Positions 1 through 64,000 of a DNA stretch of 64,000 nucleotides are shown piece after piece. The notes under the pieces were generated by a model, which saw nothing but the letters and a program-made list of their open reading frames with translations, was not told where the DNA came from and searched no databases. The stretch lies in the NCBI RefSeq assembly GCF_024505045.1, contig NZ_JANIBM010000003.1, forward strand, positions 1 to 64,000. Direction: 5' to 3'. Made by a program: the position numbers and the translations under genes. The stretch comes from Methylomonas aurea (GTDB lineage: Bacteria; Pseudomonadota; Gammaproteobacteria; Methylococcales; Methylomonadaceae). Position 1 is the first letter of the stretch, and every line of letters starts with the position of its first letter.

Positions 1-484
1 CTTCGAACGCCATGCCGCCGGTGATCGAACCGTCGCCGATGATCGCCACCATCTTCTTGTCCTCGCCGCGCAACTGCGACGCGATCGCCATACCCAAGGC
101 CGCACTGATCGAAGTCGACGAATGGCCGACGCCAAACGCGTCGTACTCGCTCTCGTCGCGCGACGGAAATGCCGACACCCCGCCCAGCGTGCGAATCGTC
201 GTCATCCGATCCTTGCGCCCGGTCAGAATCTTGTGCGGATAGGCCTGATGGCCCACATCCCACACCAACTGGTCCACCGGCGTATCGAACACATAATGCA
301 ACGCCACGGTCAGTTCCACCGTACCCAGGCCCGCGGCGAAATGGCCGCCGGAAATGCTGACGGTATGCGTCAGATAAGAACGCACCTCATCGGCCAACTG
401 CGGCAGTTGCTCTTTCTTCAGGGCGCGTATGTCGGTCGGGCCGGCGATGGTGTCGAGTAGCGGGAAGTTTCCGGAAGATGTCAT
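1..484 (-). CDS. dxs: 1-deoxy-D-xylulose-5-phosphate synthase, N-terminal part (runs off the window)
   Basis: The first 161 codons of dxs, read on the minus strand from an ATG at 484 and open at the left edge. The enzyme condenses pyruvate with glyceraldehyde 3-phosphate using thiamine diphosphate, the first step of the MEP isoprenoid pathway in the cytoplasm. Visible family segments are [36 protein letters not shown] and the cofactor-binding [12 protein letters not shown] near the edge. It lies 48 bp downstream of ispA in the same direction, the usual xseB-ispA-dxs order of gammaproteobacteria, so co-transcription is likely. The C-terminal two thirds are outside the window. Confidence 0.93.
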
Positions 485-532
485 GTTGTTATTATTTCCT
501 TGGGGTCGCAGGGCAGCGAGAAAAGCAGGTGT

Positions 533-1426
533 CTAGTGGGTGCGCTCGATAATATATAGGGATAGTTCCCTTAGTAGGTCGGCTTCCGGACCGAAATCGG
601 CCAAGCTGGCCACCGCTTGCTCGTGCAGCGCTTGCGCTTTTTCCTTCGCGCCGGCCAGACCCAATAAAGCTGGGTAGGTCGGTTTGTCGTTATCCACGTC
701 CTTGCCCTGCGTTTTACCCAGAGTTGCCGTATCGGCTTCGATGTCGAGAATGTCGTCTTTCACTTGAAACGACAAGCCGATGCACTTGGCGTAATGGTCC
801 AGTTTTTTGGCGGCGTCGACATCCAGGCCGGGCTTGGACAGCGCGGCCAGATTGACGCTGGCCCGGATCAAGGCGCCCGTTTTGTGGATATGCATGTTTT
901 CCAGTTCGGGCAAGGTCAATTTGCGCCCTACCGAGCTCAAATCGATGGCCTGGCCGCCGACCATACCTTGCGAACCGCTGGCGCGGGCCAGCGCGGCAAT
1001 CATTTTCAAGCGTGCCTCTGGTCCGGCTTTGATCGCAGCGTCGTTTGCCAGGACGTCGAACGCCAGGGCTTGTAAGGCATCGCCGGCCAGGATCGCCGTG
1101 GCTTCGTCGAAAGCCTTATGGCAGGTCGGCTTGCCGCGGCGCAGATCGTCGTTGTCCATAGCCGGCAAGTCGTCGTGGATCAGCGAGTAAACGTGGATGA
1201 ACTCCACCGCGCAGGCCTGGGCGTCCAGCTCGTCTTCGCTCAAGCCCACGGCCACACCGGTGGCGTAGGTCAACAATGGCCGAGTGCGCTTACCTCCGTC
1301 CAAAACGCTATAGCGCATTGCCGCATGCAGCGTCTGCGGCAAAATGTTGTCGCCGGGCAACCTGGCGTCCAACGCACGCTCGACGCGGTTCTGGCAGGCG
1401 ACTAAATATTCTTTCAACTTACTCAT
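533..1426 (-). CDS. ispA: Farnesyl/geranylgeranyl diphosphate synthase
   Basis: Protein of 297 residues, normal for short-chain all-trans polyprenyl diphosphate synthases. It elongates dimethylallyl diphosphate with isopentenyl diphosphate in the cytoplasm. Both aspartate-rich metal-binding motifs are intact: the first as HDDLPAMDNDDLRRGKPT near residue 90, the second as KDDILDIEADTATLGK near residue 225, followed by GKDVDNDKPTYPALLGL. Its start overlaps the end of xseB by 8 bp and dxs follows 48 bp downstream, so the three genes form one unit. Sequence alone does not say whether C15 or C20 is the main product; the operon position favours IspA. Confidence 0.93.
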   Translation of the reverse strand: MSKLKEYLVACQNRVERALDARLPGDNILPQTLHAAMRYSVLDGGKRTRPLLTYATGVAVGLSEDELDAQACAVEFIHVYSLIHDDLPAMDNDDLRRGKPTCHKAFDEATAILAGDALQALAFDVLANDAAIKAGPEARLKMIAALARASGSQGMVGGQAIDLSSVGRKLTLPELENMHIHKTGALIRASVNLAALSKPGLDVDAAKKLDHYAKCIGLSFQVKDDILDIEADTATLGKTQGKDVDNDKPTYPALLGLAGAKEKAQALHEQAVASLADFGPEADLLRELSLYIIERTH

Positions 1427-1673
1427 CGGTGAATGGCTCCAAAGTTTGCTGGCCGTTTTTTTCTAATAAAATCTGTACTTTTTGCTCGGCATCTTGCAGC
1501 GCTTGCTGGCAAGTCCGGGTCAAGCCGACGCCGCGTTCAAAGAATTTCAACGATTCTTCCAGCGTAATGTCGCCGCGCTCCATCAGTTCGACCAACTTTT
1601 CCAGTTCGGCCATAGCCTCTTCAAATTGGGCAGCGTTTTTGCGTCTCGTCATGGTATGCGCGGTTATGCTCAA
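1419..1673 (-). CDS. xseB: Exodeoxyribonuclease VII small subunit
   Basis: Small acidic protein of 84 residues with the typical XseB pattern FEEAMAELEKLVELMERGD followed by ITLEESLKFFERGVGL. XseB binds the large subunit XseA to form exonuclease VII, which degrades single-stranded DNA in the cytoplasm. It is the first gene of the minus-strand xseB-ispA-dxs unit and overlaps ispA by 8 bp. An in-frame start at 1673 (MSITAHTMTRRKNAAQFEE) is used here; the internal methionine at residue 8 is an alternative. xseA is not in the window. Confidence 0.92.
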   Translation of the reverse strand: MSITAHTMTRRKNAAQFEEAMAELEKLVELMERGDITLEESLKFFERGVGLTRTCQQALQDAEQKVQILLEKNGQQTLEPFTDE

Positions 1674-2095
1674 AAAAATGACCGAGTATTATAGTATGAA
1701 TTGCTGGCCGAATGAGTTCGGATTGAAATTGCCGGGTTCGGCCATCGGCAACCGAGATTGCGGGCCAACTTGCGAAGGCGTTTGCTATTTTCCAATGGGC
1801 GGTTGAATAGCTTGTCCGCTAGGTTGGGCGGCCTATCTCGCGCAAAATTGCAACCACGACACGGACTAGCGCCATTGGCTTCGCCGCCCCATCGCCCAAA
1901 TTCGGGACGATGGAGAAAAGATATCCGCAATATGAACCGGGTCAATTGAGCTTTTGAATTTCGTACGATATTTCGTGTAAAAGCGATATGTCGTGGTCAA
2001 TAGGCGTTATTGGTGCTGCTGTTTCTTAGGCGTTGTTTGTAAATAATTAGATGTATTCAATGGTTTAGCTGCTTCTTGTCTCGGTTCGCGAAACA
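1674..2095. other. Non-coding spacer with ATTTCGTA motifs
   Basis: No convincing gene. Short open frames here lack ribosome sites and family features. The part from about 1950 to 2095 is AT-rich. It holds two direct copies of an ATTTCGT motif: ATTTCGTA at 1958-1965 (within the palindrome TCGTACGA) and ATTTCGTG at 1970-1977. They lie about 145-160 bp upstream of the start predicted from the sigma-54 promoter at 2096, which is a usual enhancer distance. Confidence 0.5.
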
Positions 2096-2111
2096 TGGCA
2101 CCCCCTTTGCC
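2096..2111 (+). promoter_or_regulatory. Predicted sigma-54 promoter upstream of the 2212 gene
   Basis: TGGCACCCCCTTTGCC has the -24 GG and -12 GC dinucleotides with exactly ten bases between them, and matches the consensus TGGCACG-N4-TTGC at all but one of its fixed positions. Transcription would start near 2121, leaving a leader of about 90 nt. This is a pattern match; no expression evidence is available. Confidence 0.7.
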
Positions 2112-2211
2112 AATACAAATTGAAGTTCATCGACTGTTACGGCGGATTTTTTAATCATCGCGTCGGTGGCTTTCTTCTAAGCCAAATTATCGAACCTTTT
2201 GAGGATATGTC

Positions 2212-2709
2212 ATGAAAACAACTAGCCGTTGTATAAGCATTGTATTGGGTACCTTGATGGCCTCGTCAGCCAGCGCTGCTGCCACTCAGGATGTCGCCGG
2301 CGATTCCGGCGTGTCGGTCTATTACGAATTTAACGCCGGCGGTATTTCCACCTATTTCACCGATTGCAAAGGTATTGGGTCGCAGAACGAAGTTGAGCGT
2401 GTGAGGGGTAACCCGCGCGAAGAGAGCGTTACCAGTACGATAGTTGGGCGTCTGCTGGTAAAAAATCTTACCTGTAGCAGAGGCTTGACCAAGTCGATGG
2501 ATTTTTGGAATTGGCGACAGCAGGTGGTTAGCGGACGTTCAGGCCGGGCGCGGGTCGATGCGACTCTGATTGCCTATGACCAGACGATGACTCCTATCGC
2601 GGAATGGAGCTTTAGCCGGGTGTGGCCGGCATCGATCGATTTCAACGAAACGACGCCCGGCAAAGAAACCATTGTATTCGCCGCTGACCAAGTGCAACGC
2701 CTGCGCTGA
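2212..2709 (+). CDS. Secreted protein of unknown function
   Basis: Protein of 165 residues that I cannot assign to a family. It has a clear Sec signal peptide (MKTTSRCISIVLGTLMASSASA, cleavage near residue 23) and a mature part rich in polar and beta-prone residues, with two cysteines (in TDCKG and LTCSRG) that could form a disulfide, so a periplasmic or exported location is expected. The start is supported by GAGGA seven bases upstream of the ATG. It stands alone between xseB and parE. Its only recognised control signal is the sigma-54 promoter about 115 bp upstream, which suggests activation by an enhancer-binding regulator. Confidence 0.75.
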   Translation: MKTTSRCISIVLGTLMASSASAAATQDVAGDSGVSVYYEFNAGGISTYFTDCKGIGSQNEVERVRGNPREESVTSTIVGRLLVKNLTCSRGLTKSMDFWNWRQQVVSGRSGRARVDATLIAYDQTMTPIAEWSFSRVWPASIDFNETTPGKETIVFAADQVQRLR

Positions 2710-2763
2710 TCTAAACCGTGACGCCGCCAAAATGGTTGGCTTGCATCCGAAAAAAGCAAATGA

Positions 2764-2811
2764 GCCCTGGGAAACGTCGTTCGTCCGGTTTTTCGCAGGG
2801 CCTTTCTTTCT
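2764..2811 (+). terminator. Possible intrinsic terminator after the 2212 gene
   Basis: GCCCTG at 2764-2769 pairs with CAGGGC at 2796-2801. The stem can extend through GAAA/TTTC with one G-G mismatch, and is followed by a pyrimidine tract CTTTCTTTC. The loop is long, so this is only a moderate call. Confidence 0.4.
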
Positions 2812-2998
2812 ACCCCCTCAAAGACCGGTAATTTGATCTGGAACTGGCGGGACTGGGCTCGGCACCGACTCGGCTATTGCTGAGTGCAGGCGTTCCCGGC
2901 GGTCATGGCAGCCGACATTTGCCCTTAGCAGCCGTTGCGCGGGTGGGTTGGCATATAATGGTCGGCCGACACTGGCTTAACATCTTCAAAAACACATC

Positions 2999-4891
2999 AT
3001 GACCCAAGAATACAATGCCGCTGCGATCGAGGTGCTGAGCGGCCTGGACCCGGTGCGCAAGCGCCCCGGCATGTATACCGATACCACCCGGCCCAACCAT
3101 TTGGTGCAAGAAGTGGTCGACAATAGCGTCGACGAAGCGCTGGCCGGATACGCAAAAAACATCGAAGTGACCTTGTTTAAAGACGGTTCGGTCAAGGTCG
3201 TCGACGACGGCCGCGGCATGCCGGTCGACATGCATCCGGAGCAAGGTATTCCCGGCGTCGAAGTGATCCTGACCCAACTCCACGCCGGCGGCAAATTTTC
3301 CAACAAGAACTACCAATTCTCCGGCGGTTTGCACGGTGTTGGTGTGTCTGTGGTCAATGCCTTGTCCGAAAAGCTGCTGGTCGAGATCAAGCGCGGCGGC
3401 GGGGTGTATCAAATGGAATTTGCCGGCGGCGACAAGGTGGGCGAATTGCAGCAAACCGGCAACGTCGGCAAAAACAACACCGGCACCAGCGTGCATTTTT
3501 GGCCGGACGCCAAATATTTCGATTCCAATCGGGTATCGGTCAGCAAGCTCAAGCACGTACTGCGCGCCAAGGCCGTTTTGTGTCCGGGCCTGAAAATCGT
3601 GCTGCTGTCCGAACTCAGCGACGAGCGGCTGGAATGGTGTTACCAGAACGGCTTACAAGAATATCTGCTGGATCGAGTCGGCGACGCCGAAATTTTTCCG
3701 CAGCCGCCGTTCATGGCCAATATGGCCGCCAGCAACGAGGCGGTGGAGTGGGGCATCGTCTGGACGCCGGACAGTTTGCCGGAGGCGGTGGCGGAAAGTT
3801 ACGTCAATCTGGTGCCGACCGCGCAGGGCGGTACCCACGTCAACGGCCTGCGCGCCGGTTTGACCGAAGCGATCCGCGAGTTTCTGGATTTTCGCAATCT
3901 GCTGCCGCGCGGCGTCAAGATCGCGCCGGAAGACGTCTGGGAAAACTGCCATTTCGTGCTGTCGGTGAAACTGGAAGATCCGCAATTCTCCGGGCAGACC
4001 AAGGAACGTTTGAGTTCGCGCGAATGCGTGACTTTCGTTTCCGGCGTGGCCAAGGATACCTTCAGCCTGTGGCTGAACCAGCATCCGCAGGAAGGCGAAA
4101 AAATCGCCGAGATCATCCTCGCCAGCGCCCAAAAGCGCTTGCGTTCGGCCAAGAAAATCGTCCGTAAAAAGATTACCACAGGGCCGGCTTTGCCCGGCAA
4201 ACTGGCCGATTGCTCAGGACAGGATCTCAGCCGTACCGAACTGTTCCTGGTCGAGGGCGATTCGGCCGGCGGTTCCGCCAAACAGGCCAGAGACCGCGAG
4301 TTCCAGGCCATCATGCCGCTCAGAGGCAAAATTTTGAACACCTGGGAGGTCGATTCCGGCGAGGTCATGGCCTCGCAAGAGGTGCACGACATCGCCGTGG
4401 CGCTGGGCATAGAGCCCGATAGCGACGATTTGCAAAACCTGCGTTACGGCAAGGTCTGCATCCTGGCCGATGCCGATTCCGACGGCAACCATATCGCCAC
4501 CTTGATTTGCGCGTTGTTTTATAAACACTTCAAGGCCTTGGTCGAAGCCGGCCACGTGTTCGTGGCGATGCCGCCGCTGTACCGGATCGACGTCGGCAAA
4601 AAGGTGTTTTACGCCTTGGACGAATCGGAACGCTTGGGTGTGCTGGCGCGAATCGAAGCCGAAAAACTTAGCGGCAAGGTCAATATCCAACGCTTCAAGG
4701 GCTTGGGCGAAATGAATCCGTCGCAATTGCGCGAAACCACGATGAACCCGGACACGCGCCGACTGGTGCAGTTGACGGTGCCGGACCACGCCGAGGCGTT
4801 TCAGCAGATGGATTTATTGCTGGCGAAGAAACGCGCCGCCGACCGCAAAAGTTGGCTGGAGGACAAGGGGAATCTGGCCGAGATTTTGTAA
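2999..4891 (+). CDS. parE: DNA topoisomerase IV subunit B
   Basis: Protein of 630 residues, the length of ParE and shorter than most GyrB. It is the ATPase subunit of topoisomerase IV, which decatenates sister chromosomes together with ParC. The GHKL ATPase motifs are present: EVVDNSVDEALAG (about residues 39-51), DDGRGMPVD and GGLHGVGVSVVNALS. The C-terminal Toprim domain has the catalytic EGDSAGGSAKQARDR near residue 419 and the metal-binding DADSDGNHI near residue 495. It ends with the conserved QRFKGLGEMNPSQL segment. It is transcribed alone here; parC is not in the window. Confidence 0.95.
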   Translation: MTQEYNAAAIEVLSGLDPVRKRPGMYTDTTRPNHLVQEVVDNSVDEALAGYAKNIEVTLFKDGSVKVVDDGRGMPVDMHPEQGIPGVEVILTQLHAGGKFSNKNYQFSGGLHGVGVSVVNALSEKLLVEIKRGGGVYQMEFAGGDKVGELQQTGNVGKNNTGTSVHFWPDAKYFDSNRVSVSKLKHVLRAKAVLCPGLKIVLLSELSDERLEWCYQNGLQEYLLDRVGDAEIFPQPPFMANMAASNEAVEWGIVWTPDSLPEAVAESYVNLVPTAQGGTHVNGLRAGLTEAIREFLDFRNLLPRGVKIAPEDVWENCHFVLSVKLEDPQFSGQTKERLSSRECVTFVSGVAKDTFSLWLNQHPQEGEKIAEIILASAQKRLRSAKKIVRKKITTGPALPGKLADCSGQDLSRTELFLVEGDSAGGSAKQARDREFQAIMPLRGKILNTWEVDSGEVMASQEVHDIAVALGIEPDSDDLQNLRYGKVCILADADSDGNHIATLICALFYKHFKALVEAGHVFVAMPPLYRIDVGKKVFYALDESERLGVLARIEAEKLSGKVNIQRFKGLGEMNPSQLRETTMNPDTRRLVQLTVPDHAEAFQQMDLLLAKKRAADRKSWLEDKGNLAEIL

Positions 4892-4931
4892 TGCAAGGCG
4901 GCTACCGAGTTGGTGCCCGCCCGGAGACCGG

Positions 4932-5444
4932 TCAAATGTCCATCAACAGCATCGGAATGCCGTAGGTCATCACGAAATAACTGAAGGCATAGATTACGCT
5001 GGTGCTGGTCGGGTATTTGAAAAAACCGCGGAAGATGTAACTGACGATGCTGATATACCAGACCACCAGAAATACCGCGATGCCGATGCCGATTTCCTCG
5101 CGGTAGGGGTGGTGTTTCAACACCAGCCAGTAATCCAGGCCTTCGGCGGCGATGGCCAGGGTCATGATGAAGTTTTCGCAGACGAAAATCGACGTATATA
5201 ACTGGCTGAACAGGCTCCATTTTTTTTCGACCAGCAGCAACACCGCCACCGAGCTGAAAGCCATGATGGTACGGCCCAATACTTCCAGCGTACCGTCGGC
5301 CGGGTCGGCAATCAAGCTCTCGACGATGATGCCGGAGACCAAATAAAACGCCACGTTTTTCCACATAAAGGAATTGGGCGGGACTAAGTCGGCCGGATTA
5401 TTCAGAAACCAGCAGGAGGACAGGTATTTGAGTAATAAAGTCAT
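4932..5444 (-). CDS. Integral membrane protein of unknown function
   Basis: Protein of about 170 residues with four or five hydrophobic segments (for example VAFYLVSGIIVESLI, TIMAFSSVAVLLLV and IGIAVFLVVWYISIVSYIF). I do not recognise a family and see no catalytic motif. The ATG at 5444 (MTLLLKYLSS) was chosen; a GTG at 5459 would add five residues, and neither has a strong ribosome site. It converges with parE, whose stop is 41 bp away, and diverges from the S1 protein gene at 5666. Role unknown. Confidence 0.65.
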   Translation of the reverse strand: MTLLLKYLSSCWFLNNPADLVPPNSFMWKNVAFYLVSGIIVESLIADPADGTLEVLGRTIMAFSSVAVLLLVEKKWSLFSQLYTSIFVCENFIMTLAIAAEGLDYWLVLKHHPYREEIGIGIAVFLVVWYISIVSYIFRGFFKYPTSTSVIYAFSYFVMTYGIPMLLMDI

Positions 5445-5665
5445 GGTGTGTGCTTGCACTCGGTTTCGAGCGCCGTAACGTGCTGAAAAAACCGGCCATT
5501 ATAGTCGGTCGTAGCGCTAAATCGATTGAGCTGCGTCAATTGTTGCCGTTTTATCACTGCGCAAGTGGCGGTAAGCCTTGGCGCGATTGCTTGTATAATG
5601 CCGCTTCGTTAGTTTCCCAACGCCGGCGCAATGCGGCCGGTCTCGTCTCAATCTCCCGGAATCCC

Positions 5666-6514
5666 ATGATCGAATTAGGTAAAGTCAATGCGTTAACCGT
5701 GCTTAGCCGGCGCGACAACCAATATTTTTTGGACGGCGGCGAATGGGGAGAAATTGCGTTGGCCGATAAGCAGCCGGTAACGGATTTGCCGGCCGGGAGC
5801 AAAGTCGAGGCCTTTGTCTATATCGACGGCAAAGGCCAAACCGTGGCGACCTTGCAAATGCCGCTGGCACAAGCCGGCGAAGTGGCCTGGTTAAAGTGCG
5901 TCTCGCTGAGCCATGCCGGAGCGTTTTTGGATTGGGGTTTGCCCAAGGATTTATTGCTGCCATTCAGCGAACAAAAAGGTAAGGTCATCGAAGGCCGCTC
6001 CTATTTGGTCCGCTTGTTTCTGGACGAAGATAATCGTATCGCCGCGTCGATGGTGCTGGACGATTTCATTCAGGACCAGGCGTTTTACTACAAGGAAGGC
6101 CAGGCCGTGCAGTTGGTGATTGCCGAGCATACCGAACTGGGTTTCAAAGCGGTGGTAGACCACCAATACTGGGGCGTGCTGTATAAAAACGAAGTGTTCC
6201 AGCCGCTGAAAAAAGGTCAGAAATTGACCGGCTATATCAAGAAGATTCGCCCCGACCACAAGCTGGATTTGATCCTCAGCCAGGAAAAATACGGGCAGAA
6301 AGTGGACGCCACCTCGGCGAAGATACTGGATATTCTGGCCCGGCGCGGCGGCTATGTGGCGTTGACCGACAAAAGCGACCCTGAGTTGATCTACGATACC
6401 TTTGCCGTCAGTAAGAAGGTGTTCAAACAAGCCATCGGCGGTTTGTACAAACAGCGGCGGATATTGATCGAGGCGGACGGTATTCGTTTGCTGGATCAAG
6501 CGACGGCCAAATAA
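5666..6514 (+). CDS. CvfB-like S1 RNA-binding protein
   Basis: Protein of 282 residues, the usual length of the CvfB/YitL family, which combines consecutive S1-type OB folds with a C-terminal winged helix and binds RNA. The N-terminal MIELGKVNALTVL and the segment LSHAGAFLDWGLPKDLLLPF (S1 motif, about residues 77-96) are typical, as is LTGYIKKIRPDHKLDLIL (about residues 188-205). The last 60 residues, ILDILARRGGYVALTDKSDP onward, fit the winged-helix domain. The open frame extends upstream, but the ATG at 5666 matches the family start. CvfB affects virulence-gene expression in Staphylococcus; its role in this background is not known. Confidence 0.87.
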   Translation: MIELGKVNALTVLSRRDNQYFLDGGEWGEIALADKQPVTDLPAGSKVEAFVYIDGKGQTVATLQMPLAQAGEVAWLKCVSLSHAGAFLDWGLPKDLLLPFSEQKGKVIEGRSYLVRLFLDEDNRIAASMVLDDFIQDQAFYYKEGQAVQLVIAEHTELGFKAVVDHQYWGVLYKNEVFQPLKKGQKLTGYIKKIRPDHKLDLILSQEKYGQKVDATSAKILDILARRGGYVALTDKSDPELIYDTFAVSKKVFKQAIGGLYKQRRILIEADGIRLLDQATAK

Positions 6515-6570
6515 GTCGAGCGATAAAGGCGCCGGCAAGCGGCGCCTGACCGAAGGCCGGAAAATCCGAA

Positions 6571-7053
6571 TCAGGGCCGATATTGGGAAAACACATAGTC
6601 GGTTTTTTGTTCCGAAGCATGGCAGGCGAAACAGCTTGTGCCGCCATCCTTGACCAAACGTTCGGTCTTGCTGTTGCCGGCAAAGCCCTCGAAGCCCCAG
6701 CCGCCGGTCGCGGCATATTTTTTCGAATCTTTCTGCATCACACCCAGTAGTTTGCGCTCGCCTTCCTGAATGGTTTTATCCTTTTCCTGGTATTGCAACA
6801 GGTCGAATACCAGCACGGAGCCGTCTTGATATTTGCCGGATTTCAATCCGCTTTCGGCTTTTTTATTGGCATAGACGTGGTGCAGGCCTTGAAACGGATT
6901 TTCCAGGGCGTGGCCGGGCTGAATCAGCATGCTTTTGGCATGCAGCCAGGTGCGATAGCCTTCCGGGTAAGCCACGCTGTGTTCGGCGGCTTGGGCCGAG
7001 GCAAAAAGGGTCAGTAACAATCCGGCGGTGGACATTGAAAAGCGCGTATTCAT
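6571..7053 (-). CDS. Cytochrome P460 family protein
   Basis: Periplasmic c-type cytochrome of 160 residues with signal peptide MNTRFSMSTAGLLLTLFASAQA and a single C-terminal haem site CFACH (about residues 147-151). The block KKYAATGGWGFEGFAG is the signature of the cytochrome P460/cytochrome c'-beta family. P460 in methanotrophs and ammonia oxidisers oxidises hydroxylamine, made when methane monooxygenase acts on ammonia; c'-beta relatives bind NO instead. I cannot tell the two apart here because the cross-linking lysine needs an alignment. GGGGAG lies nine bases upstream of the ATG. A 43-bp near-perfect palindrome sits directly before that ribosome site. Confidence 0.88.
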   Translation of the reverse strand: MNTRFSMSTAGLLLTLFASAQAAEHSVAYPEGYRTWLHAKSMLIQPGHALENPFQGLHHVYANKKAESGLKSGKYQDGSVLVFDLLQYQEKDKTIQEGERKLLGVMQKDSKKYAATGGWGFEGFAGNSKTERLVKDGGTSCFACHASEQKTDYVFSQYRP

Positions 7054-7070
7054 GGCTAAATCTCCCCTGT

Positions 7071-7113
7071 AAAAAGACAAACTGATTTCGAATCGAAATC
7101 AGTTTGTCTTTTT
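7071..7113. repeat. 43-bp near-perfect palindrome with A5/T5 ends before the P460 gene
   Basis: Two 21-bp arms (7071-7091 and 7093-7113) are perfect reverse complements around a single base at 7092. The left arm begins AAAAAGACAAACTG and the right arm ends with its complement, so RNA from either strand would form a long hairpin followed by five U residues. On the minus strand the U run ends 17 bases before the P460 start codon and 3 bases before its ribosome site. It may be a bidirectional terminator, an attenuator or an operator. Confidence 0.85.
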
Positions 7114-7538
7114 AGGCGGATTTTGCCGGCTTGTCAAATTAATATTGATACGCTATTAGTTCTGGGCGGGACGTAAAGCGCTTAAATCTTGCAGTCCAGA
7201 CCCATTTGGAAGTATTTGTGGACGAACTTCTTTTTGGTTTTCCAGTAGCCAAATGACGTCCGGCTTATGATCCATGGCCTTGAGGATGGCTTTGCCATGG
7301 CTTGGCGGTAGCTGTCGAACCAAATGCGACGGTCGAGTTTGTCGTCGTTGATCATGCTCGAATTCGGCTATCCCGGGCGGGATGATGCCCCTTCGTTGGC
7401 TTTTTGTTGGGAGATGTCGCCGGCGACGGCGCCCAAGGATATCAGCCTGCTTACGCATCTTACTCGGTAAGGCCCGCAGGCTGCGCATAGGTTTGCGACA
7501 AACCGCGGCTACGGGTTGGCTGGCGATGCGCCGGATAC
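7114..7538. other. Spacer between the P460 and TonB receptor genes
   Basis: About 425 bp with no gene I can support. A 110-codon minus-strand frame (7156-7488) is arginine- and proline-rich, has no recognisable domain and no good ribosome site; it may be chance or a decayed gene. Confidence 0.4.
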
Positions 7539-9542
7539 CTAAAATTCCCAGGTGATCTTGCCGTAAACGCCGCGCTGAACTTCTGTCGGTAGCGTGAACG
7601 ATTCCTGGATGTATTCCAGATGGCGGTTATCCAGCAGGTTTTGCCCGACTAATGCCAGTTCGACCGCACGGTTCAACTTCCATCCCAGTCTTAGATCCAG
7701 CGCGGTATAGGAGCGGACGTAGGCCGGTCCGGTCAGGGTGAAGGCGCTGGCGTTGTCGACGTAACGCAGCCAGGCGTCCAGCGTCACATCCGATGTTGGA
7801 TTCACGGACGCCCGCAACGAGAGTTTATGTTGCGGCGAAATTGCTTCCTGATAATAGGCGTTGCTACTCAGTTCGCTTTTCAGCGCACTGTAGCTGACGT
7901 CCCAGCGCCACCAGTCCAGCATTTTCATGACTGCCGAAGTTTCGATGCCGTAAGTGCGGCCGGCGCTGCCGTTATCGATGTAAAAAGGCTGTCGCAGGTA
8001 GGCTGGCAGCTGCGAAGTATCTATTGCTTCAGGGTGATCGGAGCGTAGGGTGCTGTAGTTATTGTAAAAGCCGGCGATATCCAGCGAAAATGCCGGATTG
8101 GGGGTGAAGCGGTAACCGATTTCGTAAGCCAGCAATTGTTCGGCCTTGAAGTTTCCGGAACCCATCACCGTAAGCGCTAACGGAAAGGGGGTAAGGTTCG
8201 GGCCTGTGAACGGCGGCAGCGTTTGGCCGACCAAAGCCATATCGACGTCAACCCGCGACGGAATTCTAACGCCGCGCGATACCGCGCCCCACACGCGGTG
8301 GTTGGGGTGCGGCCCCCACATCAAACGTGCCGTGGGTTGAACTTCGAAACCGGTGAAATCGTTACGCTCCAGTTTGGATCCCAGAGTCAGCCATAGCGTA
8401 TCGTCTATCAGCGTCAGTTGGTCCTGCACAAATCCGCTGTAATAGCTATTGCCGCGGTTGGAGGGGGCGAAGGATGCGATATCCGGGCGGACTTCCGTAA
8501 CGTCGGAAAACGAGTAGCGGTAACCCAGGCCCCAAATGATGTCGTTCCAATCGTTGAGCGCGAAGCGGTGTTGAAAATCCAGGTCGCCGGTGTGGCGTTC
8601 CTCTTCGATAATGGCTTCGCGCCGGTTGTAGCTATCGAAATACAGTTGCAGCGTACTGCTCGAGGTATCGGAGAAAGTGTGCTGCCAGCGGCTGACCACA
8701 TTGCCGCCGCTGGCCATGGCCCGGTCGCCGACGATTTGTTGGTAGGGTGCGGTCAATATCGGCAGTGTCAGTTGCTGGTTCAGGTCGGCCGAATACATGT
8801 CGCCTTGCGCCGTCAGCGAATCGGCATCGGACAGATCCGAATCGATGCGGAAGCCGCCCTGCATCTTGCTCCAGGAGTCGCCGGCGCTTTGCCCGGCAGC
8901 GCGGGCCAACGCGTCGCGTTCGAAACCTTTTAGATAAGCCCGGGCGCTGGTCGAGGCGTCGATTTGCTTGCCGTAGCGAAAGGCGCCGAAGCCGAGTTCT
9001 TCGCTGCCGCCGCCGGCACTGACCAATCCGCCCTGGGTGTCGGAAGTATGCTTGGTGATGATATTGATCACACCGTTGACGGCGTTAGCGCCCCACAAGG
9101 CCGCGCCGGAGCCGCGGATTACTTCGATGCGCTCGACGTCTTCCAGCATCACATCCTGCAATTCCCAATACACGCCGGCGAAGGCCGGTGTGTACAGGCT
9201 TCTGCCGTCGATCAGTACCAGCAATTTATTGGCGAAACGGCCGTTGAAACCGCGCGAACTGACCGCCCACTTGTTGGAGTCGATCCGGCCGACGTCGATG
9301 CCGGGGGCCAGCCGCAACGCGTCGGGGATACTGGTGGCGCCGGAGCGCTTGATATCTTCATTAGTGATCACGAATACCGCGGCGGCCGAATCCTGCAAGG
9401 ATTGCACTTTTTTCGCCACCGACGTAATTTTCACCGCCATCAGTTCTTCCAGGTTCAGATCGGTTAGGTCGGCCGCAGACAGGCTATTTGGCAAGGCCAG
9501 AACCACCGTTGCGAACCGAAATAAAGGATTATTTTTTTTCAT
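7539..9542 (-). CDS. TonB-dependent outer-membrane receptor
   Basis: Protein of 667 residues with signal peptide (MKKNNPLFRFATVVLALPNSLSA). A plug domain spans about residues 40-160 (SVAKKVQSLQDSAAAVFVIT, SGATSIPDALRLAPGIDVGR, VLIDGRSLYTP, RIEVIRGSGAALWGANAVNG). The rest is a beta barrel that ends in the terminal phenylalanine of GKITWEF. Such receptors import siderophores, cobalamin or other scarce ligands across the outer membrane with energy from TonB. The substrate cannot be read from the sequence, and no partner ABC transporter or regulator is adjacent. The ATG at 9542 is preferred over the upstream one at 9578 because it gives a proper signal peptide. P460 follows on the same strand. 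Confidence 0.9.
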   Translation of the reverse strand: MKKNNPLFRFATVVLALPNSLSAADLTDLNLEELMAVKITSVAKKVQSLQDSAAAVFVITNEDIKRSGATSIPDALRLAPGIDVGRIDSNKWAVSSRGFNGRFANKLLVLIDGRSLYTPAFAGVYWELQDVMLEDVERIEVIRGSGAALWGANAVNGVINIITKHTSDTQGGLVSAGGGSEELGFGAFRYGKQIDASTSARAYLKGFERDALARAAGQSAGDSWSKMQGGFRIDSDLSDADSLTAQGDMYSADLNQQLTLPILTAPYQQIVGDRAMASGGNVVSRWQHTFSDTSSSTLQLYFDSYNRREAIIEEERHTGDLDFQHRFALNDWNDIIWGLGYRYSFSDVTEVRPDIASFAPSNRGNSYYSGFVQDQLTLIDDTLWLTLGSKLERNDFTGFEVQPTARLMWGPHPNHRVWGAVSRGVRIPSRVDVDMALVGQTLPPFTGPNLTPFPLALTVMGSGNFKAEQLLAYEIGYRFTPNPAFSLDIAGFYNNYSTLRSDHPEAIDTSQLPAYLRQPFYIDNGSAGRTYGIETSAVMKMLDWWRWDVSYSALKSELSSNAYYQEAISPQHKLSLRASVNPTSDVTLDAWLRYVDNASAFTLTGPAYVRSYTALDLRLGWKLNRAVELALVGQNLLDNRHLEYIQESFTLPTEVQRGVYGKITWEF

Positions 9543-9853
9543 GGCGGCGAGGCGGGGATAAACCTTGCGAGGCGGCAATTGTGAAAGAATTATGATAACT
9601 GTAGCGAAAGATGGTATATGCGCAAGATTCTAGTTTTTTCTGAGAACTACTTGAATTTTATTGAAGATTTAAGACAGACGGCGGCAGGGTAGCACGCCGG
9701 CAGACGGCAGGACAATGTATCGGCTTGGCAGTTGACCTTGCCGGGAAAATGTGGCCGGGCCGGCGAACGGAACCGGCCGGAAACCGTCGCCGCCGATTTC
9801 CGGTAACGGCGCTAACGGCACGCCGATCCGGATATTCGACCGGCATCCGGGCT
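9543..9853. other. Spacer, GC-rich, no gene seen
   Basis: About 310 bp between the receptor start and the end of the efflux operon. It contains GGCCGG-rich short inverted repeats (about 9745-9800) and no convincing coding frame. The receptor promoter should lie at its left end (9543-9660), which is AT-rich. Confidence 0.4.
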
Positions 9854-11434
9854 TTATCGGCTGGCGTTATCCGGCTCGGCGGCCGTTTGCCAACCGCCGC
9901 CCAGCGCCTTGTAGACCGCGGCCAGCGCCGTCGCGGCGGCGGTTTCGCTTTGTGCTAACTGGCTTTGGTCCTGTAACAGGCGTTGTTCGGCATCCAGTAC
10001 CGTCAGAAAATCGCTGATGCCTTCCTGGTAGCGCAATTGCGCGAGCTCGCGGGCCTTGGCGCTGGCGGCCGCGGCTTTGCTTAAATCCGCTCGCCGGCTC
10101 AATTCCTGGCGATAGGCCACCAGGCTGTTTTCGGTTTCTTCCAACGCATTGAGCACGGTTTGTTCGTATTGGGCCAAGTTGGCCTCGGCACGGGCGTCGG
10201 CGGCCTTGATTCGGGCATAGACCCGGCCCAGATCGAACGCCGCCCAGGTGATGCGCGGACCGATCGAATAGGCATCGCCGCCCGGAGCGACCAAGTTGGT
10301 CAAGGTGTTGCCTTCCAGAGAAATACTGCCGACGAAGGTCACGCGCGGAAACAGGTCGGCGGTGGCAACGCCGATTTGTGCTGTCGCTGCGGCCAGTTGG
10401 CGCTCTGCCATCCGGATGTCCGGCCGCCGCCGCAGCAGTTGCGCCGGATCGCCGATCCGGATCGTTTCCGGAGCTTTGGGTAATGCTTGTTCGGCGCTTA
10501 ACATAGTAACCAAGGCATCCGGCATCTGCCCGCTCAACACGCTTAAGCGGTGGATGGCCTGGGAGATGGCATTTTCCAGCGGCGGGATGCCGGCGCGGGT
10601 GCTGGCCAGCTGTGCTTCGGCGCGCGTGGTATCCAGTTCGGTGCCGCGGCCGTTGCCGACTTTGACCTGAGTGATCTGCAGGGTTTGTGCCTGATTCTCG
10701 GCGTTACGTTTCGCCACGGATAACTGATTTTGCAGGCCGCGCAGCAAAAAATAGTTCCGGGCAACTTCGCCGGTCAGGCTGACCTCGACGTCGCGCAAGC
10801 TGGCTTCCTCGGCGGCGACCTGATCGTCGGCGGCTTCGACGCCGCGCCGGACCCGGCCGAAGAAATCCAATTCCCACGAGGCGTCAAAGCCCATGCTGTA
10901 CAGTTTCAACTCGCGCGGCACGAAAGCCCGGTTGTTCAACGAGCCGGCGCTGCGTTTTTGTTCGTTATAGCTGGCGCGCGAGGTGACGGTCGGCAACAAA
11001 CTCAAGCCCGATTCCAGATACAAGGCCCTGGCTTCGGCCAGATTGGCTTTGGCGGCTTGCAAATCGCGGTTGTGTTGCAGGCTTTGCTCGACCAGATGTT
11101 CCAGCAAGCCGTCATTGAACAATTTCCACCAGGCCACCTCGCTGCTGTCCGCCGCAAACAGCGGGGCAGGGGCGTTGACGAATTGGCCGGGCAAATCAGC
11201 GGTGGCCGGCGTCCGGTAATCCGGGCCGACCGCGCAGCCGGCCAGCAGGCCGGTGGCGAGCATGGCTTGGGCTATTAAACCGGTCCTTATTAAATCCGGT
11301 ATTCCGTTCGTACCCTCTGGGGCATAAAGGCTGAGCCCGTCGAAGTCTGATGCGGTGCGCCCTTCGACACGCTCAGTGCGAACGGTATCTAAGGGCCGGG
11401 CCAATAAAGCGCGAAGTTTCAAACTAAGATTCAT
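9854..11434 (-). CDS. RND efflux outer-membrane lipoprotein (NodT/OprM family)
   Basis: Protein of 526 residues forming the outer-membrane channel of the efflux pump encoded upstream. The mature lipoprotein starts at the lipobox LLAGC (C about residue 69) followed by AVGPDYRTP, the standard OprM/NodT opening, and carries two outer-membrane efflux repeats (DLQAAKANLAEARALYLESG and LLRRRPDIRMAERQLAAATA). The ATG at 11434 overlaps the RND gene by 4 bp. The stretch between residue 16 and the signal sequence is unusually long and is encoded by a palindromic intergenic-type repeat (11304-11385), so an insertion has lengthened the N-terminus in frame. Whether the extended signal still works is unknown. 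Confidence 0.9.
   Translation of the reverse strand: MNLSLKLRALLARPLDTVRTERVEGRTASDFDGLSLYAPEGTNGIPDLIRTGLIAQAMLATGLLAGCAVGPDYRTPATADLPGQFVNAPAPLFAADSSEVAWWKLFNDGLLEHLVEQSLQHNRDLQAAKANLAEARALYLESGLSLLPTVTSRASYNEQKRSAGSLNNRAFVPRELKLYSMGFDASWELDFFGRVRRGVEAADDQVAAEEASLRDVEVSLTGEVARNYFLLRGLQNQLSVAKRNAENQAQTLQITQVKVGNGRGTELDTTRAEAQLASTRAGIPPLENAISQAIHRLSVLSGQMPDALVTMLSAEQALPKAPETIRIGDPAQLLRRRPDIRMAERQLAAATAQIGVATADLFPRVTFVGSISLEGNTLTNLVAPGGDAYSIGPRITWAAFDLGRVYARIKAADARAEANLAQYEQTVLNALEETENSLVAYRQELSRRADLSKAAAASAKARELAQLRYQEGISDFLTVLDAEQRLLQDQSQLAQSETAAATALAAVYKALGGGWQTAAEPDNASR
11304..11385. repeat. Palindromic repeat inserted inside the NodT coding sequence
   Basis: Outer arms CCGTTCG (11304-11310) and CGAACGG (11379-11385) enclose inner arms around GCTGAGC/GCTCAG and GTCGAAG/CTTCGAC. 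The right half (11358-11385), read on the minus strand, matches 52546-52573 in a spacer at 26 of 28 positions. The same element is therefore present inside a gene and between genes. Confidence 0.8.
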
Positions 11435-14400
11435 GGCATTGACTCCGCGCTGGCTTGTTGAACGCTGGCATTGCGGCGCAGTTTGCCGGCCAGCCCTTGT
11501 ACCGCGACGAAAAACACCGGCGTCAGCAGCAAACCGAAAATCGTCACGCCGATCATGCCGCTGAATACCGCCGTGCCCAGCAAGTGCCGGGATTCGGCGC
11601 CGGCGCCCTTGGCGATCACCAACGGAAACACGCCCATCACAAAAGCGAACGAGGTCATCAAAATCGGTCGCAACCGAATCCGCGCCGCCTCGACTGCTGC
11701 ATCGAAGCGGCTCAAGCCCGATTCCTGGCGATGTTTGGCGAACTCGACGATCAGAATCGCGTTCTTGCTGGCCAGGCCTACCAAGACGATAAAGCCGATC
11801 TGGGTGAAGATGTTGTTGTCCATGCCGCCGATCCAGACCCCGGTCATCGACGACAAAATACACATCGGCACGATCAGAATTACCGCGAACGGCAGGGCCC
11901 AGCTTTCGTATTGCGCTGCCAGGGCCAGGAACACGAAGATCACGCTGAGCGGAAACACTAACAACGCCACGTTGCCGGCCAACACCTGTTGCAGGCTGAG
12001 CTCGGTCCATTCGAAGTCGAAGCCGGGCGGCAGGTTGTCGCGCAATACCCGGCCCATTTTCTCGATGGCATCGCCGGAGCTGACGCCGGGCAGGGTGCTA
12101 CCGTTGATTTCGGCGGCGGTGTACATGTTGTAGCGGGTAATTTTGTCCGGACCGCTGATTTCCTTGACGTCGGCGACCGCGCCCAACGGCACCATGCCGC
12201 CGCTCAGGTTTTTGGTTTTGAGCTGGGTGATGTCGCCGGGCAGCATCCGAAAATCGGCATCGGCCTGGGCCGTGACCTGATAGGTGCGGCCGAAGATGTT
12301 GAAATCGTTGACGTACAACGAGCCCAGATAAATCTGCAAGGTGTCGAACACGTCTTTCAATGGCAGGTTCATCGATTTGACCTGAGTGCGGTCGACGTCG
12401 ACGAACAACTGCGGCACGCCGGCGCGGAAGGTGGTGAACAAGCCGACCAAACCCGGTTGCTGGTTGCCTTTTTCGATCATTTCGCCGGTGACTTTTTGCA
12501 ACTCGTCGATGCCGGCGTTATTGCGATCCTGCACTTGCAATTTGAAACCGCCGACCGAACTCATGCCGCGGATCGGTGGCGGCGTGAATACGGCGATGCG
12601 GGCGTTGGGGATGGCGGCCAATCGCTGGTTCAAAGTCTTCACCACTTGCGAGGCATGCAGATCGGGGCGCTGAGCGCGGCTGTCGAACGAATCCAGCCGG
12701 GCAAACATGGTCGCGACATTCGATTGGTTGGCACCGCTCAGAATCGACCAGCCGGCGTAGGCGTTGATATGGCTGACGCCTTCGGTGTCCAGCACGATTT
12801 TACTGGCTTGTTGCACCACGTCCTTGGTGCGGGCCAGCGATGCGGCGTCGGGCAATTGCGCGTACAGGATCAAATAGCCCTGGTCCTGGTCCGGAATGAA
12901 GCCGGTCGGCACTTTTTCGAAGGCCAGAAAATTCAGGCCGTTCAAACCTACGTACAGAACCAGAACCACGGCGACCATCCGGATCAGTCGCGCGACCAGT
13001 CTGGAATAGCCGAGGCTGAAACGTTCGAAGAAACGGTTGAAGCGGACGAAAAACCAGCCGAATAACTTGTCGAACAGTTTGGTGAAGGCGTCCTTGTTTT
13101 CGTGGGCGCGGTCCAGCAATAACGCGCAAAGCGCCGGGCTCAGGGTCAGCGAGTTGAAGGCCGAAATTACCGTCGAGACGGCAATGGTCAAGGCAAACTG
13201 TTTGTAAAACGCGCCGGAGACGCCGGTGATGAAGGCGGTTGGTACGAACACGGCGACCAACACCAGTGCCGTCGCGACGACCGGCCCCACCACTTCGCTC
13301 ATCGCCAGACGGGTGGCTTCGCGGGCGTGCATGCCTTCGGCAATATGGCGTTCGACGTTTTCTACGACGACGATGGCGTCGTCAACCACGATACCGATCG
13401 CCAGTACCAGGCCGAATAACGACAAAGTATTCAGCGACAAACCCAAGCCGGCCATCACGGCAAAGGCGCCGATCAGCGACACCGGGACCGCCAGTAACGG
13501 AATCACCGCCGCCCGCCAGTTTTGCAGAAACACGATGACCACGAGCACCACCAAACCCAGCGCTTCGAACAGGGTCTTGACCACGGCGTCGATCGATTGC
13601 TGGACGAACACCACGGTGTCGTAGACCAGCACGTAATCCAGACCTTCCGGGAAGCGGGTTTTCAGTTTCTCCATCGCTTCGACCACGGCCTTTTTGGTGT
13701 CGATGGCGTTGGAGCCGGGCAATTGGAAGATCGCCAGACCGACGGTTTCCTGGCCGTCCAGGAACAGGCCGGAGTTATAGTCCTTGGCGCCGAGTTCAAT
13801 GCGGGCTACGTCCTTGAGTTTGGTGACCTGGCCGTCGGCGCCGGGTTTAATCACGATTTCGCCGAACTGCTCCGGATCGCTCAAGCGGCCCAGCGTGCTG
13901 ACCGTATATTGGTATTCGGCGGCGGTCGGCGACGGTTGCTGACCGACCACGCCGGCCGCGACTTGCACGTTTTGTTCGCGCACGGCATTTACCACCTCGG
14001 CGGCGGTCAGATTGCGGGCGGCGATTTTTTCCGGGTTCAGCCACAGGCGCATACTGTAGTCGCGGGCCCCGAACAACAGAATATCGCCGACGCCGGGCAG
14101 CCGGGCCAGCGTATCGCGGATTTGCAACAAAGCGTAGTTGCTCATGTAAACGCTGTCGTAGCGTTTATCCGGCGATACCAGATTCACAACTAGGCTTAAG
14201 TCGGGGCTGCGTTTTTTTACGCTCAAGCCTTGGCGGCGTACTTCTTCCGGCAGTTTGGGTTCGGCCAGTGCCACCCGGTTTTGCACCAGCACTTGGGCCT
14301 TGTCGAGGTTGGTGCCGGGTTTGAAGGTGATGGTCAAGGCCATGACGCCGCTATTGGTCGATTGCGACGACATGTACAGCATGTCCTCGACGCCGTTGAC

Positions 14401-14613
14401 TTCCTGTTCGACCGGCGTTGCCACCGTTTCGGCGACGACTTTGGCGTTGGCGCCGGGGTAGTTGGCGGTGACAACGACGGTGGGCGGAGCGATTTCCGGA
14501 TATTGGGCAATCGGCAGGCCGATCAGCGCCAGGCCGCCGACTAGCACGATCACGATCGACAAAACCGAAGCAAAGATCGGCCGGTCGATAAAAAAGTGGC
14601 TGAATTTATCCAT
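11431..14613 (-). CDS. RND efflux transporter, HAE1 (AcrB-like) inner-membrane pump
   Basis: Protein of 1060 residues, the normal size of hydrophobe/amphiphile efflux pumps that expel drugs, dyes or solvents using the proton gradient. It opens with FFIDRPIFASVLSIVIVL, and the proton-relay aspartates are in GIVVDDAIVVVENVERH about residue 405. Two periplasmic loops and twelve membrane segments are in the expected places. It lies 3 bp downstream of the membrane fusion protein gene and overlaps the outer-membrane gene by 4 bp, so the three proteins form one tripartite pump. Substrate unknown. Confidence 0.95.
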   Translation of the reverse strand: MDKFSHFFIDRPIFASVLSIVIVLVGGLALIGLPIAQYPEIAPPTVVVTANYPGANAKVVAETVATPVEQEVNGVEDMLYMSSQSTNSGVMALTITFKPGTNLDKAQVLVQNRVALAEPKLPEEVRRQGLSVKKRSPDLSLVVNLVSPDKRYDSVYMSNYALLQIRDTLARLPGVGDILLFGARDYSMRLWLNPEKIAARNLTAAEVVNAVREQNVQVAAGVVGQQPSPTAAEYQYTVSTLGRLSDPEQFGEIVIKPGADGQVTKLKDVARIELGAKDYNSGLFLDGQETVGLAIFQLPGSNAIDTKKAVVEAMEKLKTRFPEGLDYVLVYDTVVFVQQSIDAVVKTLFEALGLVVLVVIVFLQNWRAAVIPLLAVPVSLIGAFAVMAGLGLSLNTLSLFGLVLAIGIVVDDAIVVVENVERHIAEGMHAREATRLAMSEVVGPVVATALVLVAVFVPTAFITGVSGAFYKQFALTIAVSTVISAFNSLTLSPALCALLLDRAHENKDAFTKLFDKLFGWFFVRFNRFFERFSLGYSRLVARLIRMVAVVLVLYVGLNGLNFLAFEKVPTGFIPDQDQGYLILYAQLPDAASLARTKDVVQQASKIVLDTEGVSHINAYAGWSILSGANQSNVATMFARLDSFDSRAQRPDLHASQVVKTLNQRLAAIPNARIAVFTPPPIRGMSSVGGFKLQVQDRNNAGIDELQKVTGEMIEKGNQQPGLVGLFTTFRAGVPQLFVDVDRTQVKSMNLPLKDVFDTLQIYLGSLYVNDFNIFGRTYQVTAQADADFRMLPGDITQLKTKNLSGGMVPLGAVADVKEISGPDKITRYNMYTAAEINGSTLPGVSSGDAIEKMGRVLRDNLPPGFDFEWTELSLQQVLAGNVALLVFPLSVIFVFLALAAQYESWALPFAVILIVPMCILSSMTGVWIGGMDNNIFTQIGFIVLVGLASKNAILIVEFAKHRQESGLSRFDAAVEAARIRLRPILMTSFAFVMGVFPLVIAKGAGAESRHLLGTAVFSGMIGVTIFGLLLTPVFFVAVQGLAGKLRRNASVQQASAESMP

Positions 14614-14616
14614 GGT

Positions 14617-15846
14617 TTATTGGCCTCCCTGGCCGTCGAGCGCGGTTTTTTCCGGCAGCACCGTGGCGCCGGGCCGCAATTTTTGCAGGCCTTCGACCAC
14701 GACCCAGTCATCGGCTTTCAAGCCGTCGCGTACCACCCTTAATTGGCCGATGCGGGCGCCGGGCTTGACCGGCCGGTATTCGGCCTGGTTATTGGCGTTC
14801 ACCACCCAAACGAAGCGCTGGGCCTGGTCGGCGCCTATGGCGCGATCCGGCACCAACAGGGCCGGATAAGCCGCCGAACCTTTCAGGCGCAAGCGGGCGA
14901 AGAAACCGGGGCTGAGCAGTTCGTCGGGATTGGCAAACACGCCGCGCAGGGTCAAGGTGCCGGTAGCGGCGTCGGCGCGCGGGGCGATGTAGTCCAGTTT
15001 GCCCTGGTGGGGAAAGCCGTCTTCGTCGGCCACCGCCGCTTCGACCGCCGCGCCGTGCAGATCGGCGGTGGCGTTGCCTGCCTGCTTGGCTTGGCGCCGG
15101 TATTTCAACACCGATTGTTCGTCGGCATCGACGTAGACGTAAACCGGATCGGTCGAGACGATTTGGGCCAATAAGGTGTCGTCGGCTTTGACCAGATTGC
15201 CGACAGTCAAAAGCTCGCGCCCGACCCGGCCGCTGATCGGGGCGCGGATCTCGGTGTATTCCAGATTGAGTTTGGCGGCGTAAGCGCTGGCTTCGGCCGA
15301 TACCACGGCGGCGGCGGCTTCGCGCAGGCCTTTGCTGCGGGCGTCGTATTCTTCGGCGGAAATCGCTTTGGCATCGAACAGGTTTTCGGCGCGGGCCAGA
15401 TCGTTTTTCGCCAGTTCGCGTTTGGTTTTGGCCCGTTCCAGTTCGGCGTTGGCGAAATTTAATTGCGCCTGCAACGGTTTGGGGTCGATCAGAAACAGCA
15501 GATCGCCTTTTTTGACTTTATCGCCGGCATGGAAATTAACCTTTTCCAGGTAGCCGCCGACCCGGGCGCGGATATCGACGGCATTGATGGCTTCGATGCG
15601 TCCGGTGTATTCGTCCCAGTCGCTGGTATCCCGGCTCAGGGGTTGGGCGATTTTGACGTTGGCCGGTGGCATCGCGGGCGCAGCGGCGCCGGGGGCGGCG
15701 GTATCGCTGCAACCGAGCATCGCCAGTTGCAGTGCCGCGCCGAGCAAGCTCAGGCGCAGGCCGTTGGCAATGGCGCAGGCCGAAACGAGTTGCGCGCATG
15801 CACGGCGCTGGCGAGTGGCCGCCGTCGAGTCCATTATGTTTGCCAT
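14617..15846 (-). CDS. RND efflux periplasmic adaptor (membrane fusion protein)
   Basis: Protein of 409 residues, first gene of the efflux operon. A long signal sequence ends in the lipobox AMLGC, so it is probably an inner-membrane-anchored lipoprotein. The biotinyl-lipoyl-like hairpin (VDIRARVGGYLEKVNFHAGD, then KKGDLLFLIDPKPLQAQ) and the matching second half (EIRAPISGRVGRELLTVGN) are typical of AcrA/MexA adaptors. It joins the RND pump to the outer-membrane channel. AAGG lies upstream of the ATG at 15846; a second ATG four codons in is possible. The promoter must overlap the inverted repeat at 15880-15895 that separates it from the divergent TetR gene. Confidence 0.93.
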   Translation of the reverse strand: MANIMDSTAATRQRRACAQLVSACAIANGLRLSLLGAALQLAMLGCSDTAAPGAAAPAMPPANVKIAQPLSRDTSDWDEYTGRIEAINAVDIRARVGGYLEKVNFHAGDKVKKGDLLFLIDPKPLQAQLNFANAELERAKTKRELAKNDLARAENLFDAKAISAEEYDARSKGLREAAAAVVSAEASAYAAKLNLEYTEIRAPISGRVGRELLTVGNLVKADDTLLAQIVSTDPVYVYVDADEQSVLKYRRQAKQAGNATADLHGAAVEAAVADEDGFPHQGKLDYIAPRADAATGTLTLRGVFANPDELLSPGFFARLRLKGSAAYPALLVPDRAIGADQAQRFVWVVNANNQAEYRPVKPGARIGQLRVVRDGLKADDWVVVEGLQKLRPGATVLPEKTALDGQGGQ

Positions 15847-15879
15847 GTCCTTACCCTTGAAATGTGGCTTATGAAAAAT

Positions 15880-15895
15880 GGTAATACCTATTACC
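15880..15895. promoter_or_regulatory. Predicted TetR operator in the efflux divergent promoter
   Basis: GGTAAT-ACCT-ATTACC is a perfect 6-bp inverted repeat with a 4-bp centre, midway between the divergent MFP and TetR genes (105-bp spacer). Position and symmetry fit the binding site of the adjacent TetR-type repressor. Confidence 0.65.
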
Positions 15896-15951
15896 GTTTA
15901 GTCTAGGGTATCATCGTTCGGCAAGTCAATTTATTTCGCGAGTAAGACAGC

Positions 15952-16566
15952 ATGGTTAAATGTGGCCGCCCGTGTAAGGGTGACGAGCAACAAAGTCGGG
16001 ACAGATTGCTCGACGCGGCCTTGCGGCTTTTTTTGGAGCACGGATACGGCAATTTGAGTATGGAAACCATCGCCCGCGACGCGCGGGTCTCGTTGCGGAC
16101 CGTCTACAGCCAGTTCGGCGGCAAAGCCGGCTTGTTCGGCGCATTGATCCGGCGCTGCAGCGACCAATTCATCGACAGTTTATGTACTGAGTTGCCGCCG
16201 GAGGAAGCCCTGGTTAGTTTTGCCGGCCAGTTTTTGTTCCGCATCACCCGCCCCGACGTACTGCGGATGCGGGCGATCCTGATCGGCGAATCGCCGCGAT
16301 TTCCGGAACTGGCGACGCAATTTTACGAACAGGGCCCGCGGCGGACGCTGGCGACGCTGGCGCAGTATTTCCGCCGGCATCAGCAAGCCGGATTGATTGC
16401 CGATACCGATGCCGATTTTCTCGCCGACCAGTTCGTCAGCGCCGTGCGTGGCGAGCGTTTGCAGCGCTTGCAGTTGGGGCTGGAACCGACTCCCGATCAG
16501 GCTGAAATCGAGCGCTGGGTCGAACCGGCGGTGCGTTTGTTTTTGGCCGGTTGTCTGGCAAAGTGA
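15952..16566 (+). CDS. TetR/AcrR family transcriptional regulator
   Basis: Protein of 204 residues with an N-terminal TetR helix-turn-helix (DAALRLFLEHGYGNLSMETI then ARDARVSLRTVYSQFGGKAG, about residues 21-60) and a ligand-binding C-terminal half typical of AcrR relatives. Divergent from the RND operon and separated by a palindrome, it most likely represses the pump and itself until a substrate binds. Inducer unknown. It converges with the large kinase gene, whose stop is 17 bp away. Confidence 0.9.
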   Translation: MVKCGRPCKGDEQQSRDRLLDAALRLFLEHGYGNLSMETIARDARVSLRTVYSQFGGKAGLFGALIRRCSDQFIDSLCTELPPEEALVSFAGQFLFRITRPDVLRMRAILIGESPRFPELATQFYEQGPRRTLATLAQYFRRHQQAGLIADTDADFLADQFVSAVRGERLQRLQLGLEPTPDQAEIERWVEPAVRLFLAGCLAK

Positions 16567-16583
16567 GCTCTATCGGTTCTGGG

Positions 16584-20381
<3,798 letters not shown>

Positions 20382-20753
20382 AATCTGCTCACTCAATTGT
20401 CGGTTCGGTGTGCGGCGGCCATGGCGCCGAAGCCGCCGCCGCAGTAGGGATGTGCCTGCGTCCGTCCGCGCTGTGTTCCGGATTGGCTCCGGCTGTCGCT
20501 TGGGGCGTGATACTTTATACACTAGAGTCGGTGCCGAAGAAAACACCAGGAAATTTGTCTGAATTAAGTCTTTGGGCTTAGATCAGCCTGTCGGATTTAG
20601 GCCGACAACGTCATGCCCGCCCGGAAACGGGCATCCAGCGCCAGGGATGCAAGTTTGGAGCTAGCCTGGCGTCCGGATTTCGGCACGCGTAAGAACGCGC
20701 AACCGAGCCCCTGTCGATATGGCGAGCACTTTTCAGAATCCGACAACGTAAAG
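20382..20753. other. Spacer with a palindromic repeat
   Basis: About 370 bp between dctA and the kinase gene, without a supported gene. It contains the hairpin ATGCCCG (20613-20619)/CGGGCAT (20628-20634) within a GTCATGCCCGC...GGGCATCCAG repeat that resembles common dispersed intergenic repeats. A related GTCATGCCCGC sequence recurs near 54050. Confidence 0.5.
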
Positions 20754-22043
20754 TCAGTTGCGGCCTTTGCCGCCTGCGGCGTTCAATTCCGTCCGCAATT
20801 TGTTATGGTCGAGTTCGCCTTCGGAATGGGAGATGACGATGGCCGCCACCGCATTGCCGACCAAGTTGGTCAGGGCGCGGGCTTCGGACATGAAACGGTC
20901 GATACCCAGGATCAGCGACAGAGCGGCCACCGGCACGGCCGGCACCACGCTCAGCGTCGCTGCCAGCGTGATAAAGCCGGCGCCGCTGACGCCGGACGCG
21001 CCCTTGCTGGTCAGCATCGCCACCAGCAACAAGCTCAGTTGTTGGCCGAGCGGCAGCTCGATATTCAGGGCTTGGGCCATGAACAGCGCCGCCATGGTCA
21101 GATAGATGTTGGTGCCGTCCAGATTGAACGAGTAGCCCGACGGTACCACCAGGCCGACCACCGCGCGCGAGCAACCCAGCCTTTCCAGTTTCTGCATCAG
21201 CGGCAGCAACGCCGATTCGGACGATGAAGTACCGAGCACAATCAGCAGTTCCGCGCGGAGATAGCCCAGCAATTTAACCAGGTTGAATCCGGCCAGAGCG
21301 GCGATACCGCCCAATACCAGGCTGATGAACAAGATGCAGCTCAGATAGAAGCAGCCCATCAGCGCCGCCAGCGGTTTCAGCGCGGCGATGCCGTATTTGC
21401 CGACCGTGAACGCCATGGCCGCGCCGGCACCGAGCGGCGCCAGTTTCATCACCAGATTCAGCATCGCGAAAAACAACTGCGCGCTTTCCTCGACGAAGCG
21501 GTGCACCGAGCGGCCGGCGTCGCCCATCCGCTGCAATGCGAAGCCGAATAGCACCGACACCAGCAACACCTGTAGCAAATCGCCGGAGCCGGTGAAGGCG
21601 TCGGTGAAGGTTTTCGGGATGATGTGCAATACAAAATCGGCAACGCTTTGGGTCTCGGCCTGCTGGACGAAGCCGGCCACAGCGCGCGGGTCCAGCGTTG
21701 CCGGATCGGCATTGAAACCGGCACCGGGTTTCAACAGATTGGCGACCAGCAGCCCGACGCCGAGGGCAAAGGTCGAGACGATTTCGAAATACAACAAGGC
21801 CTTGGCCCCGACCCGACCGGTTTTCTTCATGTCTTCGGCGCCGGCGATGCCGAGGACGATGGTGCAAAAAATCACCGGCGCGATCAGCATTTTCACCAGC
21901 GCGATAAAGGCGTCGCCGACCGGCTTGAATTGCACGGCGTGTCCGGCATCCAGCGCGCCGAACAGAGCGCCGCAAACGATGGCGGCCAATACGGCGAGAT
22001 ACAGGCGCGGCGAAGGCAGGGCAGGGTGCGGTAATTGAGTCAT
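20754..22043 (-). CDS. dctA: C4-dicarboxylate/cation symporter (DctA-type, DAACS family)
   Basis: Protein of 429 residues, the size of DctA. It should import succinate, fumarate or malate (possibly glutamate or aspartate) with protons or sodium across the inner membrane. Characteristic DAACS motifs are present: the serine-rich re-entrant loop [12 protein letters not shown], the substrate/cation motif [16 protein letters not shown], and [19 protein letters not shown]. About eight membrane helices are visible. The nearest gene on the same strand is the large kinase downstream, but the 370-bp gap makes a shared transcript unlikely. DctA and glutamate-type members are hard to separate by eye. Confidence 0.85.
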
Positions 22044-22151
22044 CGGCAGAATGAATGGCGGCGTTTGCGGGCGATCCGGTTATTATGCTACGGATTGCGG
22101 ACGAGGCGTCTGCGCGGAATTGGCCGCCACCGGCCGGGGGAGACTGGACAT

Positions 22152-22721
22152 ATGAGCGGATTCGGCCGGACGCGGCTTATCGGTATTTGGTTATTGGGGT
22201 TGGCCGGCTGCGCCGATATGGTCGTCATCGACGGGACGCTGGTGTTTCAGGGGGGCGATTCTGCCTGCATCGGCAGTGTCGCGGTGCCGGCGGCGGGGCT
22301 GGAGCCGATCGACGATGTGAAATTGATCGAGCTCGCCCGCGGCGCGCCCGGAGAAGGCAAACTTTGCACCGGCAAGGCCTACCAGGTTCAGCAAGCGTTG
22401 CCGGTGTACCGGGTATGGGACAGTAGCCGGCCTGCCAGCGAGTTCGGTAGCTGGTGGTCGTTTTCGCCGCCGGCCGCCAATCTCGACGCCTACCGCGAAG
22501 CCGAAGCGATTTGTCCGGAATGGAGTGCGCCGGACCGGCTCAGCGTCTGCCGGCTCAAGCCCGGTGCCCGGATTGCGGTCGGTCCGGGGCAAAGCGCGCA
22601 GTGTGCCGACGGTTCGAGTTATCCGCCATCCGCCGCGAACCAGGTCTTCATTCCGAACGATAACGCAAAAGGCAAGCTTTACGTCGAAGGCTGCGCGCCG
22701 GCCGTGCCCTGGCCGCAGTGA
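22152..22721 (+). CDS. Small lipoprotein of unknown function
   Basis: Protein of 189 residues with a lipoprotein signal (LIGIWLLGLAGC, Cys about residue 20), so it should be membrane-anchored in the periplasm or outer membrane. The mature part has no domain I recognise and contains several cysteines (for example SACIGS, KLCTGKAY, AICPEW, SVCRL, AQCADG, EGCAP), which may form disulfides. The start at 22152 is supported by GGGGGAGA a few bases upstream; the longer open frame from 22035 has no signal sequence. It lies between the divergent dctA and the convergent peptide transporter. Confidence 0.7.
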   Translation: MSGFGRTRLIGIWLLGLAGCADMVVIDGTLVFQGGDSACIGSVAVPAAGLEPIDDVKLIELARGAPGEGKLCTGKAYQVQQALPVYRVWDSSRPASEFGSWWSFSPPAANLDAYREAEAICPEWSAPDRLSVCRLKPGARIAVGPGQSAQCADGSSYPPSAANQVFIPNDNAKGKLYVEGCAPAVPWPQ

Positions 22722-22728
22722 CCACCTG

Positions 22729-24069
22729 TCACAGCGGTCCCAACGCCTTGCGCAGCAGCGGTTTCACCGCCAGAATCGCCAAGCCGGTGCCGATGCCCAG
22801 GCCGGCCAGCAACAGAAAAAACTCCGGTCTGGGCATGGTTTGGTAAAAGCTGCCGATATAACCCGACAGCAGATTGCCGAAGAAGGACGACAGGAACCAA
22901 ACCCCCATCAACAAACCGATCAGGCCGGGCGGCGAGATTTTGCTGACCAGCGACAAACCGACCGGCGACAGGTACAGCTCGCCCAGCGTATAGATCAGGG
23001 TACACAGAGCCAGCCATAGAAAACTGGTTTTGCCGGCCTGGGTGCCGCCGCCGACCGCAAAAATCAACACGAAGAACGAAGCGCCCAACAAAACGGCGCC
23101 CAAGGCCATTTTGCCGATGCTGGAGGCTTGGCGGCCGCGCGCGCTTTGCCGGCGGGCGTGGGCGTCGATCAGCGGTGCCAGGATGAAAATAAACGCCGGA
23201 TTCATTGATTGAAACCAGGTGGAGGGCATTTGCCAGCCGAACACCTGCCAATCGGTCTCGTGTTCGGCGAACAGTTGCAGCGTGTTGCCTTGCTGTTCGT
23301 AAACCGCCCAGAACATCACGTTCAGTAGCGCAATCGCGGAGAGCGCGGCGATGGCCTGGTAATCCCTGGCCGACAGCGTTTCGGCATGTTTCAGCGGCGG
23401 CGCGGGCTGCGCGGTCGCCGGCAGATATCGTCGGCCCCAGCCGTAAACCAGCAAGCCCAGCAGCATGCCGACGCCGGCGGCGGCGAAGCCGTAATGCCAG
23501 CCGTAGCGCTGGCCGAGGGTGCCGCACACCAGCGGCGAGAAAAATGCGCCCAGGTTGACGCCCATATAAAAAATGGTGAAGGCGCCGTCGCGGCGCGGAT
23601 CGCCGGGCGGATACAAGTCGCCGACCTGGCCGGAAATATTGGGTTTGAAGCAACCGTTGCCGACGATCAAAAACAACAGCGCCAGCAGGAACCAGGCCTC
23701 GCCGGCCATCAAAAAATGGCCGACCGCCATCAGGCTGCCGCCCAGCAGTACGGCGCGGCGCCGGCCTAGCACCCGGTCGGCCAGCATGCCGCCGAACAGC
23801 GGTGTCAAATAGACCAAGCCGGTATACAGCCCGTAAATCTGCGAGGCTAGCGCCTGCTGGCCGAGCGGGCCGAAAGCCGATTCCAGAAGCCGCTGCAGCA
23901 GCGGCAGTCCATATACCGCCTGGCCGTTTTGCGCCGGCTGCAGTAGATGTTCGGTCATGTACAGCACCAACAGGGCGCGCATCCCGTAATAGGAAAAGCG
24001 TTCCCACATCTCGGTGAAAAACAGTACGAACAGGCCGGCCGGATGGCCGAGAAAGCGTTTTTGCGTCAT
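22729..24069 (-). CDS. Proton-dependent oligopeptide transporter (POT family)
   Basis: Protein of 446 residues with about 12-14 membrane helices. The POT/PTR hallmark FFTEMWERFSYYGMRALLVL (ExxER-type motif) is at the N-terminus, followed by GGMLADRVLGRRRAVLLGG of the MFS loop. It should take up di- and tripeptides with protons. The ATG at 24069 gives the family start MTQKRFLGHP; the open frame from 24108 adds an unlikely leader. It diverges from the nit cluster and shares its 306-bp upstream region. Confidence 0.9.
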   Translation of the reverse strand: MTQKRFLGHPAGLFVLFFTEMWERFSYYGMRALLVLYMTEHLLQPAQNGQAVYGLPLLQRLLESAFGPLGQQALASQIYGLYTGLVYLTPLFGGMLADRVLGRRRAVLLGGSLMAVGHFLMAGEAWFLLALLFLIVGNGCFKPNISGQVGDLYPPGDPRRDGAFTIFYMGVNLGAFFSPLVCGTLGQRYGWHYGFAAAGVGMLLGLLVYGWGRRYLPATAQPAPPLKHAETLSARDYQAIAALSAIALLNVMFWAVYEQQGNTLQLFAEHETDWQVFGWQMPSTWFQSMNPAFIFILAPLIDAHARRQSARGRQASSIGKMALGAVLLGASFFVLIFAVGGGTQAGKTSFLWLALCTLIYTLGELYLSPVGLSLVSKISPPGLIGLLMGVWFLSSFFGNLLSGYIGSFYQTMPRPEFFLLLAGLGIGTGLAILAVKPLLRKALGPL

Positions 24070-24179
24070 GGTCGATAAAGTGAATCCGGTCCGGCCATCA
24101 TCGCACAAACCGCGCAGCCAAAGCCGGCAGGGGTGTTTCGAGCGCTATCGGTCCGGGCAAAATTCAAACGTAACAGTTA
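24070..24179. other. Left part of the spacer between the POT transporter and nit genes
   Basis: No gene. It should contain the transporter promoter on the minus strand. No convincing -35/-10 or sigma-54 element facing the nit cluster was found. Confidence 0.3.
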
Positions 24180-24375
24180 GGCGCGTTTTGGCGCCATACA
24201 GATCCGTTTTCAGTTGCATCTGTACCGAAAAATTATACGACTGACTGAATCTGTTCCGCCTCTATGCGCGTCAGTTAAGTATCTCCCGTCGATCGAACAC
24301 AGGATTGACAGTCATTGTTGTTCCCGGCGCCGCTCTCCGGCGCCGGGTTTTTTTTGCGATCATCAGGAGATTTAT
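24180..24375 (+). promoter_or_regulatory. Structured leader of the nit cluster (candidate attenuator or riboswitch)
   Basis: The spacer before nitB holds a series of RNA-foldable elements: GGCGC/GCGCC (24180-24195), ACAGAT/ATCTGT (24198-24223), ACTGAC/GTCAGT (24240-24275) and TGACAGTCA (24306-24314). They end in the perfect terminator at 24323-24355, which stops just before AGGAG (24365-24369) and the start codon (24376). Segments 24239-24243 and 24309-24313 could pair as an alternative to the third hairpin. The layout suggests transcription control by antitermination; I recognise no known riboswitch class. Confidence 0.45.
24323..24355 (+). terminator. Perfect intrinsic terminator inside the nit leader
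   Basis: CCCGGCGCCG (24323-24332) and CGGCGCCGGG (24338-24347) form a 10-bp perfect GC stem with a 5-nt loop, followed by eight T residues (24348-24355). It lies 20 bp before the first nit start codon and downstream of any promoter in the spacer. Confidence 0.88.
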
Positions 24376-24858
24376 ATGCCAGCCGTTACCGCGCCCGCCC
24401 ACCAGAAAGGCGACTTTTTTGTCGATTTCGAAGAAAAGGTATTTGAAGACGTCAAAGCCGAGCCGGGCCAGAAAGCCCTGGTCAAATTCCACACCGTCGC
24501 CTTCGAAGGCTCGATCGGCTTCGTCAATTTGTTGCAAGCCACGCGCCTGCAACGCAAAGGTTTCGAAACCTCCATTCTGCTGTACGGCCCCGGCGTGACG
24601 CTGGGTCTGCAACGCGGCTTTCCGCGCCTGGGCGACGAGTCATTTCCGGGTCACCAAAACTACGCCAACCAAATTGCCAAATTCATCGAGGAGGGCGGCA
24701 AGGTCTACGCCTGCCGCTTCGCGTTGCAAGCTTTGTACGGTCACGGCGAACCCAGCCTGCTGCCGGGCATTCTCCCGATCAGCCCATTGGACGTGTTAGA
24801 TATCGTGTTGCTGCACCAGCGCGATAACGCCTTCATCCTGGATACCTGGACTTTGTAA
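24376..24858 (+). CDS. nitB: Nit1C cluster protein, MSMEG_0572/Sll0783 family
   Basis: Protein of 160 residues and first gene of the Nit1C cluster. The family (MSMEG_0572 in mycobacteria, Sll0783 in Synechocystis, NitB in Pseudomonas) is conserved with the nitrilase but has no proven biochemical activity. The sequence is soluble, with an alpha/beta DsrE-like appearance ([20 protein letters not shown], then [16 protein letters not shown]) and one conserved cysteine ([12 protein letters not shown]). AGGAG precedes the ATG. Sll0783 responds to nitrogen starvation in Synechocystis; here expression probably depends on the terminator-containing leader. Confidence 0.88.
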
Positions 24859-24875
24859 GCCCAAATCAGCCGCAG

Positions 24876-24892
24876 GGTACGCACCGCGTACC
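24876..24892. repeat. Short palindromic element between nitB and nitC
   Basis: GGTACGC-ACC-GCGTACC is a perfect 7-bp inverted repeat in the 117-bp gap after nitB. Without a T run it is not a typical terminator; it may be a fragment of a dispersed repeat or an mRNA processing or stability element. Confidence 0.55.
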
Positions 24893-24975
24893 TTATTTGC
24901 GCCTTTCAAGGCTAACGCTGCGGAAGGTACTCGATGCGTATCTCATATCCAGACCCAGCCACAGGAGACTCAATT

Positions 24976-25983
24976 GTGACCACGCCCCACATTGTCAGAG
25001 CCGCGGCGGTGCAGATCGCACCGGTGTTCGAATCGGCGACCGCCACCGGCGACAAGGTTTGCCAGTCCATCAGCGATGCCGCCGCGAAAGGCGCGCAAAT
25101 CGCGGTATTCCCGGAAACCTTCGTGCCCTATTACCCCTACTTTTCCTTCGTATTGCCACCGGTCGCCCAGGGACGCGAACATTTGAAACTCTACGATAAT
25201 GCGCCGACGGTACCCGGCCCTATCACCGATGCGGTGGCGGCGCAAGCCAAGGCTCATGGCGTAGTCGTGGTGTTGGGCATCAACGAGCGTGACCACGGCA
25301 GCCTCTACAACACCCAATTGATTTTCGACGAAACCGGCCGACTGGCGCTGAAACGCCGCAAGATCACTCCGACCTACCACGAACGCATGGTCTGGGGCCA
25401 AGGCGACGGCGCCGGCCTCAAAGTCGTCGAAACCGGCATCGGCCGCATCGGCGCCCTGGCCTGCTGGGAACATTACAACCCGCTGGCCCGCTACGCGTTG
25501 ATGGCCCAGCACGAACAAATCCATTGCAGCCAGTTTCCGGGTTCCCTGGTGGGGCCCATCTTCGCCGAGCAAATCGAAGTGACGATACGCCACCACGCCC
25601 TGGAATCCGGTTGCTTCGTGGTCAACGCCACCGGTTGGCTGAGCGACGAGCAAATCGATGCGGTCACCGCCGATCCGAGCCTGCAAAAAGCCCTGCGCGG
25701 CGGTTGCTGCACGGCCATCATCTCGCCGGAAGGCCAACACGTCGTCGAACCCTTGCGCGCAGGCGAAGGCATCCTGATCGCCGATCTGGATCTCAATTTG
25801 ATCGCCAAGCGTAAGCGCATGATGGATTCGGTCGGACACTACGCCCGCCCGGAACTGCTCAGCCTGCGCCTAGACGACAGGCCGGCCGTGCCGATGTTCA
25901 GCGGACAGTCGCTCAACAATCCAGCCGCCACCTCACCCATCAGCCAAGCAGGAGAACGCCATGAGTCCATTAGCCTTGGCTGA
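24976..25983 (+). CDS. nitC: Nit1 nitrilase
   Basis: Protein of 335 residues of the carbon-nitrogen hydrolase superfamily, nitrilase branch 1, which hydrolyses nitriles to acid and ammonia. The catalytic triad is visible: Glu47 in [13 protein letters not shown], Lys129 in [14 protein letters not shown] and Cys163 in [12 protein letters not shown]. The GTG at 24976 is chosen because ACAGGAGA lies seven bases before it and the protein then starts with the conserved [15 protein letters not shown]; an ATG at 24934 has no ribosome site. In Pseudomonas the equivalent gene cluster is needed for growth on cyanide. The natural substrate is not established. The 3' end overlaps the radical SAM gene by 23 bp. 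Confidence 0.93.
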
Positions 25984-27073
25984 CGCCGGCACGGCGGCTT
26001 TGCTGCTCGATCTGCAATCCTTTGGGCTACGCCTGGAAGACAGTGAGGTTGGTATCGCCGGCCGGCGCGGCGGCGCCGGGCCTTCCGACCACAAGGCCGT
26101 CAAATTCGGCGGGCGGACGGTGATGGTTCCGATCGCCACCGCCTCGGCCTGCGAGTCGCCCTTCGTCGCCGGCAAGCCCGACCAGCACGGCATCAGCGAA
26201 ATTCGCCGCGACGGCGTCGTCGTCAACCACATCGAATTTCCGCGCCAGCCGCGCTTTTACGAGTTGCAAACTGCCGACGGCATCCCATACTCGCAGATTG
26301 CCACATTGCATTCATCGGACGTACTGGCCACCACGCTACTGCAATCCTGCATCCGCTACGGCAACCGCAACACCTCCTGCCAATTTTGCGCCATCGGCGA
26401 GTCGCTGGCGGCCGGCAAGACCATATTGCGCAAGACGCCCGAGCAACTGGCCGAGGTCGCCAAAGCCGCCGTCGAGTTGGACGCCGTCAAGCACATGGTG
26501 ATGACCACCGGTACGCCGAATCTGACCGACCGGGGCGCAGCCATGCTCTGCGAAAGCGCCCAAGCCGTCAAAGCGGCAGTCGATCTGCCCATTCAAGGCC
26601 AATGCGAGCCGCCGGACGACGACATCTGGTTCGAACGCATGAAAGCCTGCGGCATCGATAGTTTGGGCATGCATCTGGAAGCCGTGACGCCGGACGTGCG
26701 CGCCCGCATCATGCCCGGCAAGGCCGGCGTACCGCTGGAACGCTATATGGACGCCTTCGACGCGGCGGTAAAAGTATTTGGCCGTGGTCAAGTCAGCACT
26801 TACATCCTGGCTGGACTCGGCGATACGCCGGAAGCGATTTTGGCGATGTCCGAACGCTTGATCGGCAAAGGCGTTTACCCCTTCGTCGTGCCGTTCGTGC
26901 CGATCACCGGCACGCCGCTGGAAAACCATCCGGCGCCGACGCCTGCCTTCATGGCGCAAATCCTGCCGAAACTCGGCGCGATGTTGAAACAAGCGAACCT
27001 GCTATCCCAAGACATCAAAGCCGGCTGCGCCAAATGCGGGGCCTGCTCGGCACTGGCCAGCTACGAGGTGTGA
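25961..27073 (+). CDS. nitD: Radical SAM protein, MSMEG_0568 family (Nit1C)
   Basis: Protein of 370 residues with a radical SAM fold. The cluster cysteines are spaced unusually: Cys130, Cys140 and Cys143 ([18 protein letters not shown]), CX9CX2C in place of the canonical CX3CX2C. A second cysteine group at the C-terminus (CAKCGAC, residues 356, 359 and 362) could hold an auxiliary iron-sulfur centre. The family occurs only in Nit1C-type clusters and its reaction is unknown. A biosynthetic or modifying radical step on the nitrile-linked metabolite is an inference. It overlaps the nitrilase gene by 23 bp and is followed one base later by the GNAT gene, so translation is coupled. Confidence 0.9.
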
Positions 27074-27074
27074 G

Positions 27075-27617
27075 ATGTGGATCGACGACTTTAAACCCTA
27101 TTTCGCCAACGAATACCTGATCAAGTTCGTCACCCAGGACTGGGAGCGCCAACAAATGCGGGCCTTGCGCCAAGCCGTGTTCTGCGAGGAGCAAGGCATC
27201 TTCGCCGGCGACGACCGGGACGATATCGACAATATCGCCACGCCGATCGTCGCTATCGCCTGTCTAGCCGGCACACCCGACCGAGTGGTCGGCACCGTGC
27301 GCATACACGAAGAAAAACCCGGCGTCTGGTGGGGCTCGCGCTTGGCGGTCGATCAGGACTACCGCAAGCAAGGCAGTCTCGGCGCGGCCTTGATCAAGCT
27401 AGCGGTGACTTCCGCCCATGCCCAGGGCTGCAATACCTTTTTAGCGCAGGTGCAGGCACGCAACCAACTGCTATTCCGGCGCCTGCACTGGCGCTCGCTA
27501 AAGGAAATCGAAGTCCACGGCCGTTCGCATTATCTGATGCAGGCCGATCTGGATTGGTATCCGCCCTATGCCGACGGCGCCATCGGTTTCGTCGCCACCT
27601 CCCGGATTGCGGCATGA
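27075..27617 (+). CDS. nitE: GNAT N-acetyltransferase, MSMEG_0567/Sll0786 family (Nit1C)
   Basis: Protein of 180 residues with the GNAT acyl-CoA fold: RLAVDQDYRKQGSLGAALIK contains the acetyl-CoA loop, and FLAQVQARNQLLFRRLHW the following strand-helix. It resembles homoserine-lactone-synthase-like N-acyltransferases at its N-terminus (MRALRQAVFCEEQGIF). In some bacteria this domain is fused to the AIRS-like domain encoded by the next gene; here they are separate and overlap by 4 bp (ATGA), which supports a physical partnership. Acceptor substrate unknown. Confidence 0.9.
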   Translation: MWIDDFKPYFANEYLIKFVTQDWERQQMRALRQAVFCEEQGIFAGDDRDDIDNIATPIVAIACLAGTPDRVVGTVRIHEEKPGVWWGSRLAVDQDYRKQGSLGAALIKLAVTSAHAQGCNTFLAQVQARNQLLFRRLHWRSLKEIEVHGRSHYLMQADLDWYPPYADGAIGFVATSRIAA

Positions 27618-28675
27618 GTGCGCTGGCCGAATTGACGCTGAGCATCCGGCAAGGCTTGGGGCTGGCACATAAGCGCGACATCGCCGAGGTGGTTGAGAGG
27701 CTTTATGGTTCCCACGCTCCGCGTGGGAACCTAACCCCGGACGCTCCAGCGTCCAGAACCGCGAAGCGGTTCAGTCTCCATTCCGACGCGGAGCATCGGA
27801 ACGATGGCCTCACACCGGTCGGCGACGACTGCGCGGCGATTCCGGACGGCGATGGTTATTTATTGCTAGCAACCGAAGGCTATTTAAACGACTTCGTTGC
27901 CAGCCAGCCCTGGTTTGCCGGCTATTGCGGGGTGATGGTCAACGTCAGCGACATTTACGCGATGGGCGGCCGGCCGATCGCGGTGGTCGATGCGCTTTGG
28001 AGCGACGGCGCAAATCAAGCCAAACCGATCCTGGAAGGCTTGGCGACCGCCGCGCAAATTTACGGTGTGCCGGTGGTCGGCGGGCATAGCAACCTAAGAA
28101 ACGACCGGCCGCAGCTGTCGGTGGCGATCCTGGGCCGCGCCAAGCAGTTGCTTAGCAGTTTCGCCGCCAAACCGGGCCAACAACTGCTCGCGGCCATCGA
28201 CCTGCGCGGCCACTTCCGCGAACCTTTTATATGGTGGGACGCCAGCACCGGCGCGCCGCCCGAGCGTCTGCGCCAGGATTTGGAAATCCTGCCGACGCTG
28301 GCTGAAAACGGCCTGTGCGCATCCGCTAAAGATATTAGCAATGCCGGCGTCGTCGGCACCTTATTGATGCTGCTGGAATGCTCGGGCCTCGGTGCCGTAA
28401 TCGATATCGACGCGATACCGCGGCCGGAGGCTATCGAGATGGAACGCTGGCTGTGCTGCTTTCCAAGCTTCGGTTTCGTGCTCGCCGTCGACAGCGAGAA
28501 CAGTACGGCGGTGATTAAACGCTTCAGCCAACGCGGCATCGCTTGCGCAGCGATAGGTCTCACCGACGCCAGCCGCAAGATCCGACTGGCGCTTGGCGAT
28601 GAACGGCAAACACTCTGGGATTTGGACGAACAGCCCTTGACCGGCTGCGGCTTGATCACTGCTAGCGAGGTTTGA
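27614..28675 (+). CDS. nitF: AIRS-like protein, Sll0787 family (Nit1C), with an in-frame repeat insertion
   Basis: Protein of 353 residues related to aminoimidazole ribotide synthetase/hydrogenase-maturation HypE, a fold that phosphorylates and dehydrates amides using ATP. The ATP-binding entry TPVGDDCAAIPDGDG and the glycine-rich GVPVVGGHSNLRND are typical. Between residues 30 and 67 about 36 residues (beginning YGSHAPRGNLTPDAPASRTA) are encoded by a palindromic repeat array at 27701-27808, inserted in frame between VVERL and the ATP-binding motif. The reading frame stays open, so a full-length but altered protein is expected. Whether it is active is uncertain. It overlaps the GNAT gene by 4 bp. 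Confidence 0.88.
   Translation: MSALAELTLSIRQGLGLAHKRDIAEVVERLYGSHAPRGNLTPDAPASRTAKRFSLHSDAEHRNDGLTPVGDDCAAIPDGDGYLLLATEGYLNDFVASQPWFAGYCGVMVNVSDIYAMGGRPIAVVDALWSDGANQAKPILEGLATAAQIYGVPVVGGHSNLRNDRPQLSVAILGRAKQLLSSFAAKPGQQLLAAIDLRGHFREPFIWWDASTGAPPERLRQDLEILPTLAENGLCASAKDISNAGVVGTLLMLLECSGLGAVIDIDAIPRPEAIEMERWLCCFPSFGFVLAVDSENSTAVIKRFSQRGIACAAIGLTDASRKIRLALGDERQTLWDLDEQPLTGCGLITASEV
27701..27808. repeat. Four-hairpin palindromic repeat inside the AIRS-like gene
   Basis: Four consecutive inverted repeats: GGTTCCCACGC/GCGTGGGAACC (27707-27731, 11-bp arms, 3-nt loop), GGACGC/GCGTCC (27739-27754), GAACCGC/GCGGTTC (27756-27772) and TTCCGA/TCGGAA (27781-27801). The GTTCCCACGCTCCGCGTGGG type is a widespread dispersed intergenic repeat of proteobacteria. 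Here it sits within a reading frame without breaking it. Confidence 0.9.
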
Positions 28676-28676
28676 C

Positions 28677-29852
28677 ATGCAGAAATTAAAAATCGCGATG
28701 CTGACTCATTCGGTCAATCCGCGCGGCGGCGTGGTCCACGCCCTGGAACTGGCCGAAGCTCTACACGACCTGGGCCACGATGTGAGCTTGATCGCCCCCG
28801 CCGAGCTCGGCAAAGACTTGTTCCGGCCGGTGCGCTGCAAGACGGTGTTGATACCGCTAATGGGTTTGGCCGGCGATTTGGTTGCCACCGTTGGCCAACG
28901 CATCCAGGCCTATGTCGATTATTTCGTCCACAGCAACCGGGAAGACTACGACATTTACCACGCCCAGGACGCGATCAGCGGCTGCGCGCTGGCGGAGTTG
29001 AAGCAAGCCGGCATGATCCGGACGTTCATTCGTACCGTGCATCACTTGGACCGTTTCGACGACGACCGGCTCAACGCATGGCAAACCGCATCGTTTCTCG
29101 CCGCCGATTATGTGCTGTGCGTCAGCCGGCTCTGGCAAGACCGATTACTTCAGGACTACGGCATCGCCGCGCAATTGATCAACAACGGCGTCGATACCCG
29201 GCGCTTTAATCCGCTCCCGCACGCCAACGACGAAGCCTTGCGCCGTTTGCTGGGCCTGAACCGCGGCGGGCCGGTATTTCTGGCGGTCGGCGGCGTGGAG
29301 CGGCGCAAGAACACGTTGCGGATATGCCAAGCTTTTCGGCAACTGCTCAGACAACGCCCGGACGCGCAATTGGTGATTGCCGGCGGCGCCAGCTTGCTCG
29401 ACCACGACGACTATCGCCGCCGGTTCGCAGTCGAACTGGCCGCCAGCGGCATCGCGGACGGTCCCGGCCAGCCACTGCTGGTTACCGGCCCGTTGCCGGA
29501 CGCCGATCTGCCGCCTTTGTTCCGCCTGGCCGACGCGTTGGTATTTCCGTCGCTGACCGAAGGTTTCGGTTTAGTGGTTTTGGAAGCCATCGCCTCCGGC
29601 ACGCCGGTGGTAGTTTCGGACCGGCCGCCGTTTACCGGCTATTTGCGGCGGGACGACGGCGTCTGGTGCGACCCGGAACGGGTCGATTCGATCGCCGGCG
29701 CCATGCTGGCCGCCGCCGAAACCTTTCCTCGGTCGCGCCTGCCCGCCATCGCCGAACGCTTGGCCGCCGAGTATTCCTGGCAGCGTTCGGCGCAAACCCA
29801 TTTGAACCATTACCGTTCGTTATTCGCAACCCAAGGAACCGCCCATGCCTGA
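28677..29852 (+). CDS. Glycosyltransferase, MSMEG_0565 family (Nit1C)
   Basis: Protein of 391 residues with the GT-B fold of family 4 glycosyltransferases. The N-terminal Rossmann half opens MLTHSVNPRGGVVHALELAE; the C-terminal half carries the nucleotide-sugar motif FPSLTEGFGLVVLEAIASGT with the conserved E-x7-E, plus VGGVERRKNTL. It would transfer a sugar from an activated donor to an unknown acceptor. Its presence implies that the Nit1C pathway builds or modifies a small molecule as well as hydrolysing nitriles. It starts one base after the AIRS-like stop and overlaps the next gene by 8 bp. Confidence 0.9.
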   Translation: MQKLKIAMLTHSVNPRGGVVHALELAEALHDLGHDVSLIAPAELGKDLFRPVRCKTVLIPLMGLAGDLVATVGQRIQAYVDYFVHSNREDYDIYHAQDAISGCALAELKQAGMIRTFIRTVHHLDRFDDDRLNAWQTASFLAADYVLCVSRLWQDRLLQDYGIAAQLINNGVDTRRFNPLPHANDEALRRLLGLNRGGPVFLAVGGVERRKNTLRICQAFRQLLRQRPDAQLVIAGGASLLDHDDYRRRFAVELAASGIADGPGQPLLVTGPLPDADLPPLFRLADALVFPSLTEGFGLVVLEAIASGTPVVVSDRPPFTGYLRRDDGVWCDPERVDSIAGAMLAAAETFPRSRLPAIAERLAAEYSWQRSAQTHLNHYRSLFATQGTAHA

Positions 29853-30132
29853 AATGCATTTCAAAATCCGCTGGCCCGATAGCAGCGAAAGCCTGTGCTA
29901 TTCGCCGTCGCTGGTGATCAAAGACTATTTCCAACCCGGCCGGAGCTATGCGTTGGACGACTTTGTCGGCCGCAGCCGCGAGGCCCTGAACATCGCCAGT
30001 GAGCGGGTGCGACAGAAGTACGGCTATGCCTGTTCCAGTGCGTTGGATCAGCTGGCGCAAATCGAAGCCGGCGCGATGCGGTTTTGGGAAGAGCAAGCGC
30101 CCACCGTCACCGTAATCGAATTTATCGAATAA
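29845..30132 (+). CDS. Nit1C small protein, MSMEG_0570 family
   Basis: Protein of 95 residues that occurs with Nit1C clusters (MSMEG_0570 family, nitrogen-starvation response). Conserved-looking segments are MHFKIRWPDSSESLCYSPSL and DFVGRSREALNIASERVRQK; it is soluble with no catalytic motif I can identify. It may be a carrier or adaptor for the enzymes of the cluster, but that is a guess. It overlaps the glycosyltransferase gene by 8 bp, so translation is probably coupled. Confidence 0.85.
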   Translation: MPEMHFKIRWPDSSESLCYSPSLVIKDYFQPGRSYALDDFVGRSREALNIASERVRQKYGYACSSALDQLAQIEAGAMRFWEEQAPTVTVIEFIE

Positions 30133-30293
30133 ATCCTGAGCCCGACGCGATGCGCTTAAGGCTTAGCAACCCGACCCGTCTTATCGGCGGTATTCGGTTC
30201 GGGCTGAGCCTGTCGCAGTTCGGGTAACAACGCCATGCAACGAGCCCGGTGTCGATTGGGCATAAAAAACAATCATCAGAAACAGAGGAAGCC

Positions 30294-31559
30294 ATGAAAG
30301 AAAAACGCGAACACACCCGCCTGCATTACGAAGCGATCGTGGTCGGCGGCGGCCAAGCCGGTTTGTCGGTCAGTTATTACCTGCAAAAACACGGCATCGA
30401 CCACATGATTTTCGAGAAGAACCGCGTCGGCCATTCCTGGCGCCACGACCGCTGGGACAGCTTCTGCCTGGTCACGCCCAACTGGCAATGCCAACTGCCG
30501 GACTTTCCGTACCAGGGCGACGATCCGCAAGGCTTCATGCTGAAACACGAAATCGTCGAATACGTCGAAGCCTTCGCCAAAAAAGTCAACCCGCCGATCA
30601 TGGTGGGTGTGTCTGTCAATCGGGTGTGGCGAGGTAAAAATGGCGTGCTGCATGTCGTTACCAGTTCCGGCGAGTTTACGGCGGACCACGTGGTAGTCGC
30701 TACCGGCGGTTACGACATACCCATCGTGCCCGATTACGCCCATAGCCTGCCGCCGCGCATTCATCAGGTGCATTCGGTGAATTACCGCAATCCGGACCAA
30801 TTGCCCGAGGGCGAGGTGCTGGTGGTCGGTTCCGGCCAGTCCGGAGTGCAGATCATGGAAGATCTGCATCTGGCCGGACGCAAGGTGCATCTGGCCGTCG
30901 GCAGTGCGCCGCGCTCGCCGCGCATCTATCGCGGCCGAGAAACCACCGAGTGGCTTTACGACCTGGGCTTCTACCAATTGACCATCGACCGCCACCCGCT
31001 GGGCGACGAGGCCAAGCACAAGACCAACCATTATCTGACCGGGCGTAGCGGCGGCCACGAAATCGACCTGCGCAAATTCGCGTTGGAAGGCGTCAAGCTC
31101 TATGGCAGCATGGCCAACATCCATGGCACCCAGCTGGAATTTCGGCCGGACTTGACCAAAAACCTCGACGAAGCCGACGAGGTCTACGTCAACATCCGTA
31201 ACGACATCGACCGATATATTGCCGACAACAATATCGACGCGCCGGTCGAACCGCCGTTCCGCAAGGTTTGGGAACCCGAGTTCGATCCGACCGGCATCGA
31301 CGCCGATCAGGAAAACATTACCAGTATCGTTTGGGCGATCGGCTTCAGGCCCGATTACCGCTGGATACAACTGCCGGTGTTCGACGGCCGCGGCTACCCG
31401 CAATTCGACCGCGGCATTACTCCCGAAGCAGGCCTGTATTTCATCGGTCTGCCCTGGCTGCATACCTGGGGTTCCGGTCGATTCTTGGGGATCGCCGACG
31501 ACGCGCAATATCTGGCCGGCATCATCGAAGGCAAATTGGCGGCCAAGACCATGGCTTAG
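30294..31559 (+). CDS. nitH: Flavin-dependent oxidoreductase, MSMEG_0569 family (Nit1C)
   Basis: Protein of 421 residues, last gene of the Nit1C cluster. It is a flavoprotein monooxygenase-like enzyme with two dinucleotide sites: FAD site VVGGGQAGLSVSYYL near residue 14 and NAD(P)H site VVGSGQSGVQIMEDL near residue 179, plus FEKNRVGHSWRHDRWDSF typical of this group. In Pseudomonas the homologue is part of the operon needed for cyanide growth. The start at 30294 is supported by GAGGAAG a few bases upstream; the frame from 30249 has no better signal. A 161-bp gap separates it from the previous gene, so it may have an additional promoter. Confidence 0.9.
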   Translation: MKEKREHTRLHYEAIVVGGGQAGLSVSYYLQKHGIDHMIFEKNRVGHSWRHDRWDSFCLVTPNWQCQLPDFPYQGDDPQGFMLKHEIVEYVEAFAKKVNPPIMVGVSVNRVWRGKNGVLHVVTSSGEFTADHVVVATGGYDIPIVPDYAHSLPPRIHQVHSVNYRNPDQLPEGEVLVVGSGQSGVQIMEDLHLAGRKVHLAVGSAPRSPRIYRGRETTEWLYDLGFYQLTIDRHPLGDEAKHKTNHYLTGRSGGHEIDLRKFALEGVKLYGSMANIHGTQLEFRPDLTKNLDEADEVYVNIRNDIDRYIADNNIDAPVEPPFRKVWEPEFDPTGIDADQENITSIVWAIGFRPDYRWIQLPVFDGRGYPQFDRGITPEAGLYFIGLPWLHTWGSGRFLGIADDAQYLAGIIEGKLAAKTMA

Positions 31560-31707
31560 AGGCTTGGTTTTGACTGGAAGGGCTATTCGCTGTGAGGTAT
31601 TTCGCTCGACCGCGTTGCTTGCTTGACGAGTTATCATAGCCCGCCGCGCTGCGGCGCCAACCCGAACAAGGCCAGGCAACGCCCGGCGGATCAACCTGGA
31701 AGGGTGC

Positions 31708-33147
31708 ATGAAACACTTATATCAGACCGTCGCGGAAACGGTGATCGCTCACATTGAACAAGGCGTCTACAAAACCGGCGAAAAACTGCCCGGCGTCAGA
31801 AAGCTGAGCCGGCAATTGCATGTCAGTATCGCCACCGCCTTGGAAGCCTATCGTTTGCTGGAAGACGCCGGCCGCATCGAGGGCCGGCCGAGATCCGGCT
31901 ACTATGTCAGCGATTTTCGCCGGCAAGCCATGGTGGAGCCGGATATCTCCAATGCGCCGGTCGTGCCGACCAAAGTTACCGGTCAATCGTTGACCCGGCA
32001 AATTTTGCGTGCGGCCAGGGACCCGTATCAAATCAATTTGGGCTCGTCGGTGCCGCATGCCGACTTTTTGCCGGCGCATGCTTTGCAGCTAGCCACCGGC
32101 AAGGTGTCGCGCAGCTTCGGTAAGCGCTGCTTCGATGCCGACGAATTGCTCGGCAATCAGGAATTGCGCCGGCAAATCGCCAAGCGCATGGTGGAACTGC
32201 AATGCGCCGACAGCCCGGAGGACATCGTCGTCACCCACGGCGCTCGCGAGGCGGTGCGATTGGCCTTAATGGCCGTCTGCGAACCCGGCGACTTGATTGC
32301 GATCGAATCGCCCACCTTTTACGGGCTGCTGCAGGCCATCGAATCTTGCGGCATGGAAGCGTTGGAGATTCCGACGCATCCCCGCGACGGCCTGTCGTTG
32401 GACGCGCTGCAATTGGCTATCGAACAATGGCCGATCAAAGCTTGTCTGATCGTCACCAATTACAACAACCCGCTCGGTTCCTGCATGAGCGACGAACGTA
32501 AGCAAGCTCTGGTTGCCTTGTTGGAAAGGCATGAAATTCCGCTGATTGAAGACGACGTCTACGGCGACCTGGGGTTCGGCTTGCGCCGGCCGTCGGTTTG
32601 CAAAGCCTGGAGCCGGCGCGGCCAAGTGCTGTACTGCAACTCCTTCGCCAAGACTTTATCGCCCGGCTTGCGCGTCGGTTGGCTGGTGCCGGGACGCTAC
32701 ATGGCGCGGGTAGAAAACCTGAAATATATGCAGCACCAAGCCGTGCCGACGCTAAACCAGCTGATTGTCGCGCATTTGCTGGAGCAGGGCGGTTACGACC
32801 GTTACCTACGCCATGCGCGCCAGGAATATGCTCGGAATATGGCTTTGATGCATAAGGCCGTTACTCGGTACTTTCCGGAAGCGACCCGGGTTACCCATCC
32901 GGAAGGCGGCTTCGCCTTGTGGGTCGAACTACCGGTCGGCGTGGATGCAATGCAACTGCACCGCCACGCCAGCCGGGAAAACGTCATTATCGCGCCCGGC
33001 CCGTTGTTCTCCGCTACGCAACAGAAGTACGGCAATTTCATTCGCTTGAGTTGTGCCGTACCTTGGAACGATAGGCTGGAGAATGCGTTGAGCAGGCTGG
33101 GTTCCTTGGTAGCGGATGCGGTGGCGGGCAGACTCTGCGACTATTAA
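31708..33147 (+). CDS. MocR-type regulator (GntR domain fused to an aminotransferase-like domain)
   Basis: Protein of 479 residues. The first 75 form a GntR winged helix (KTGEKLPGVRKLSRQLHVSI, then ATALEAYRLLEDAGRIEGRP). The rest is a fold-type I PLP domain with the PLP lysine in NSFAKTLSPGLRVGWLVPG and the YNNPLGSCMS loop. MocR regulators sense pyridoxal phosphate or amino compounds and control neighbouring genes. It lies 148 bp after the last nit gene on the same strand, so control of nit is possible but not shown. It could also act as an aminotransferase. It converges with the DUF3999 gene. Confidence 0.9.
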   Translation: MKHLYQTVAETVIAHIEQGVYKTGEKLPGVRKLSRQLHVSIATALEAYRLLEDAGRIEGRPRSGYYVSDFRRQAMVEPDISNAPVVPTKVTGQSLTRQILRAARDPYQINLGSSVPHADFLPAHALQLATGKVSRSFGKRCFDADELLGNQELRRQIAKRMVELQCADSPEDIVVTHGAREAVRLALMAVCEPGDLIAIESPTFYGLLQAIESCGMEALEIPTHPRDGLSLDALQLAIEQWPIKACLIVTNYNNPLGSCMSDERKQALVALLERHEIPLIEDDVYGDLGFGLRRPSVCKAWSRRGQVLYCNSFAKTLSPGLRVGWLVPGRYMARVENLKYMQHQAVPTLNQLIVAHLLEQGGYDRYLRHARQEYARNMALMHKAVTRYFPEATRVTHPEGGFALWVELPVGVDAMQLHRHASRENVIIAPGPLFSATQQKYGNFIRLSCAVPWNDRLENALSRLGSLVADAVAGRLCDY

Positions 33148-33161
33148 TCCAGCCCTCAAAT

Positions 33162-33196
33162 GCCGTTCGCGGTTCCGCAGGTTCGTCGCGAACGGC
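33162..33196. terminator. Inverted repeat between convergent genes
   Basis: GCCGTTCGCG (33162-33171) and CGCGAACGGC (33187-33196) form a perfect 10-bp stem with a 15-nt loop between the MocR gene and the convergent DUF3999 gene. There is no T run, so it could be a weak bidirectional terminator or a repeat. Confidence 0.4.
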
Positions 33197-33247
33197 TTAG
33201 CCAAGCGCCATTGGCAGGCGAGCGGCCGGCATTGCCGGGGCCGACAG

Positions 33248-34603
33248 TCAATCGAAATCGCCGATGCGTTTGCCGATTTTGAATAAACTCCAGGCCAGTA
33301 CCAGCGCCACCAACGCGATTGCCAAACCCAGAAACCAGCGGCTGTTGACCCATTGCGCCCAGTCGAATTCGGGTTCGGGCGGCGCCAGCGCGATTTCTTC
33401 GCCTAGTTCGGCGCCGCTGGCTTGGTAGCCGCGGCGCAGCAACTCCTGGATCGGCGCAACGTCGTAGCGTGGGGCTTCGGCTTTGTCGGCGCCGTAGCCG
33501 AGTTGGTAGCTAAGGCCGGGCTGAGCCAGAAACAGCAAACGGTAACCGTTACCGATGCCGGCCACCGAATTGATGTGCAGCGGCGGGTTGTCGTCGTTGT
33601 AAATGACGATCCGGTAGCGTTCGCGGCGCTGTTCGGCAAATTCGATCGCGGTTTGGTCGCGGTTGAAGCCTTGGAAATGCAGGGCCTGCAAATAAGTCTG
33701 GCCTAGCGAGCGGGTATGGGTTTCCAGCCCCTGGCTTTCGCTGATCTGGACTTCGGCGCGGCGGTTGAAATTGGGGCTGAAGCTCTGCACGCTGAAACCG
33801 GTCAGCGGTTGGCGCTTGCTGTCGATATCGATTACGCTGGCCTTGAGCGCGGCGTCCTGGCCGATCTTGAAGGCAACCGGGTAATCGAAGCGTTGCTCCG
33901 CATCCGCCACGGTTTCCGTGACTTTTTGCCAGAACTCGATGCGGTCGATATGCAAAGGTTCGCTGTGCAGTTCGAGGCTTTCGCTGCGTTGCTGTTCGCT
34001 GCCATTTGCAAAGGTGCGGGTCAGTTCCATCAAGCCGTCGGACCGAGTTTGGCTGGCCTGGGCCACGACCAGTTTGAACTGGCGGTACTGGTTGGCCGGT
34101 AGTTCGATATCGCTATTGCCGATCTGGGCGTAGCGGGAATAGTCGAAAATCCGCGCGTTTTCCGCCAACGTTTGCCAGGTTTTACCGTCCGCCGAACCGA
34201 AAATTTGCAGTAAATATTCGTAATCGCGCTGTGCGGTAACGATGGTCAGGCCGTCGGCTACGGCGGCGGATTTGTCCAACTCGGCGACCAGTTCGATACC
34301 GGTTTCGCCGGATCGATTCAGACTTACTATTTTGCCGGCGCTGGGGATACGCCTGACCACGGTCTTTTGCCCGGTAATTTTTTGCAACAGATACGGGGTT
34401 TCGACGCCATTCTGGTCGGTCAGGCGCAGGTCGCGGAAGTCGACGGCGCTGGCGGCATAGACCGCGCTATCGAGCGTGACGGCCAGCAAGGCCTGGTCTT
34501 GTCCGGTGCGCAGCACGGCGCGGCTGAAACGCTGCGGCAGGGTCTGGTCGGCTGCGACGGCGGTCAACGCCAGACAGAGCAGCAAAGCGGTTTTGGCGAT
34601 CAT
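33248..34603 (-). CDS. DUF3999 family membrane-anchored periplasmic protein
   Basis: Protein of 451 residues with a signal peptide (MIAKTALLLCLALTAVAA), a long beta-rich periplasmic region and one C-terminal membrane helix (FLGLAIALVALVLAWSLFKIG), which fits DUF3999. Function unknown. Its ATG overlaps the stop of the DUF2339 gene by 4 bp, and the two are commonly neighbours, so they probably work together in the envelope. The open frame continues upstream into the DUF2339 gene only because of codon structure; MIAKTALLL is the natural start. Confidence 0.85.
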   Translation of the reverse strand: MIAKTALLLCLALTAVAADQTLPQRFSRAVLRTGQDQALLAVTLDSAVYAASAVDFRDLRLTDQNGVETPYLLQKITGQKTVVRRIPSAGKIVSLNRSGETGIELVAELDKSAAVADGLTIVTAQRDYEYLLQIFGSADGKTWQTLAENARIFDYSRYAQIGNSDIELPANQYRQFKLVVAQASQTRSDGLMELTRTFANGSEQQRSESLELHSEPLHIDRIEFWQKVTETVADAEQRFDYPVAFKIGQDAALKASVIDIDSKRQPLTGFSVQSFSPNFNRRAEVQISESQGLETHTRSLGQTYLQALHFQGFNRDQTAIEFAEQRRERYRIVIYNDDNPPLHINSVAGIGNGYRLLFLAQPGLSYQLGYGADKAEAPRYDVAPIQELLRRGYQASGAELGEEIALAPPEPEFDWAQWVNSRWFLGLAIALVALVLAWSLFKIGKRIGDFD

Positions 34604-37110
34604 GGCGAATTCTCTGCGGTGTCGTTGCCGATAAAGTTTTGTTGGTAACGCATGTAAAAAAACGCGCCGCCCAGCGCCAGCATGCCGAGTACGATAAAGG
34701 CGACGATTCGGTAGATTTGCTCCAACCGGGCCAGGTCGACGAAAAACACCTTCCAGGCCACCAGCGCGAACAGGCCCAGTCCAACCAAGCGTAGGGCGGG
34801 TATCCGCCGCTTGATGCCGTTGAACACCAGCGCCAACGCGAATATCGACCATAAGATCGTCACGCCGCCGGAGCGCAAACCGGGCACATATTGATACAAA
34901 ATCGAATTTATCTCCAGACTCAGAAAAGTAAACAGCAAGGCCAGCGCCGATCCGCCCAGCCAGGGCCTGATATTGCCGGCATCTCCTTCCGTGCCTGACA
35001 AGCGGCGCAGCGCAAACAGCAAGAAGGCGATGATCGCGGCAAAATCGAACAGGCGCATCACTGCCGATTCGAAGCGGTAATCGCCGGCGTAACGCAGCGT
35101 GAACAAATCGTCGCCGCCGCCGATGGCGCCGAACGTCAGATCCCAGGACGGCAAATCGAACAACAATAATTTGATGGCAACGCCAACCAAAAGCCACTGT
35201 AACGCCGGCAACAACCAGGCGCCGGAACCGGCCAGAAAACGCTGTAGCAGCAACCAGCACATCGCCAGCCAGACCAGGCTCAGCATCGGCAGTTGCAGCG
35301 GTGGGTACAGAAAGGCGAAGCTGCGGTAAAGCTCCAGTTGCAACGCCACGAACAGTAAGCCGGCGCCGGCGATGGCAATGGCCTGCAGCAGCCAGTTATC
35401 CTTGATCCACAGCGGGGTATCGGTTTCCGGAGTGCAGGTCAGCGTCGAGGCTGAGGCCGGCTGCTCGATCAAGCGATAAGCCAGCGCCAGCGATGCAATC
35501 GGGATACCGAATCCGGCCAGGCGTTGCAGCAGGCCGAACAGGAAGCCGGCCAGGCTGGCGCCGTAGTCGCTGGCGGCGGCGTAGTGGCCGGGCAGATCGA
35601 CCAGACAGAACCGGCCGATCACGATCAAATACAGCAAATAGGCGGCTTGGCGCAGAAACGCGCTGTTGACCTTGCCGGCCATCCATACCATGGCCAGCGC
35701 TTGTAGTGACCAACTGGCGGTCAGCCAAGGCGCCGACAGCAACAGCGGCAGCGTCACGCTCAGGAAAAACGCCGCCAGGCCGATGAAGCTGACCAGCAAT
35801 TCGCGGTCGGCGATTTTTCGCGCCAGGCAGTAATAAGCATGGCCGACATAAAACGCCGCCAACGCGACGGCCAATAGTGCGGTCCAGATTTGGCCGTAAG
35901 CCTCGTCTATCAGTTGGTAGGCCGTGGCGAAGAAAATCGCGGCGTTGACTAGCAACGCAATCAAATCCAGCAAGGTCGATTTGCGGCGATTGACCAGGCA
36001 AAACAGGAACACCATCGTCGAATACAGCACGAAAAAACCGGTCAGGAACGGCAACACCTGCCAGAAATGCTCGATTTGGTATTTCTGCATCGCGCCGAAA
36101 AACAACAGGTAGTTGCAAGCGAAACTCAGGAAATTCAGTAGGTGCCATTGCTTGTACCAGTTGATCGCCAGCATGCCGCCGCCGAGCAACAGCATGTAAC
36201 CGAACAGGCCGGGGAAATTGACCTGGCCGGTGGATAGCAGCAGCGGCGTGCAATAGCCGCCGATGATGGCGAAGATTGCCACCAGCATCGAATCCAAGCG
36301 TACCGCCAGAAAGGCCGCGCTGGCGGTGACCAATACCATCATGGCGAAGGTCGGATACACGCTCAGCAGGTGGTAGAAGGCGAAGGCGGCGAACACGCCG
36401 AAATACAGTACGGCGATGCCGCCGCCCAGCAAGCCCTGGCCGAACAAATGGTATTGGCCGCCGACCAGCCTGACGCCGCCGGCCACCATGCCGACCCCGG
36501 CCAGCAAGGTCAAAGCGACCCGCGCCTGTTCGCCGATCAGGCCGTTGTCTATCGAATATTTCAAGAAGAAACCGATGCCGGTGACCAGGATCAACACACC
36601 GATCCGCAACAGCCAGTTGCTGGCCACCGCGTATTCCATCGCCGCGCCTTGCGGCCGGTGGCCTTCGCCGACGATGATCCAGTTCCAGATTTCTTTCAGG
36701 ATTTTCTGAGCCGCCAGCTCGAACCGGCTGGGTTCGGCTGCTTGCCAGTCCGCGGTTTGCCAGGGGTCGGCTGCAGCTTGTTCGGCGCTGGCCGCCGTTT
36801 CGGCGAGCGAAATTTGCTTCGGCAGTTCGGTTGCCGCAATGAGGGGCGGCTGCAGAGTTGGTAGCGGCTCTGCCGCCGGCTCCACCGCGGCGGCGGGCGC
36901 TTCGCCGGCGAACGTCGGCTGCGGCGGCCGAGAGCCCAGCCTTTCCAGCAAGCGGTGTTGCTCCTGCAAACGGCGTTCGATCTGTTCAAACGCGGCAGCG
37001 ACTTCCTCCCGCGCCTGCCGTTGCCGCGACAGCAGCATGCCCAGCATCACGATCAGGCCGACAGGCAAAGCCAGCAGCAAAACGGCGATAAATCCCCAAA
37101 AATCGTCCAC
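34600..37110 (-). CDS. DUF2339 family polytopic membrane protein
   Basis: Protein of about 836 residues with one N-terminal membrane helix (FWGFIAVLLLALPVGLIVML), a charged and proline/alanine-rich cytoplasmic linker (about residues 35-160), then more than twenty hydrophobic helices. Segments such as LLAGVGMVAGGVRLVGGQYH and IFAIIGGYCTPLLLSTGQVN are typical of DUF2339. Function unknown. The GTG at 37110 is preferred: GGGAG lies seven bases upstream and the following residues are VDDFWGF; the frame from 37281 adds a region without a signal. First gene of a two-gene unit with DUF3999. Confidence 0.85.
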   Translation of the reverse strand: MDDFWGFIAVLLLALPVGLIVMLGMLLSRQRQAREEVAAAFEQIERRLQEQHRLLERLGSRPPQPTFAGEAPAAAVEPAAEPLPTLQPPLIAATELPKQISLAETAASAEQAAADPWQTADWQAAEPSRFELAAQKILKEIWNWIIVGEGHRPQGAAMEYAVASNWLLRIGVLILVTGIGFFLKYSIDNGLIGEQARVALTLLAGVGMVAGGVRLVGGQYHLFGQGLLGGGIAVLYFGVFAAFAFYHLLSVYPTFAMMVLVTASAAFLAVRLDSMLVAIFAIIGGYCTPLLLSTGQVNFPGLFGYMLLLGGGMLAINWYKQWHLLNFLSFACNYLLFFGAMQKYQIEHFWQVLPFLTGFFVLYSTMVFLFCLVNRRKSTLLDLIALLVNAAIFFATAYQLIDEAYGQIWTALLAVALAAFYVGHAYYCLARKIADRELLVSFIGLAAFFLSVTLPLLLSAPWLTASWSLQALAMVWMAGKVNSAFLRQAAYLLYLIVIGRFCLVDLPGHYAAASDYGASLAGFLFGLLQRLAGFGIPIASLALAYRLIEQPASASTLTCTPETDTPLWIKDNWLLQAIAIAGAGLLFVALQLELYRSFAFLYPPLQLPMLSLVWLAMCWLLLQRFLAGSGAWLLPALQWLLVGVAIKLLLFDLPSWDLTFGAIGGGDDLFTLRYAGDYRFESAVMRLFDFAAIIAFLLFALRRLSGTEGDAGNIRPWLGGSALALLFTFLSLEINSILYQYVPGLRSGGVTILWSIFALALVFNGIKRRIPALRLVGLGLFALVAWKVFFVDLARLEQIYRIVAFIVLGMLALGGAFFYMRYQQNFIGNDTAENSP

Positions 37111-37340
37111 GGCAACGCTCCCGGAATTACAAAATCTCGACAGCCGGCAGCATAGCCGCTTGCCGAACGGAATGCGAATAAAGATGTCATGCGCGACACG
37201 CTTTTTGGCGGCGGCTTGGGCTATGCTTGTCAGTGTAAGATTACAGGCTGCCGGTTCAGGCAATGTATTGAGTTTTGCCAACCGCCGCCGATAATGAAAT
37301 TGGATGTCCCCTTAAATTCAGAACAGCCGGCCGATATTTC

Positions 37341-38948
37341 ATGACTAACCATTCCACGATCCAATCCAAAATCCTGCTCAGCATCGCCAGCGTATTTTTG
37401 TTGCTGATGTTCGTCAGCACGCTGTTCATGGCCGACCGCCAAAAAGATATGGTTGCCAGTCTGGCCACCGGTAAAGCGCGCGATACCGCCAACAGTTACT
37501 TCGACGGCCTGAATACCTTGATGTTGACCGGAGCCATGGGCCAAAGCGAGGTGCTGCGCGACAAAGCCCGTGCTCATGCTGATATCACCGAGGTGCGTTT
37601 GCTGCGAGGTAAGGCGATTAGCGACGCTTTCGGCCCCGGGAAGGCCGAACAGCGGCCGGTCGACGATCTGGATCAGCGTGCGCTGGCCGGCGAACGCATT
37701 ACCCACTACGGCGAAAACGACGCCGGCCGCTTGATCACGGTAGTGGAACCGATCAAGGCCAGTGCCGATTTTCGCGGTACCAACTGCCTGACCTGCCATG
37801 CAGTGCCGGAAGGTACCGTGGTCGGCGCGGTGCGCGTGTCGTATTCGTTGGCGAACCTGGATGCGCAAATCAACAGCCATCTGGTGACGGCTTCGGCAAT
37901 TTCGCTGGCGATGTTCGCCGCCGGCCTGCTGTTGGTGAACGTGTTGATGCGCAAAGTGGTGGTCAATCCGCTGGTGGCGATGCGCGATGCAGTCAACGCC
38001 ATTGCCGGCCAATCCGATTTGCGCAAGCGCCTGCTGGTCGAATCCGGCGACGAAATCGGTCAGGTCAGCGAATCGTTCAATTCGATGCTGGCCCATTTCT
38101 CCGACAGTTTGGAGCAGGTTTCGGCCGTCAGCCAACAATTGGTCACGGCCAGCGACCGTATTTCCGACGTCGCCCGTCAAACCGCTCAGGCCGCAAGCCA
38201 GCAACGGAGCGAGACCGAATCGGTGGTTCGAGCGATCCACGAGTTGGAGTCCTCGGTGCGGGACGTGCGCAGCGGCGCCAACGGTGCGGCGCAAGCGTCG
38301 GTCGAAGCCGATCAGCACGCAGCGCAGGGGGCGGCAACCACTAAAAACGCGATCGACGGCATTTATGAGTTGGTCAACGAAATCGAACGGGCCAGCGAGG
38401 TGATCAAACGCCTGGACCAACGCAGCAACGGTGTCGGTGCGGTGCTGGATGTGATCAAAGGTTTGGCCGAGCAGACCAATCTGCTGGCCTTGAATGCCGC
38501 GATCGAAGCGGCTCGCGCCGGCGAGCAGGGCAGAGGCTTTGCCGTGGTCGCCGACGAAGTGCGGACCCTGGCCACGCGTTCGCATCAGGCCACCGAGGAA
38601 ATCCATAAAATCATCGAGCAACTGCAGCACGAGGCCAAGGATGCGGTGAACGTGATGAGCAAGGCCAAAATCAGTGCCGAGCAGCGCCGCGAGCAGGTGC
38701 AAAGCGCCGATCAGGGTTTGAGTACCATTGCCGAGCGCGTCACGCAAATCCGCCACCTGAACTCGAAAATGTCGGAAGCGGCCGACATTCAAAGCCGGAT
38801 GGCGCAGCATGTCGGCCAGAGCGTCGGCAACATCGGCCAACTGACCGAGCGCACCTCGCGCGATGCCGAGCAAACCAACGCCGCAATCGGCGAACTGGTA
38901 AAACTGGCCGGACAATTGAACCAATTAGTCGGACAATTCAAGCGTTAG
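37341..38948 (+). CDS. Methyl-accepting chemotaxis protein with periplasmic c-type haem site
   Basis: Protein of 535 residues: membrane helix ([20 protein letters not shown]), periplasmic sensor of about 150 residues, second helix ([20 protein letters not shown]), HAMP, and a methyl-accepting domain with the conserved hairpin tip [20 protein letters not shown]. The sensor contains Cys149-Leu-Thr-Cys152-His153, a covalent haem c motif, in a segment ([20 protein letters not shown]) like the haem-PAS sensors of Geobacter chemoreceptors. It would signal redox state, NO or oxygen to CheA. The ATG at 37341 gives a correct membrane topology. No che genes are adjacent. Confidence 0.92.
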
Positions 38949-39193
38949 CGGACTTGGGTAATTTCGCATCTTCGAACTCGGCGGCAACGGCTTTTGTTGT
39001 AAATCATGGTGTTCCGAGCCGGTCCAGGGATAAACGGCTGCTTTTTTGAAGTTGGCGTCGAGCGTCTGACCGCCCAAAGCCATTGGTGAGGCTAGCGGGC
39101 GTCGACTCGCTGCCAACCGTCACGCCGATGTAACAAACGCCGGATAAAGTTGAGAATCCGATCACAAGATTTTCAACCATTCAGGAATCCGTT

Positions 39194-40645
39194 ATGCGTT
39201 TTACATCCACTTTGCTGATGGCCGGTTTGCTGCTGGCCGAAACCGTTTCCGCCGCGCCGACCTTCGTCAACGGCCTGGCAATTCCCGGCGCTACCGCCGA
39301 CCAGTTCGGCAGCAGCGTCAACGACGGCCGCGTCGGCTTCTTTTCCGACATTTATTACGACACCCACCGTAACGAGTGGTGGGGCCTGTCCGACCGCGGT
39401 CCGGGCGGCGGCAGCCTGAACTACGAAACCCGGGTGCAGCGCTTCACATTGGACATCAATCCGGTATCCGGCGCGATCTCGAATTTCCAGATCGCCCAGA
39501 CTTTGAAATTCAACAAAAACGGTGCCGCCTTGAACGGCTTGGCACCTAATCCAACCCACGCAGTGGGTAACGCTTTCGATCCGGAAGGCATCGTCGTCAA
39601 TCCCAACAACGGCAATTTGCTGGTATCCGACGAGTACGGCCCGTCGCTGTACGAAATCGACCGCAATAGCGGCGCCGTCGTCAAAACCTACGCCACGCCG
39701 GCCAATCTGATGCCGCGCAATGCCGCCAGCGGCGTCGCCAATTACGCCGCCGATACCGGCAACAACGCCGGCAAACGCACCAATCGCGGCTTCGAAGGCC
39801 TGGCCGTCAGCCCGGACGGCAAGTATGCGTTCGCGATGTTACAAAGTGCGATGTTGGACGAAGGCGCCGGCAACGGTTCGGTCAATCGCATCGTCAAGTT
39901 CGATACCGCGACCGGCGAGGCCGTGGCGCAGTACGCCTACCAAATGAAACGCTCCGGCCAAGGCCAGGGCGTGTCGGCGCTGGTGGCCCTGAACGACCAC
40001 GAATTTTTGGTATTGGAACGTAACAACCGCGGCGTTGGTGTCGGCGCCGATCTGGCGACCGCCGACAAGGAAGTCTATAAAATCGATCTGGCCGGTGCCA
40101 CCGACGTCTCGGGCATCGATCTGGATGCGGCCGGCGCGGTCTACACCAAGGTCGTCAAATCCGCTCAATTTCTGGATCTGGACGCTAATACGCTGGCCGA
40201 ACTGGGCAACAAATCGCCGGAAAAATGGGAAGGCCTGGCGATCGGGCCGAAACTGGCCGACGGTAGCTACCTGTTGCTGGCCGGCACCGATAATGATTAC
40301 AGCGTGACCCAGAATGCCGGCGGCACTCAGTTCGACGTCTATTTTCGCTTCAGCGATGCCGATCCTTACGCCGGCTCGATTCAATGCCCGTTGGGCCAGA
40401 CCGAGGCCTGCGTCTGGACCGCAAACGGCAGCGGCGCGACGCTGAGCGCCGATTACAAACTGCTGCCCGGCGTACTGCATGCTTATAAAGTATCCGCCGC
40501 CGACTTGGGCAATTATGCGGCACCGGTGCCGGTCCCGGCCGCGGTGTGGTTGTTCGGCAGCGGCGTGTTGGGCATGTTGCGCGTGTCTGCTAAGCGAAGC
40601 TTACTGCGCAAGGGCTGCGCAGCGGGCCCTGCGGGTTGCCGATAG
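39194..40645 (+). CDS. Exported esterase-like phytase-family protein with PEP-CTERM-like tail
   Basis: Protein of 483 residues with signal peptide (MRFTSTLLMAGLLLAETVSA) and a beta-propeller-like 'esterase-like activity of phytase' domain: GLAIPGATADQFGSS, WWGLSDRGPGGGS, FDPEGIVVNPNNGNLLVSDE, RGFEGLAVSPDGKYAF. It probably cleaves phosphate esters or a related ester outside the cell. The C-terminus has VPVPAAVWLFGSGVLGMLRV, similar to the PEP-CTERM sorting tails of this bacterial group, but followed by an extra basic/Cys tail (KRSLLRKGCAAGPAGC) that may come from a palindromic repeat. Substrate unproven. Confidence 0.85.
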   Translation: MRFTSTLLMAGLLLAETVSAAPTFVNGLAIPGATADQFGSSVNDGRVGFFSDIYYDTHRNEWWGLSDRGPGGGSLNYETRVQRFTLDINPVSGAISNFQIAQTLKFNKNGAALNGLAPNPTHAVGNAFDPEGIVVNPNNGNLLVSDEYGPSLYEIDRNSGAVVKTYATPANLMPRNAASGVANYAADTGNNAGKRTNRGFEGLAVSPDGKYAFAMLQSAMLDEGAGNGSVNRIVKFDTATGEAVAQYAYQMKRSGQGQGVSALVALNDHEFLVLERNNRGVGVGADLATADKEVYKIDLAGATDVSGIDLDAAGAVYTKVVKSAQFLDLDANTLAELGNKSPEKWEGLAIGPKLADGSYLLLAGTDNDYSVTQNAGGTQFDVYFRFSDADPYAGSIQCPLGQTEACVWTANGSGATLSADYKLLPGVLHAYKVSAADLGNYAAPVPVPAAVWLFGSGVLGMLRVSAKRSLLRKGCAAGPAGCR

Positions 40646-40678
40646 ACCGCCAGGCAAGGGCGCGGAATCGGTAAGGCA

Positions 40679-42928
40679 TCAACCTGGGCGGGCCCGAGGC
40701 GTCGGGTTCGCTTTGGCGTTGCCGGCATCGTCGGGATCGGCTCTATCATAAGGATCGGGATTTTGAGGACGGCGGCCGTCGTCTGCGTTGGATCGCGCCA
40801 GCAGCTCGCAGAATTCGGTTTCCGGCAGCGGTTGGCCGAACCAATAGCCCTGGGCTTCGTCGCAGCCGTTTTGCAGCAGGTATGCGGATTGTTGGCCGGA
40901 TTCCACGCCTTCGGCCACCACCTTCAAGCCCAGGCTGTGCCCTAGCGCGATGATGGCTTTCAGAATCGCGGCGTCGGTGGATTCGTGTTCCAGATTGCCG
41001 ACGAACGCCTTGTCGATCTTCAAACGGTCCACCGGAAAGTCCTTCAGGTAGGCCATACTGGAGTAGCCGGTGCCGAAATCGTCGATGGCCAAGGTCAAAC
41101 CCAGCGCTTTCAAACCGTGCAGGGTTTTGATGAATTGCGGCGTGTCGTGCGCCAGGCAGGATTCGGTGATTTCCAGTTCCAGGGTGTGCGCGGCGATTTG
41201 GGTGGCCGCCAGGGTTTCGGCGATGGTGCCGATCAAATCGCGCTGGCGGAATTGGCGCGGCGATACGTTGACTGCCACCGGTAGCGGCCGGCCCAAAATG
41301 CGCTGGAAGCGGTTGGCCGCCAGACAGGCTTGATACAGCACCCAGCGGCCGATTTTCTCGATTTGCCCGGTTTCCTCGGCGATCGGGATAAAGCTCAACG
41401 GCGATACCAGCGGCGCGTCGGGCGGTTGCCAGCGGATCAGGGCTTCGGCGCCGCAAATCCGGCCGCTCGCCAATTCGATTTTGGGTTGGTAGTACAGTAG
41501 AAACTCTTCGTTTTCGATGGCGTGGCGCAGGCGGTATTCGATCGCCATCCGCTCGGTCAAAACCTGGTTCAGCTCTCGGGTGTAGAACTGGAAATTGTTG
41601 CGGCCGAGTTGTTTGGCTTTGTACATCGCCGAGTCGGCGTGTTTCAGTAGCGTGGCGGCTTCGTGGCCGTCGCCGGGATAGACGCTGATGCCGATGCTGC
41701 AGGATACGACGAACTCCAAACCGTCGATGGTGCAGGGTGCCGCCACCGCAGCCAGAATCCGCTGCATGCTATGGCTGACGTCTTCGATCTTTTGCAGACT
41801 GCACAGCAGCAGCACGAACTCATCGCCGCCCAGCCTGACCACCGTGTCCGAGTCGCGCACGCACTGCGCCAGCCGTTCCGCCATCACCACCAGCAGCGAA
41901 TCGCCGACGTGGTGGCCCATGCTGTCGTTGATGAATTTGAACTGGTCCAGATCGACGAAGGCCACCGCCAGAATATTGCCGTAGCGGGCGGCGAAATTGA
42001 TGGCTTGCTGCAGCCGGTCGGACAACACGGTGCGATTGGGCAGGCCGGTCAACATGTCGTGAGTGGCCTGGTATTCGATTTGCTGCTCGTAATATTTGCG
42101 TTCCGAGATGTCTTCGACCGTGCCTTCGTAAAACAGCAGCCGGCCGTCGCGGTCGCGCACTTCGCGGGCGTTCTCGGTAATCCAGATGATGTCGCCGTTT
42201 TTGCGGTAGACCTGGGCTTCGAAGTTACGCACTTCGCCGTGGGCCTGCATGATGTCGATGTACTCGGCGCGTTTTTCCGGATCGACATAAAGCTGGCGTT
42301 GGATGTCGGAAATGCTGTTGCGTAAATCCTGAGTCGATTCGTAACCGTAGATACGGGCCAAAGCCGGGTTAAAATCCAGGTATTGGCCGTGCGGCGTAGT
42401 CTGGTAAATGCCTTCGATGGCGTTTTCGAAAATCGATCGGTAACGGGCTTCGGCGTCGCGGGCCGCTTGTTCGCTGTGTTTGCGCGCCGTCACGTCTTGA
42501 ATGAAGCCCTCCAGCGCCACCAGTTCGCCATGATCGTTGAATAGCGGAAATCCGCTTTCCTGGACCCAGCGGATACTGCCGTCGGCATGGATGATACGGT
42601 ATTCCAGATCAAATTTTTTTCGGGCGTGGGCGGCTGTTTCGATCAGTTGGCGCACCCAGCGCCGGTCTTCCGCCAGTGTCAATTCCTCGTAGGAAATGCG
42701 CTTGTTGAACAGTAAATCTTCCGGCGCGTATCCGGTCAGCGCCCGGCAGCCTTCGCTAACGAAGACCATGGTCCAGTCGGCGTCCAGCAGGCAACAATAC
42801 ACCACGCCTTGCAAATTGCTCATCAGCATGCCGAGCATACGTTCGCGGTCTTGCAGCAGCGCGCGCAGTTTCGGGCTCAGGCGCGGCGAGAATTCGGCTA
42901 CAGCGGAAGGTTCGGAGTTGGCTGGCAT
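40679..42928 (-). CDS. PAS-PAS-GGDEF-EAL cyclic di-GMP turnover protein
   Basis: Protein of about 749 residues without membrane helices. Order: two or three PAS segments (about residues 30-290, including IRWVQESGFPLFNDHGELVA), GGDEF domain (VVRLGGDEFVLLL) and EAL domain (GAEALIRWQPP, then AIDDFGTGYSSMAYLKDFPV). Both the GGDEF and EAL signature residues are intact, so it could both make and break cyclic di-GMP. The ATG at 42928 (MPANSEPSAV) is a choice; the frame from 43009 is possible and neither has a strong ribosome site. It diverges from the double-Cache protein. Confidence 0.9.
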   Translation of the reverse strand: MPANSEPSAVAEFSPRLSPKLRALLQDRERMLGMLMSNLQGVVYCCLLDADWTMVFVSEGCRALTGYAPEDLLFNKRISYEELTLAEDRRWVRQLIETAAHARKKFDLEYRIIHADGSIRWVQESGFPLFNDHGELVALEGFIQDVTARKHSEQAARDAEARYRSIFENAIEGIYQTTPHGQYLDFNPALARIYGYESTQDLRNSISDIQRQLYVDPEKRAEYIDIMQAHGEVRNFEAQVYRKNGDIIWITENAREVRDRDGRLLFYEGTVEDISERKYYEQQIEYQATHDMLTGLPNRTVLSDRLQQAINFAARYGNILAVAFVDLDQFKFINDSMGHHVGDSLLVVMAERLAQCVRDSDTVVRLGGDEFVLLLCSLQKIEDVSHSMQRILAAVAAPCTIDGLEFVVSCSIGISVYPGDGHEAATLLKHADSAMYKAKQLGRNNFQFYTRELNQVLTERMAIEYRLRHAIENEEFLLYYQPKIELASGRICGAEALIRWQPPDAPLVSPLSFIPIAEETGQIEKIGRWVLYQACLAANRFQRILGRPLPVAVNVSPRQFRQRDLIGTIAETLAATQIAAHTLELEITESCLAHDTPQFIKTLHGLKALGLTLAIDDFGTGYSSMAYLKDFPVDRLKIDKAFVGNLEHESTDAAILKAIIALGHSLGLKVVAEGVESGQQSAYLLQNGCDEAQGYWFGQPLPETEFCELLARSNADDGRRPQNPDPYDRADPDDAGNAKANPTPRARPG

Positions 42929-43253
42929 GAAGGTGATCGATGAATAAACCAACCAGGAGCCAAGCACTTTTCGTACCTGCTGCCAAAAGACGGGCATCGC
43001 CGCCGGCAAATCGCACCCGATCGACGCTGCTCTGCCCGGTTATAGTGCCTTGGATCTAATTTTGGGCAAAGCAGAGGCGTCTGAGTTGGTGCGCGATGCG
43101 CCGGTCTGGTGCGTTGTTGGGTGGGGTGCGATGCGCTTCGCAAAAACCGCTGCTATTGGCGCTGGTACGAATCCTGCTCCAAGACTCCGCCGAGGACGCG
43201 GCAAATTCGCGGCCGCCGTTCCGTATCCGGTAACTTTGCAGGGATTTAGCCTT
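42929..43253. other. Divergent spacer between GGDEF-EAL and Cache genes
   Basis: About 325 bp, no supported gene. The frame of the Cache gene is open through most of it (from 43050), but without a ribosome site or conserved features. It should contain the divergent promoters of both genes; I see no clear operator. Confidence 0.4.
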
Positions 43254-45275
43254 ATGAACTTATTGATCGAGAAACACACGCCCAAATTGCTGAACGCAAT
43301 GGTCGACGTCAGAAATTTCGAAACGCGTCTGGCGCAACTGAACGACTGGTGGGGAAAAATCGCGTTGATCGGCAAGATCAACAGCCACAATGTCGCCCCG
43401 ACCATTTTGGACGACATGGCGCGTACGCAAAGCAAATTCGGCGAACTGCAACGCAAGTTGACGCATAACCTGCTGGTGGAGAACTTACAGAAATTGGTGC
43501 TGGATAATGCCTCGAAAGCGCAGGTGGCGATCGACCTGCTGGTGCGCAACCTGTTCGAGCGCACCGCGGACGTCGGCTTTCTGGCCACCGACGACGATAT
43601 TCGAGTGTTTTTGGCTGAAGCCGAGCCGGAGCCGGAACAGGTTCGCTTCATCGAAAACCGGCTGCGCGAATACGTGAAAAAATATAGCGTTTACGACGAA
43701 ATCGCCATATTCGATGCGCAAGGCCGGCTCAGGGCGCATCTGGACGCCGATAACCGGATCGAAGCTATTGATCCGCTGGTGGCGGAGACGTTACAGAGCG
43801 ATTGCCCTTACCTGGAAACCTTTCGTTACAGCGTGCTGCAAGCGGACCGCCGCCGCTCGCTGATTTATTCCTGCAAGATCACCGAAACCGACCAGAAAAA
43901 CTCCCGGGTTTTGGGCGTACTGTGCCTGTGTTTTCGGTTCGAAGACGAAATGCGCGGCATATTCGCCGATCTGTTGGCGGCGGGCGACCGGGGCATCATC
44001 GCCATCCTCGATGCCGAGCGGCGGGTGATTGCCAGCAGTAACGAACAGTTGTTACCGGTGGATACGCGATTCCGTGGCGGCGAAGCGATCGGTCTGGTCA
44101 ATTTTCAGGGCCACGACTATATCGTCAATACCCGGCCAAGGAACGGCTACCAGGGATATTACGGCTTGGGTTGGTGCGGGCAGATGATGACGCGACTGGA
44201 TTTTGCTTTCGGCCGTGAATCGGGCGAGCGGATCGATTTCGACTACAGCGAGATCATCGGCCAATCCGACAGCTTCCCGCAGGAGCTAAGGGAAATCCGT
44301 AAGGCTTCGGTCGATATCAATGCCGATTTGGGGCTACTGGTATTGAACGGGAAAATCGCCTCCGCCCGGCAGAATGCGGCCGAATTCATGCCGGTGCTGG
44401 AAGCGATCAAGCAAATCGGTACCGATATCGCCGGCATTTTCGCGGCTTCGGTGAACAGCTTGCAGGAAGTGACGGTGATGTCGTCGCATCTGAACAACGC
44501 CGGCTTCTTGGCGTCGCTGGCCGTCAACATCATGGACCGTAACCTGTACGAGCGGGCCAACGATTGTCGCTGGTGGGCTCTGACTTCGGCCTTTCGGCGC
44601 AATCTGGCGAAAGCCGAAATCAGCGCCGCCGAAAAGCGGCAGATGTGCGAAATCCTGGCTTATATCAATGCCCTATATACGGTCTATACCAACCTGTACC
44701 TGTACGATGCGCAAGGCGAAATTATCGCCGTATCGGATGCTGCGCAAACGCCGTTGATCGGCAGCAAGGTCGACGAAACCACCGGATATAAAACAGTATT
44801 GAACGACGCGGACAGTCAGCATTACGGAGTATCCGATTTCGTGCCGACTCGCTTCTACCAAGGTCGCCACACCTATATTTATAACGCTGCGGTGACCGAT
44901 CCGGCCGATCACGGTCGAGTCGTCGGCGGTATCGGCATTGTGTTCGACAGCGAACCGCAATTCAGTGCGATGCTGCAGGAGATTCTGCCCAGAGAATCGG
45001 ACGGCGCCCCGCTGAAAAACAGCTTTGCCGTGTTTACCGATCGCCAGGGACGCATTCTGGCGCTTGCCAACCATCGCCATTACCGGGTCGGCGAACGTTT
45101 GCCGCTGGATTCCACCCACTTTGCGTTGAAAAACGGTCAGACCAGTTCGTCGCTGCTTCGCCACGAAGGAGCTCATTACGTGTTGGGGGTTGCGGCTGGG
45201 AAGGGCTACCGAGAATACAAAACTGCGGACGGTTACCGTAACGACGTGCTGGCCTTCGTGTTCATTCCGCTATAG
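43254..45275 (+). CDS. Soluble protein with two Cache-like sensor domains and no output domain
   Basis: Protein of 673 residues with no signal peptide or membrane helix. Two regions look like double-Cache sensors: about 75-300 (IRVFLAEAEPEPEQVRFIEN and YSVYDEIAIFDAQGRLRAHL, then GDRGIIAILDAERRVIASSN) and about 420-670 (YTNLYLYDAQGEIIAVSD, NSFAVFTDRQGRILALANHR). A helical segment between them (about 330-430) resembles chemoreceptor coiled coils. Neither kinase, GGDEF nor methyl-accepting signature is present. A scaffold or ligand-responsive partner of a signalling enzyme is an inference; the divergent GGDEF-EAL gene is a candidate. AGGGA precedes the ATG at 43254. Confidence 0.8.
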   Translation: MNLLIEKHTPKLLNAMVDVRNFETRLAQLNDWWGKIALIGKINSHNVAPTILDDMARTQSKFGELQRKLTHNLLVENLQKLVLDNASKAQVAIDLLVRNLFERTADVGFLATDDDIRVFLAEAEPEPEQVRFIENRLREYVKKYSVYDEIAIFDAQGRLRAHLDADNRIEAIDPLVAETLQSDCPYLETFRYSVLQADRRRSLIYSCKITETDQKNSRVLGVLCLCFRFEDEMRGIFADLLAAGDRGIIAILDAERRVIASSNEQLLPVDTRFRGGEAIGLVNFQGHDYIVNTRPRNGYQGYYGLGWCGQMMTRLDFAFGRESGERIDFDYSEIIGQSDSFPQELREIRKASVDINADLGLLVLNGKIASARQNAAEFMPVLEAIKQIGTDIAGIFAASVNSLQEVTVMSSHLNNAGFLASLAVNIMDRNLYERANDCRWWALTSAFRRNLAKAEISAAEKRQMCEILAYINALYTVYTNLYLYDAQGEIIAVSDAAQTPLIGSKVDETTGYKTVLNDADSQHYGVSDFVPTRFYQGRHTYIYNAAVTDPADHGRVVGGIGIVFDSEPQFSAMLQEILPRESDGAPLKNSFAVFTDRQGRILALANHRHYRVGERLPLDSTHFALKNGQTSSSLLRHEGAHYVLGVAAGKGYREYKTADGYRNDVLAFVFIPL

Positions 45276-45569
45276 CGGCCTCGAAATGGCAGTAATTGAA
45301 ATTGTCGGAAATTTTGCCGGGTGCGAGAAAAAAGTCAGTGGCGCTAATGTGTCCGTTTTAGCTATCTCCAACCTAAACCGAAGCATCACAAGCACCACCG
45401 GAGCAAAGTTACCTCGCAACTCGACATAGTCAAGCCGCGGCGGTAATCGGGTGGGGATGGCGGCGATCGCCTTCGGATGCGCTTCGAGGGATACAGTCTT
45501 GACCGGGCGCCAACCCCGTGCGCAGCAGCTTACCGCGTGCTCTTAGACAGTCAATGGCGGCCGCGGAGC
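45276..45569. other. Spacer after the Cache gene, no gene seen
   Basis: About 290 bp between the plus-strand Cache gene and the minus-strand terminator at 45570. The short frames here have no coding features. Confidence 0.4.
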
Positions 45570-45607
45570 AAAAAAAAACGGGCCGGACGCCGGTTGGCGT
45601 TCGCCCG
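45570..45607 (-). terminator. Strong intrinsic terminator of the 46096/45844 gene pair
   Basis: On the minus strand CGGGC-GAACGCC-AACC-GGCGTCC-GGCCCG forms a hairpin of about 12 bp with a 4-nt loop, followed by nine T residues (plus-strand A run at 45570-45578). It follows the 45632-45844 gene at 25 bp and supports real transcription of these small genes. Confidence 0.85.
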
Positions 45608-45631
45608 ATTGGAGGTTGCTGTTACCGCTGA

Positions 45632-45844
45632 CTAAAAAAATTCGATATTCGGGCGTGTTAGAACGGGGATGGCACTAGCGGAGGCTGTATCGGCAACCGA
45701 CTCCGACGTGCCGGCCGGCGCCGAGCGTTCCGCCGCCGGTGCATTCGCCGTTGCCAGAATCAGGCCGATGACGATGAACAGCAGGCTGATTGCGCAGCGC
45801 TTCAACTCGTGCAGACAGGCCGTTAACAGTTTGGAATGGTTCAT
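45632..45844 (-). CDS. Small exported or membrane-anchored peptide
   Basis: Protein of 70 residues: basic N-terminus, a hydrophobic stretch AISLLFIVIGLILATANA that looks like a signal peptide or single membrane helix, then a short Ser/Ala-rich tail. GGGAG lies seven bases before the ATG at 45844, which is why it is preferred over the ATG at 45850. It is followed by a strong terminator and preceded on the same strand by the zinc-ribbon gene (48 bp), so the two are likely co-transcribed from the sigma-54 promoter at 46188. No family recognised. Confidence 0.65.
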   Translation of the reverse strand: MNHSKLLTACLHELKRCAISLLFIVIGLILATANAPAAERSAPAGTSESVADTASASAIPVLTRPNIEFF

Positions 45845-45892
45845 TAGCATGCTCCCGATGGTTTTTGTTGTTGGCCGCCGGTTGGGCGGATT

Positions 45893-46096
45893 TCACAGGC
45901 TGGCGTTTTTGACCGGCCGCAGGTGCGGCATCTCGGCTTTGCGCGCCTGGTTTTGCCGATAAATTTCCAGCGCTTCGCTACGCATTTGTTCGCAGAACGC
46001 GCATAGGGCCTCGCCGCCGTTATACAGGCGTTGTTCGTGCTGGGACAAGCTGTCGCCGCATCTGTCGCAATAATGGGGAAGGCGTAATCTGTTCAT
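45893..46096 (-). CDS. Small zinc-ribbon-like protein
   Basis: Protein of 67 residues with two Cys pairs, Cys10-Cys13 (HYCDRCGDSL) and Cys32-Cys35 (GGEALCAFCEQM), the arrangement of a treble-clef or zinc ribbon. It could bind zinc and interact with nucleic acid or protein; I do not recognise a named family. GGGAG lies nine bases before the start codon. It is the first gene of a two-gene minus-strand unit and has a sigma-54 promoter candidate about 75-90 bp upstream. Confidence 0.75.
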   Translation of the reverse strand: MNRLRLPHYCDRCGDSLSQHEQRLYNGGEALCAFCEQMRSEALEIYRQNQARKAEMPHLRPVKNASL

Positions 46097-46173
46097 GGCA
46101 ATCGGCTCCCGTTCGGTCTGGTTGGATTAAACGTTGTTTGGCGTCGTTAGGTAAGAGAACTATTTCACTTATG

Positions 46174-46188
46174 GCAAATCCCGGGCCA
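46174..46188 (-). promoter_or_regulatory. Predicted sigma-54 promoter of the zinc-ribbon gene
   Basis: Read on the minus strand, TGGCCCGGGATTTGC has GG and GC separated by exactly ten bases and matches the TGGC and TTGC cores. It differs from the consensus at the fifth base of the -24 element. Transcription would begin near 46162, leaving a leader of about 65 nt. Confidence 0.6.
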
Positions 46189-46306
46189 AATAACCTAGCT
46201 GCCGGCTTTGTTTTTATAAAGCAATGAAATTTAATGGATTTTTTGGTTGAGTCGAATGTTTTGCCGGCTGGCGGCGGGCGGAGTCGGCCAAAGTCGTTAC
46301 TATTAT

Positions 46307-46437
46307 TCGTAGCGGATACGACATTTCGTAAATAATGGCGGCAGATGGCGTATTGTCACGGCCCGGCGTTGCGGCTGAGGCTGGCAGTTACGAAATAGCG
46401 TCAACTCCGACTTGAAATGTGATACATTTCGCTAAAT
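46307..46437. promoter_or_regulatory. Cluster of ATTTCGTA-type motifs between divergent operons
   Basis: Candidate regulator sites: TCGTA-GCGGA-TACGA (46307-46321), ATTTCGTAA (46323-46331), its exact reverse complement TTACGAAAT (46388-46396), and GAAATGT-GAT-ACATTTC (46414-46430) followed by GCTAAA. They lie about 145-275 bp upstream of the predicted sigma-54 start near 46162 and directly before the 46505 gene. Similar motifs occur before the sigma-54 promoter at 2096. Confidence 0.5.
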
Positions 46438-46504
46438 TTCGACCCGGACTTGTACTTTCAACCAATAGCAATCGAGCCAGGCTTCTTTCGGCAGAGAACC
46501 CAAC

Positions 46505-47638
46505 ATGCGGCGACGACACCGTTCAGCGAACTTTTTCCGTAAGCTGCGTACGCTTGCCGCGGCGGTTCATGTACTTGCGTTGCCCTGCGCTGCGGCGCAA
46601 GCGGCCGGTCTCGGCCACGCCGGCCACGCCTCGGGCTCCGATTCCAGCATGTTGCCGGGCGACCTGCTGTTGTTTCCGGATTTGACCGGCATCGTCCGCT
46701 ACGATCAGGAACCGCAAAAAAAACTCAGCACCGGCGACGTGATTCCGGCCATCAACGTGTTTTATACCGCCGATTACGAACGCTTCCGCTTTCTCGGCGA
46801 ATGGCTGATCAGCAGCAAAACCCACAACCTGGAACGGTTTCAACTCGGCCTGCATCTCGGCGACGAATCCAGCCTGTGGCTGGGGCGGTTTCACAACCCG
46901 ATCGGCTACTGGAACATGCAGTTTCACCACGGCGCGTTTTTGCAGACGACGATTAGCCGACCCGGCATCATGGCTTTCGAAACCGCCGGCGGCGTGATTC
47001 CCAACCATCTGACCGGCTTTCTGTGGGAAGGTGTGCACCAGCTCGGCGAAGGCGGCGTCTATTACACGATCGGCGCCGGCGCCGGCCCGCAAATCAACCG
47101 CGGCCTGGAAGCGTTCAATCTGGTCGAGCCGGCTGGCTCGCACCGGCCGGCCGCTTCATTCCGCCTCGGTTACCAACCGGTCAGTTTTGGCGTCGACGAG
47201 TACGGCATATCCGGCGCTTACAACCAGATCCATTCCGACGAATTGGCGGTCAACAACGTCACTCAATACGTCGCGACCGCCTACGCCAATCACCAGATCG
47301 ATGCGGTCACGCTGCTCAGCGAACTGGTCTATGTCAACAACCGCCTGGAAAATCCTCGCGGCGGCGCCAAGAACGACGATTTTCTCAGTGCCTACGGCCA
47401 GGTGGAATGGGAGGTGTTACCGCACTGGACTTTGGTCGGCCGGGTGGAGGGCACTTTCGGCGCCAACCGCGACCCCTATCTGGCGATGTTCCCCAAATTC
47501 GTCGACGACCGCTTCATGGGCGCCGTGCGTTATAAAGTCAATAACAACATGGCGTTGAAGGTCGAGGCCTCGCGCGACCATCTGCGCGACGACCATTTCG
47601 GCGTCGTGATGTTTCAGTGGAGTGCGGTATTTCCATGA
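46505..47638 (+). CDS. Outer-membrane beta-barrel protein (porin-like)
   Basis: Protein of 377 residues with a signal peptide (hydrophobic segment around TLAAAVHVLALPCAAAQAAG) and alternating beta-strand patterns such as LGLHLGDESSLWLGRFHNPI and YGQVEWEVLPHWTLVGRVEG, ending near the aromatic-rich VVMFQWSAVFP. It should form a barrel in the outer membrane. Histidines follow the signal peptide (GLGHAGHAS), a possible metal-binding spot. It is first in an operon with a PstS-like protein, a hybrid kinase and a sigma-54 response regulator, all joined by 4-bp overlaps, which suggests a role in ligand entry for the sensor. Ligand unknown. Confidence 0.8.
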   Translation: MRRRHRSANFFRKLRTLAAAVHVLALPCAAAQAAGLGHAGHASGSDSSMLPGDLLLFPDLTGIVRYDQEPQKKLSTGDVIPAINVFYTADYERFRFLGEWLISSKTHNLERFQLGLHLGDESSLWLGRFHNPIGYWNMQFHHGAFLQTTISRPGIMAFETAGGVIPNHLTGFLWEGVHQLGEGGVYYTIGAGAGPQINRGLEAFNLVEPAGSHRPAASFRLGYQPVSFGVDEYGISGAYNQIHSDELAVNNVTQYVATAYANHQIDAVTLLSELVYVNNRLENPRGGAKNDDFLSAYGQVEWEVLPHWTLVGRVEGTFGANRDPYLAMFPKFVDDRFMGAVRYKVNNNMALKVEASRDHLRDDHFGVVMFQWSAVFP

Positions 47639-48096
47639 AGCTGTTGTTGCGCGGCCTGTGCCTGTTCGGTTTGCTATTCCTGCTCGGCCTACAAAGCCTG
47701 AAGGCGGTTACCAGACAGTCGCTGGTGTTGGTCACCGGCACCGCGTCGTCGGTGCCGGCCTTGACCGTGCAGGAAGCCAGAAAACTGTTTCTGGGCGTGC
47801 CGCTGGAGAAGGGCGGCGAGCGCCCGGTGCCGTTGCTGAACGTCAGCGATCCGTTGATTTACGAAGTGTTTTTGCAGAAAGTCGCGTTCATGTCGGCGAA
47901 CGCCTATGAGAATCAGACCATTTCCATCGTGTTCCGCCTGGGCGGCAAACGGCCGGAAAGTTATAGCGATCTGAAGGATTTGCTGGCGGCATTGCAACAA
48001 CATCCCGGCACCGTCACCTATCTATGGGAAGACCAGGTCCGGGGCAATCAAGCTATCAAAACGGTTAACGTGTTATGGCAGGGAGCAGCGGAATGA
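47635..48096 (+). CDS. Short PstS-like periplasmic binding protein
   Basis: Protein of 153 residues with a signal peptide or anchor (LCLFGLLFLLGLQSLKA). The mature part (LTVQEARKLFLGVPLEKGGE and HPGTVTYLWEDQVRG) resembles the small PstS-like 'phosphate ABC transporter substrate-binding' proteins that stand without a transporter. Length is half of a true PstS, so it probably covers one lobe and serves as a sensor accessory. The ATG overlaps the barrel gene stop (ATGA), and its own stop overlaps the kinase start in the same way. Confidence 0.75.
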   Translation: MKLLLRGLCLFGLLFLLGLQSLKAVTRQSLVLVTGTASSVPALTVQEARKLFLGVPLEKGGERPVPLLNVSDPLIYEVFLQKVAFMSANAYENQTISIVFRLGGKRPESYSDLKDLLAALQQHPGTVTYLWEDQVRGNQAIKTVNVLWQGAAE

Positions 48097-50732
48097 AGCG
48101 GTTTTTCCATAGTTTCAACGGACGCATGATTTTGGCGGTGGTCGGTATCCATTTGCTATTGGTGCCGGTGTTGTTATTCGGCATCTATCGGGTGATCAAG
48201 CCCAGCGTGGAAGCTCAATTCGTCAACTTCGTCCGCTCCGACGCGCTGTTGTTCGGCAATTTGATCGCGCCGCGCCTGGGCGGCGGCAAGAGCCGGGAAG
48301 TGCAGGAGTTGTTGGGCGAATTTTTGTTGAACGGCCGGCTGGCCTACGCCGACATCGTCAGCGAGAGCGGCGAATTGCACGCCGACGTCGAATTGAACGC
48401 CAAGCAGCAATTCCAGGAAGATTTCTTCTTCGGCGAACACGGCGACGATATTTATTTCCTGGCCGTGCCGGTCGCCAATCCCAACGACGGTTCGCTGGCC
48501 ATGCTGCGGCTGGGTTACGACGAGCGCCAGGTGCGTCGCGACATCGTCGTCATTTACCAGCGTAGCGCCTACTTCGTCGCGATTTACCTGGGCTTATCGC
48601 TGCTGGTGGTGGGTTTGTTCGGCCGCCGCCTGGTCAGCCCGTTGGAGCGCCTGCGCGACGAGGCCGAGCAAATCGCCGCCGGCAACCACACCCGCCAATT
48701 CAGCTCCGGCACCAAGATCAGCGAAGTGCTGGCGTTGACTGAGCATCTGGAGAAAATGCGCCAGGCGCTGGTGTCGGCCCGCGACGCGGCGTTGCAAGCC
48801 GCCGGCGCCAAAACCGAATTCCTGGCGAACATGAGCCACGAGATCCGCACGCCGATGAACGGCATCATGGGCATGATCGGTTTGGCCTTGCGTACCGATT
48901 TGACGCCGCAGCAGCGCGAGTTTTTGTCGATGGCCAACAGTTCGGCCGACGCCTTGTTGCGCATCGTCAACGACATTCTGGATTTTTCCAAGATCGACGC
49001 CCGCAAACTGGAACTGGACCACGCGCCGTTCAAATTGCGGGAGAGCCTGGGCGATACCTTGAAATTGCTGGCCGGCCATTCCCACGAAAAAGGCCTGGAA
49101 CTGATGCTGCGCATCGACCCGGAAACTCCGGACGACTTGATGGGCGATATCGGTCGCTTGAACCAGGTCATCATCAACCTGGTCGGCAATGCGATCAAAT
49201 TCACCCAACACGGCGAGATCGTGTTGCAGGTCAAGCCCGAGGCGGTCAACGACGACCGGGTCCGGCTGCATTTTGCCGTGCAGGACACCGGGATCGGCAT
49301 TCCGCGCGACAAACAGCAATTGATTTTCGAAGCCTTCGCTCAAATCGACGCCTCGTCCACCCGCAAATTCGGCGGTACCGGGCTGGGGCTGTCGATCTCG
49401 TCGCGGCTGGTCGAATTGATGGGCGGCCAGTTGTGGCTGGAAAGCGAGGAACACAAAGGCAGCACCTTTTATTTCAGCGCCTGGTTCGACCGCCACAGCC
49501 GCAGCGACGCCGAGGCCGCCGTGCCGACGCTGATCGACGTCAAAGGTCTGCCGGTATTGATCGTCGACGATAACAACATCAATTTGCGGGTGTTCGAAGA
49601 AATCCTGCACCATTGGGGCATGGCGCCGACCACGGTCGACAGCGGCGAGGCGGCGATCGTTGCGCTGCAGCGCATGGCCGAAACCGGCGGCACTTATTCA
49701 TTGATTCTGCTCGATGCGATGATGCCGATCATGGATGGCTTCATGGTCGCAAAAATGATTCGGGAAGACCCGCGGCTGGAGCCGGTGACGATCATGATGC
49801 TATCGTCGGCCGACCGCCCCGACGACTCGGAACGCTGCCGCGATCTGGGCATTAATTTGTACGTACGCAAGCCGGTCAAACACTCCGAGCTGTGGCACGC
49901 GATCCAGTCTGCGCTGGGCAAGGCCGAAAGCCGCTCTGCCGACTGCGGGCCGTTGGTCTTGGCGAAACCGCCGAAATTACTGAAAATTTTATTGGCCGAA
50001 GACAACCCGGTGAACCAATTCATGGCCGTGGCACTGCTGGAAGAACGCGGCCACAGCGTCCAGGTCGCCAACAACGGCCGGGAAGTGCTGGATATTTTGC
50101 AGCAGGACCAATTCGATCTGATCCTGATGGACGTGCAGATGCCGGTGATGGACGGCTTTCAGGCCACCGAAGCGATTCGCGCAGCGGAAGCGCAAACCGG
50201 CAAACGCCAGCGTATCGTGGCGATGACCGCCCATGCCTTGAAGGGCGACCGCGAACGTTGTTTGGCCGCCGGTATGGACGATTACATCGCCAAGCCGGTG
50301 CAGGAACAGGAATTACTAGCGACTGTGGAGTGTTGGAATATGGCGGCGATAGAACCCGAAACCCAAAGCGGCGCGGCGCCGGACGCGCCGGCACTGGAAT
50401 GGCAGGAGGCCCTGAACCGGGTGCGCGGCCGTAACCAGTTGTTGGCCAAGATGATGTCGCTGTTTCTGGAGCAGGCGTCCGGTTTGCTGGACGATGCGGC
50501 CGAGGCCATCAAGCGCCGCGACGGCGAAGCCCTGCGCCTGTCGGCGCATACCTTGAAAGGCTCGGCCAACAGCATCGGCGCCTTCGAGTTCGGCAAAATC
50601 GCTCAGCGCATCGAGTCCTCCGGACTGGAAGCGGCCTACGACGACGCCGACGCCGATCTGGCCTTGCTGCGCGCGGCGATGCTGCGCCTGGAGCCCGAAA
50701 TCCAAACTTTCCTGGCCGAGTACAGCGTATGA
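48093..50732 (+). CDS. Hybrid sensor histidine kinase (TM-sensor-HAMP-kinase-REC-REC-HPt)
   Basis: Protein of 879 residues. Two membrane helices (MILAVVGIHLLLVPVLLFGI and FVAIYLGLSLLVVGLFG) frame a periplasmic sensor of about 130 residues. HAMP, HisKA (MSHEIRTPMNGIMGMIGL), HATPase (DTGIGIP, FGGTGLGLSI), two receivers (LILLDAMMPIMDG and LILMDVQMPVMDG) and a C-terminal HPt (LSAHTLKGSANSIGAFEFG) follow. The chain is complete for a multistep phosphorelay that would end on the next gene's receiver. Overlaps of 4 bp with both neighbours show tight coupling with the periplasmic protein and the sigma-54 regulator. Confidence 0.92.
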   Translation: MKRFFHSFNGRMILAVVGIHLLLVPVLLFGIYRVIKPSVEAQFVNFVRSDALLFGNLIAPRLGGGKSREVQELLGEFLLNGRLAYADIVSESGELHADVELNAKQQFQEDFFFGEHGDDIYFLAVPVANPNDGSLAMLRLGYDERQVRRDIVVIYQRSAYFVAIYLGLSLLVVGLFGRRLVSPLERLRDEAEQIAAGNHTRQFSSGTKISEVLALTEHLEKMRQALVSARDAALQAAGAKTEFLANMSHEIRTPMNGIMGMIGLALRTDLTPQQREFLSMANSSADALLRIVNDILDFSKIDARKLELDHAPFKLRESLGDTLKLLAGHSHEKGLELMLRIDPETPDDLMGDIGRLNQVIINLVGNAIKFTQHGEIVLQVKPEAVNDDRVRLHFAVQDTGIGIPRDKQQLIFEAFAQIDASSTRKFGGTGLGLSISSRLVELMGGQLWLESEEHKGSTFYFSAWFDRHSRSDAEAAVPTLIDVKGLPVLIVDDNNINLRVFEEILHHWGMAPTTVDSGEAAIVALQRMAETGGTYSLILLDAMMPIMDGFMVAKMIREDPRLEPVTIMMLSSADRPDDSERCRDLGINLYVRKPVKHSELWHAIQSALGKAESRSADCGPLVLAKPPKLLKILLAEDNPVNQFMAVALLEERGHSVQVANNGREVLDILQQDQFDLILMDVQMPVMDGFQATEAIRAAEAQTGKRQRIVAMTAHALKGDRERCLAAGMDDYIAKPVQEQELLATVECWNMAAIEPETQSGAAPDAPALEWQEALNRVRGRNQLLAKMMSLFLEQASGLLDDAAEAIKRRDGEALRLSAHTLKGSANSIGAFEFGKIAQRIESSGLEAAYDDADADLALLRAAMLRLEPEIQTFLAEYSV

Positions 50733-52516
50733 CGATGTCCGCCCGCTCCGACGCCAAGCCCACCATCCTGATGGTGGACGATAATCCGGTGAATCTGGAA
50801 GAGCTGGCGTTTTTATTGAACGATGCCGGTTTCGACGTGCTGCGCGCCGAGACCGGCGAGACGGCGCTGGAGCTGGCGAAAAGCCGGCAGCCGGATCTGG
50901 TGTTGCTGGATGTGCTGATGCCGGGCGTGGACGGTTTTACCACTTGCGCCACGTTGAAAAGCCATCCGGCCACGCGCGAGATTCCGGTGCTGTTCATGAC
51001 GGCGCTGGCCGACACCGCCAACAAGGTGCAGGGTTTTCATGTCGGCGCGGTCGATTACATCACCAAGCCGTTTCAATACGAGGAAGTCATCGCCCGGGTG
51101 CAAACCCATTTGACCCTGCAAAAACTCAAATCGGAGTTGCAGGAAAAGGAGCAACGCCTGTCGCGCATCTTCGAAAATGCGATGGATGCGATCCTGGCTT
51201 TGGATCAAGACGGGCGGATTACCATGTTCAATGCCGCCGCCGAGCAGATGTTCCGTTGCAAGGCCGGCGATACCATCGGCCGCGCCGTCGACCGCTTCCT
51301 GTCGCCGGAGCTGTACAAGACCGTGACCAACTTTCGCGCCGGCGTGCCGGCCAAGCAGGCGATCTGGATTTCCGAGGGCACGACCGCCCGCCGCGGCGAC
51401 GATAGCGAATTTCCGATCGAGGCGACGATATCGCGGGTCGAAGCGTCCGGGCAGCAGCTTTACATCCTGATTCTGCGCGACATCAACGAACGCAAGGCGC
51501 GGGAACAGGCGGAAGCCGAATGCCATACCCTGCGCGGCATCAACTCCTACCTGCAGGAAGAAGTTTTGGCCAGCCGCGACGGCGAGGAATTGATCGGCAA
51601 CTCGGCCGGCCTGCGCCAGGCCATGGCCTTGGTCAAGCAGGTGGCGGCGACCGATGCGACGGTTTTGATCACCGGCGAGACCGGCACCGGCAAGGAGTTG
51701 ATTGCCCGGGCGATTCACAATCTGAGCGGGCGCAAGGACAAGACGCTGGTCAAATTGAACTGCGCGACGATCCCGGAAAATCTGGCCGAGAGCGAATTGT
51801 TCGGCCACGAAAAAGGCGCCTTCACCGGCGCGATCAACCGCAAACTGGGCCGGTTCGAGCTAGCCAACGGCGGTACGCTGTTTCTCGACGAAATCGGCGA
51901 ACTGCCGTTGGAAATGCAGGCCAAACTGCTGCGCGTATTGCAGGAGGGCGAATACGAGCGGGTCGGCGGCACCCAAACCCTGAAATGCGACGTGCGGGTC
52001 ATCGCGGCGACGCACCGCGATCTGGCCCAGTTTTCACAGGAGGGCCGGTTCCGCGCCGACTTGTATTACCGGATGAACGTGTTTCCGATCCATTTGCCGC
52101 CGCTGCGCGAACGCAAGGAAGACATCCCGCATTTGGTGCGGCATTTCATCGGCAAGTACGCCGCCAAATTCGGCAAGAAGATCACTACGATTCCGGATAG
52201 GCTGATGTCGGACATGCAAAGCTACATCTGGCCCGGCAATATCCGCGAATTGCAGCACATCATCGAACGCGCCGTGATCCTGACCAACGGCTCGCAACTG
52301 GCCAACGTCGAATGCGTACACGCCACCGCCAACGCGGCGCAAGCCTCGGGGCCCATCGTCACGCTGGACGAAGCCGAACGCCAGCACATTCTGAAAGCGC
52401 TGGAAGCCACCTCGTGGCGTATCGCCGGCAACCAAGGCGCCGCCAAAATCCTCGGCGTGCCGTCGACCACGCTACGCTCGCGGATGGAGCGTTTGGGTAT
52501 CAGCAAGCCGGTTTGA
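50729..52516 (+). CDS. Sigma-54-dependent response regulator (REC-PAS-AAA+-Fis)
   Basis: Protein of 595 residues. The receiver domain ([13 protein letters not shown]; phospho-Asp in [13 protein letters not shown]) is followed by a PAS domain (about 140-260), the sigma-54 AAA+ domain with Walker [14 protein letters not shown], the sigma-contacting loop GAFTGA and Walker [16 protein letters not shown], and a C-terminal Fis helix-turn-helix ([20 protein letters not shown]). It drives open-complex formation at -24/-12 promoters when phosphorylated. Target genes are not known; the divergent sigma-54 promoter at 46188 and the one at 2096 are candidates. An extra PAS domain in such a regulator suggests a second input. 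Confidence 0.93.
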
Positions 52517-52730
52517 GCCGCCCCGGCGCTTGCCGGCCCTGGATGCCGTTCGCCCTGAGTGTGTCGAAGGGCGCGCCGCATTGGGCTCAATCAGCCCCGA
52601 ATCGAACGCCAAGGGGCAATCGTACCGGGTTAATAAATGAAAACTGCCCGGCCCATAACGGGCATTCTTCCCAAGGCAGAATGGCTGCCGTTGCCGATAA
52701 TGCCGGTTTTAACTATTACCGGTATTTAGC
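52517..52730. repeat. Spacer with dispersed palindromic repeat and hairpin
   Basis: 52546-52573 matches (26 of 28, opposite orientation) the repeat found inside the NodT gene at 11358-11385. A hairpin TGCCCG (52645-52650)/CGGGCA (52659-52664) follows, with a short T-rich tail ATTCTTC, a possible terminator for the sigma-54 operon. No gene. Confidence 0.6.
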
Positions 52731-53258
52731 ATGCGCCAGATCATATATGCCCTCGGACTCTCTCTACTGTGTAGCCAAGCTCAGGCCCACGGCCCGACCC
52801 CGCAAAAGGCCAAAGAAAGTGTGATGATTCAGGCGCCGGTCGCCAAGGTCTGGGAGGCGGTGAAAAACTTCGACGATATCGGCAATTGGCATCCGGATTT
52901 GAAGGCGGCCGAGGGCGACGGTAAAAACCAGTCCGGCGGTACTCGCAAACTGACCTTCCAAAACGGCGAAAGCATCGTCGAAGAACTCGATTACTACAAC
53001 GACGCCGAACACGAATACAGCTACCGGCTGAAAACCGAAAACGTCAAAGCCTTGCCGACCAGTTCGCATACCGTCGATCTGAAAGTCGCGCACGGCGACA
53101 GCGCCGATTCCAGCGTCGTCACGCTGAAAAGCCGCTTCTACCGCGGCGACACCGGCAACACGCCGCCGGACAACCTGAACGACGCCGCCGCGGTCGAGGC
53201 CATGACCCGGTTTTTTAAAGACGGCTTGAACGGGCTTAAGGCCAAGTTGGAAAAGTAG
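52731..53258 (+). CDS. mxaD: MxaD-like periplasmic SRPBCC protein
   Basis: Protein of 175 residues with signal peptide (MRQIIYALGLSLLCSQAQA) and the START/SRPBCC fold: KESVMIQAPVAKVWEAVKNF, DDIGNWHPDLKAAEG. Sequence pattern, size and the HGPTPQK N-terminus match MxaD, a periplasmic factor that in Methylobacterium helps methanol dehydrogenase interact with cytochrome cL. In Methylobacterium mxaD lies in the large mxa operon; here it stands alone 2.6 kb upstream of mxaF, which supports a methanol-oxidation role. No clear ribosome site precedes the ATG. A general SRPBCC protein of other function cannot be excluded. Confidence 0.7.
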   Translation: MRQIIYALGLSLLCSQAQAHGPTPQKAKESVMIQAPVAKVWEAVKNFDDIGNWHPDLKAAEGDGKNQSGGTRKLTFQNGESIVEELDYYNDAEHEYSYRLKTENVKALPTSSHTVDLKVAHGDSADSSVVTLKSRFYRGDTGNTPPDNLNDAAAVEAMTRFFKDGLNGLKAKLEK

Positions 53259-53363
53259 CGGCGGCAACGAGTTTGCCGCTCGCGCAGCAGATCGGAGTCA
53301 ACGGCAGCACCGGCCCCGGCGAATTTGCCGACGCCGGTTCGGCCGGGAGAGCATTGTTCCGGT

Positions 53364-53837
53364 CTAATTTCCGCCGAACTGCGCCAAAAAACCTTCCCAG
53401 TTCCGGGTCGTCACCGTGTTCAAGTAGGCTTCGGCCATTTCGGCGGTGAGTAATTCGAACAACACCCGGTTTTCCAGCCAAACTTCCACCACCTGAAATA
53501 ATCCGCCGCGGTCGCACGTTAGCGCCCGCCAACCTTCCCGGGCGGCAATCGCTTTGATCGACGCTTCGTCTAAAGACACCGACAACGCGGCGTGGCTGGG
53601 CACGTAATCGGGCCGATCCGCATCGTATTGAAATTGCACGTCCTGCTCGCCGGAGCCGGGCACCATCACGGTACCGAGCGGATAAACCTCGACCAGCGTG
53701 GCGTGGCCGTCGTCGCAGATCGCGACATGGCTGCCGCGTGCGGACGGAAACGGGTAGGCCTTGCCGCCGATCAATTCGGCAACGACTGACGCCACTCGGG
53801 CCGGGTCATGGGCGGAAATCGATAAATGATGAATCAT
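53364..53837 (-). CDS. VOC (glyoxalase/dioxygenase superfamily) protein
   Basis: Protein of 157 residues with a beta-alpha-beta-beta-beta VOC pattern: MIHHLSISAHDPARVASVVA, GKAYPFPSARGSHVAICDDG, and AALSVSLDEASIKAIAAREG. Possible metal ligands are the early histidine pair and a later glutamate (ENRVLFELL). The reaction cannot be read from sequence; relatives include glyoxalase, fosfomycin-resistance and dioxygenase enzymes. The ATG at 53837 with GAGA upstream gives the natural family start. It converges with the MxaD-like gene. Confidence 0.8.
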   Translation of the reverse strand: MIHHLSISAHDPARVASVVAELIGGKAYPFPSARGSHVAICDDGHATLVEVYPLGTVMVPGSGEQDVQFQYDADRPDYVPSHAALSVSLDEASIKAIAAREGWRALTCDRGGLFQVVEVWLENRVLFELLTAEMAEAYLNTVTTRNWEGFLAQFGGN

Positions 53838-54404
53838 GTTCGGTTCTCTATAGAGTTTATGTTGCGTTAGTCGGCCAAGTAAGCCGACAGGATATGTTAG
53901 CCAATTAACGGCAAAAATGTTCGGCTGGATGCTGTCGCGAGTCTTGGGGTCGGTGCGTTTGCATCGAGCCGGTGAACGCTTCGCCAATTGGCGCTAAGCA
54001 TGCTGGCTCTGGTTCCAACGCTTTCCGCTCATCGTTTTACAAAAGTACCGTCATGCCCGCAGGGTGTCAGGCAGGACAGCCTGACATTAATCCCCGCCGG
54101 AATCACGGTTATCGACCATAGATGTGTATAACGGCGAGCGGCCCTCCGCGGGAATTAGTACTCGGTTTGGGAAGTACGTCATTGGGGTAGCTGCTACCCT
54201 GTGGCTATGAAATGAAAATGGCAGCTCAGCAACCTATCTCGGTGTCCGAAAAAGTTGACTACTATACATTTCTTGTTGGAACAAGTTGGGGAGACGCTCC
54301 CGCATCTCGATCCGCGAAGAGGTAGAAGTTGCATTCCTACGCTGGAGCGTCGGAGCGATAACAAACAAGACAGCTTTAAATTTTGGGCGCGGTTTTTATC
54401 CCCT
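53838..54404. other. Spacer with repeat remnants
   Basis: About 570 bp with no supported gene. A GTCATGCCCGC-type repeat begins near 54050 and includes TGTCAGGC/GCCTGACA (54065-54084). Otherwise unremarkable. Confidence 0.4.
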
Positions 54405-54620
54405 TATGCCGCGCCGAGCACCGGAGGGTTTGGGCGGATCAGCCCGTAGGGGCGATGCGGGGATGCATCGCGTTTTCGGAGGGCTAGGACAGCCCTTCCG
54501 AAAAACCCGCTCAAACCCTTCGGAGCGCAGGAGTCAAGCGGCATGGGGGTGTCGTTTCTTTTGGATACTTTTCTTTGGACAAGCAAAGAAAAGTATCACG
54601 CCCGCCGGTGCGGGAACCGG
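54405..54620. repeat. Composite palindromic repeat region
   Basis: Nested inverted repeats: an outer pair around GGAGGGTTTGGGCGG and its imperfect complement; TTTTCGGAGGGCT/AGCCCTTCCGAAAA within it; and a perfect 14-bp stem GATACTTTTCTTTG (54564-54577)/CAAAGAAAAGTATC (54584-54597) with a 6-nt loop. The last is a well-known kind of dispersed repeat in proteobacteria. No coding function assigned. Confidence 0.75.
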
Positions 54621-54695
54621 CATTCAAAAATCCGTCGCGATAGCGACACAACAAATCGGACTCCAACGCCGCAGCAGCGTTGAATTCCAATCCCC

Positions 54696-55352
54696 TCAAG
54701 CCGCCGTACTTTTAATAATCCCCTGCCGGCTGGCGAGCAACGTCATTTCCGACATGGTTTTAACGCCCAACTTTTCCTTGATCGCGGTGCTGTGGTTGCA
54801 GACCGTCTTGTAACTCAAACACAGTTTCTCTGCCGCTTCGCGGGTGCTGAGGCCGTTGGCCAGCAGACAGAAGATGTCGAACTCGCGCGGCGACAGCGAT
54901 TTGATTTTGTACGACTCGTCCTGGCCTACCGCCATGTTGACCGCCAATTGCTGGGCCAGGTCGGGATCGATGTAGGTGTTGCCTTCGGCGATGGCGCAGA
55001 CGGCGGTGACCAAGGTGTCCGGCTCGTTGTTCTTGGTGATGTAGCCTTTGGCGCCGGCCTTGATCGCGCGGGTAACGTAGACCAGTTCGTTATGAATGCT
55101 GAAGATCAGGATGCGGCAGGCCGGATGACGGCTCAGCAGGCGGCGTACCGATTCCAGACCGCCCAGGCCGGGCATCGATAAATCCATGACTACGACGTCC
55201 GGGGTGTGCCTGGAATAAATTTGGCAGGCGATTTCGCCGCGGTCGGCTTCGTAGATTTCGCCGATGCGCTCGGACAGCGACAGGTAAGTCTTGTAACCGG
55301 CTCGGACCACGGCGTGGTCGTCCACCAATAACACGCTGATTTTGTTTGCCAC
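54696..55352 (-). CDS. LuxR/NarL-type response regulator, probable methanol-gene regulator
   Basis: Protein of about 218 residues: receiver domain with acidic pocket LLVDDHAVV and phospho-Asp in VVMDLSMPGLGG, followed by a LuxR helix-turn-helix (SLSPREFDIFCLLANGLSTR, then CLSYKTVCNHSTAIKEKLGV). Divergent from mxaF with a 480-bp spacer, it resembles in type and position MxaB, a NarL-type regulator of mxaF in Methylobacterium; orthology is not proven. The start is non-ATG: GTG at 55352 or TTG at 55358, with AGAGGA upstream of both. No cognate kinase is next to it. Confidence 0.88.
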   Translation of the reverse strand: MANKISVLLVDDHAVVRAGYKTYLSLSERIGEIYEADRGEIACQIYSRHTPDVVVMDLSMPGLGGLESVRRLLSRHPACRILIFSIHNELVYVTRAIKAGAKGYITKNNEPDTLVTAVCAIAEGNTYIDPDLAQQLAVNMAVGQDESYKIKSLSPREFDIFCLLANGLSTREAAEKLCLSYKTVCNHSTAIKEKLGVKTMSEMTLLASRQGIIKSTAA

Positions 55353-55834
55353 AGGCAATACTTCCTCTTTCGCGGATTGTGTAAAAGCGGGTCCGGTACG
55401 CGGGGTCGGTCGGACTTATTTTCATGATGCCGCTTTTTCGTCCCCGAAACCATGGGAGCTTTTCCTGTTTATGCTTCTGGCGGATTTGATGCGTTCTGGG
55501 AAAGATTCCAGCTGTTTTTTCGCGATTTTCCCGTGTTTTTCATGGATTATTCCGTAACGCCGGGCCGGGCGGTTTCTTTACCATTTCTCGTCAGCATGGC
55601 CCGGTAGGTCTAAGTCAATGATGTGTGCGAATTGATCGAGACTGCTGATCTGAAAAAGTCAGGAGATTGCCGGATTGTGGCGTCTCGCGTTAAAGGATGA
55701 ACGCCAAAATCAAAGCGCATCTAGCTATTGATTTTGCCCGGATACGCCGGGTGCGTATCCGCTTTGAACGGAAGGCTCCCCTAACCAACCGATTTGCCGG
55801 GCCATGCACTCTAATAAACAACACAGGAGGATTC
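55353..55834. promoter_or_regulatory. mxaF upstream region
   Basis: About 480 bp between the divergent regulator and mxaF. It must contain the strong mxaF promoter and the regulator promoter. I could not find a confident -35/-10 pair or a sigma-54 site. The frame upstream of mxaF is open from 55697 but has no ribosome site. Confidence 0.5.
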
Positions 55835-57643
55835 ATGCAAATTTCACGGTTTGCCAAGAACGTGGCGACATCGGCCGTTTTGACCGGAGCAGCGTTGAGC
55901 GTGCCGCAATCGGCGCAAGCGAATAAAGAGCTGGAGCAACTTTCCAAACAAAATACCAACTGGGTGATGCAGACCAAGGATTACGGTTCCACCCATTTCA
56001 GCGAGATGATCGACATCAACGCCAACAACGTCAAGAACCTGAAAGTGGCATGGTCTTTCTCGACCGGCGTACTGAACGGCCACGAAGGCGGTCCGCTGGT
56101 GGTCGACGGCATCATGTACGTGCACACCCCATATCCGAACAACGTGTTTGCCATCGATTTGAACGAGCCGGACAAGATCCTGTGGCAGTTCAAACCCAAA
56201 CAAAACCCGGCAGCCCGCGCGGTAGCGTGCTGCGACGTGGTCAACCGCGGCTTGGCCTACGCCCCGGCCGGCAAGGATTATCCGGCCACGATCTTTTTGA
56301 ATCAGTTGGACGGTCATGTCGTGGCGCTGAACGCCAAGACCGGCGAGCTGCGTTGGAAAATGGAAAACTCCGATATCGCCATGGGTTCGACTTTGACCGT
56401 GGCGCCTTTCGTCGCCAAGGATAAAGTCATCGTCGGTTCGTCCGGCGCCGAGCTCGGCGTGCGCGGTTACGCCACCGCGTTCAATATCAAAGACGGCAAG
56501 CAAGAGTGGCGGGTTTACGCGACCGGTCCCGACGAAGACATCAAGTTGTCGAAAGACTTCAACAAAGCCAACCCGCATTACGGCCAGTTCGGTCTGGGTC
56601 TGAAAACCTGGGAAGGCGATGCCTGGAAAATCGGCGGCGGCACCAACTGGGGCTGGTATGCCTACGACAGCGACCTGGAGATGTTGTACTACGGTTCCGG
56701 TAACCCGGCGCCTTGGAACGAAACCATGCGTCCCGGCGACAACAAATGGACCATGACCATCTGGGGCCGCGACATCAACAGCGGCGAAGCCAAATTCGGC
56801 TACCAGAAAACCCCGCATGACGAGTGGGACTATGCCGGCGTCAACTACATGGGCTTGTCCGAGCAAGTGGTGGACGGCAAGAAACGCAAACTGCTGACTC
56901 ATCCGGACCGTAACGGTATCGTCTATACCCTGGACCGCGAGAACGGCGATCTGATCAACGCGTTCAAGATCGACGACACCGTCAACTGGGTCAAGAAAGT
57001 CGATCTAAAAACCGGTCTGCCGGTGCGCGACCCGGAATATTCGACCCACATGGACCACCAAGCTACCGGCATCTGCCCATCGGCGATGGGTTACCACAAC
57101 CAGGGCATCGAGTCTTACGACCCGAACAAACAACTGTTCTTCATGGGCGTCAACCACATCTGTATGGACTGGGAACCGTTCATGCTGCCTTACCGGGCCG
57201 GCCAATTCTTCGTCGGCGCGACTTTGAACATGTATCCGGGCCCTAAAGGCACCCTGGGTCAAGTCAAAGCCATGAACGCGGTGACAGGAAAAATGGAATG
57301 GGAAGTTCAGGAGAAATTCGCGGTCTGGGGCGGCACCATGGCCACCGCCGGCGACTTGGTGTTCTACGGCACCCTGGACGGTTACATCAAAGCCCGCCAC
57401 TCCAAAACCGGCGAGGAGTTGTGGAAGTTCAAACTGCCTTCCGGCGTTATCGGTCATCCGATCACCTATAAACACAATAATAAACAATACGTTGCGATTT
57501 ATTACGGTGTCGGCGGCTGGCCCGGCGTTGGCTTGGTATTCGACTTGGCCGACCCGACTGCAGGTCTGGGTGCGGTGGGTGCGTTCAAGGAATTGGCGCA
57601 CTACACCCAAATGGGCGGCGGCGTGATGGTGTTCTCTTTATAA
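55835..57643 (+). CDS. mxaF: PQQ-dependent methanol dehydrogenase large subunit (calcium type)
   Basis: Protein of 602 residues with signal peptide (ending VPQSAQA). It oxidises methanol to formaldehyde in the periplasm with PQQ and calcium, passing electrons to cytochrome cL. Visible features: adjacent cysteines 132-133 ([12 protein letters not shown]) that form the disulfide over PQQ, Glu206 ([11 protein letters not shown]) as metal ligand, and catalytic Asp332 in [11 protein letters not shown]. The residue two after the catalytic Asp is Ala334; XoxF-type lanthanide enzymes have Asp there, so this is MxaF. AGGAGG precedes the ATG. First gene of the mxa operon. Confidence 0.97.
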
Positions 57644-57647
57644 CAAC

Positions 57648-57724
57648 GTAGGTCGGGTTAGCGATAGCGTAACCCGACATTGATGGCCAATTGTTGGGTT
57701 ACGGCTTTGCCTAACCCAACCTAC
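57648..57724. repeat. Palindromic repeat between mxaF and mxaJ
   Basis: A 77-bp element beginning GTAGGTCGGGTTAGCG and ending CCTAACCCAACCTAC: the ends are complementary, and each half is itself palindromic (GTCGGGTTA/TAACCCGAC and GTTGGGTTA/TAACCCAAC). A related copy lies at 59132-59203. Both sit inside the mxaFJGI transcript and could protect upstream mRNA or limit read-through. Confidence 0.85.
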
Positions 57725-57745
57725 AAATTTATTTAAAGAACATCC

Positions 57746-58588
57746 ATGAAAACAACGACACGTATTTTTACCGCATTGGCTCTGGGCCTGGGCTTTGCCA
57801 CGGTCCAAGCCGAGCAACCGGCGTTGAAAGTCTGCACCGCCGAAAACGAAATGCCTTATGCCAACCAAGCCGGCGAGGGCTTCGAGAACAAGCTGGCGCA
57901 CTACGTAGCCGAGCAAATGGGCCGCAAGCTGGAAACGGTGACCTGGACCGACCCGCGTTACTTCATCCGCGACTACCTGGACAAGGGTTTGTGCGACGTG
58001 GTGATGGGTGTCGATGCCGGCGATCCGCGTCTGCTGACCACGGCGCCGTATTACCGCTCCGGTTACGTCTTTATCAGCCGCGAGCAGGATGCGCTGGATC
58101 TGCAGAACTGGGACAGTCCGGCCTTGAAACAAGCCAAACGCATCGCTTTCGCGCCGGGTACGCCGGCCGAGACCATGTTGCGGGCCATCGGTCGTTACAA
58201 CGACATGTTCAATTACCAGCAGGAACTGGCCGGCTTCAAGTCCAAGCGTAACCAGTACGTCAAATACGACAACGACAAACTGGTCAACGAAGTCGCATCC
58301 GGCAAAGCCGAAATCGCGATTTTGTGGGGACCGGCGGCAGCGCGTTACGTGAAGGCTGCGTCGACACCGCTGACCATGACGCTGATCCCGGATAACGCCA
58401 AGCGTGCCGACGGCGAAAAAGTCGGTTTCCACTACAGCACCGCAATTGGCGTGCGCAAAGGCGATACCGCGTTGCTGGAGCAATTGAACAAAATCGTGCG
58501 CGAGAAACAGGACGACATCGAGGAACTGCTGGAAGCGGAGGGTATTCCGCTGCTGGAGGAACCCGCCAGCGCCTTGTCCATGAACTAA
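57746..58588 (+). CDS. mxaJ: Methanol oxidation protein MxaJ
   Basis: Protein of 280 residues with signal peptide (MKTTTRIFTALALGLGFATVQA) and the fold of solute-binding proteins (LKVCTAENEMPYANQAGEGF, TWTDPRYFIRDYLDKGLCDV, AEIAILWGPAAARYV). MxaJ is a periplasmic factor needed for active methanol dehydrogenase, thought to help assemble MxaF and MxaI. It lies directly after mxaF, separated by a palindromic repeat, and 13 bp before mxaG. Confidence 0.95.
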   Translation: MKTTTRIFTALALGLGFATVQAEQPALKVCTAENEMPYANQAGEGFENKLAHYVAEQMGRKLETVTWTDPRYFIRDYLDKGLCDVVMGVDAGDPRLLTTAPYYRSGYVFISREQDALDLQNWDSPALKQAKRIAFAPGTPAETMLRAIGRYNDMFNYQQELAGFKSKRNQYVKYDNDKLVNEVASGKAEIAILWGPAAARYVKAASTPLTMTLIPDNAKRADGEKVGFHYSTAIGVRKGDTALLEQLNKIVREKQDDIEELLEAEGIPLLEEPASALSMN

Positions 58589-58601
58589 CAGGAATCATTT
58601 A

Positions 58602-59078
58602 ATGAAATTGAAGACATTTTTCAACGGTGTAGCGCTGACACTGTCGCTGGCAACGGTGTCCGCCGTTCAGGCCGACATCACCTTACGCCATGCCTTGACC
58701 GGCGAAACGCTGGATTTGAGTTTCGCCAAGAAAGGCGGCAATACCGACAAATTCAAGCAATTCATGCAAACCGGCAAAAACCCTTACAACGGCGACGCCG
58801 AAGCCGCCAAGAAGGGCGAGAGCCTGTACATGACCGGCTGCTCCGGCTGCCACGGCCACGAGGCCGAAGGCAAACTGGGCCCCGGTCTGGCCGACGACTA
58901 CTGGACCTATCCGCGCGGTCTTACCGATCAGGGTTTGTTCGAAATCCTGTTCGGCGGCGCCAACGGCATGATGGGCCCGCAATACGTCAACTTCAGCACC
59001 GACGACATGCTGCACATCATGGCGTTCTTGCGCAGCATTTATAAGGGCGATCCGAAGAAGGCGGAGTGGTTGAAATAA
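58602..59078 (+). CDS. mxaG: Cytochrome cL, electron acceptor of methanol dehydrogenase
   Basis: Protein of 158 residues with signal peptide (ending AVQA) and one haem c site, Cys80-Ser-Gly-Cys83-His84 (YMTGCSGCHGHEAEG). The segment DDYWTYPRGLTDQGLFEILF and MGPQYVNFSTDDMLHIMAFL are typical of MxaG. It takes electrons from MxaF and passes them to cytochrome cH in the periplasm. It lies 13 bp after mxaJ; the next gene mxaI is 185 bp away across a repeat. Confidence 0.96.
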   Translation: MKLKTFFNGVALTLSLATVSAVQADITLRHALTGETLDLSFAKKGGNTDKFKQFMQTGKNPYNGDAEAAKKGESLYMTGCSGCHGHEAEGKLGPGLADDYWTYPRGLTDQGLFEILFGGANGMMGPQYVNFSTDDMLHIMAFLRSIYKGDPKKAEWLK

Positions 59079-59131
59079 ACGCTTGCACCCCCGGCCCCTC
59101 TTCCAGAGAAGGCTGCCGTAAAAAACAAAAT

Positions 59132-59203
59132 GTAGGTTGGGTTAGCGTAGCGTAACCCAACAAAATAAAAATGTTGGGCTTCATTGTGTTCAACCCGACC
59201 TAC
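59132..59203. repeat. Palindromic repeat between mxaG and mxaI
   Basis: A 72-bp relative of the 57648 element, beginning GTAGGTTGGGTTAGCG and ending TTCAACCCGACCTAC, with palindromic halves and complementary ends, followed by TTTTT. It could act as a hairpin with partial terminator character. Confidence 0.82.
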
Positions 59204-59263
59204 TTTTTGCGACACGCCCAGAGAGGGTAAGGGGAAATCCAATTCATTTATTAGGAGATCAAC

Positions 59264-59545
59264 ATGAACAAATTAGTACTGTTAGGTGCGGTATTGCTGG
59301 CCCTGGGGCTGTCCGGCACGGCGAAAGCCTATGACGGCACCAAATGCAAAGAAGCCGGCAACTGCTGGGAACCGAAACCGGGTTATCCGGCGCAAGTGGC
59401 CGGCAGCAAATACGATCCGAAACACGATCCGAACGAGTTGAACAAACAAGCGCAGTCGATCAAGGAAATGGAAGCGCGTAACGCCAAACGCACGGAAGTC
59501 CTGGCGAAAACCGGCAAGTTCGTTTACGACGTGGAAGGCAAATAA
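59264..59545 (+). CDS. mxaI: Methanol dehydrogenase small subunit
   Basis: Protein of 93 residues with signal peptide (MNKLVLLGAVLLALGLSGTAKA) and a short lysine-rich mature chain that wraps around MxaF in the alpha2-beta2 enzyme. Conserved features: YDGTKCKEAGNCWEPKPGYP with the disulfide cysteines, and SKYDPKHDPNELNKQ. TTAGGAGA precedes the start codon. Presence of mxaI confirms a calcium-type methanol dehydrogenase operon. Confidence 0.96.
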   Translation: MNKLVLLGAVLLALGLSGTAKAYDGTKCKEAGNCWEPKPGYPAQVAGSKYDPKHDPNELNKQAQSIKEMEARNAKRTEVLAKTGKFVYDVEGK

Positions 59546-59679
59546 CGCGGACCACGATTTACAGAACCCTTAGGAAGCCGCCAGGGAAGGCGGGGCCTAA
59601 TTTCCACGAATCTCGGCCATTTACCTGTTAGCCCGCTTACTGCTGTTCGGTTTGAGCCAATGCCGTTAACTTAAGGATG

Positions 59680-59739
59680 GTAGGAGCGGGCCACGCCCGC
59701 GATCAAACGGCTTCGGTCGCAGGCATGGCCTGCTCCTAC
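59680..59739. repeat. REP-like palindrome after mxaI
   Basis: GTAGGAGCGGGCCACGCCCGC at the left and GCATGGCCTGCTCCTAC at the right form an inverted repeat of the GTAGGAGC type common in gammaproteobacteria. It lies in the 309-bp gap between mxaI and mxaR. Confidence 0.8.
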
Positions 59740-59816
59740 AGGATGTGAACCAGCCGATAGGCGTTCTCGGCAACGGACTGTGCGGTAAACGCATCCCAAC
59801 AGGATAAAACCACTCT

Positions 59817-59848
59817 GCTCCGGCAAAGTAATGCACCGGAGCTTTTTT
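59817..59848 (+). terminator. Intrinsic terminator immediately before mxaR
   Basis: GCTCCGG (59817-59823) and CCGGAGC (59836-59842) form a perfect 7-bp stem with a 12-nt loop, followed by six T residues (59843-59848). It ends six bases before the mxaR start codon, leaving no room for a normal ribosome site. It may separate the highly expressed mxaFJGI from weakly expressed accessory genes. Confidence 0.82.
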
Positions 59849-59854
59849 ACGAAT

Positions 59855-60874
59855 ATGAATTCAGAACATCAATTCAGCGACGGGTGCGAACGGGCCCTGA
59901 ATTTCGAACGGCACATCAACCGCATCGTGATCGGCCAGCAGGCCGCGGTGCGCAATCTGACCATCGCGGTGTTCGCCCGCGGCCACGTATTATTGGAAGG
60001 CCAGGTCGGCGTCGGCAAGACCACCTTGCTGCGTACCGTCGCTCAGGGCTTGGGCGGCCGTTACCAACGCATCGAGGGCACGATAGATCTGATGCCGTCG
60101 GATTTGGTGTATTACACCTATCTCGACCAGGACGGCCGGCCGCGGGTCGATCCGGGGCCGCTATTGAAACAGGGCGAGGAACTGGCGGTATTTTTCTTCA
60201 ACGAAATCAATCGCGCCCGGCCGCAAGTGCATTCGCTGCTGCTGCGGGTGATGGCCGAGCGCGCCGTCGGCGCCTTCAACCGCGAATACCGGATGCCGCA
60301 CATGCTGGTATTCGCCGACCGCAACCGGGTCGAACGCGAGGAAACCTTCGAATTGCCGGCCGCGGCCCGCGACCGTTTTCTGATGGAAATCAACATCGCC
60401 GCGCCCGATGACGACGCGGTACTGGATCAGTTGATGTTCGACCCGCGGTTCCACGATGTCGATGCCTTGATCGAGGCGATGCCGGAGTCCGCGATCGGTT
60501 ACCAAAACCTGAATGCGCTGGGCGCAGCGATTCAACAGCGGGTGCAGGCCGCGCCGGCACTGCACAAATACGCGCTGGAGCTGTGGCAGGCGACCGCTCA
60601 GCCGCAGAGTTACGGCATTAGCGTCAGCGACGTCGACATCGGCCAATTGCTGCAATCCGGCGCCAGCCCGCGCGGCATGAGCTATCTGATTCGTGCGGCC
60701 AAGGTCAGGGCCTGGCTGGAAGGCCGCGATAGCTTGTGGCCGGAGGACTTGCAGGCCGTGTATGCGCCGACCATGAGCCATCGCCTGTTTTTAAACCCGA
60801 TTTACGCCTATCGCCGGGAGGTTTTGCTTCCGGAACTGGTCAACCAAATCTTGCAACGCATCGCCGCTCCCTAA
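59855..60874 (+). CDS. mxaR: MoxR-type AAA+ ATPase MxaR
   Basis: Protein of 339 residues of the MoxR family of AAA+ chaperone-like ATPases. Walker A is GQVGVGKTTLL (about residue 50), Walker B FFFNEINRARPQ, and the sensor/arginine finger region ELPAAARDRFLMEI. MoxR proteins act with DUF58 and VWA partners (here MxaS and MxaC) to insert metal or mature the dehydrogenase. The ATG at 59855 gives the family start MNSEHQF; an ATG at 59831 lies in the terminator loop. No ribosome site is visible because the terminator T run is directly upstream. Confidence 0.93.
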   Translation: MNSEHQFSDGCERALNFERHINRIVIGQQAAVRNLTIAVFARGHVLLEGQVGVGKTTLLRTVAQGLGGRYQRIEGTIDLMPSDLVYYTYLDQDGRPRVDPGPLLKQGEELAVFFFNEINRARPQVHSLLLRVMAERAVGAFNREYRMPHMLVFADRNRVEREETFELPAAARDRFLMEINIAAPDDDAVLDQLMFDPRFHDVDALIEAMPESAIGYQNLNALGAAIQQRVQAAPALHKYALELWQATAQPQSYGISVSDVDIGQLLQSGASPRGMSYLIRAAKVRAWLEGRDSLWPEDLQAVYAPTMSHRLFLNPIYAYRREVLLPELVNQILQRIAAP

Positions 60875-60878
60875 GCTT

Positions 60879-61505
60879 ATGGATTGGAAACGATTTTTAC
60901 CCGCGCTGGTCCCGCACGCCGGGCTCGGCCATTTGCTGGAAACCTATTTGACCTGGTCCGGCGTCGGCATCATCAGTTCCTTGATTGCCAGCATGCTGGA
61001 CGCCTATTCCGACATTCCGTACGCCGCTTACTACACCAGCGCGCTGAACGACGCGGTCGGCTTCAAGTTCTGGATTTTGTTGTCGGTGATCGGCATTTTG
61101 CTGTTTTGCGTCAGCGTGCCGGTGCTGTACTTGTCCTTGCGCTTGCCGCAACTGGCCGGATTTTCGGCGCGCTTGCGCCGCTTTACCTATACCTTCTTCC
61201 TGGTCGCGTTCGACGAAGGGGCGTTGATGATCGGCATTTTGACCGCCAACTTTTTCGATACCAACGAACGCATCTCGCTGTTGGCCAATAAGTCGTTCCT
61301 GTTCAGCGACGTCGGCTTCTTCACCATCGTCGCGCTGTTGCTATTGGACTCGCTGCTGTGGCTGTTGGGCGAGGCGATTTACAGCCGCAATCAGCGCGGT
61401 TACTCCGGCGTGGTGGAGCTGCTGGTAAATGCGCCGTTGAAATATGCCTTGCCGGGTTATTTGCTGGTGACCGGGCTGGTGGTGCAGGTCGTCGTCACCC
61501 AATAG
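60879..61505 (+). CDS. Membrane protein within the mxa accessory operon
   Basis: Protein of 208 residues with about five membrane helices (VGIISSLIASMLDA, FWILLSVIGILLFCVSVPVL, FFTIVALLLLDSLLWLLG). It starts 4 bp after mxaR and ends 20 bp before mxaS, so it belongs to the operon. Classical mxa descriptions place mxaS directly after mxaR; this gene is an addition whose function I do not recognise. Its position suggests a membrane anchor or partner for the MxaR/MxaS/MxaC complex. Confidence 0.8.
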   Translation: MDWKRFLPALVPHAGLGHLLETYLTWSGVGIISSLIASMLDAYSDIPYAAYYTSALNDAVGFKFWILLSVIGILLFCVSVPVLYLSLRLPQLAGFSARLRRFTYTFFLVAFDEGALMIGILTANFFDTNERISLLANKSFLFSDVGFFTIVALLLLDSLLWLLGEAIYSRNQRGYSGVVELLVNAPLKYALPGYLLVTGLVVQVVVTQ

Positions 61506-61525
61506 CCGCACCTCATTCCGTCAGC

Positions 61526-62401
61526 ATGTCTCCGGCTAACCGTGCCATGGCCTCTCGTATCGAACCTTTCTGCTATCGCTTGCCCAGACCGGCCGTCGAG
61601 GTTTACCCCGGCGCCCATCCCGGCCAGATGGTCGGCAACGGCCAATTATTCAAACGCCACGAGGCGCTACTGGCCCGGCCCGATCCGCGCCGGCTGGATT
61701 TGCGCGCCAGTCTGCTCGATCCGTTCGGCCAATACCGGGTCAAGGCCTACCAGGAACATGACCGGGTCGAGGTCATGGTGCTGGCGGACCTGTCGGCGTC
61801 CCTGGCTTACAGCGGAGTTTTCGATAAACGCCAAGTCATGCTCGACCTGATTCGTGCTATCGCCGAATCGGCTTTGGCTTGCGGCGATCGGATCGGTTTT
61901 GCCGGTTTCGGCGCCGGCGAGAAGCCGTTGTTGTATGCGCCGCCCGGCGGCGATCTGAGTTGGTTATCGTCCTTGAACGGCGTACTCGAACAACTGCCGC
62001 AGCAACGCGGCTGCCATGGCTTGTGGCAGGCCGACGCTTATCTGCCGCGGCGGCGGGCCTTGTTGTTTTTGCTCGGCGACGGCCATTGGCCGACCGCGCA
62101 ATTGCCCGCTTTATTGGCGAGCGTAGGCCGCCATGAACTGGTGCCGTTGTTGATCTGGGACGCCGCCGAATACCGCGCCTTGCCGGATTGGGGGTTGCTG
62201 GCGCTGCAGGATCCGGAAAGCGGTCGCCGCCGGCGATTGTGGCTGCGGCCGTCCCTGAAACGGCGCATCGAGCTAGCCTACAGCCGGCGCCGGTGCCTGT
62301 TGCAGCGCTTGTTTCGCGCCGCCGGCAGCGAACCGCTATTTATCGAACAGGGTTACCGGGTCGAACAATTCAATCGCTATTTCCTGGAGCGGGCAGCGTG
62401 A
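61526..62401 (+). CDS. mxaS: DUF58 protein MxaS
   Basis: Protein of 291 residues (284 if the ATG at 61547 is used) with the DUF58/VWA-like core: DRVEVMVLADLSASLAYSGV with the MIDAS-like DLSAS, and ALLFLLGDGHWPTAQLPALL. MxaS works with MxaR, MxaA, MxaC, MxaK and MxaL in calcium insertion or maturation of methanol dehydrogenase. The long alternative frame from 61358 overlaps the previous gene and is not preferred. Its stop overlaps the GTG of mxaA. Confidence 0.9.
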   Translation: MSPANRAMASRIEPFCYRLPRPAVEVYPGAHPGQMVGNGQLFKRHEALLARPDPRRLDLRASLLDPFGQYRVKAYQEHDRVEVMVLADLSASLAYSGVFDKRQVMLDLIRAIAESALACGDRIGFAGFGAGEKPLLYAPPGGDLSWLSSLNGVLEQLPQQRGCHGLWQADAYLPRRRALLFLLGDGHWPTAQLPALLASVGRHELVPLLIWDAAEYRALPDWGLLALQDPESGRRRRLWLRPSLKRRIELAYSRRRCLLQRLFRAAGSEPLFIEQGYRVEQFNRYFLERAA

Positions 62402-63312
62402 AGCGGCGCCGATACCTAGTCAAAGTCTCGCGTTTGGCGGCGTTGGCGAGCGCGGCAACGTTGGCGGCGGCATGTGCCGGCGGCCCGAGTCGGCCGGTCG
62501 AGGCCTTCAATCTGGAAACGCCGCGGCCGTTCGGTTATCAGATCGGCGATACCGTGCCGATGCGGATTCTGGTGCAGACCCGGCCCGGCGTGCAACTGCA
62601 GGCGGCCAGCCTGCCCAAACCCGGCCCGCTGAACCGCTGGTTGAATCTGCGCCGGATCGAACTGGTCGAGGCCGGCGCCGACGCGTACCGGATCGACCTG
62701 GAATACCAGGTGTTTTATGCGCCGCTGGAAGTGAAAGCCCTGACCATTCCCGGCTTTGCCTTGCGCTTCAGCCAATACGGCCAAACCGTCGAGGAAAGCG
62801 TGCCGCCGTGGCAGTTCACGCTGGCGCCGTTGCGGGAATTGATCGCCCGGCAGGATGTCGACGGCGAATATTTACGGCCGGATCAACCGCCGGCCTTGTT
62901 GTCGACCGCTGGCGTGCGCACCAATCTGGCATTGGCGCTGATGGCCGCGGCGGTGTTGGGCTTGAAGCTGGCGCGGCAGTACGGTTATCTGCCCTGGTTT
63001 GCCCGGCGCAGTCCGTTCAAAACCGCCGAAAAGCGTTTGCGTCGCTTGGCGCCGGCCGAATTGGCTGCCGGACTGGCGGCGTTGCACAGCGCGTTTAATG
63101 CGACTTACGGTGCACCGGTATTCGGTCATCGTTTGCCGGACTTTTTGCGGGCGCATCCCGAATTCGGCCAAATCCAATCCGAACTGGTCTGGTTTTTCGA
63201 TTACTCCAACCGGTTTTTCTTTGCCGTGCAGCCGGACTTGGCGAGCGCCGATTGCGAACGCCTGCAAAAACTGTGCGGCTGGTGCCGGGCCATAGAGCGG
63301 GGCAGCCGGTGA
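62398..63312 (+). CDS. mxaA: Methanol dehydrogenase calcium-insertion protein MxaA
   Basis: Protein of 304 residues with a signal or lipoprotein signal (ALASAATLAAACAGG) and one later membrane helix (LALALMAAAVLGLKLARQYG). The N-terminal half is periplasmic (FGYQIGDTVPMRILVQTRPG), the C-terminal half cytoplasmic and helical, as in MxaA. MxaA is needed for calcium insertion into MxaF in Methylobacterium. The GTG at 62398 overlaps the mxaS stop (GTGA), so translation is coupled; the same arrangement joins it to mxaC. Confidence 0.9.
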   Translation: MKRRRYLVKVSRLAALASAATLAAACAGGPSRPVEAFNLETPRPFGYQIGDTVPMRILVQTRPGVQLQAASLPKPGPLNRWLNLRRIELVEAGADAYRIDLEYQVFYAPLEVKALTIPGFALRFSQYGQTVEESVPPWQFTLAPLRELIARQDVDGEYLRPDQPPALLSTAGVRTNLALALMAAAVLGLKLARQYGYLPWFARRSPFKTAEKRLRRLAPAELAAGLAALHSAFNATYGAPVFGHRLPDFLRAHPEFGQIQSELVWFFDYSNRFFFAVQPDLASADCERLQKLCGWCRAIERGSR

Positions 63313-64000
63313 ATCTGGCCGTCGAACAACCCTGGCTACTGGCCGGCCTGCTGTTCTGCGCGTTGCCCCTGCTGCGCTACGGCCAGCGCGTGGCCGGCCA
63401 TCCGGCGTTGGACTTGATACCGGCGGACGGGCTATCGCTGGCGGTCGACGCCGCCATCCGGCTGCTGGGTGCGTTGGCCTTGGCGGGGCTGGTACTGGGG
63501 ATGGCCGGGATTTATCGCACCGAACAGCAGGTCGAGCGCATCGGCCACGGCGCGCATATCGTGTTGCTGCTGGACCGCAGCAACAGCATGGACCAGACCT
63601 TTGCCGGCACCGCCGCCGAAACCGGCGGCGCCGAGAGCAAGGCCGCCGCCGCCCGGCGTTTGCTGAGCCAATTCGTCGAGCGCCGCGAACACGATTTGAT
63701 CGGCGTCGCTGCTTACAGTACCTCGCCGCTATTCGTCACGCCGCTGACCGAGAACAAGCAGGCCGTAGCCGCCGCCATCGCCGCAACCGCGCGGCCGGCG
63801 CTGGCCTATACCAACGTCAGCAAGGGTTTGGCGCTGGCCTTATCCTACTTCGACCAACGCCCGGCGGTCGGCGCCCGTATCGTTTTGTTGGTGTCGGACG
63901 GCGCCGCGGTGATCGATCCGGACAGCGAAGCCAAGCTCAGAGAATTGTTTCAGCGCCAGCAGGTGCGCTTGTACTGGGTGTTTTTACGCACCGCCAATAG
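63309..64000 (+). CDS. mxaC: VWA-domain protein MxaC, N-terminal part (runs off the window)
   Basis: The first 230 codons of a von Willebrand A protein starting at a GTG that overlaps the mxaA stop. An N-terminal membrane helix (IRLLGALALAGLVLGMAGIY) precedes the VWA domain with the MIDAS motif DRSNSM (Asp89) and VLLVSDGAAVIDPDSEAKL. MxaC acts with MxaA, MxaK and MxaL in calcium insertion. The right edge of the window cuts the gene. Confidence 0.9.
   Translation, partial: MNLAVEQPWLLAGLLFCALPLLRYGQRVAGHPALDLIPADGLSLAVDAAIRLLGALALAGLVLGMAGIYRTEQQVERIGHGAHIVLLLDRSNSMDQTFAGTAAETGGAESKAAAARRLLSQFVERREHDLIGVAAYSTSPLFVTPLTENKQAVAAAIAATARPALAYTNVSKGLALALSYFDQRPAVGARIVLLVSDGAAVIDPDSEAKLRELFQRQQVRLYWVFLRTAN

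Follow-up and report, generated by a model that had tools for sequence, protein, structure and literature searches.

A Methylomonas sigma-54 signalling operon that probably heads a dispersed regulon including the T6SS

The operon and the divergent unit

The window, i.e., the whole 64,000-nucleotide stretch of Methylomonas DNA that was analysed, carries four plus-strand open reading frames at positions 46505-52516, each overlapping the next by 4 bp, as an earlier note made from the sequence had claimed. They encode an exported protein of 377 aa that is a putative outer-membrane protein (46505..47638), an exported, half-size PstS-like protein of 153 aa (47635..48096), a hybrid histidine kinase (48093..50732) and a sigma-54 response regulator (50729..52516). 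Pfam bears out the previous description of the last two. The kinase is built as HAMP-HisKA-HATPase-REC-REC-Hpt and thus has the HisKA, HATPase, REC and Hpt domains of a hybrid phosphorelay. The regulator, with its extra PAS domain, is built as REC-PAS-Sigma54_activat-HTH_8, and the Response_reg, Sigma54_activat and HTH_8 matches, together with the GAFTGA motif found in the sequence of the AAA+ domain, are those of an NtrC-like bEBP.

The first two proteins are less easily placed, and the names "barrel" and "PstS-like" are weakly supported. The 377-aa protein has no match in Pfam, in NCBIfam or, with a profile built from a close alignment, in the PDB, and its AlphaFold model (pLDDT 30) is too poor for use. 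The 153-aa protein gave no Pfam or NCBIfam match and no PDB match with a profile from a close alignment, and its model is also too poor for use (pLDDT 43). A wider, 14-member profile of its family reached seven PDB chains at E<=10, namely four PstS, one molybdenum-binding protein, a CS2 hydrolase and a myosin, the best being the PstS chain 4exl with a weak E of 0.026. We call the protein PstS-like, and not PstS, because of its length of 153 aa, the Pfam matches in 0 of the 14 family members and these weak PstS matches. The earlier claim of a half-size PstS-like protein therefore stands as far as the weak profile matches carry it, but the recognisable two-lobed, full-length PBP domain of PstS was not found. 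Rfam gave no match within the window at gathering thresholds.

Divergently from the operon, on the minus strand, the two tiny genes described before are confirmed as open reading frames. One (45893..46096) encodes a 67-aa zinc-ribbon protein (CxxC..CxxC) with weak, below cut-off matches to Pfam zinc fingers. The other (45632..45850) encodes a 72-aa peptide with a single hydrophobic segment, either a signal anchor or a signal peptide, and a variable tail; its start is probably the second Met, at 45844. A consensus scan places the sigma-54 -24/-12 element TGGCCCGGGATTTGCC (TGGCCCG-GGAT-TTGCC) before them at 46173..46188 on the minus strand, which upholds the promoter proposed in the earlier note, its GG-N10-GC element lying where expected with a near-consensus score, and sets the +1 near 46162 in agreement with that note. 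The strong terminator that was claimed to follow is upheld in part. Folding gives a hairpin with a U9 tail on the minus strand at 45570..45607, a probable terminator of the divergent unit, but the fold of the region as a whole is unexceptional (z -1.48; 19/200 shuffles equally good), and a simple terminator scan reported none at the 45607-45570 hairpin.

Two candidate regulator sites, both given without strand, lie between the units. An upstream activator site (UAS) made of two dimer sites with an N5 spacer occupies 46298..46330, 126 bp from the -24/-12 element. A single dimer site, TACGAAATAGCGTC, at 46389..46402 lies 28 bp upstream of the conserved plus-strand motif TGTGATA (46418..46424), a possible extended -10 of the operon promoter, and this arrangement recurs in 16/16 loci given. 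No promoter was reported at TGTGATA by a sigma-70 scan. The single dimer site is a probable autoregulatory site of the operon.

Conservation within the genus

Among 237 family genomes, a search with the PstS-like protein (E<1e-60) found the operon in 17, each of which is a Methylomonas. The 377-aa protein has orthologues in 17 genomes (63-95% identity), and those of the kinase adjoin the PstS-like gene. Orthologues of the regulator (82-98%) occur in 16 of the 27 genomes given, every one operon-bearing, a count without the 17th operon genome, G133, where the gene is cut by a contig end. The window shares the 4-bp overlap between kinase and regulator with three close relatives, L058-L060; 12 other operon loci have a gap of 28-97 bp, and one locus, L071, is cut at that point. 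A supposed link to the xoxF region was dropped because outside the window and L058-L060 the downstream SRPBCC and upstream Cache genes do not adjoin the operon.

The earlier note had proposed checking that the tiny genes and the GG-N10-GC site persist wherever the operon is conserved, and they do: the zinc-ribbon gene, the membrane peptide and the sigma-54 element, the last with 9-11 of 12 consensus positions, are retained in all 17 operon-bearing genomes, although in G106 a contig end separates the divergent unit from the operon. The peptide profile finds these 17 genomes at E<=8.2e-22, while its best match among the other 220 is 3.4e-4, and the family appears to be essentially confined to operon-bearing genomes. 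Together, gene content and motifs support the reading of the operon as a sigma-54 signalling unit with divergent tiny genes behind a conserved sigma-54 element.

The idea that relatives of the zinc-ribbon gene form a wider sigma-54 family was rejected. In a scan that counted sigma-54 matches scoring >=7 within 500 bp upstream, none of nine operon-less loci had a site scoring >8; the best score was 8 in six and 7 in two, and some had none. A zinc-ribbon paralogue in G115 (L090) has two upstream sites scoring 9, and the same 500-bp scan found none for the paralogue in the window genome (L089).

Dispersed activator sites and what controls them

The UAS was sought genome-wide with the pattern TACGAnATnTCGTA-N5-TACGAnAT, allowing up to three mismatches. 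At the divergent unit, the sigma-54 element lies 126-128 bp from the common UAS in 17/17 genomes, and all 17 operon-bearing genomes also carry the UAS elsewhere. Strand-matches number 181 in these genomes (control, 14) and 1 in ten operon-less congeners (control, 7), nine of which gave no match. Most of the sites are followed by a candidate promoter: a -24/-12-like element scoring >=9 lies 100-140 bp after 55 of 64 placed sites, many of them orthologues of one another, versus 3% of random positions. Nine sites beyond the 64 all have such an element scoring 8-10, and in the window genome this holds for 5/5 sites (95-129 bp, score >=10) versus 0.6% of random positions. The 90-140 bp spacing windows were chosen after inspection of the data. 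From the 64-site table distances and scores alone were used, its next-gene labels being wrong in several rows (among them W, L059, L060, L077, L118 and L121). The -12 elements are often non-canonical (TTGA, TTGG, ATGR). A Rayleigh test on 22 hand-picked spacings, from which L111, L131, L134 and L144 were excluded, as were the wrong-strand rows of L118 and L120 despite their better scores, gave p<=0.001 at all five periods tried; most of this signal comes from the clustering at 126-129 bp, and the test is no proof of a 10.5-bp period.

The UAS precedes the T6SS cluster, upstream of tssA, in 15/17 operon-bearing genomes; it was not found there in G106 and G107 at <=3 mismatches. Judged from site positions, the predicted targets are the T6SS cluster, a diguanylate cyclase and a PI-PLC-like protein, along with exported PEP-CTERM, tail-collar and T4-gp19-like proteins. 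A 964-aa protein and a small 67-aa ORF likewise lie behind -24/-12-like elements and count as candidate targets. The earlier note saw a self-contained circuit, with the divergent pair as its sole output. The pair indeed always adjoins the operon and has its sigma-54 element, and the operon often has the UAS copy with the fewest mismatches. However, in operon-bearing genomes the T6SS cluster and several further genes also stand behind this UAS and a phased -24/-12-like element, and nine of the ten operon-less congeners lack the UAS, so that such closure is very unlikely. Chance or base composition is hardly credible as the source of the sites: some matches are expected at three mismatches, as the 14 control matches in 17 genomes illustrate, but the excess over that control, the near absence from operon-less congeners, the phased elements and the recurrence at orthologous genes all speak against it.

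Another activator could also serve the dispersed sites and leave only the local promoter to the window regulator. The window genome has 16 enhancer-binding proteins (EBPs), one of which, besides the regulator, has a related HTH; this GAF/PAS sister at C7:84711 (HTH score 115 vs 237 for self) could share some UAS sites. A lone UAS in G128 adjoins a sister EBP and a sigma-54 site, and L111, one site at <=3 mismatches, possibly belongs to a sister. Yet sisters occur without any UAS in operon-less G114, G116, G117, G118 and G138, while G115, G113, G120 and G121 have sites and no sister at the E<=1e-100 cut-off; the sites track the operon, and this explanation is improbable. Somewhat less remote, though still doubtful, is the view that both products of the divergent unit, zinc-ribbon protein and peptide, serve the T6SS as accessory or effector-related outputs, outside the signalling loop. 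The common UAS design of their unit and the T6SS favours it; the pair, however, is linked to the kinase operon and to none of the T6SS clusters read, 13 operon-less, T6SS-positive members of the genus lack the peptide, and G106 and G107, where the T6SS has no UAS, retain it.

Proposed pathway and its place among known systems

We consider it probable that the operon encodes an envelope-sensing phosphorelay at the head of a dispersed sigma-54 regulon, with the T6SS among its members. The first two proteins would convey a surface cue to the kinase, and phosphate would pass along a His-REC-Hpt-REC route ending at the regulator. The latter would bind the UAS as an enhancer and loop to the sigma-54 polymerase, with the single dimer site allowing autoregulation of the operon. 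The operon-specific membrane peptide would be co-induced and may act in the same pathway, most likely in feedback on the kinase.

VasH and Sfa2 are sigma-54 activators of T6SS encoded inside the T6SS cluster, as the review PMC10482370 describes. The regulator is likewise a sigma-54 EBP, whose predicted targets are a T6SS cluster together with unlinked genes, but it carries a REC domain, is paired with a kinase of its own and is encoded away from that cluster: in the window genome it lies on C3 and the T6SS on C25, and no EBP was seen in the T6SS stretch read. The same review lists FleS/FleR, an NtrC-family two-component system, for the Pseudomonas H1-T6SS (PMC10482370). The likeness is that of a two-component sigma-54 regulator tied to T6SS control. 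FleS/FleR is known mainly for flagella, and we know of no PstS-like or outer-membrane partner gene for it. The HTH ending of the regulator presumably resembles that of FhlA. The core half-sites ATTTCGTA/TACGAAAT of FhlA enhancer sites, given in PMC4987338, appear to match the UAS core, but here the half-sites are 5 bp apart inside a larger two-dimer array, and the regulator is a response regulator and not a formate-binding protein.

The gene order recurs in L177 and L178 of other Gammaproteobacteria (outer-membrane/exported protein, half-size PstS-like protein, kinase) and, with other membrane proteins, in L180-L183. In all six, the PstS-like identity is 23-46%, the regulators are not alike, and the stretches read contain no UAS at <=4 mismatches. 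MgrB is a small membrane feedback regulator of a kinase. The peptide may be its analogue: it is short, has a hydrophobic segment and, by prediction, is induced by the system with which it co-occurs. More tentatively, the system could represent an undescribed type of T6SS command, in which a sensor made of a putative outer-membrane protein and the half-PstS, with kinase and regulator, would jointly turn on the T6SS, the synthesis of c-di-GMP and exported proteins resembling phage tails, while the micropeptide would feed back on the kinase.

Among the papers listed for Methylomonas together with T6SS, none on T6SS control in this genus was found save PMC11072679, which reports that a gene inside the T6SS cluster of strain LW13 rises at the oxygen/methane interface in a transcriptome. 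Methylomonas sp. LW13 carries the operon system and is genetically tractable; with a defined UAS and a promoter list, the regulon is directly testable. Two nameless tiny genes and exported phage-tail-domain proteins thereby gain a regulatory context, and the control of bacterial competition in this group of methanotrophs is made open to direct test.

The operon, its divergent unit and their conservation

The signalling system is real and conserved. Its four plus-strand genes (46505-52516), which overlap by 4 bp at each junction, encode, in turn, two exported proteins of 377 and 153 aa (the second PstS-like), a hybrid kinase of 879 aa (HAMP-HisKA-HATPase-REC-REC-Hpt) and a regulator of 595 aa (REC-PAS-AAA+-HTH), which would form a phosphorelay of inferred order. 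On the opposite strand lie the genes of a 67-aa zinc-ribbon protein (45893-46096) and a 72-aa peptide with a single hydrophobic segment (45632-45850), with a sigma-54 element, TGGCCCG-N4-TTGCC (46173-46188), ahead of them and a U-tailed hairpin behind. Queried with the PstS-like protein, 237 family genomes gave 17 strong matches (E<1e-60), all in Methylomonas, and weak ones (1e-12 to 1e-4) in six more genomes.

The earlier note expected the tiny genes and their sigma-54 site to be conserved alongside the operon, and indeed both are kept in all operon-bearing genomes. The zinc-ribbon and peptide genes occur in 17/17 (on a separate contig in G106), and the element is retained at all 17 loci, matching 9-11 of 12 positions at 126-128 bp from the centre of the predicted upstream activator site (UAS), while the zinc-ribbon protein falls to about 40-55% identity. 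The peptide is conserved over about 40 residues at its N terminus (basic stretch, hydrophobic segment, NAPAA), after which comes a variable tail of about 13 to 68 residues; its profile finds the 17 operon-bearing genomes at E<=8.2e-22 and three of the other 220 at 3.4e-4 to 6e-3. The zinc-ribbon family is broader (34/237 genomes at E<=0.01), lying elsewhere in the genome where the operon is absent, and none of nine such loci read from operon-less genomes has a sigma-54 site scoring >8 upstream of the zinc-ribbon gene. The divergent unit of G133 (L071) has two zinc-ribbon genes, and G112 carries a second membrane-peptide copy elsewhere (C70:2417-2605).

No Pfam family matches the PstS-like protein on the sensor side, and a 14-member profile of it retrieves PstS chains weakly (E 0.026 to 0.75), in four of seven rows. 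Judged by eye, other Gammaproteobacteria bins have modules that combine a putative exported membrane protein, a PstS-like protein and a kinase with other regulators. The outer-membrane role, the ligand, the signal and the function of the peptide are all putative. A protein of 741 aa (43050-45275), which carries Cache domains without a recognised output domain, has its gene near the operon at just four loci, those of the window and L058-L060, and downstream (52731-57643) lie an SRPBCC protein, a LuxR-type regulator and a methanol-dehydrogenase-like ORF, XoxF-like by eye. Around 6640-7014 of L059 (G109), the kinase frame begins later than in L060, its near-identical relative; this may reflect a frameshift or sequencing error in G109.

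The candidate activator site and its predicted reader

The UAS, TACGAnATnTCGTA-N5-TACGAnAT (46298-46330), is flanked by the sigma-54 element on one side and the operon on the other, and comprises two dimer sites 19 bp apart; its core agrees with the FhlA site printed in PMC4987338. A shorter pattern (<=1 mismatch, 20 genomes) is found at the operon in 16/16 operon-bearing genomes searched (all but G133), at extra places in 12 of these, and in G128 alone among four operon-less genomes. The full pattern, searched at <=3 mismatches in 27 genomes, gives 181 strand-matches in the 17 operon-bearing genomes vs 14 for a reversed-pattern control, and 1 vs 7 in ten operon-less congeners (half of the 20 in the genus), chance matches being necessarily included at this tolerance. 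Because most sites are near-symmetric and match on both strands, places number about half the strand-matches; those of G127 and G133 come from a separate search, and for G126 the places listed are a minimum.

Regulator orthologues (82-98%) occur in 16 of the 27 genomes searched, every one operon-bearing; in the 17th, G133, a contig end truncates the gene. Strong sigma-54-activator domain matches number 16 in the window genome, of which 15 show a GAFTGA-type motif; three further matches are weak. A related HTH is found in only one other of these enhancer-binding proteins, the sister at C7:84711, which scores 115 against 237 for the regulator itself, the remaining 14 reaching 24-60. Operon-less G114, G116, G117, G118 and G138 carry such sisters, yet no UAS is found in them. 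In G128, the single operon-less genome with a UAS, the site lies between a sister gene and a divergent lipoprotein-like gene (L184:5045-9546), and a sigma-54 site shares this gap, about 90 bp from the UAS centre. This adjacency speaks for this site being the partner of this HTH type, through which the regulator would bind the UAS, and it also means that a few counted sites (e.g., L111) may be a sister's.

Before the operon itself, a lone dimer site is placed exactly 28 bp 5' of TGTGATA, 71-93 bp ahead of the operon start, at 16/16 loci compared (all but G106); a sigma-70 scan reported no promoter at this TGTGATA. The constant spacing suggests that bound regulator contacts polymerase at the operon's own promoter, a predicted contact that would mean either activation or repression.

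A dispersed set of predicted targets

A -24/-12-like element scoring at least 9 of 12 lies 100-140 bp from 55 of 64 placed UAS sites (65 found, one dropped as too near a contig end) vs 3% of 4000 positions taken at random from these loci; many of the 64 are orthologues and hence not independent, the distance windows were picked after the data were seen, and a -12 element was accepted even without its C (several read TTGA, TTGG or ATGR). Distances cluster at about 95, 105, 117, 127 and 137 bp. All five UAS sites of the window genome (contigs C3, the discovery site, C7, C24, C25 and C29) have an element scoring 10-11, compared with 0.6% of 30,000 positions taken at random from the loci concerned. 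Nine further sites outside the 64 (five in LW13, whose T6SS site is among the 64, and four in G133) all have one scoring 8-10.

Besides the zinc-ribbon/peptide pair, the predicted targets in the window genome are a GGDEF protein (L128), a PI-PLC-X protein (L092), an exported PEP-CTERM protein with a tail-collar protein after it (L127), and a type VI secretion system (T6SS) cluster, where the UAS lies between tagF and tssA (L129). Other genomes add relatives of the GGDEF, PEP-CTERM and collar proteins, T4-gp19-like proteins that are exported, a protein of 860-964 aa that matches no Pfam family, an ORF of 67-69 aa, a CHAT-TPR protein 5' of tssA (G115), EamA-like and peptidase-C80-like proteins, and some genes of no family or outside the domain scan; LW13 targets were identified through likeness to scanned orthologues. 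The exported PEP-CTERM and phage tail-collar genes follow a UAS at L127:5190-7062 and L138:5361-7039. Exported T4 gp19 (tail-tube) domain proteins lie behind a UAS and a -24/-12-like element at L122:4335-4832 and L109:4266-4871, a signal peptide on a phage-tail fold being an odd combination.

The T6SS UAS is found in 15/17 operon-bearing genomes, from loci read or, for G108, G112 and G121, from coordinates only (1.5-2 kb from tssB, same contig); it was not found in G106 and G107, nor within 900 bp upstream of tssA (<=6 mismatches) at L113-L116, representing four of 13 operon-less T6SS-positive genus members. TssB itself is present in 17/17 operon-bearing genomes vs 13/20 other genus members.

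Among the papers listed by open-access full-text searches, none dealt with this operon or with control of the T6SS by sigma-54 in Methylomonas. The T6SS regulators given in PMC10482370 are VasH, Sfa2, FleQ and the two-component pair FleS/FleR, so that there is precedent for linking a two-component sigma-54 regulator to the T6SS. The self-contained circuit proposed in the earlier note gives way to a wider reading: since the UAS recurs at the T6SS and other genes, the system is better described as heading a predicted sigma-54 regulon, dispersed over the genome and with the T6SS among its members.
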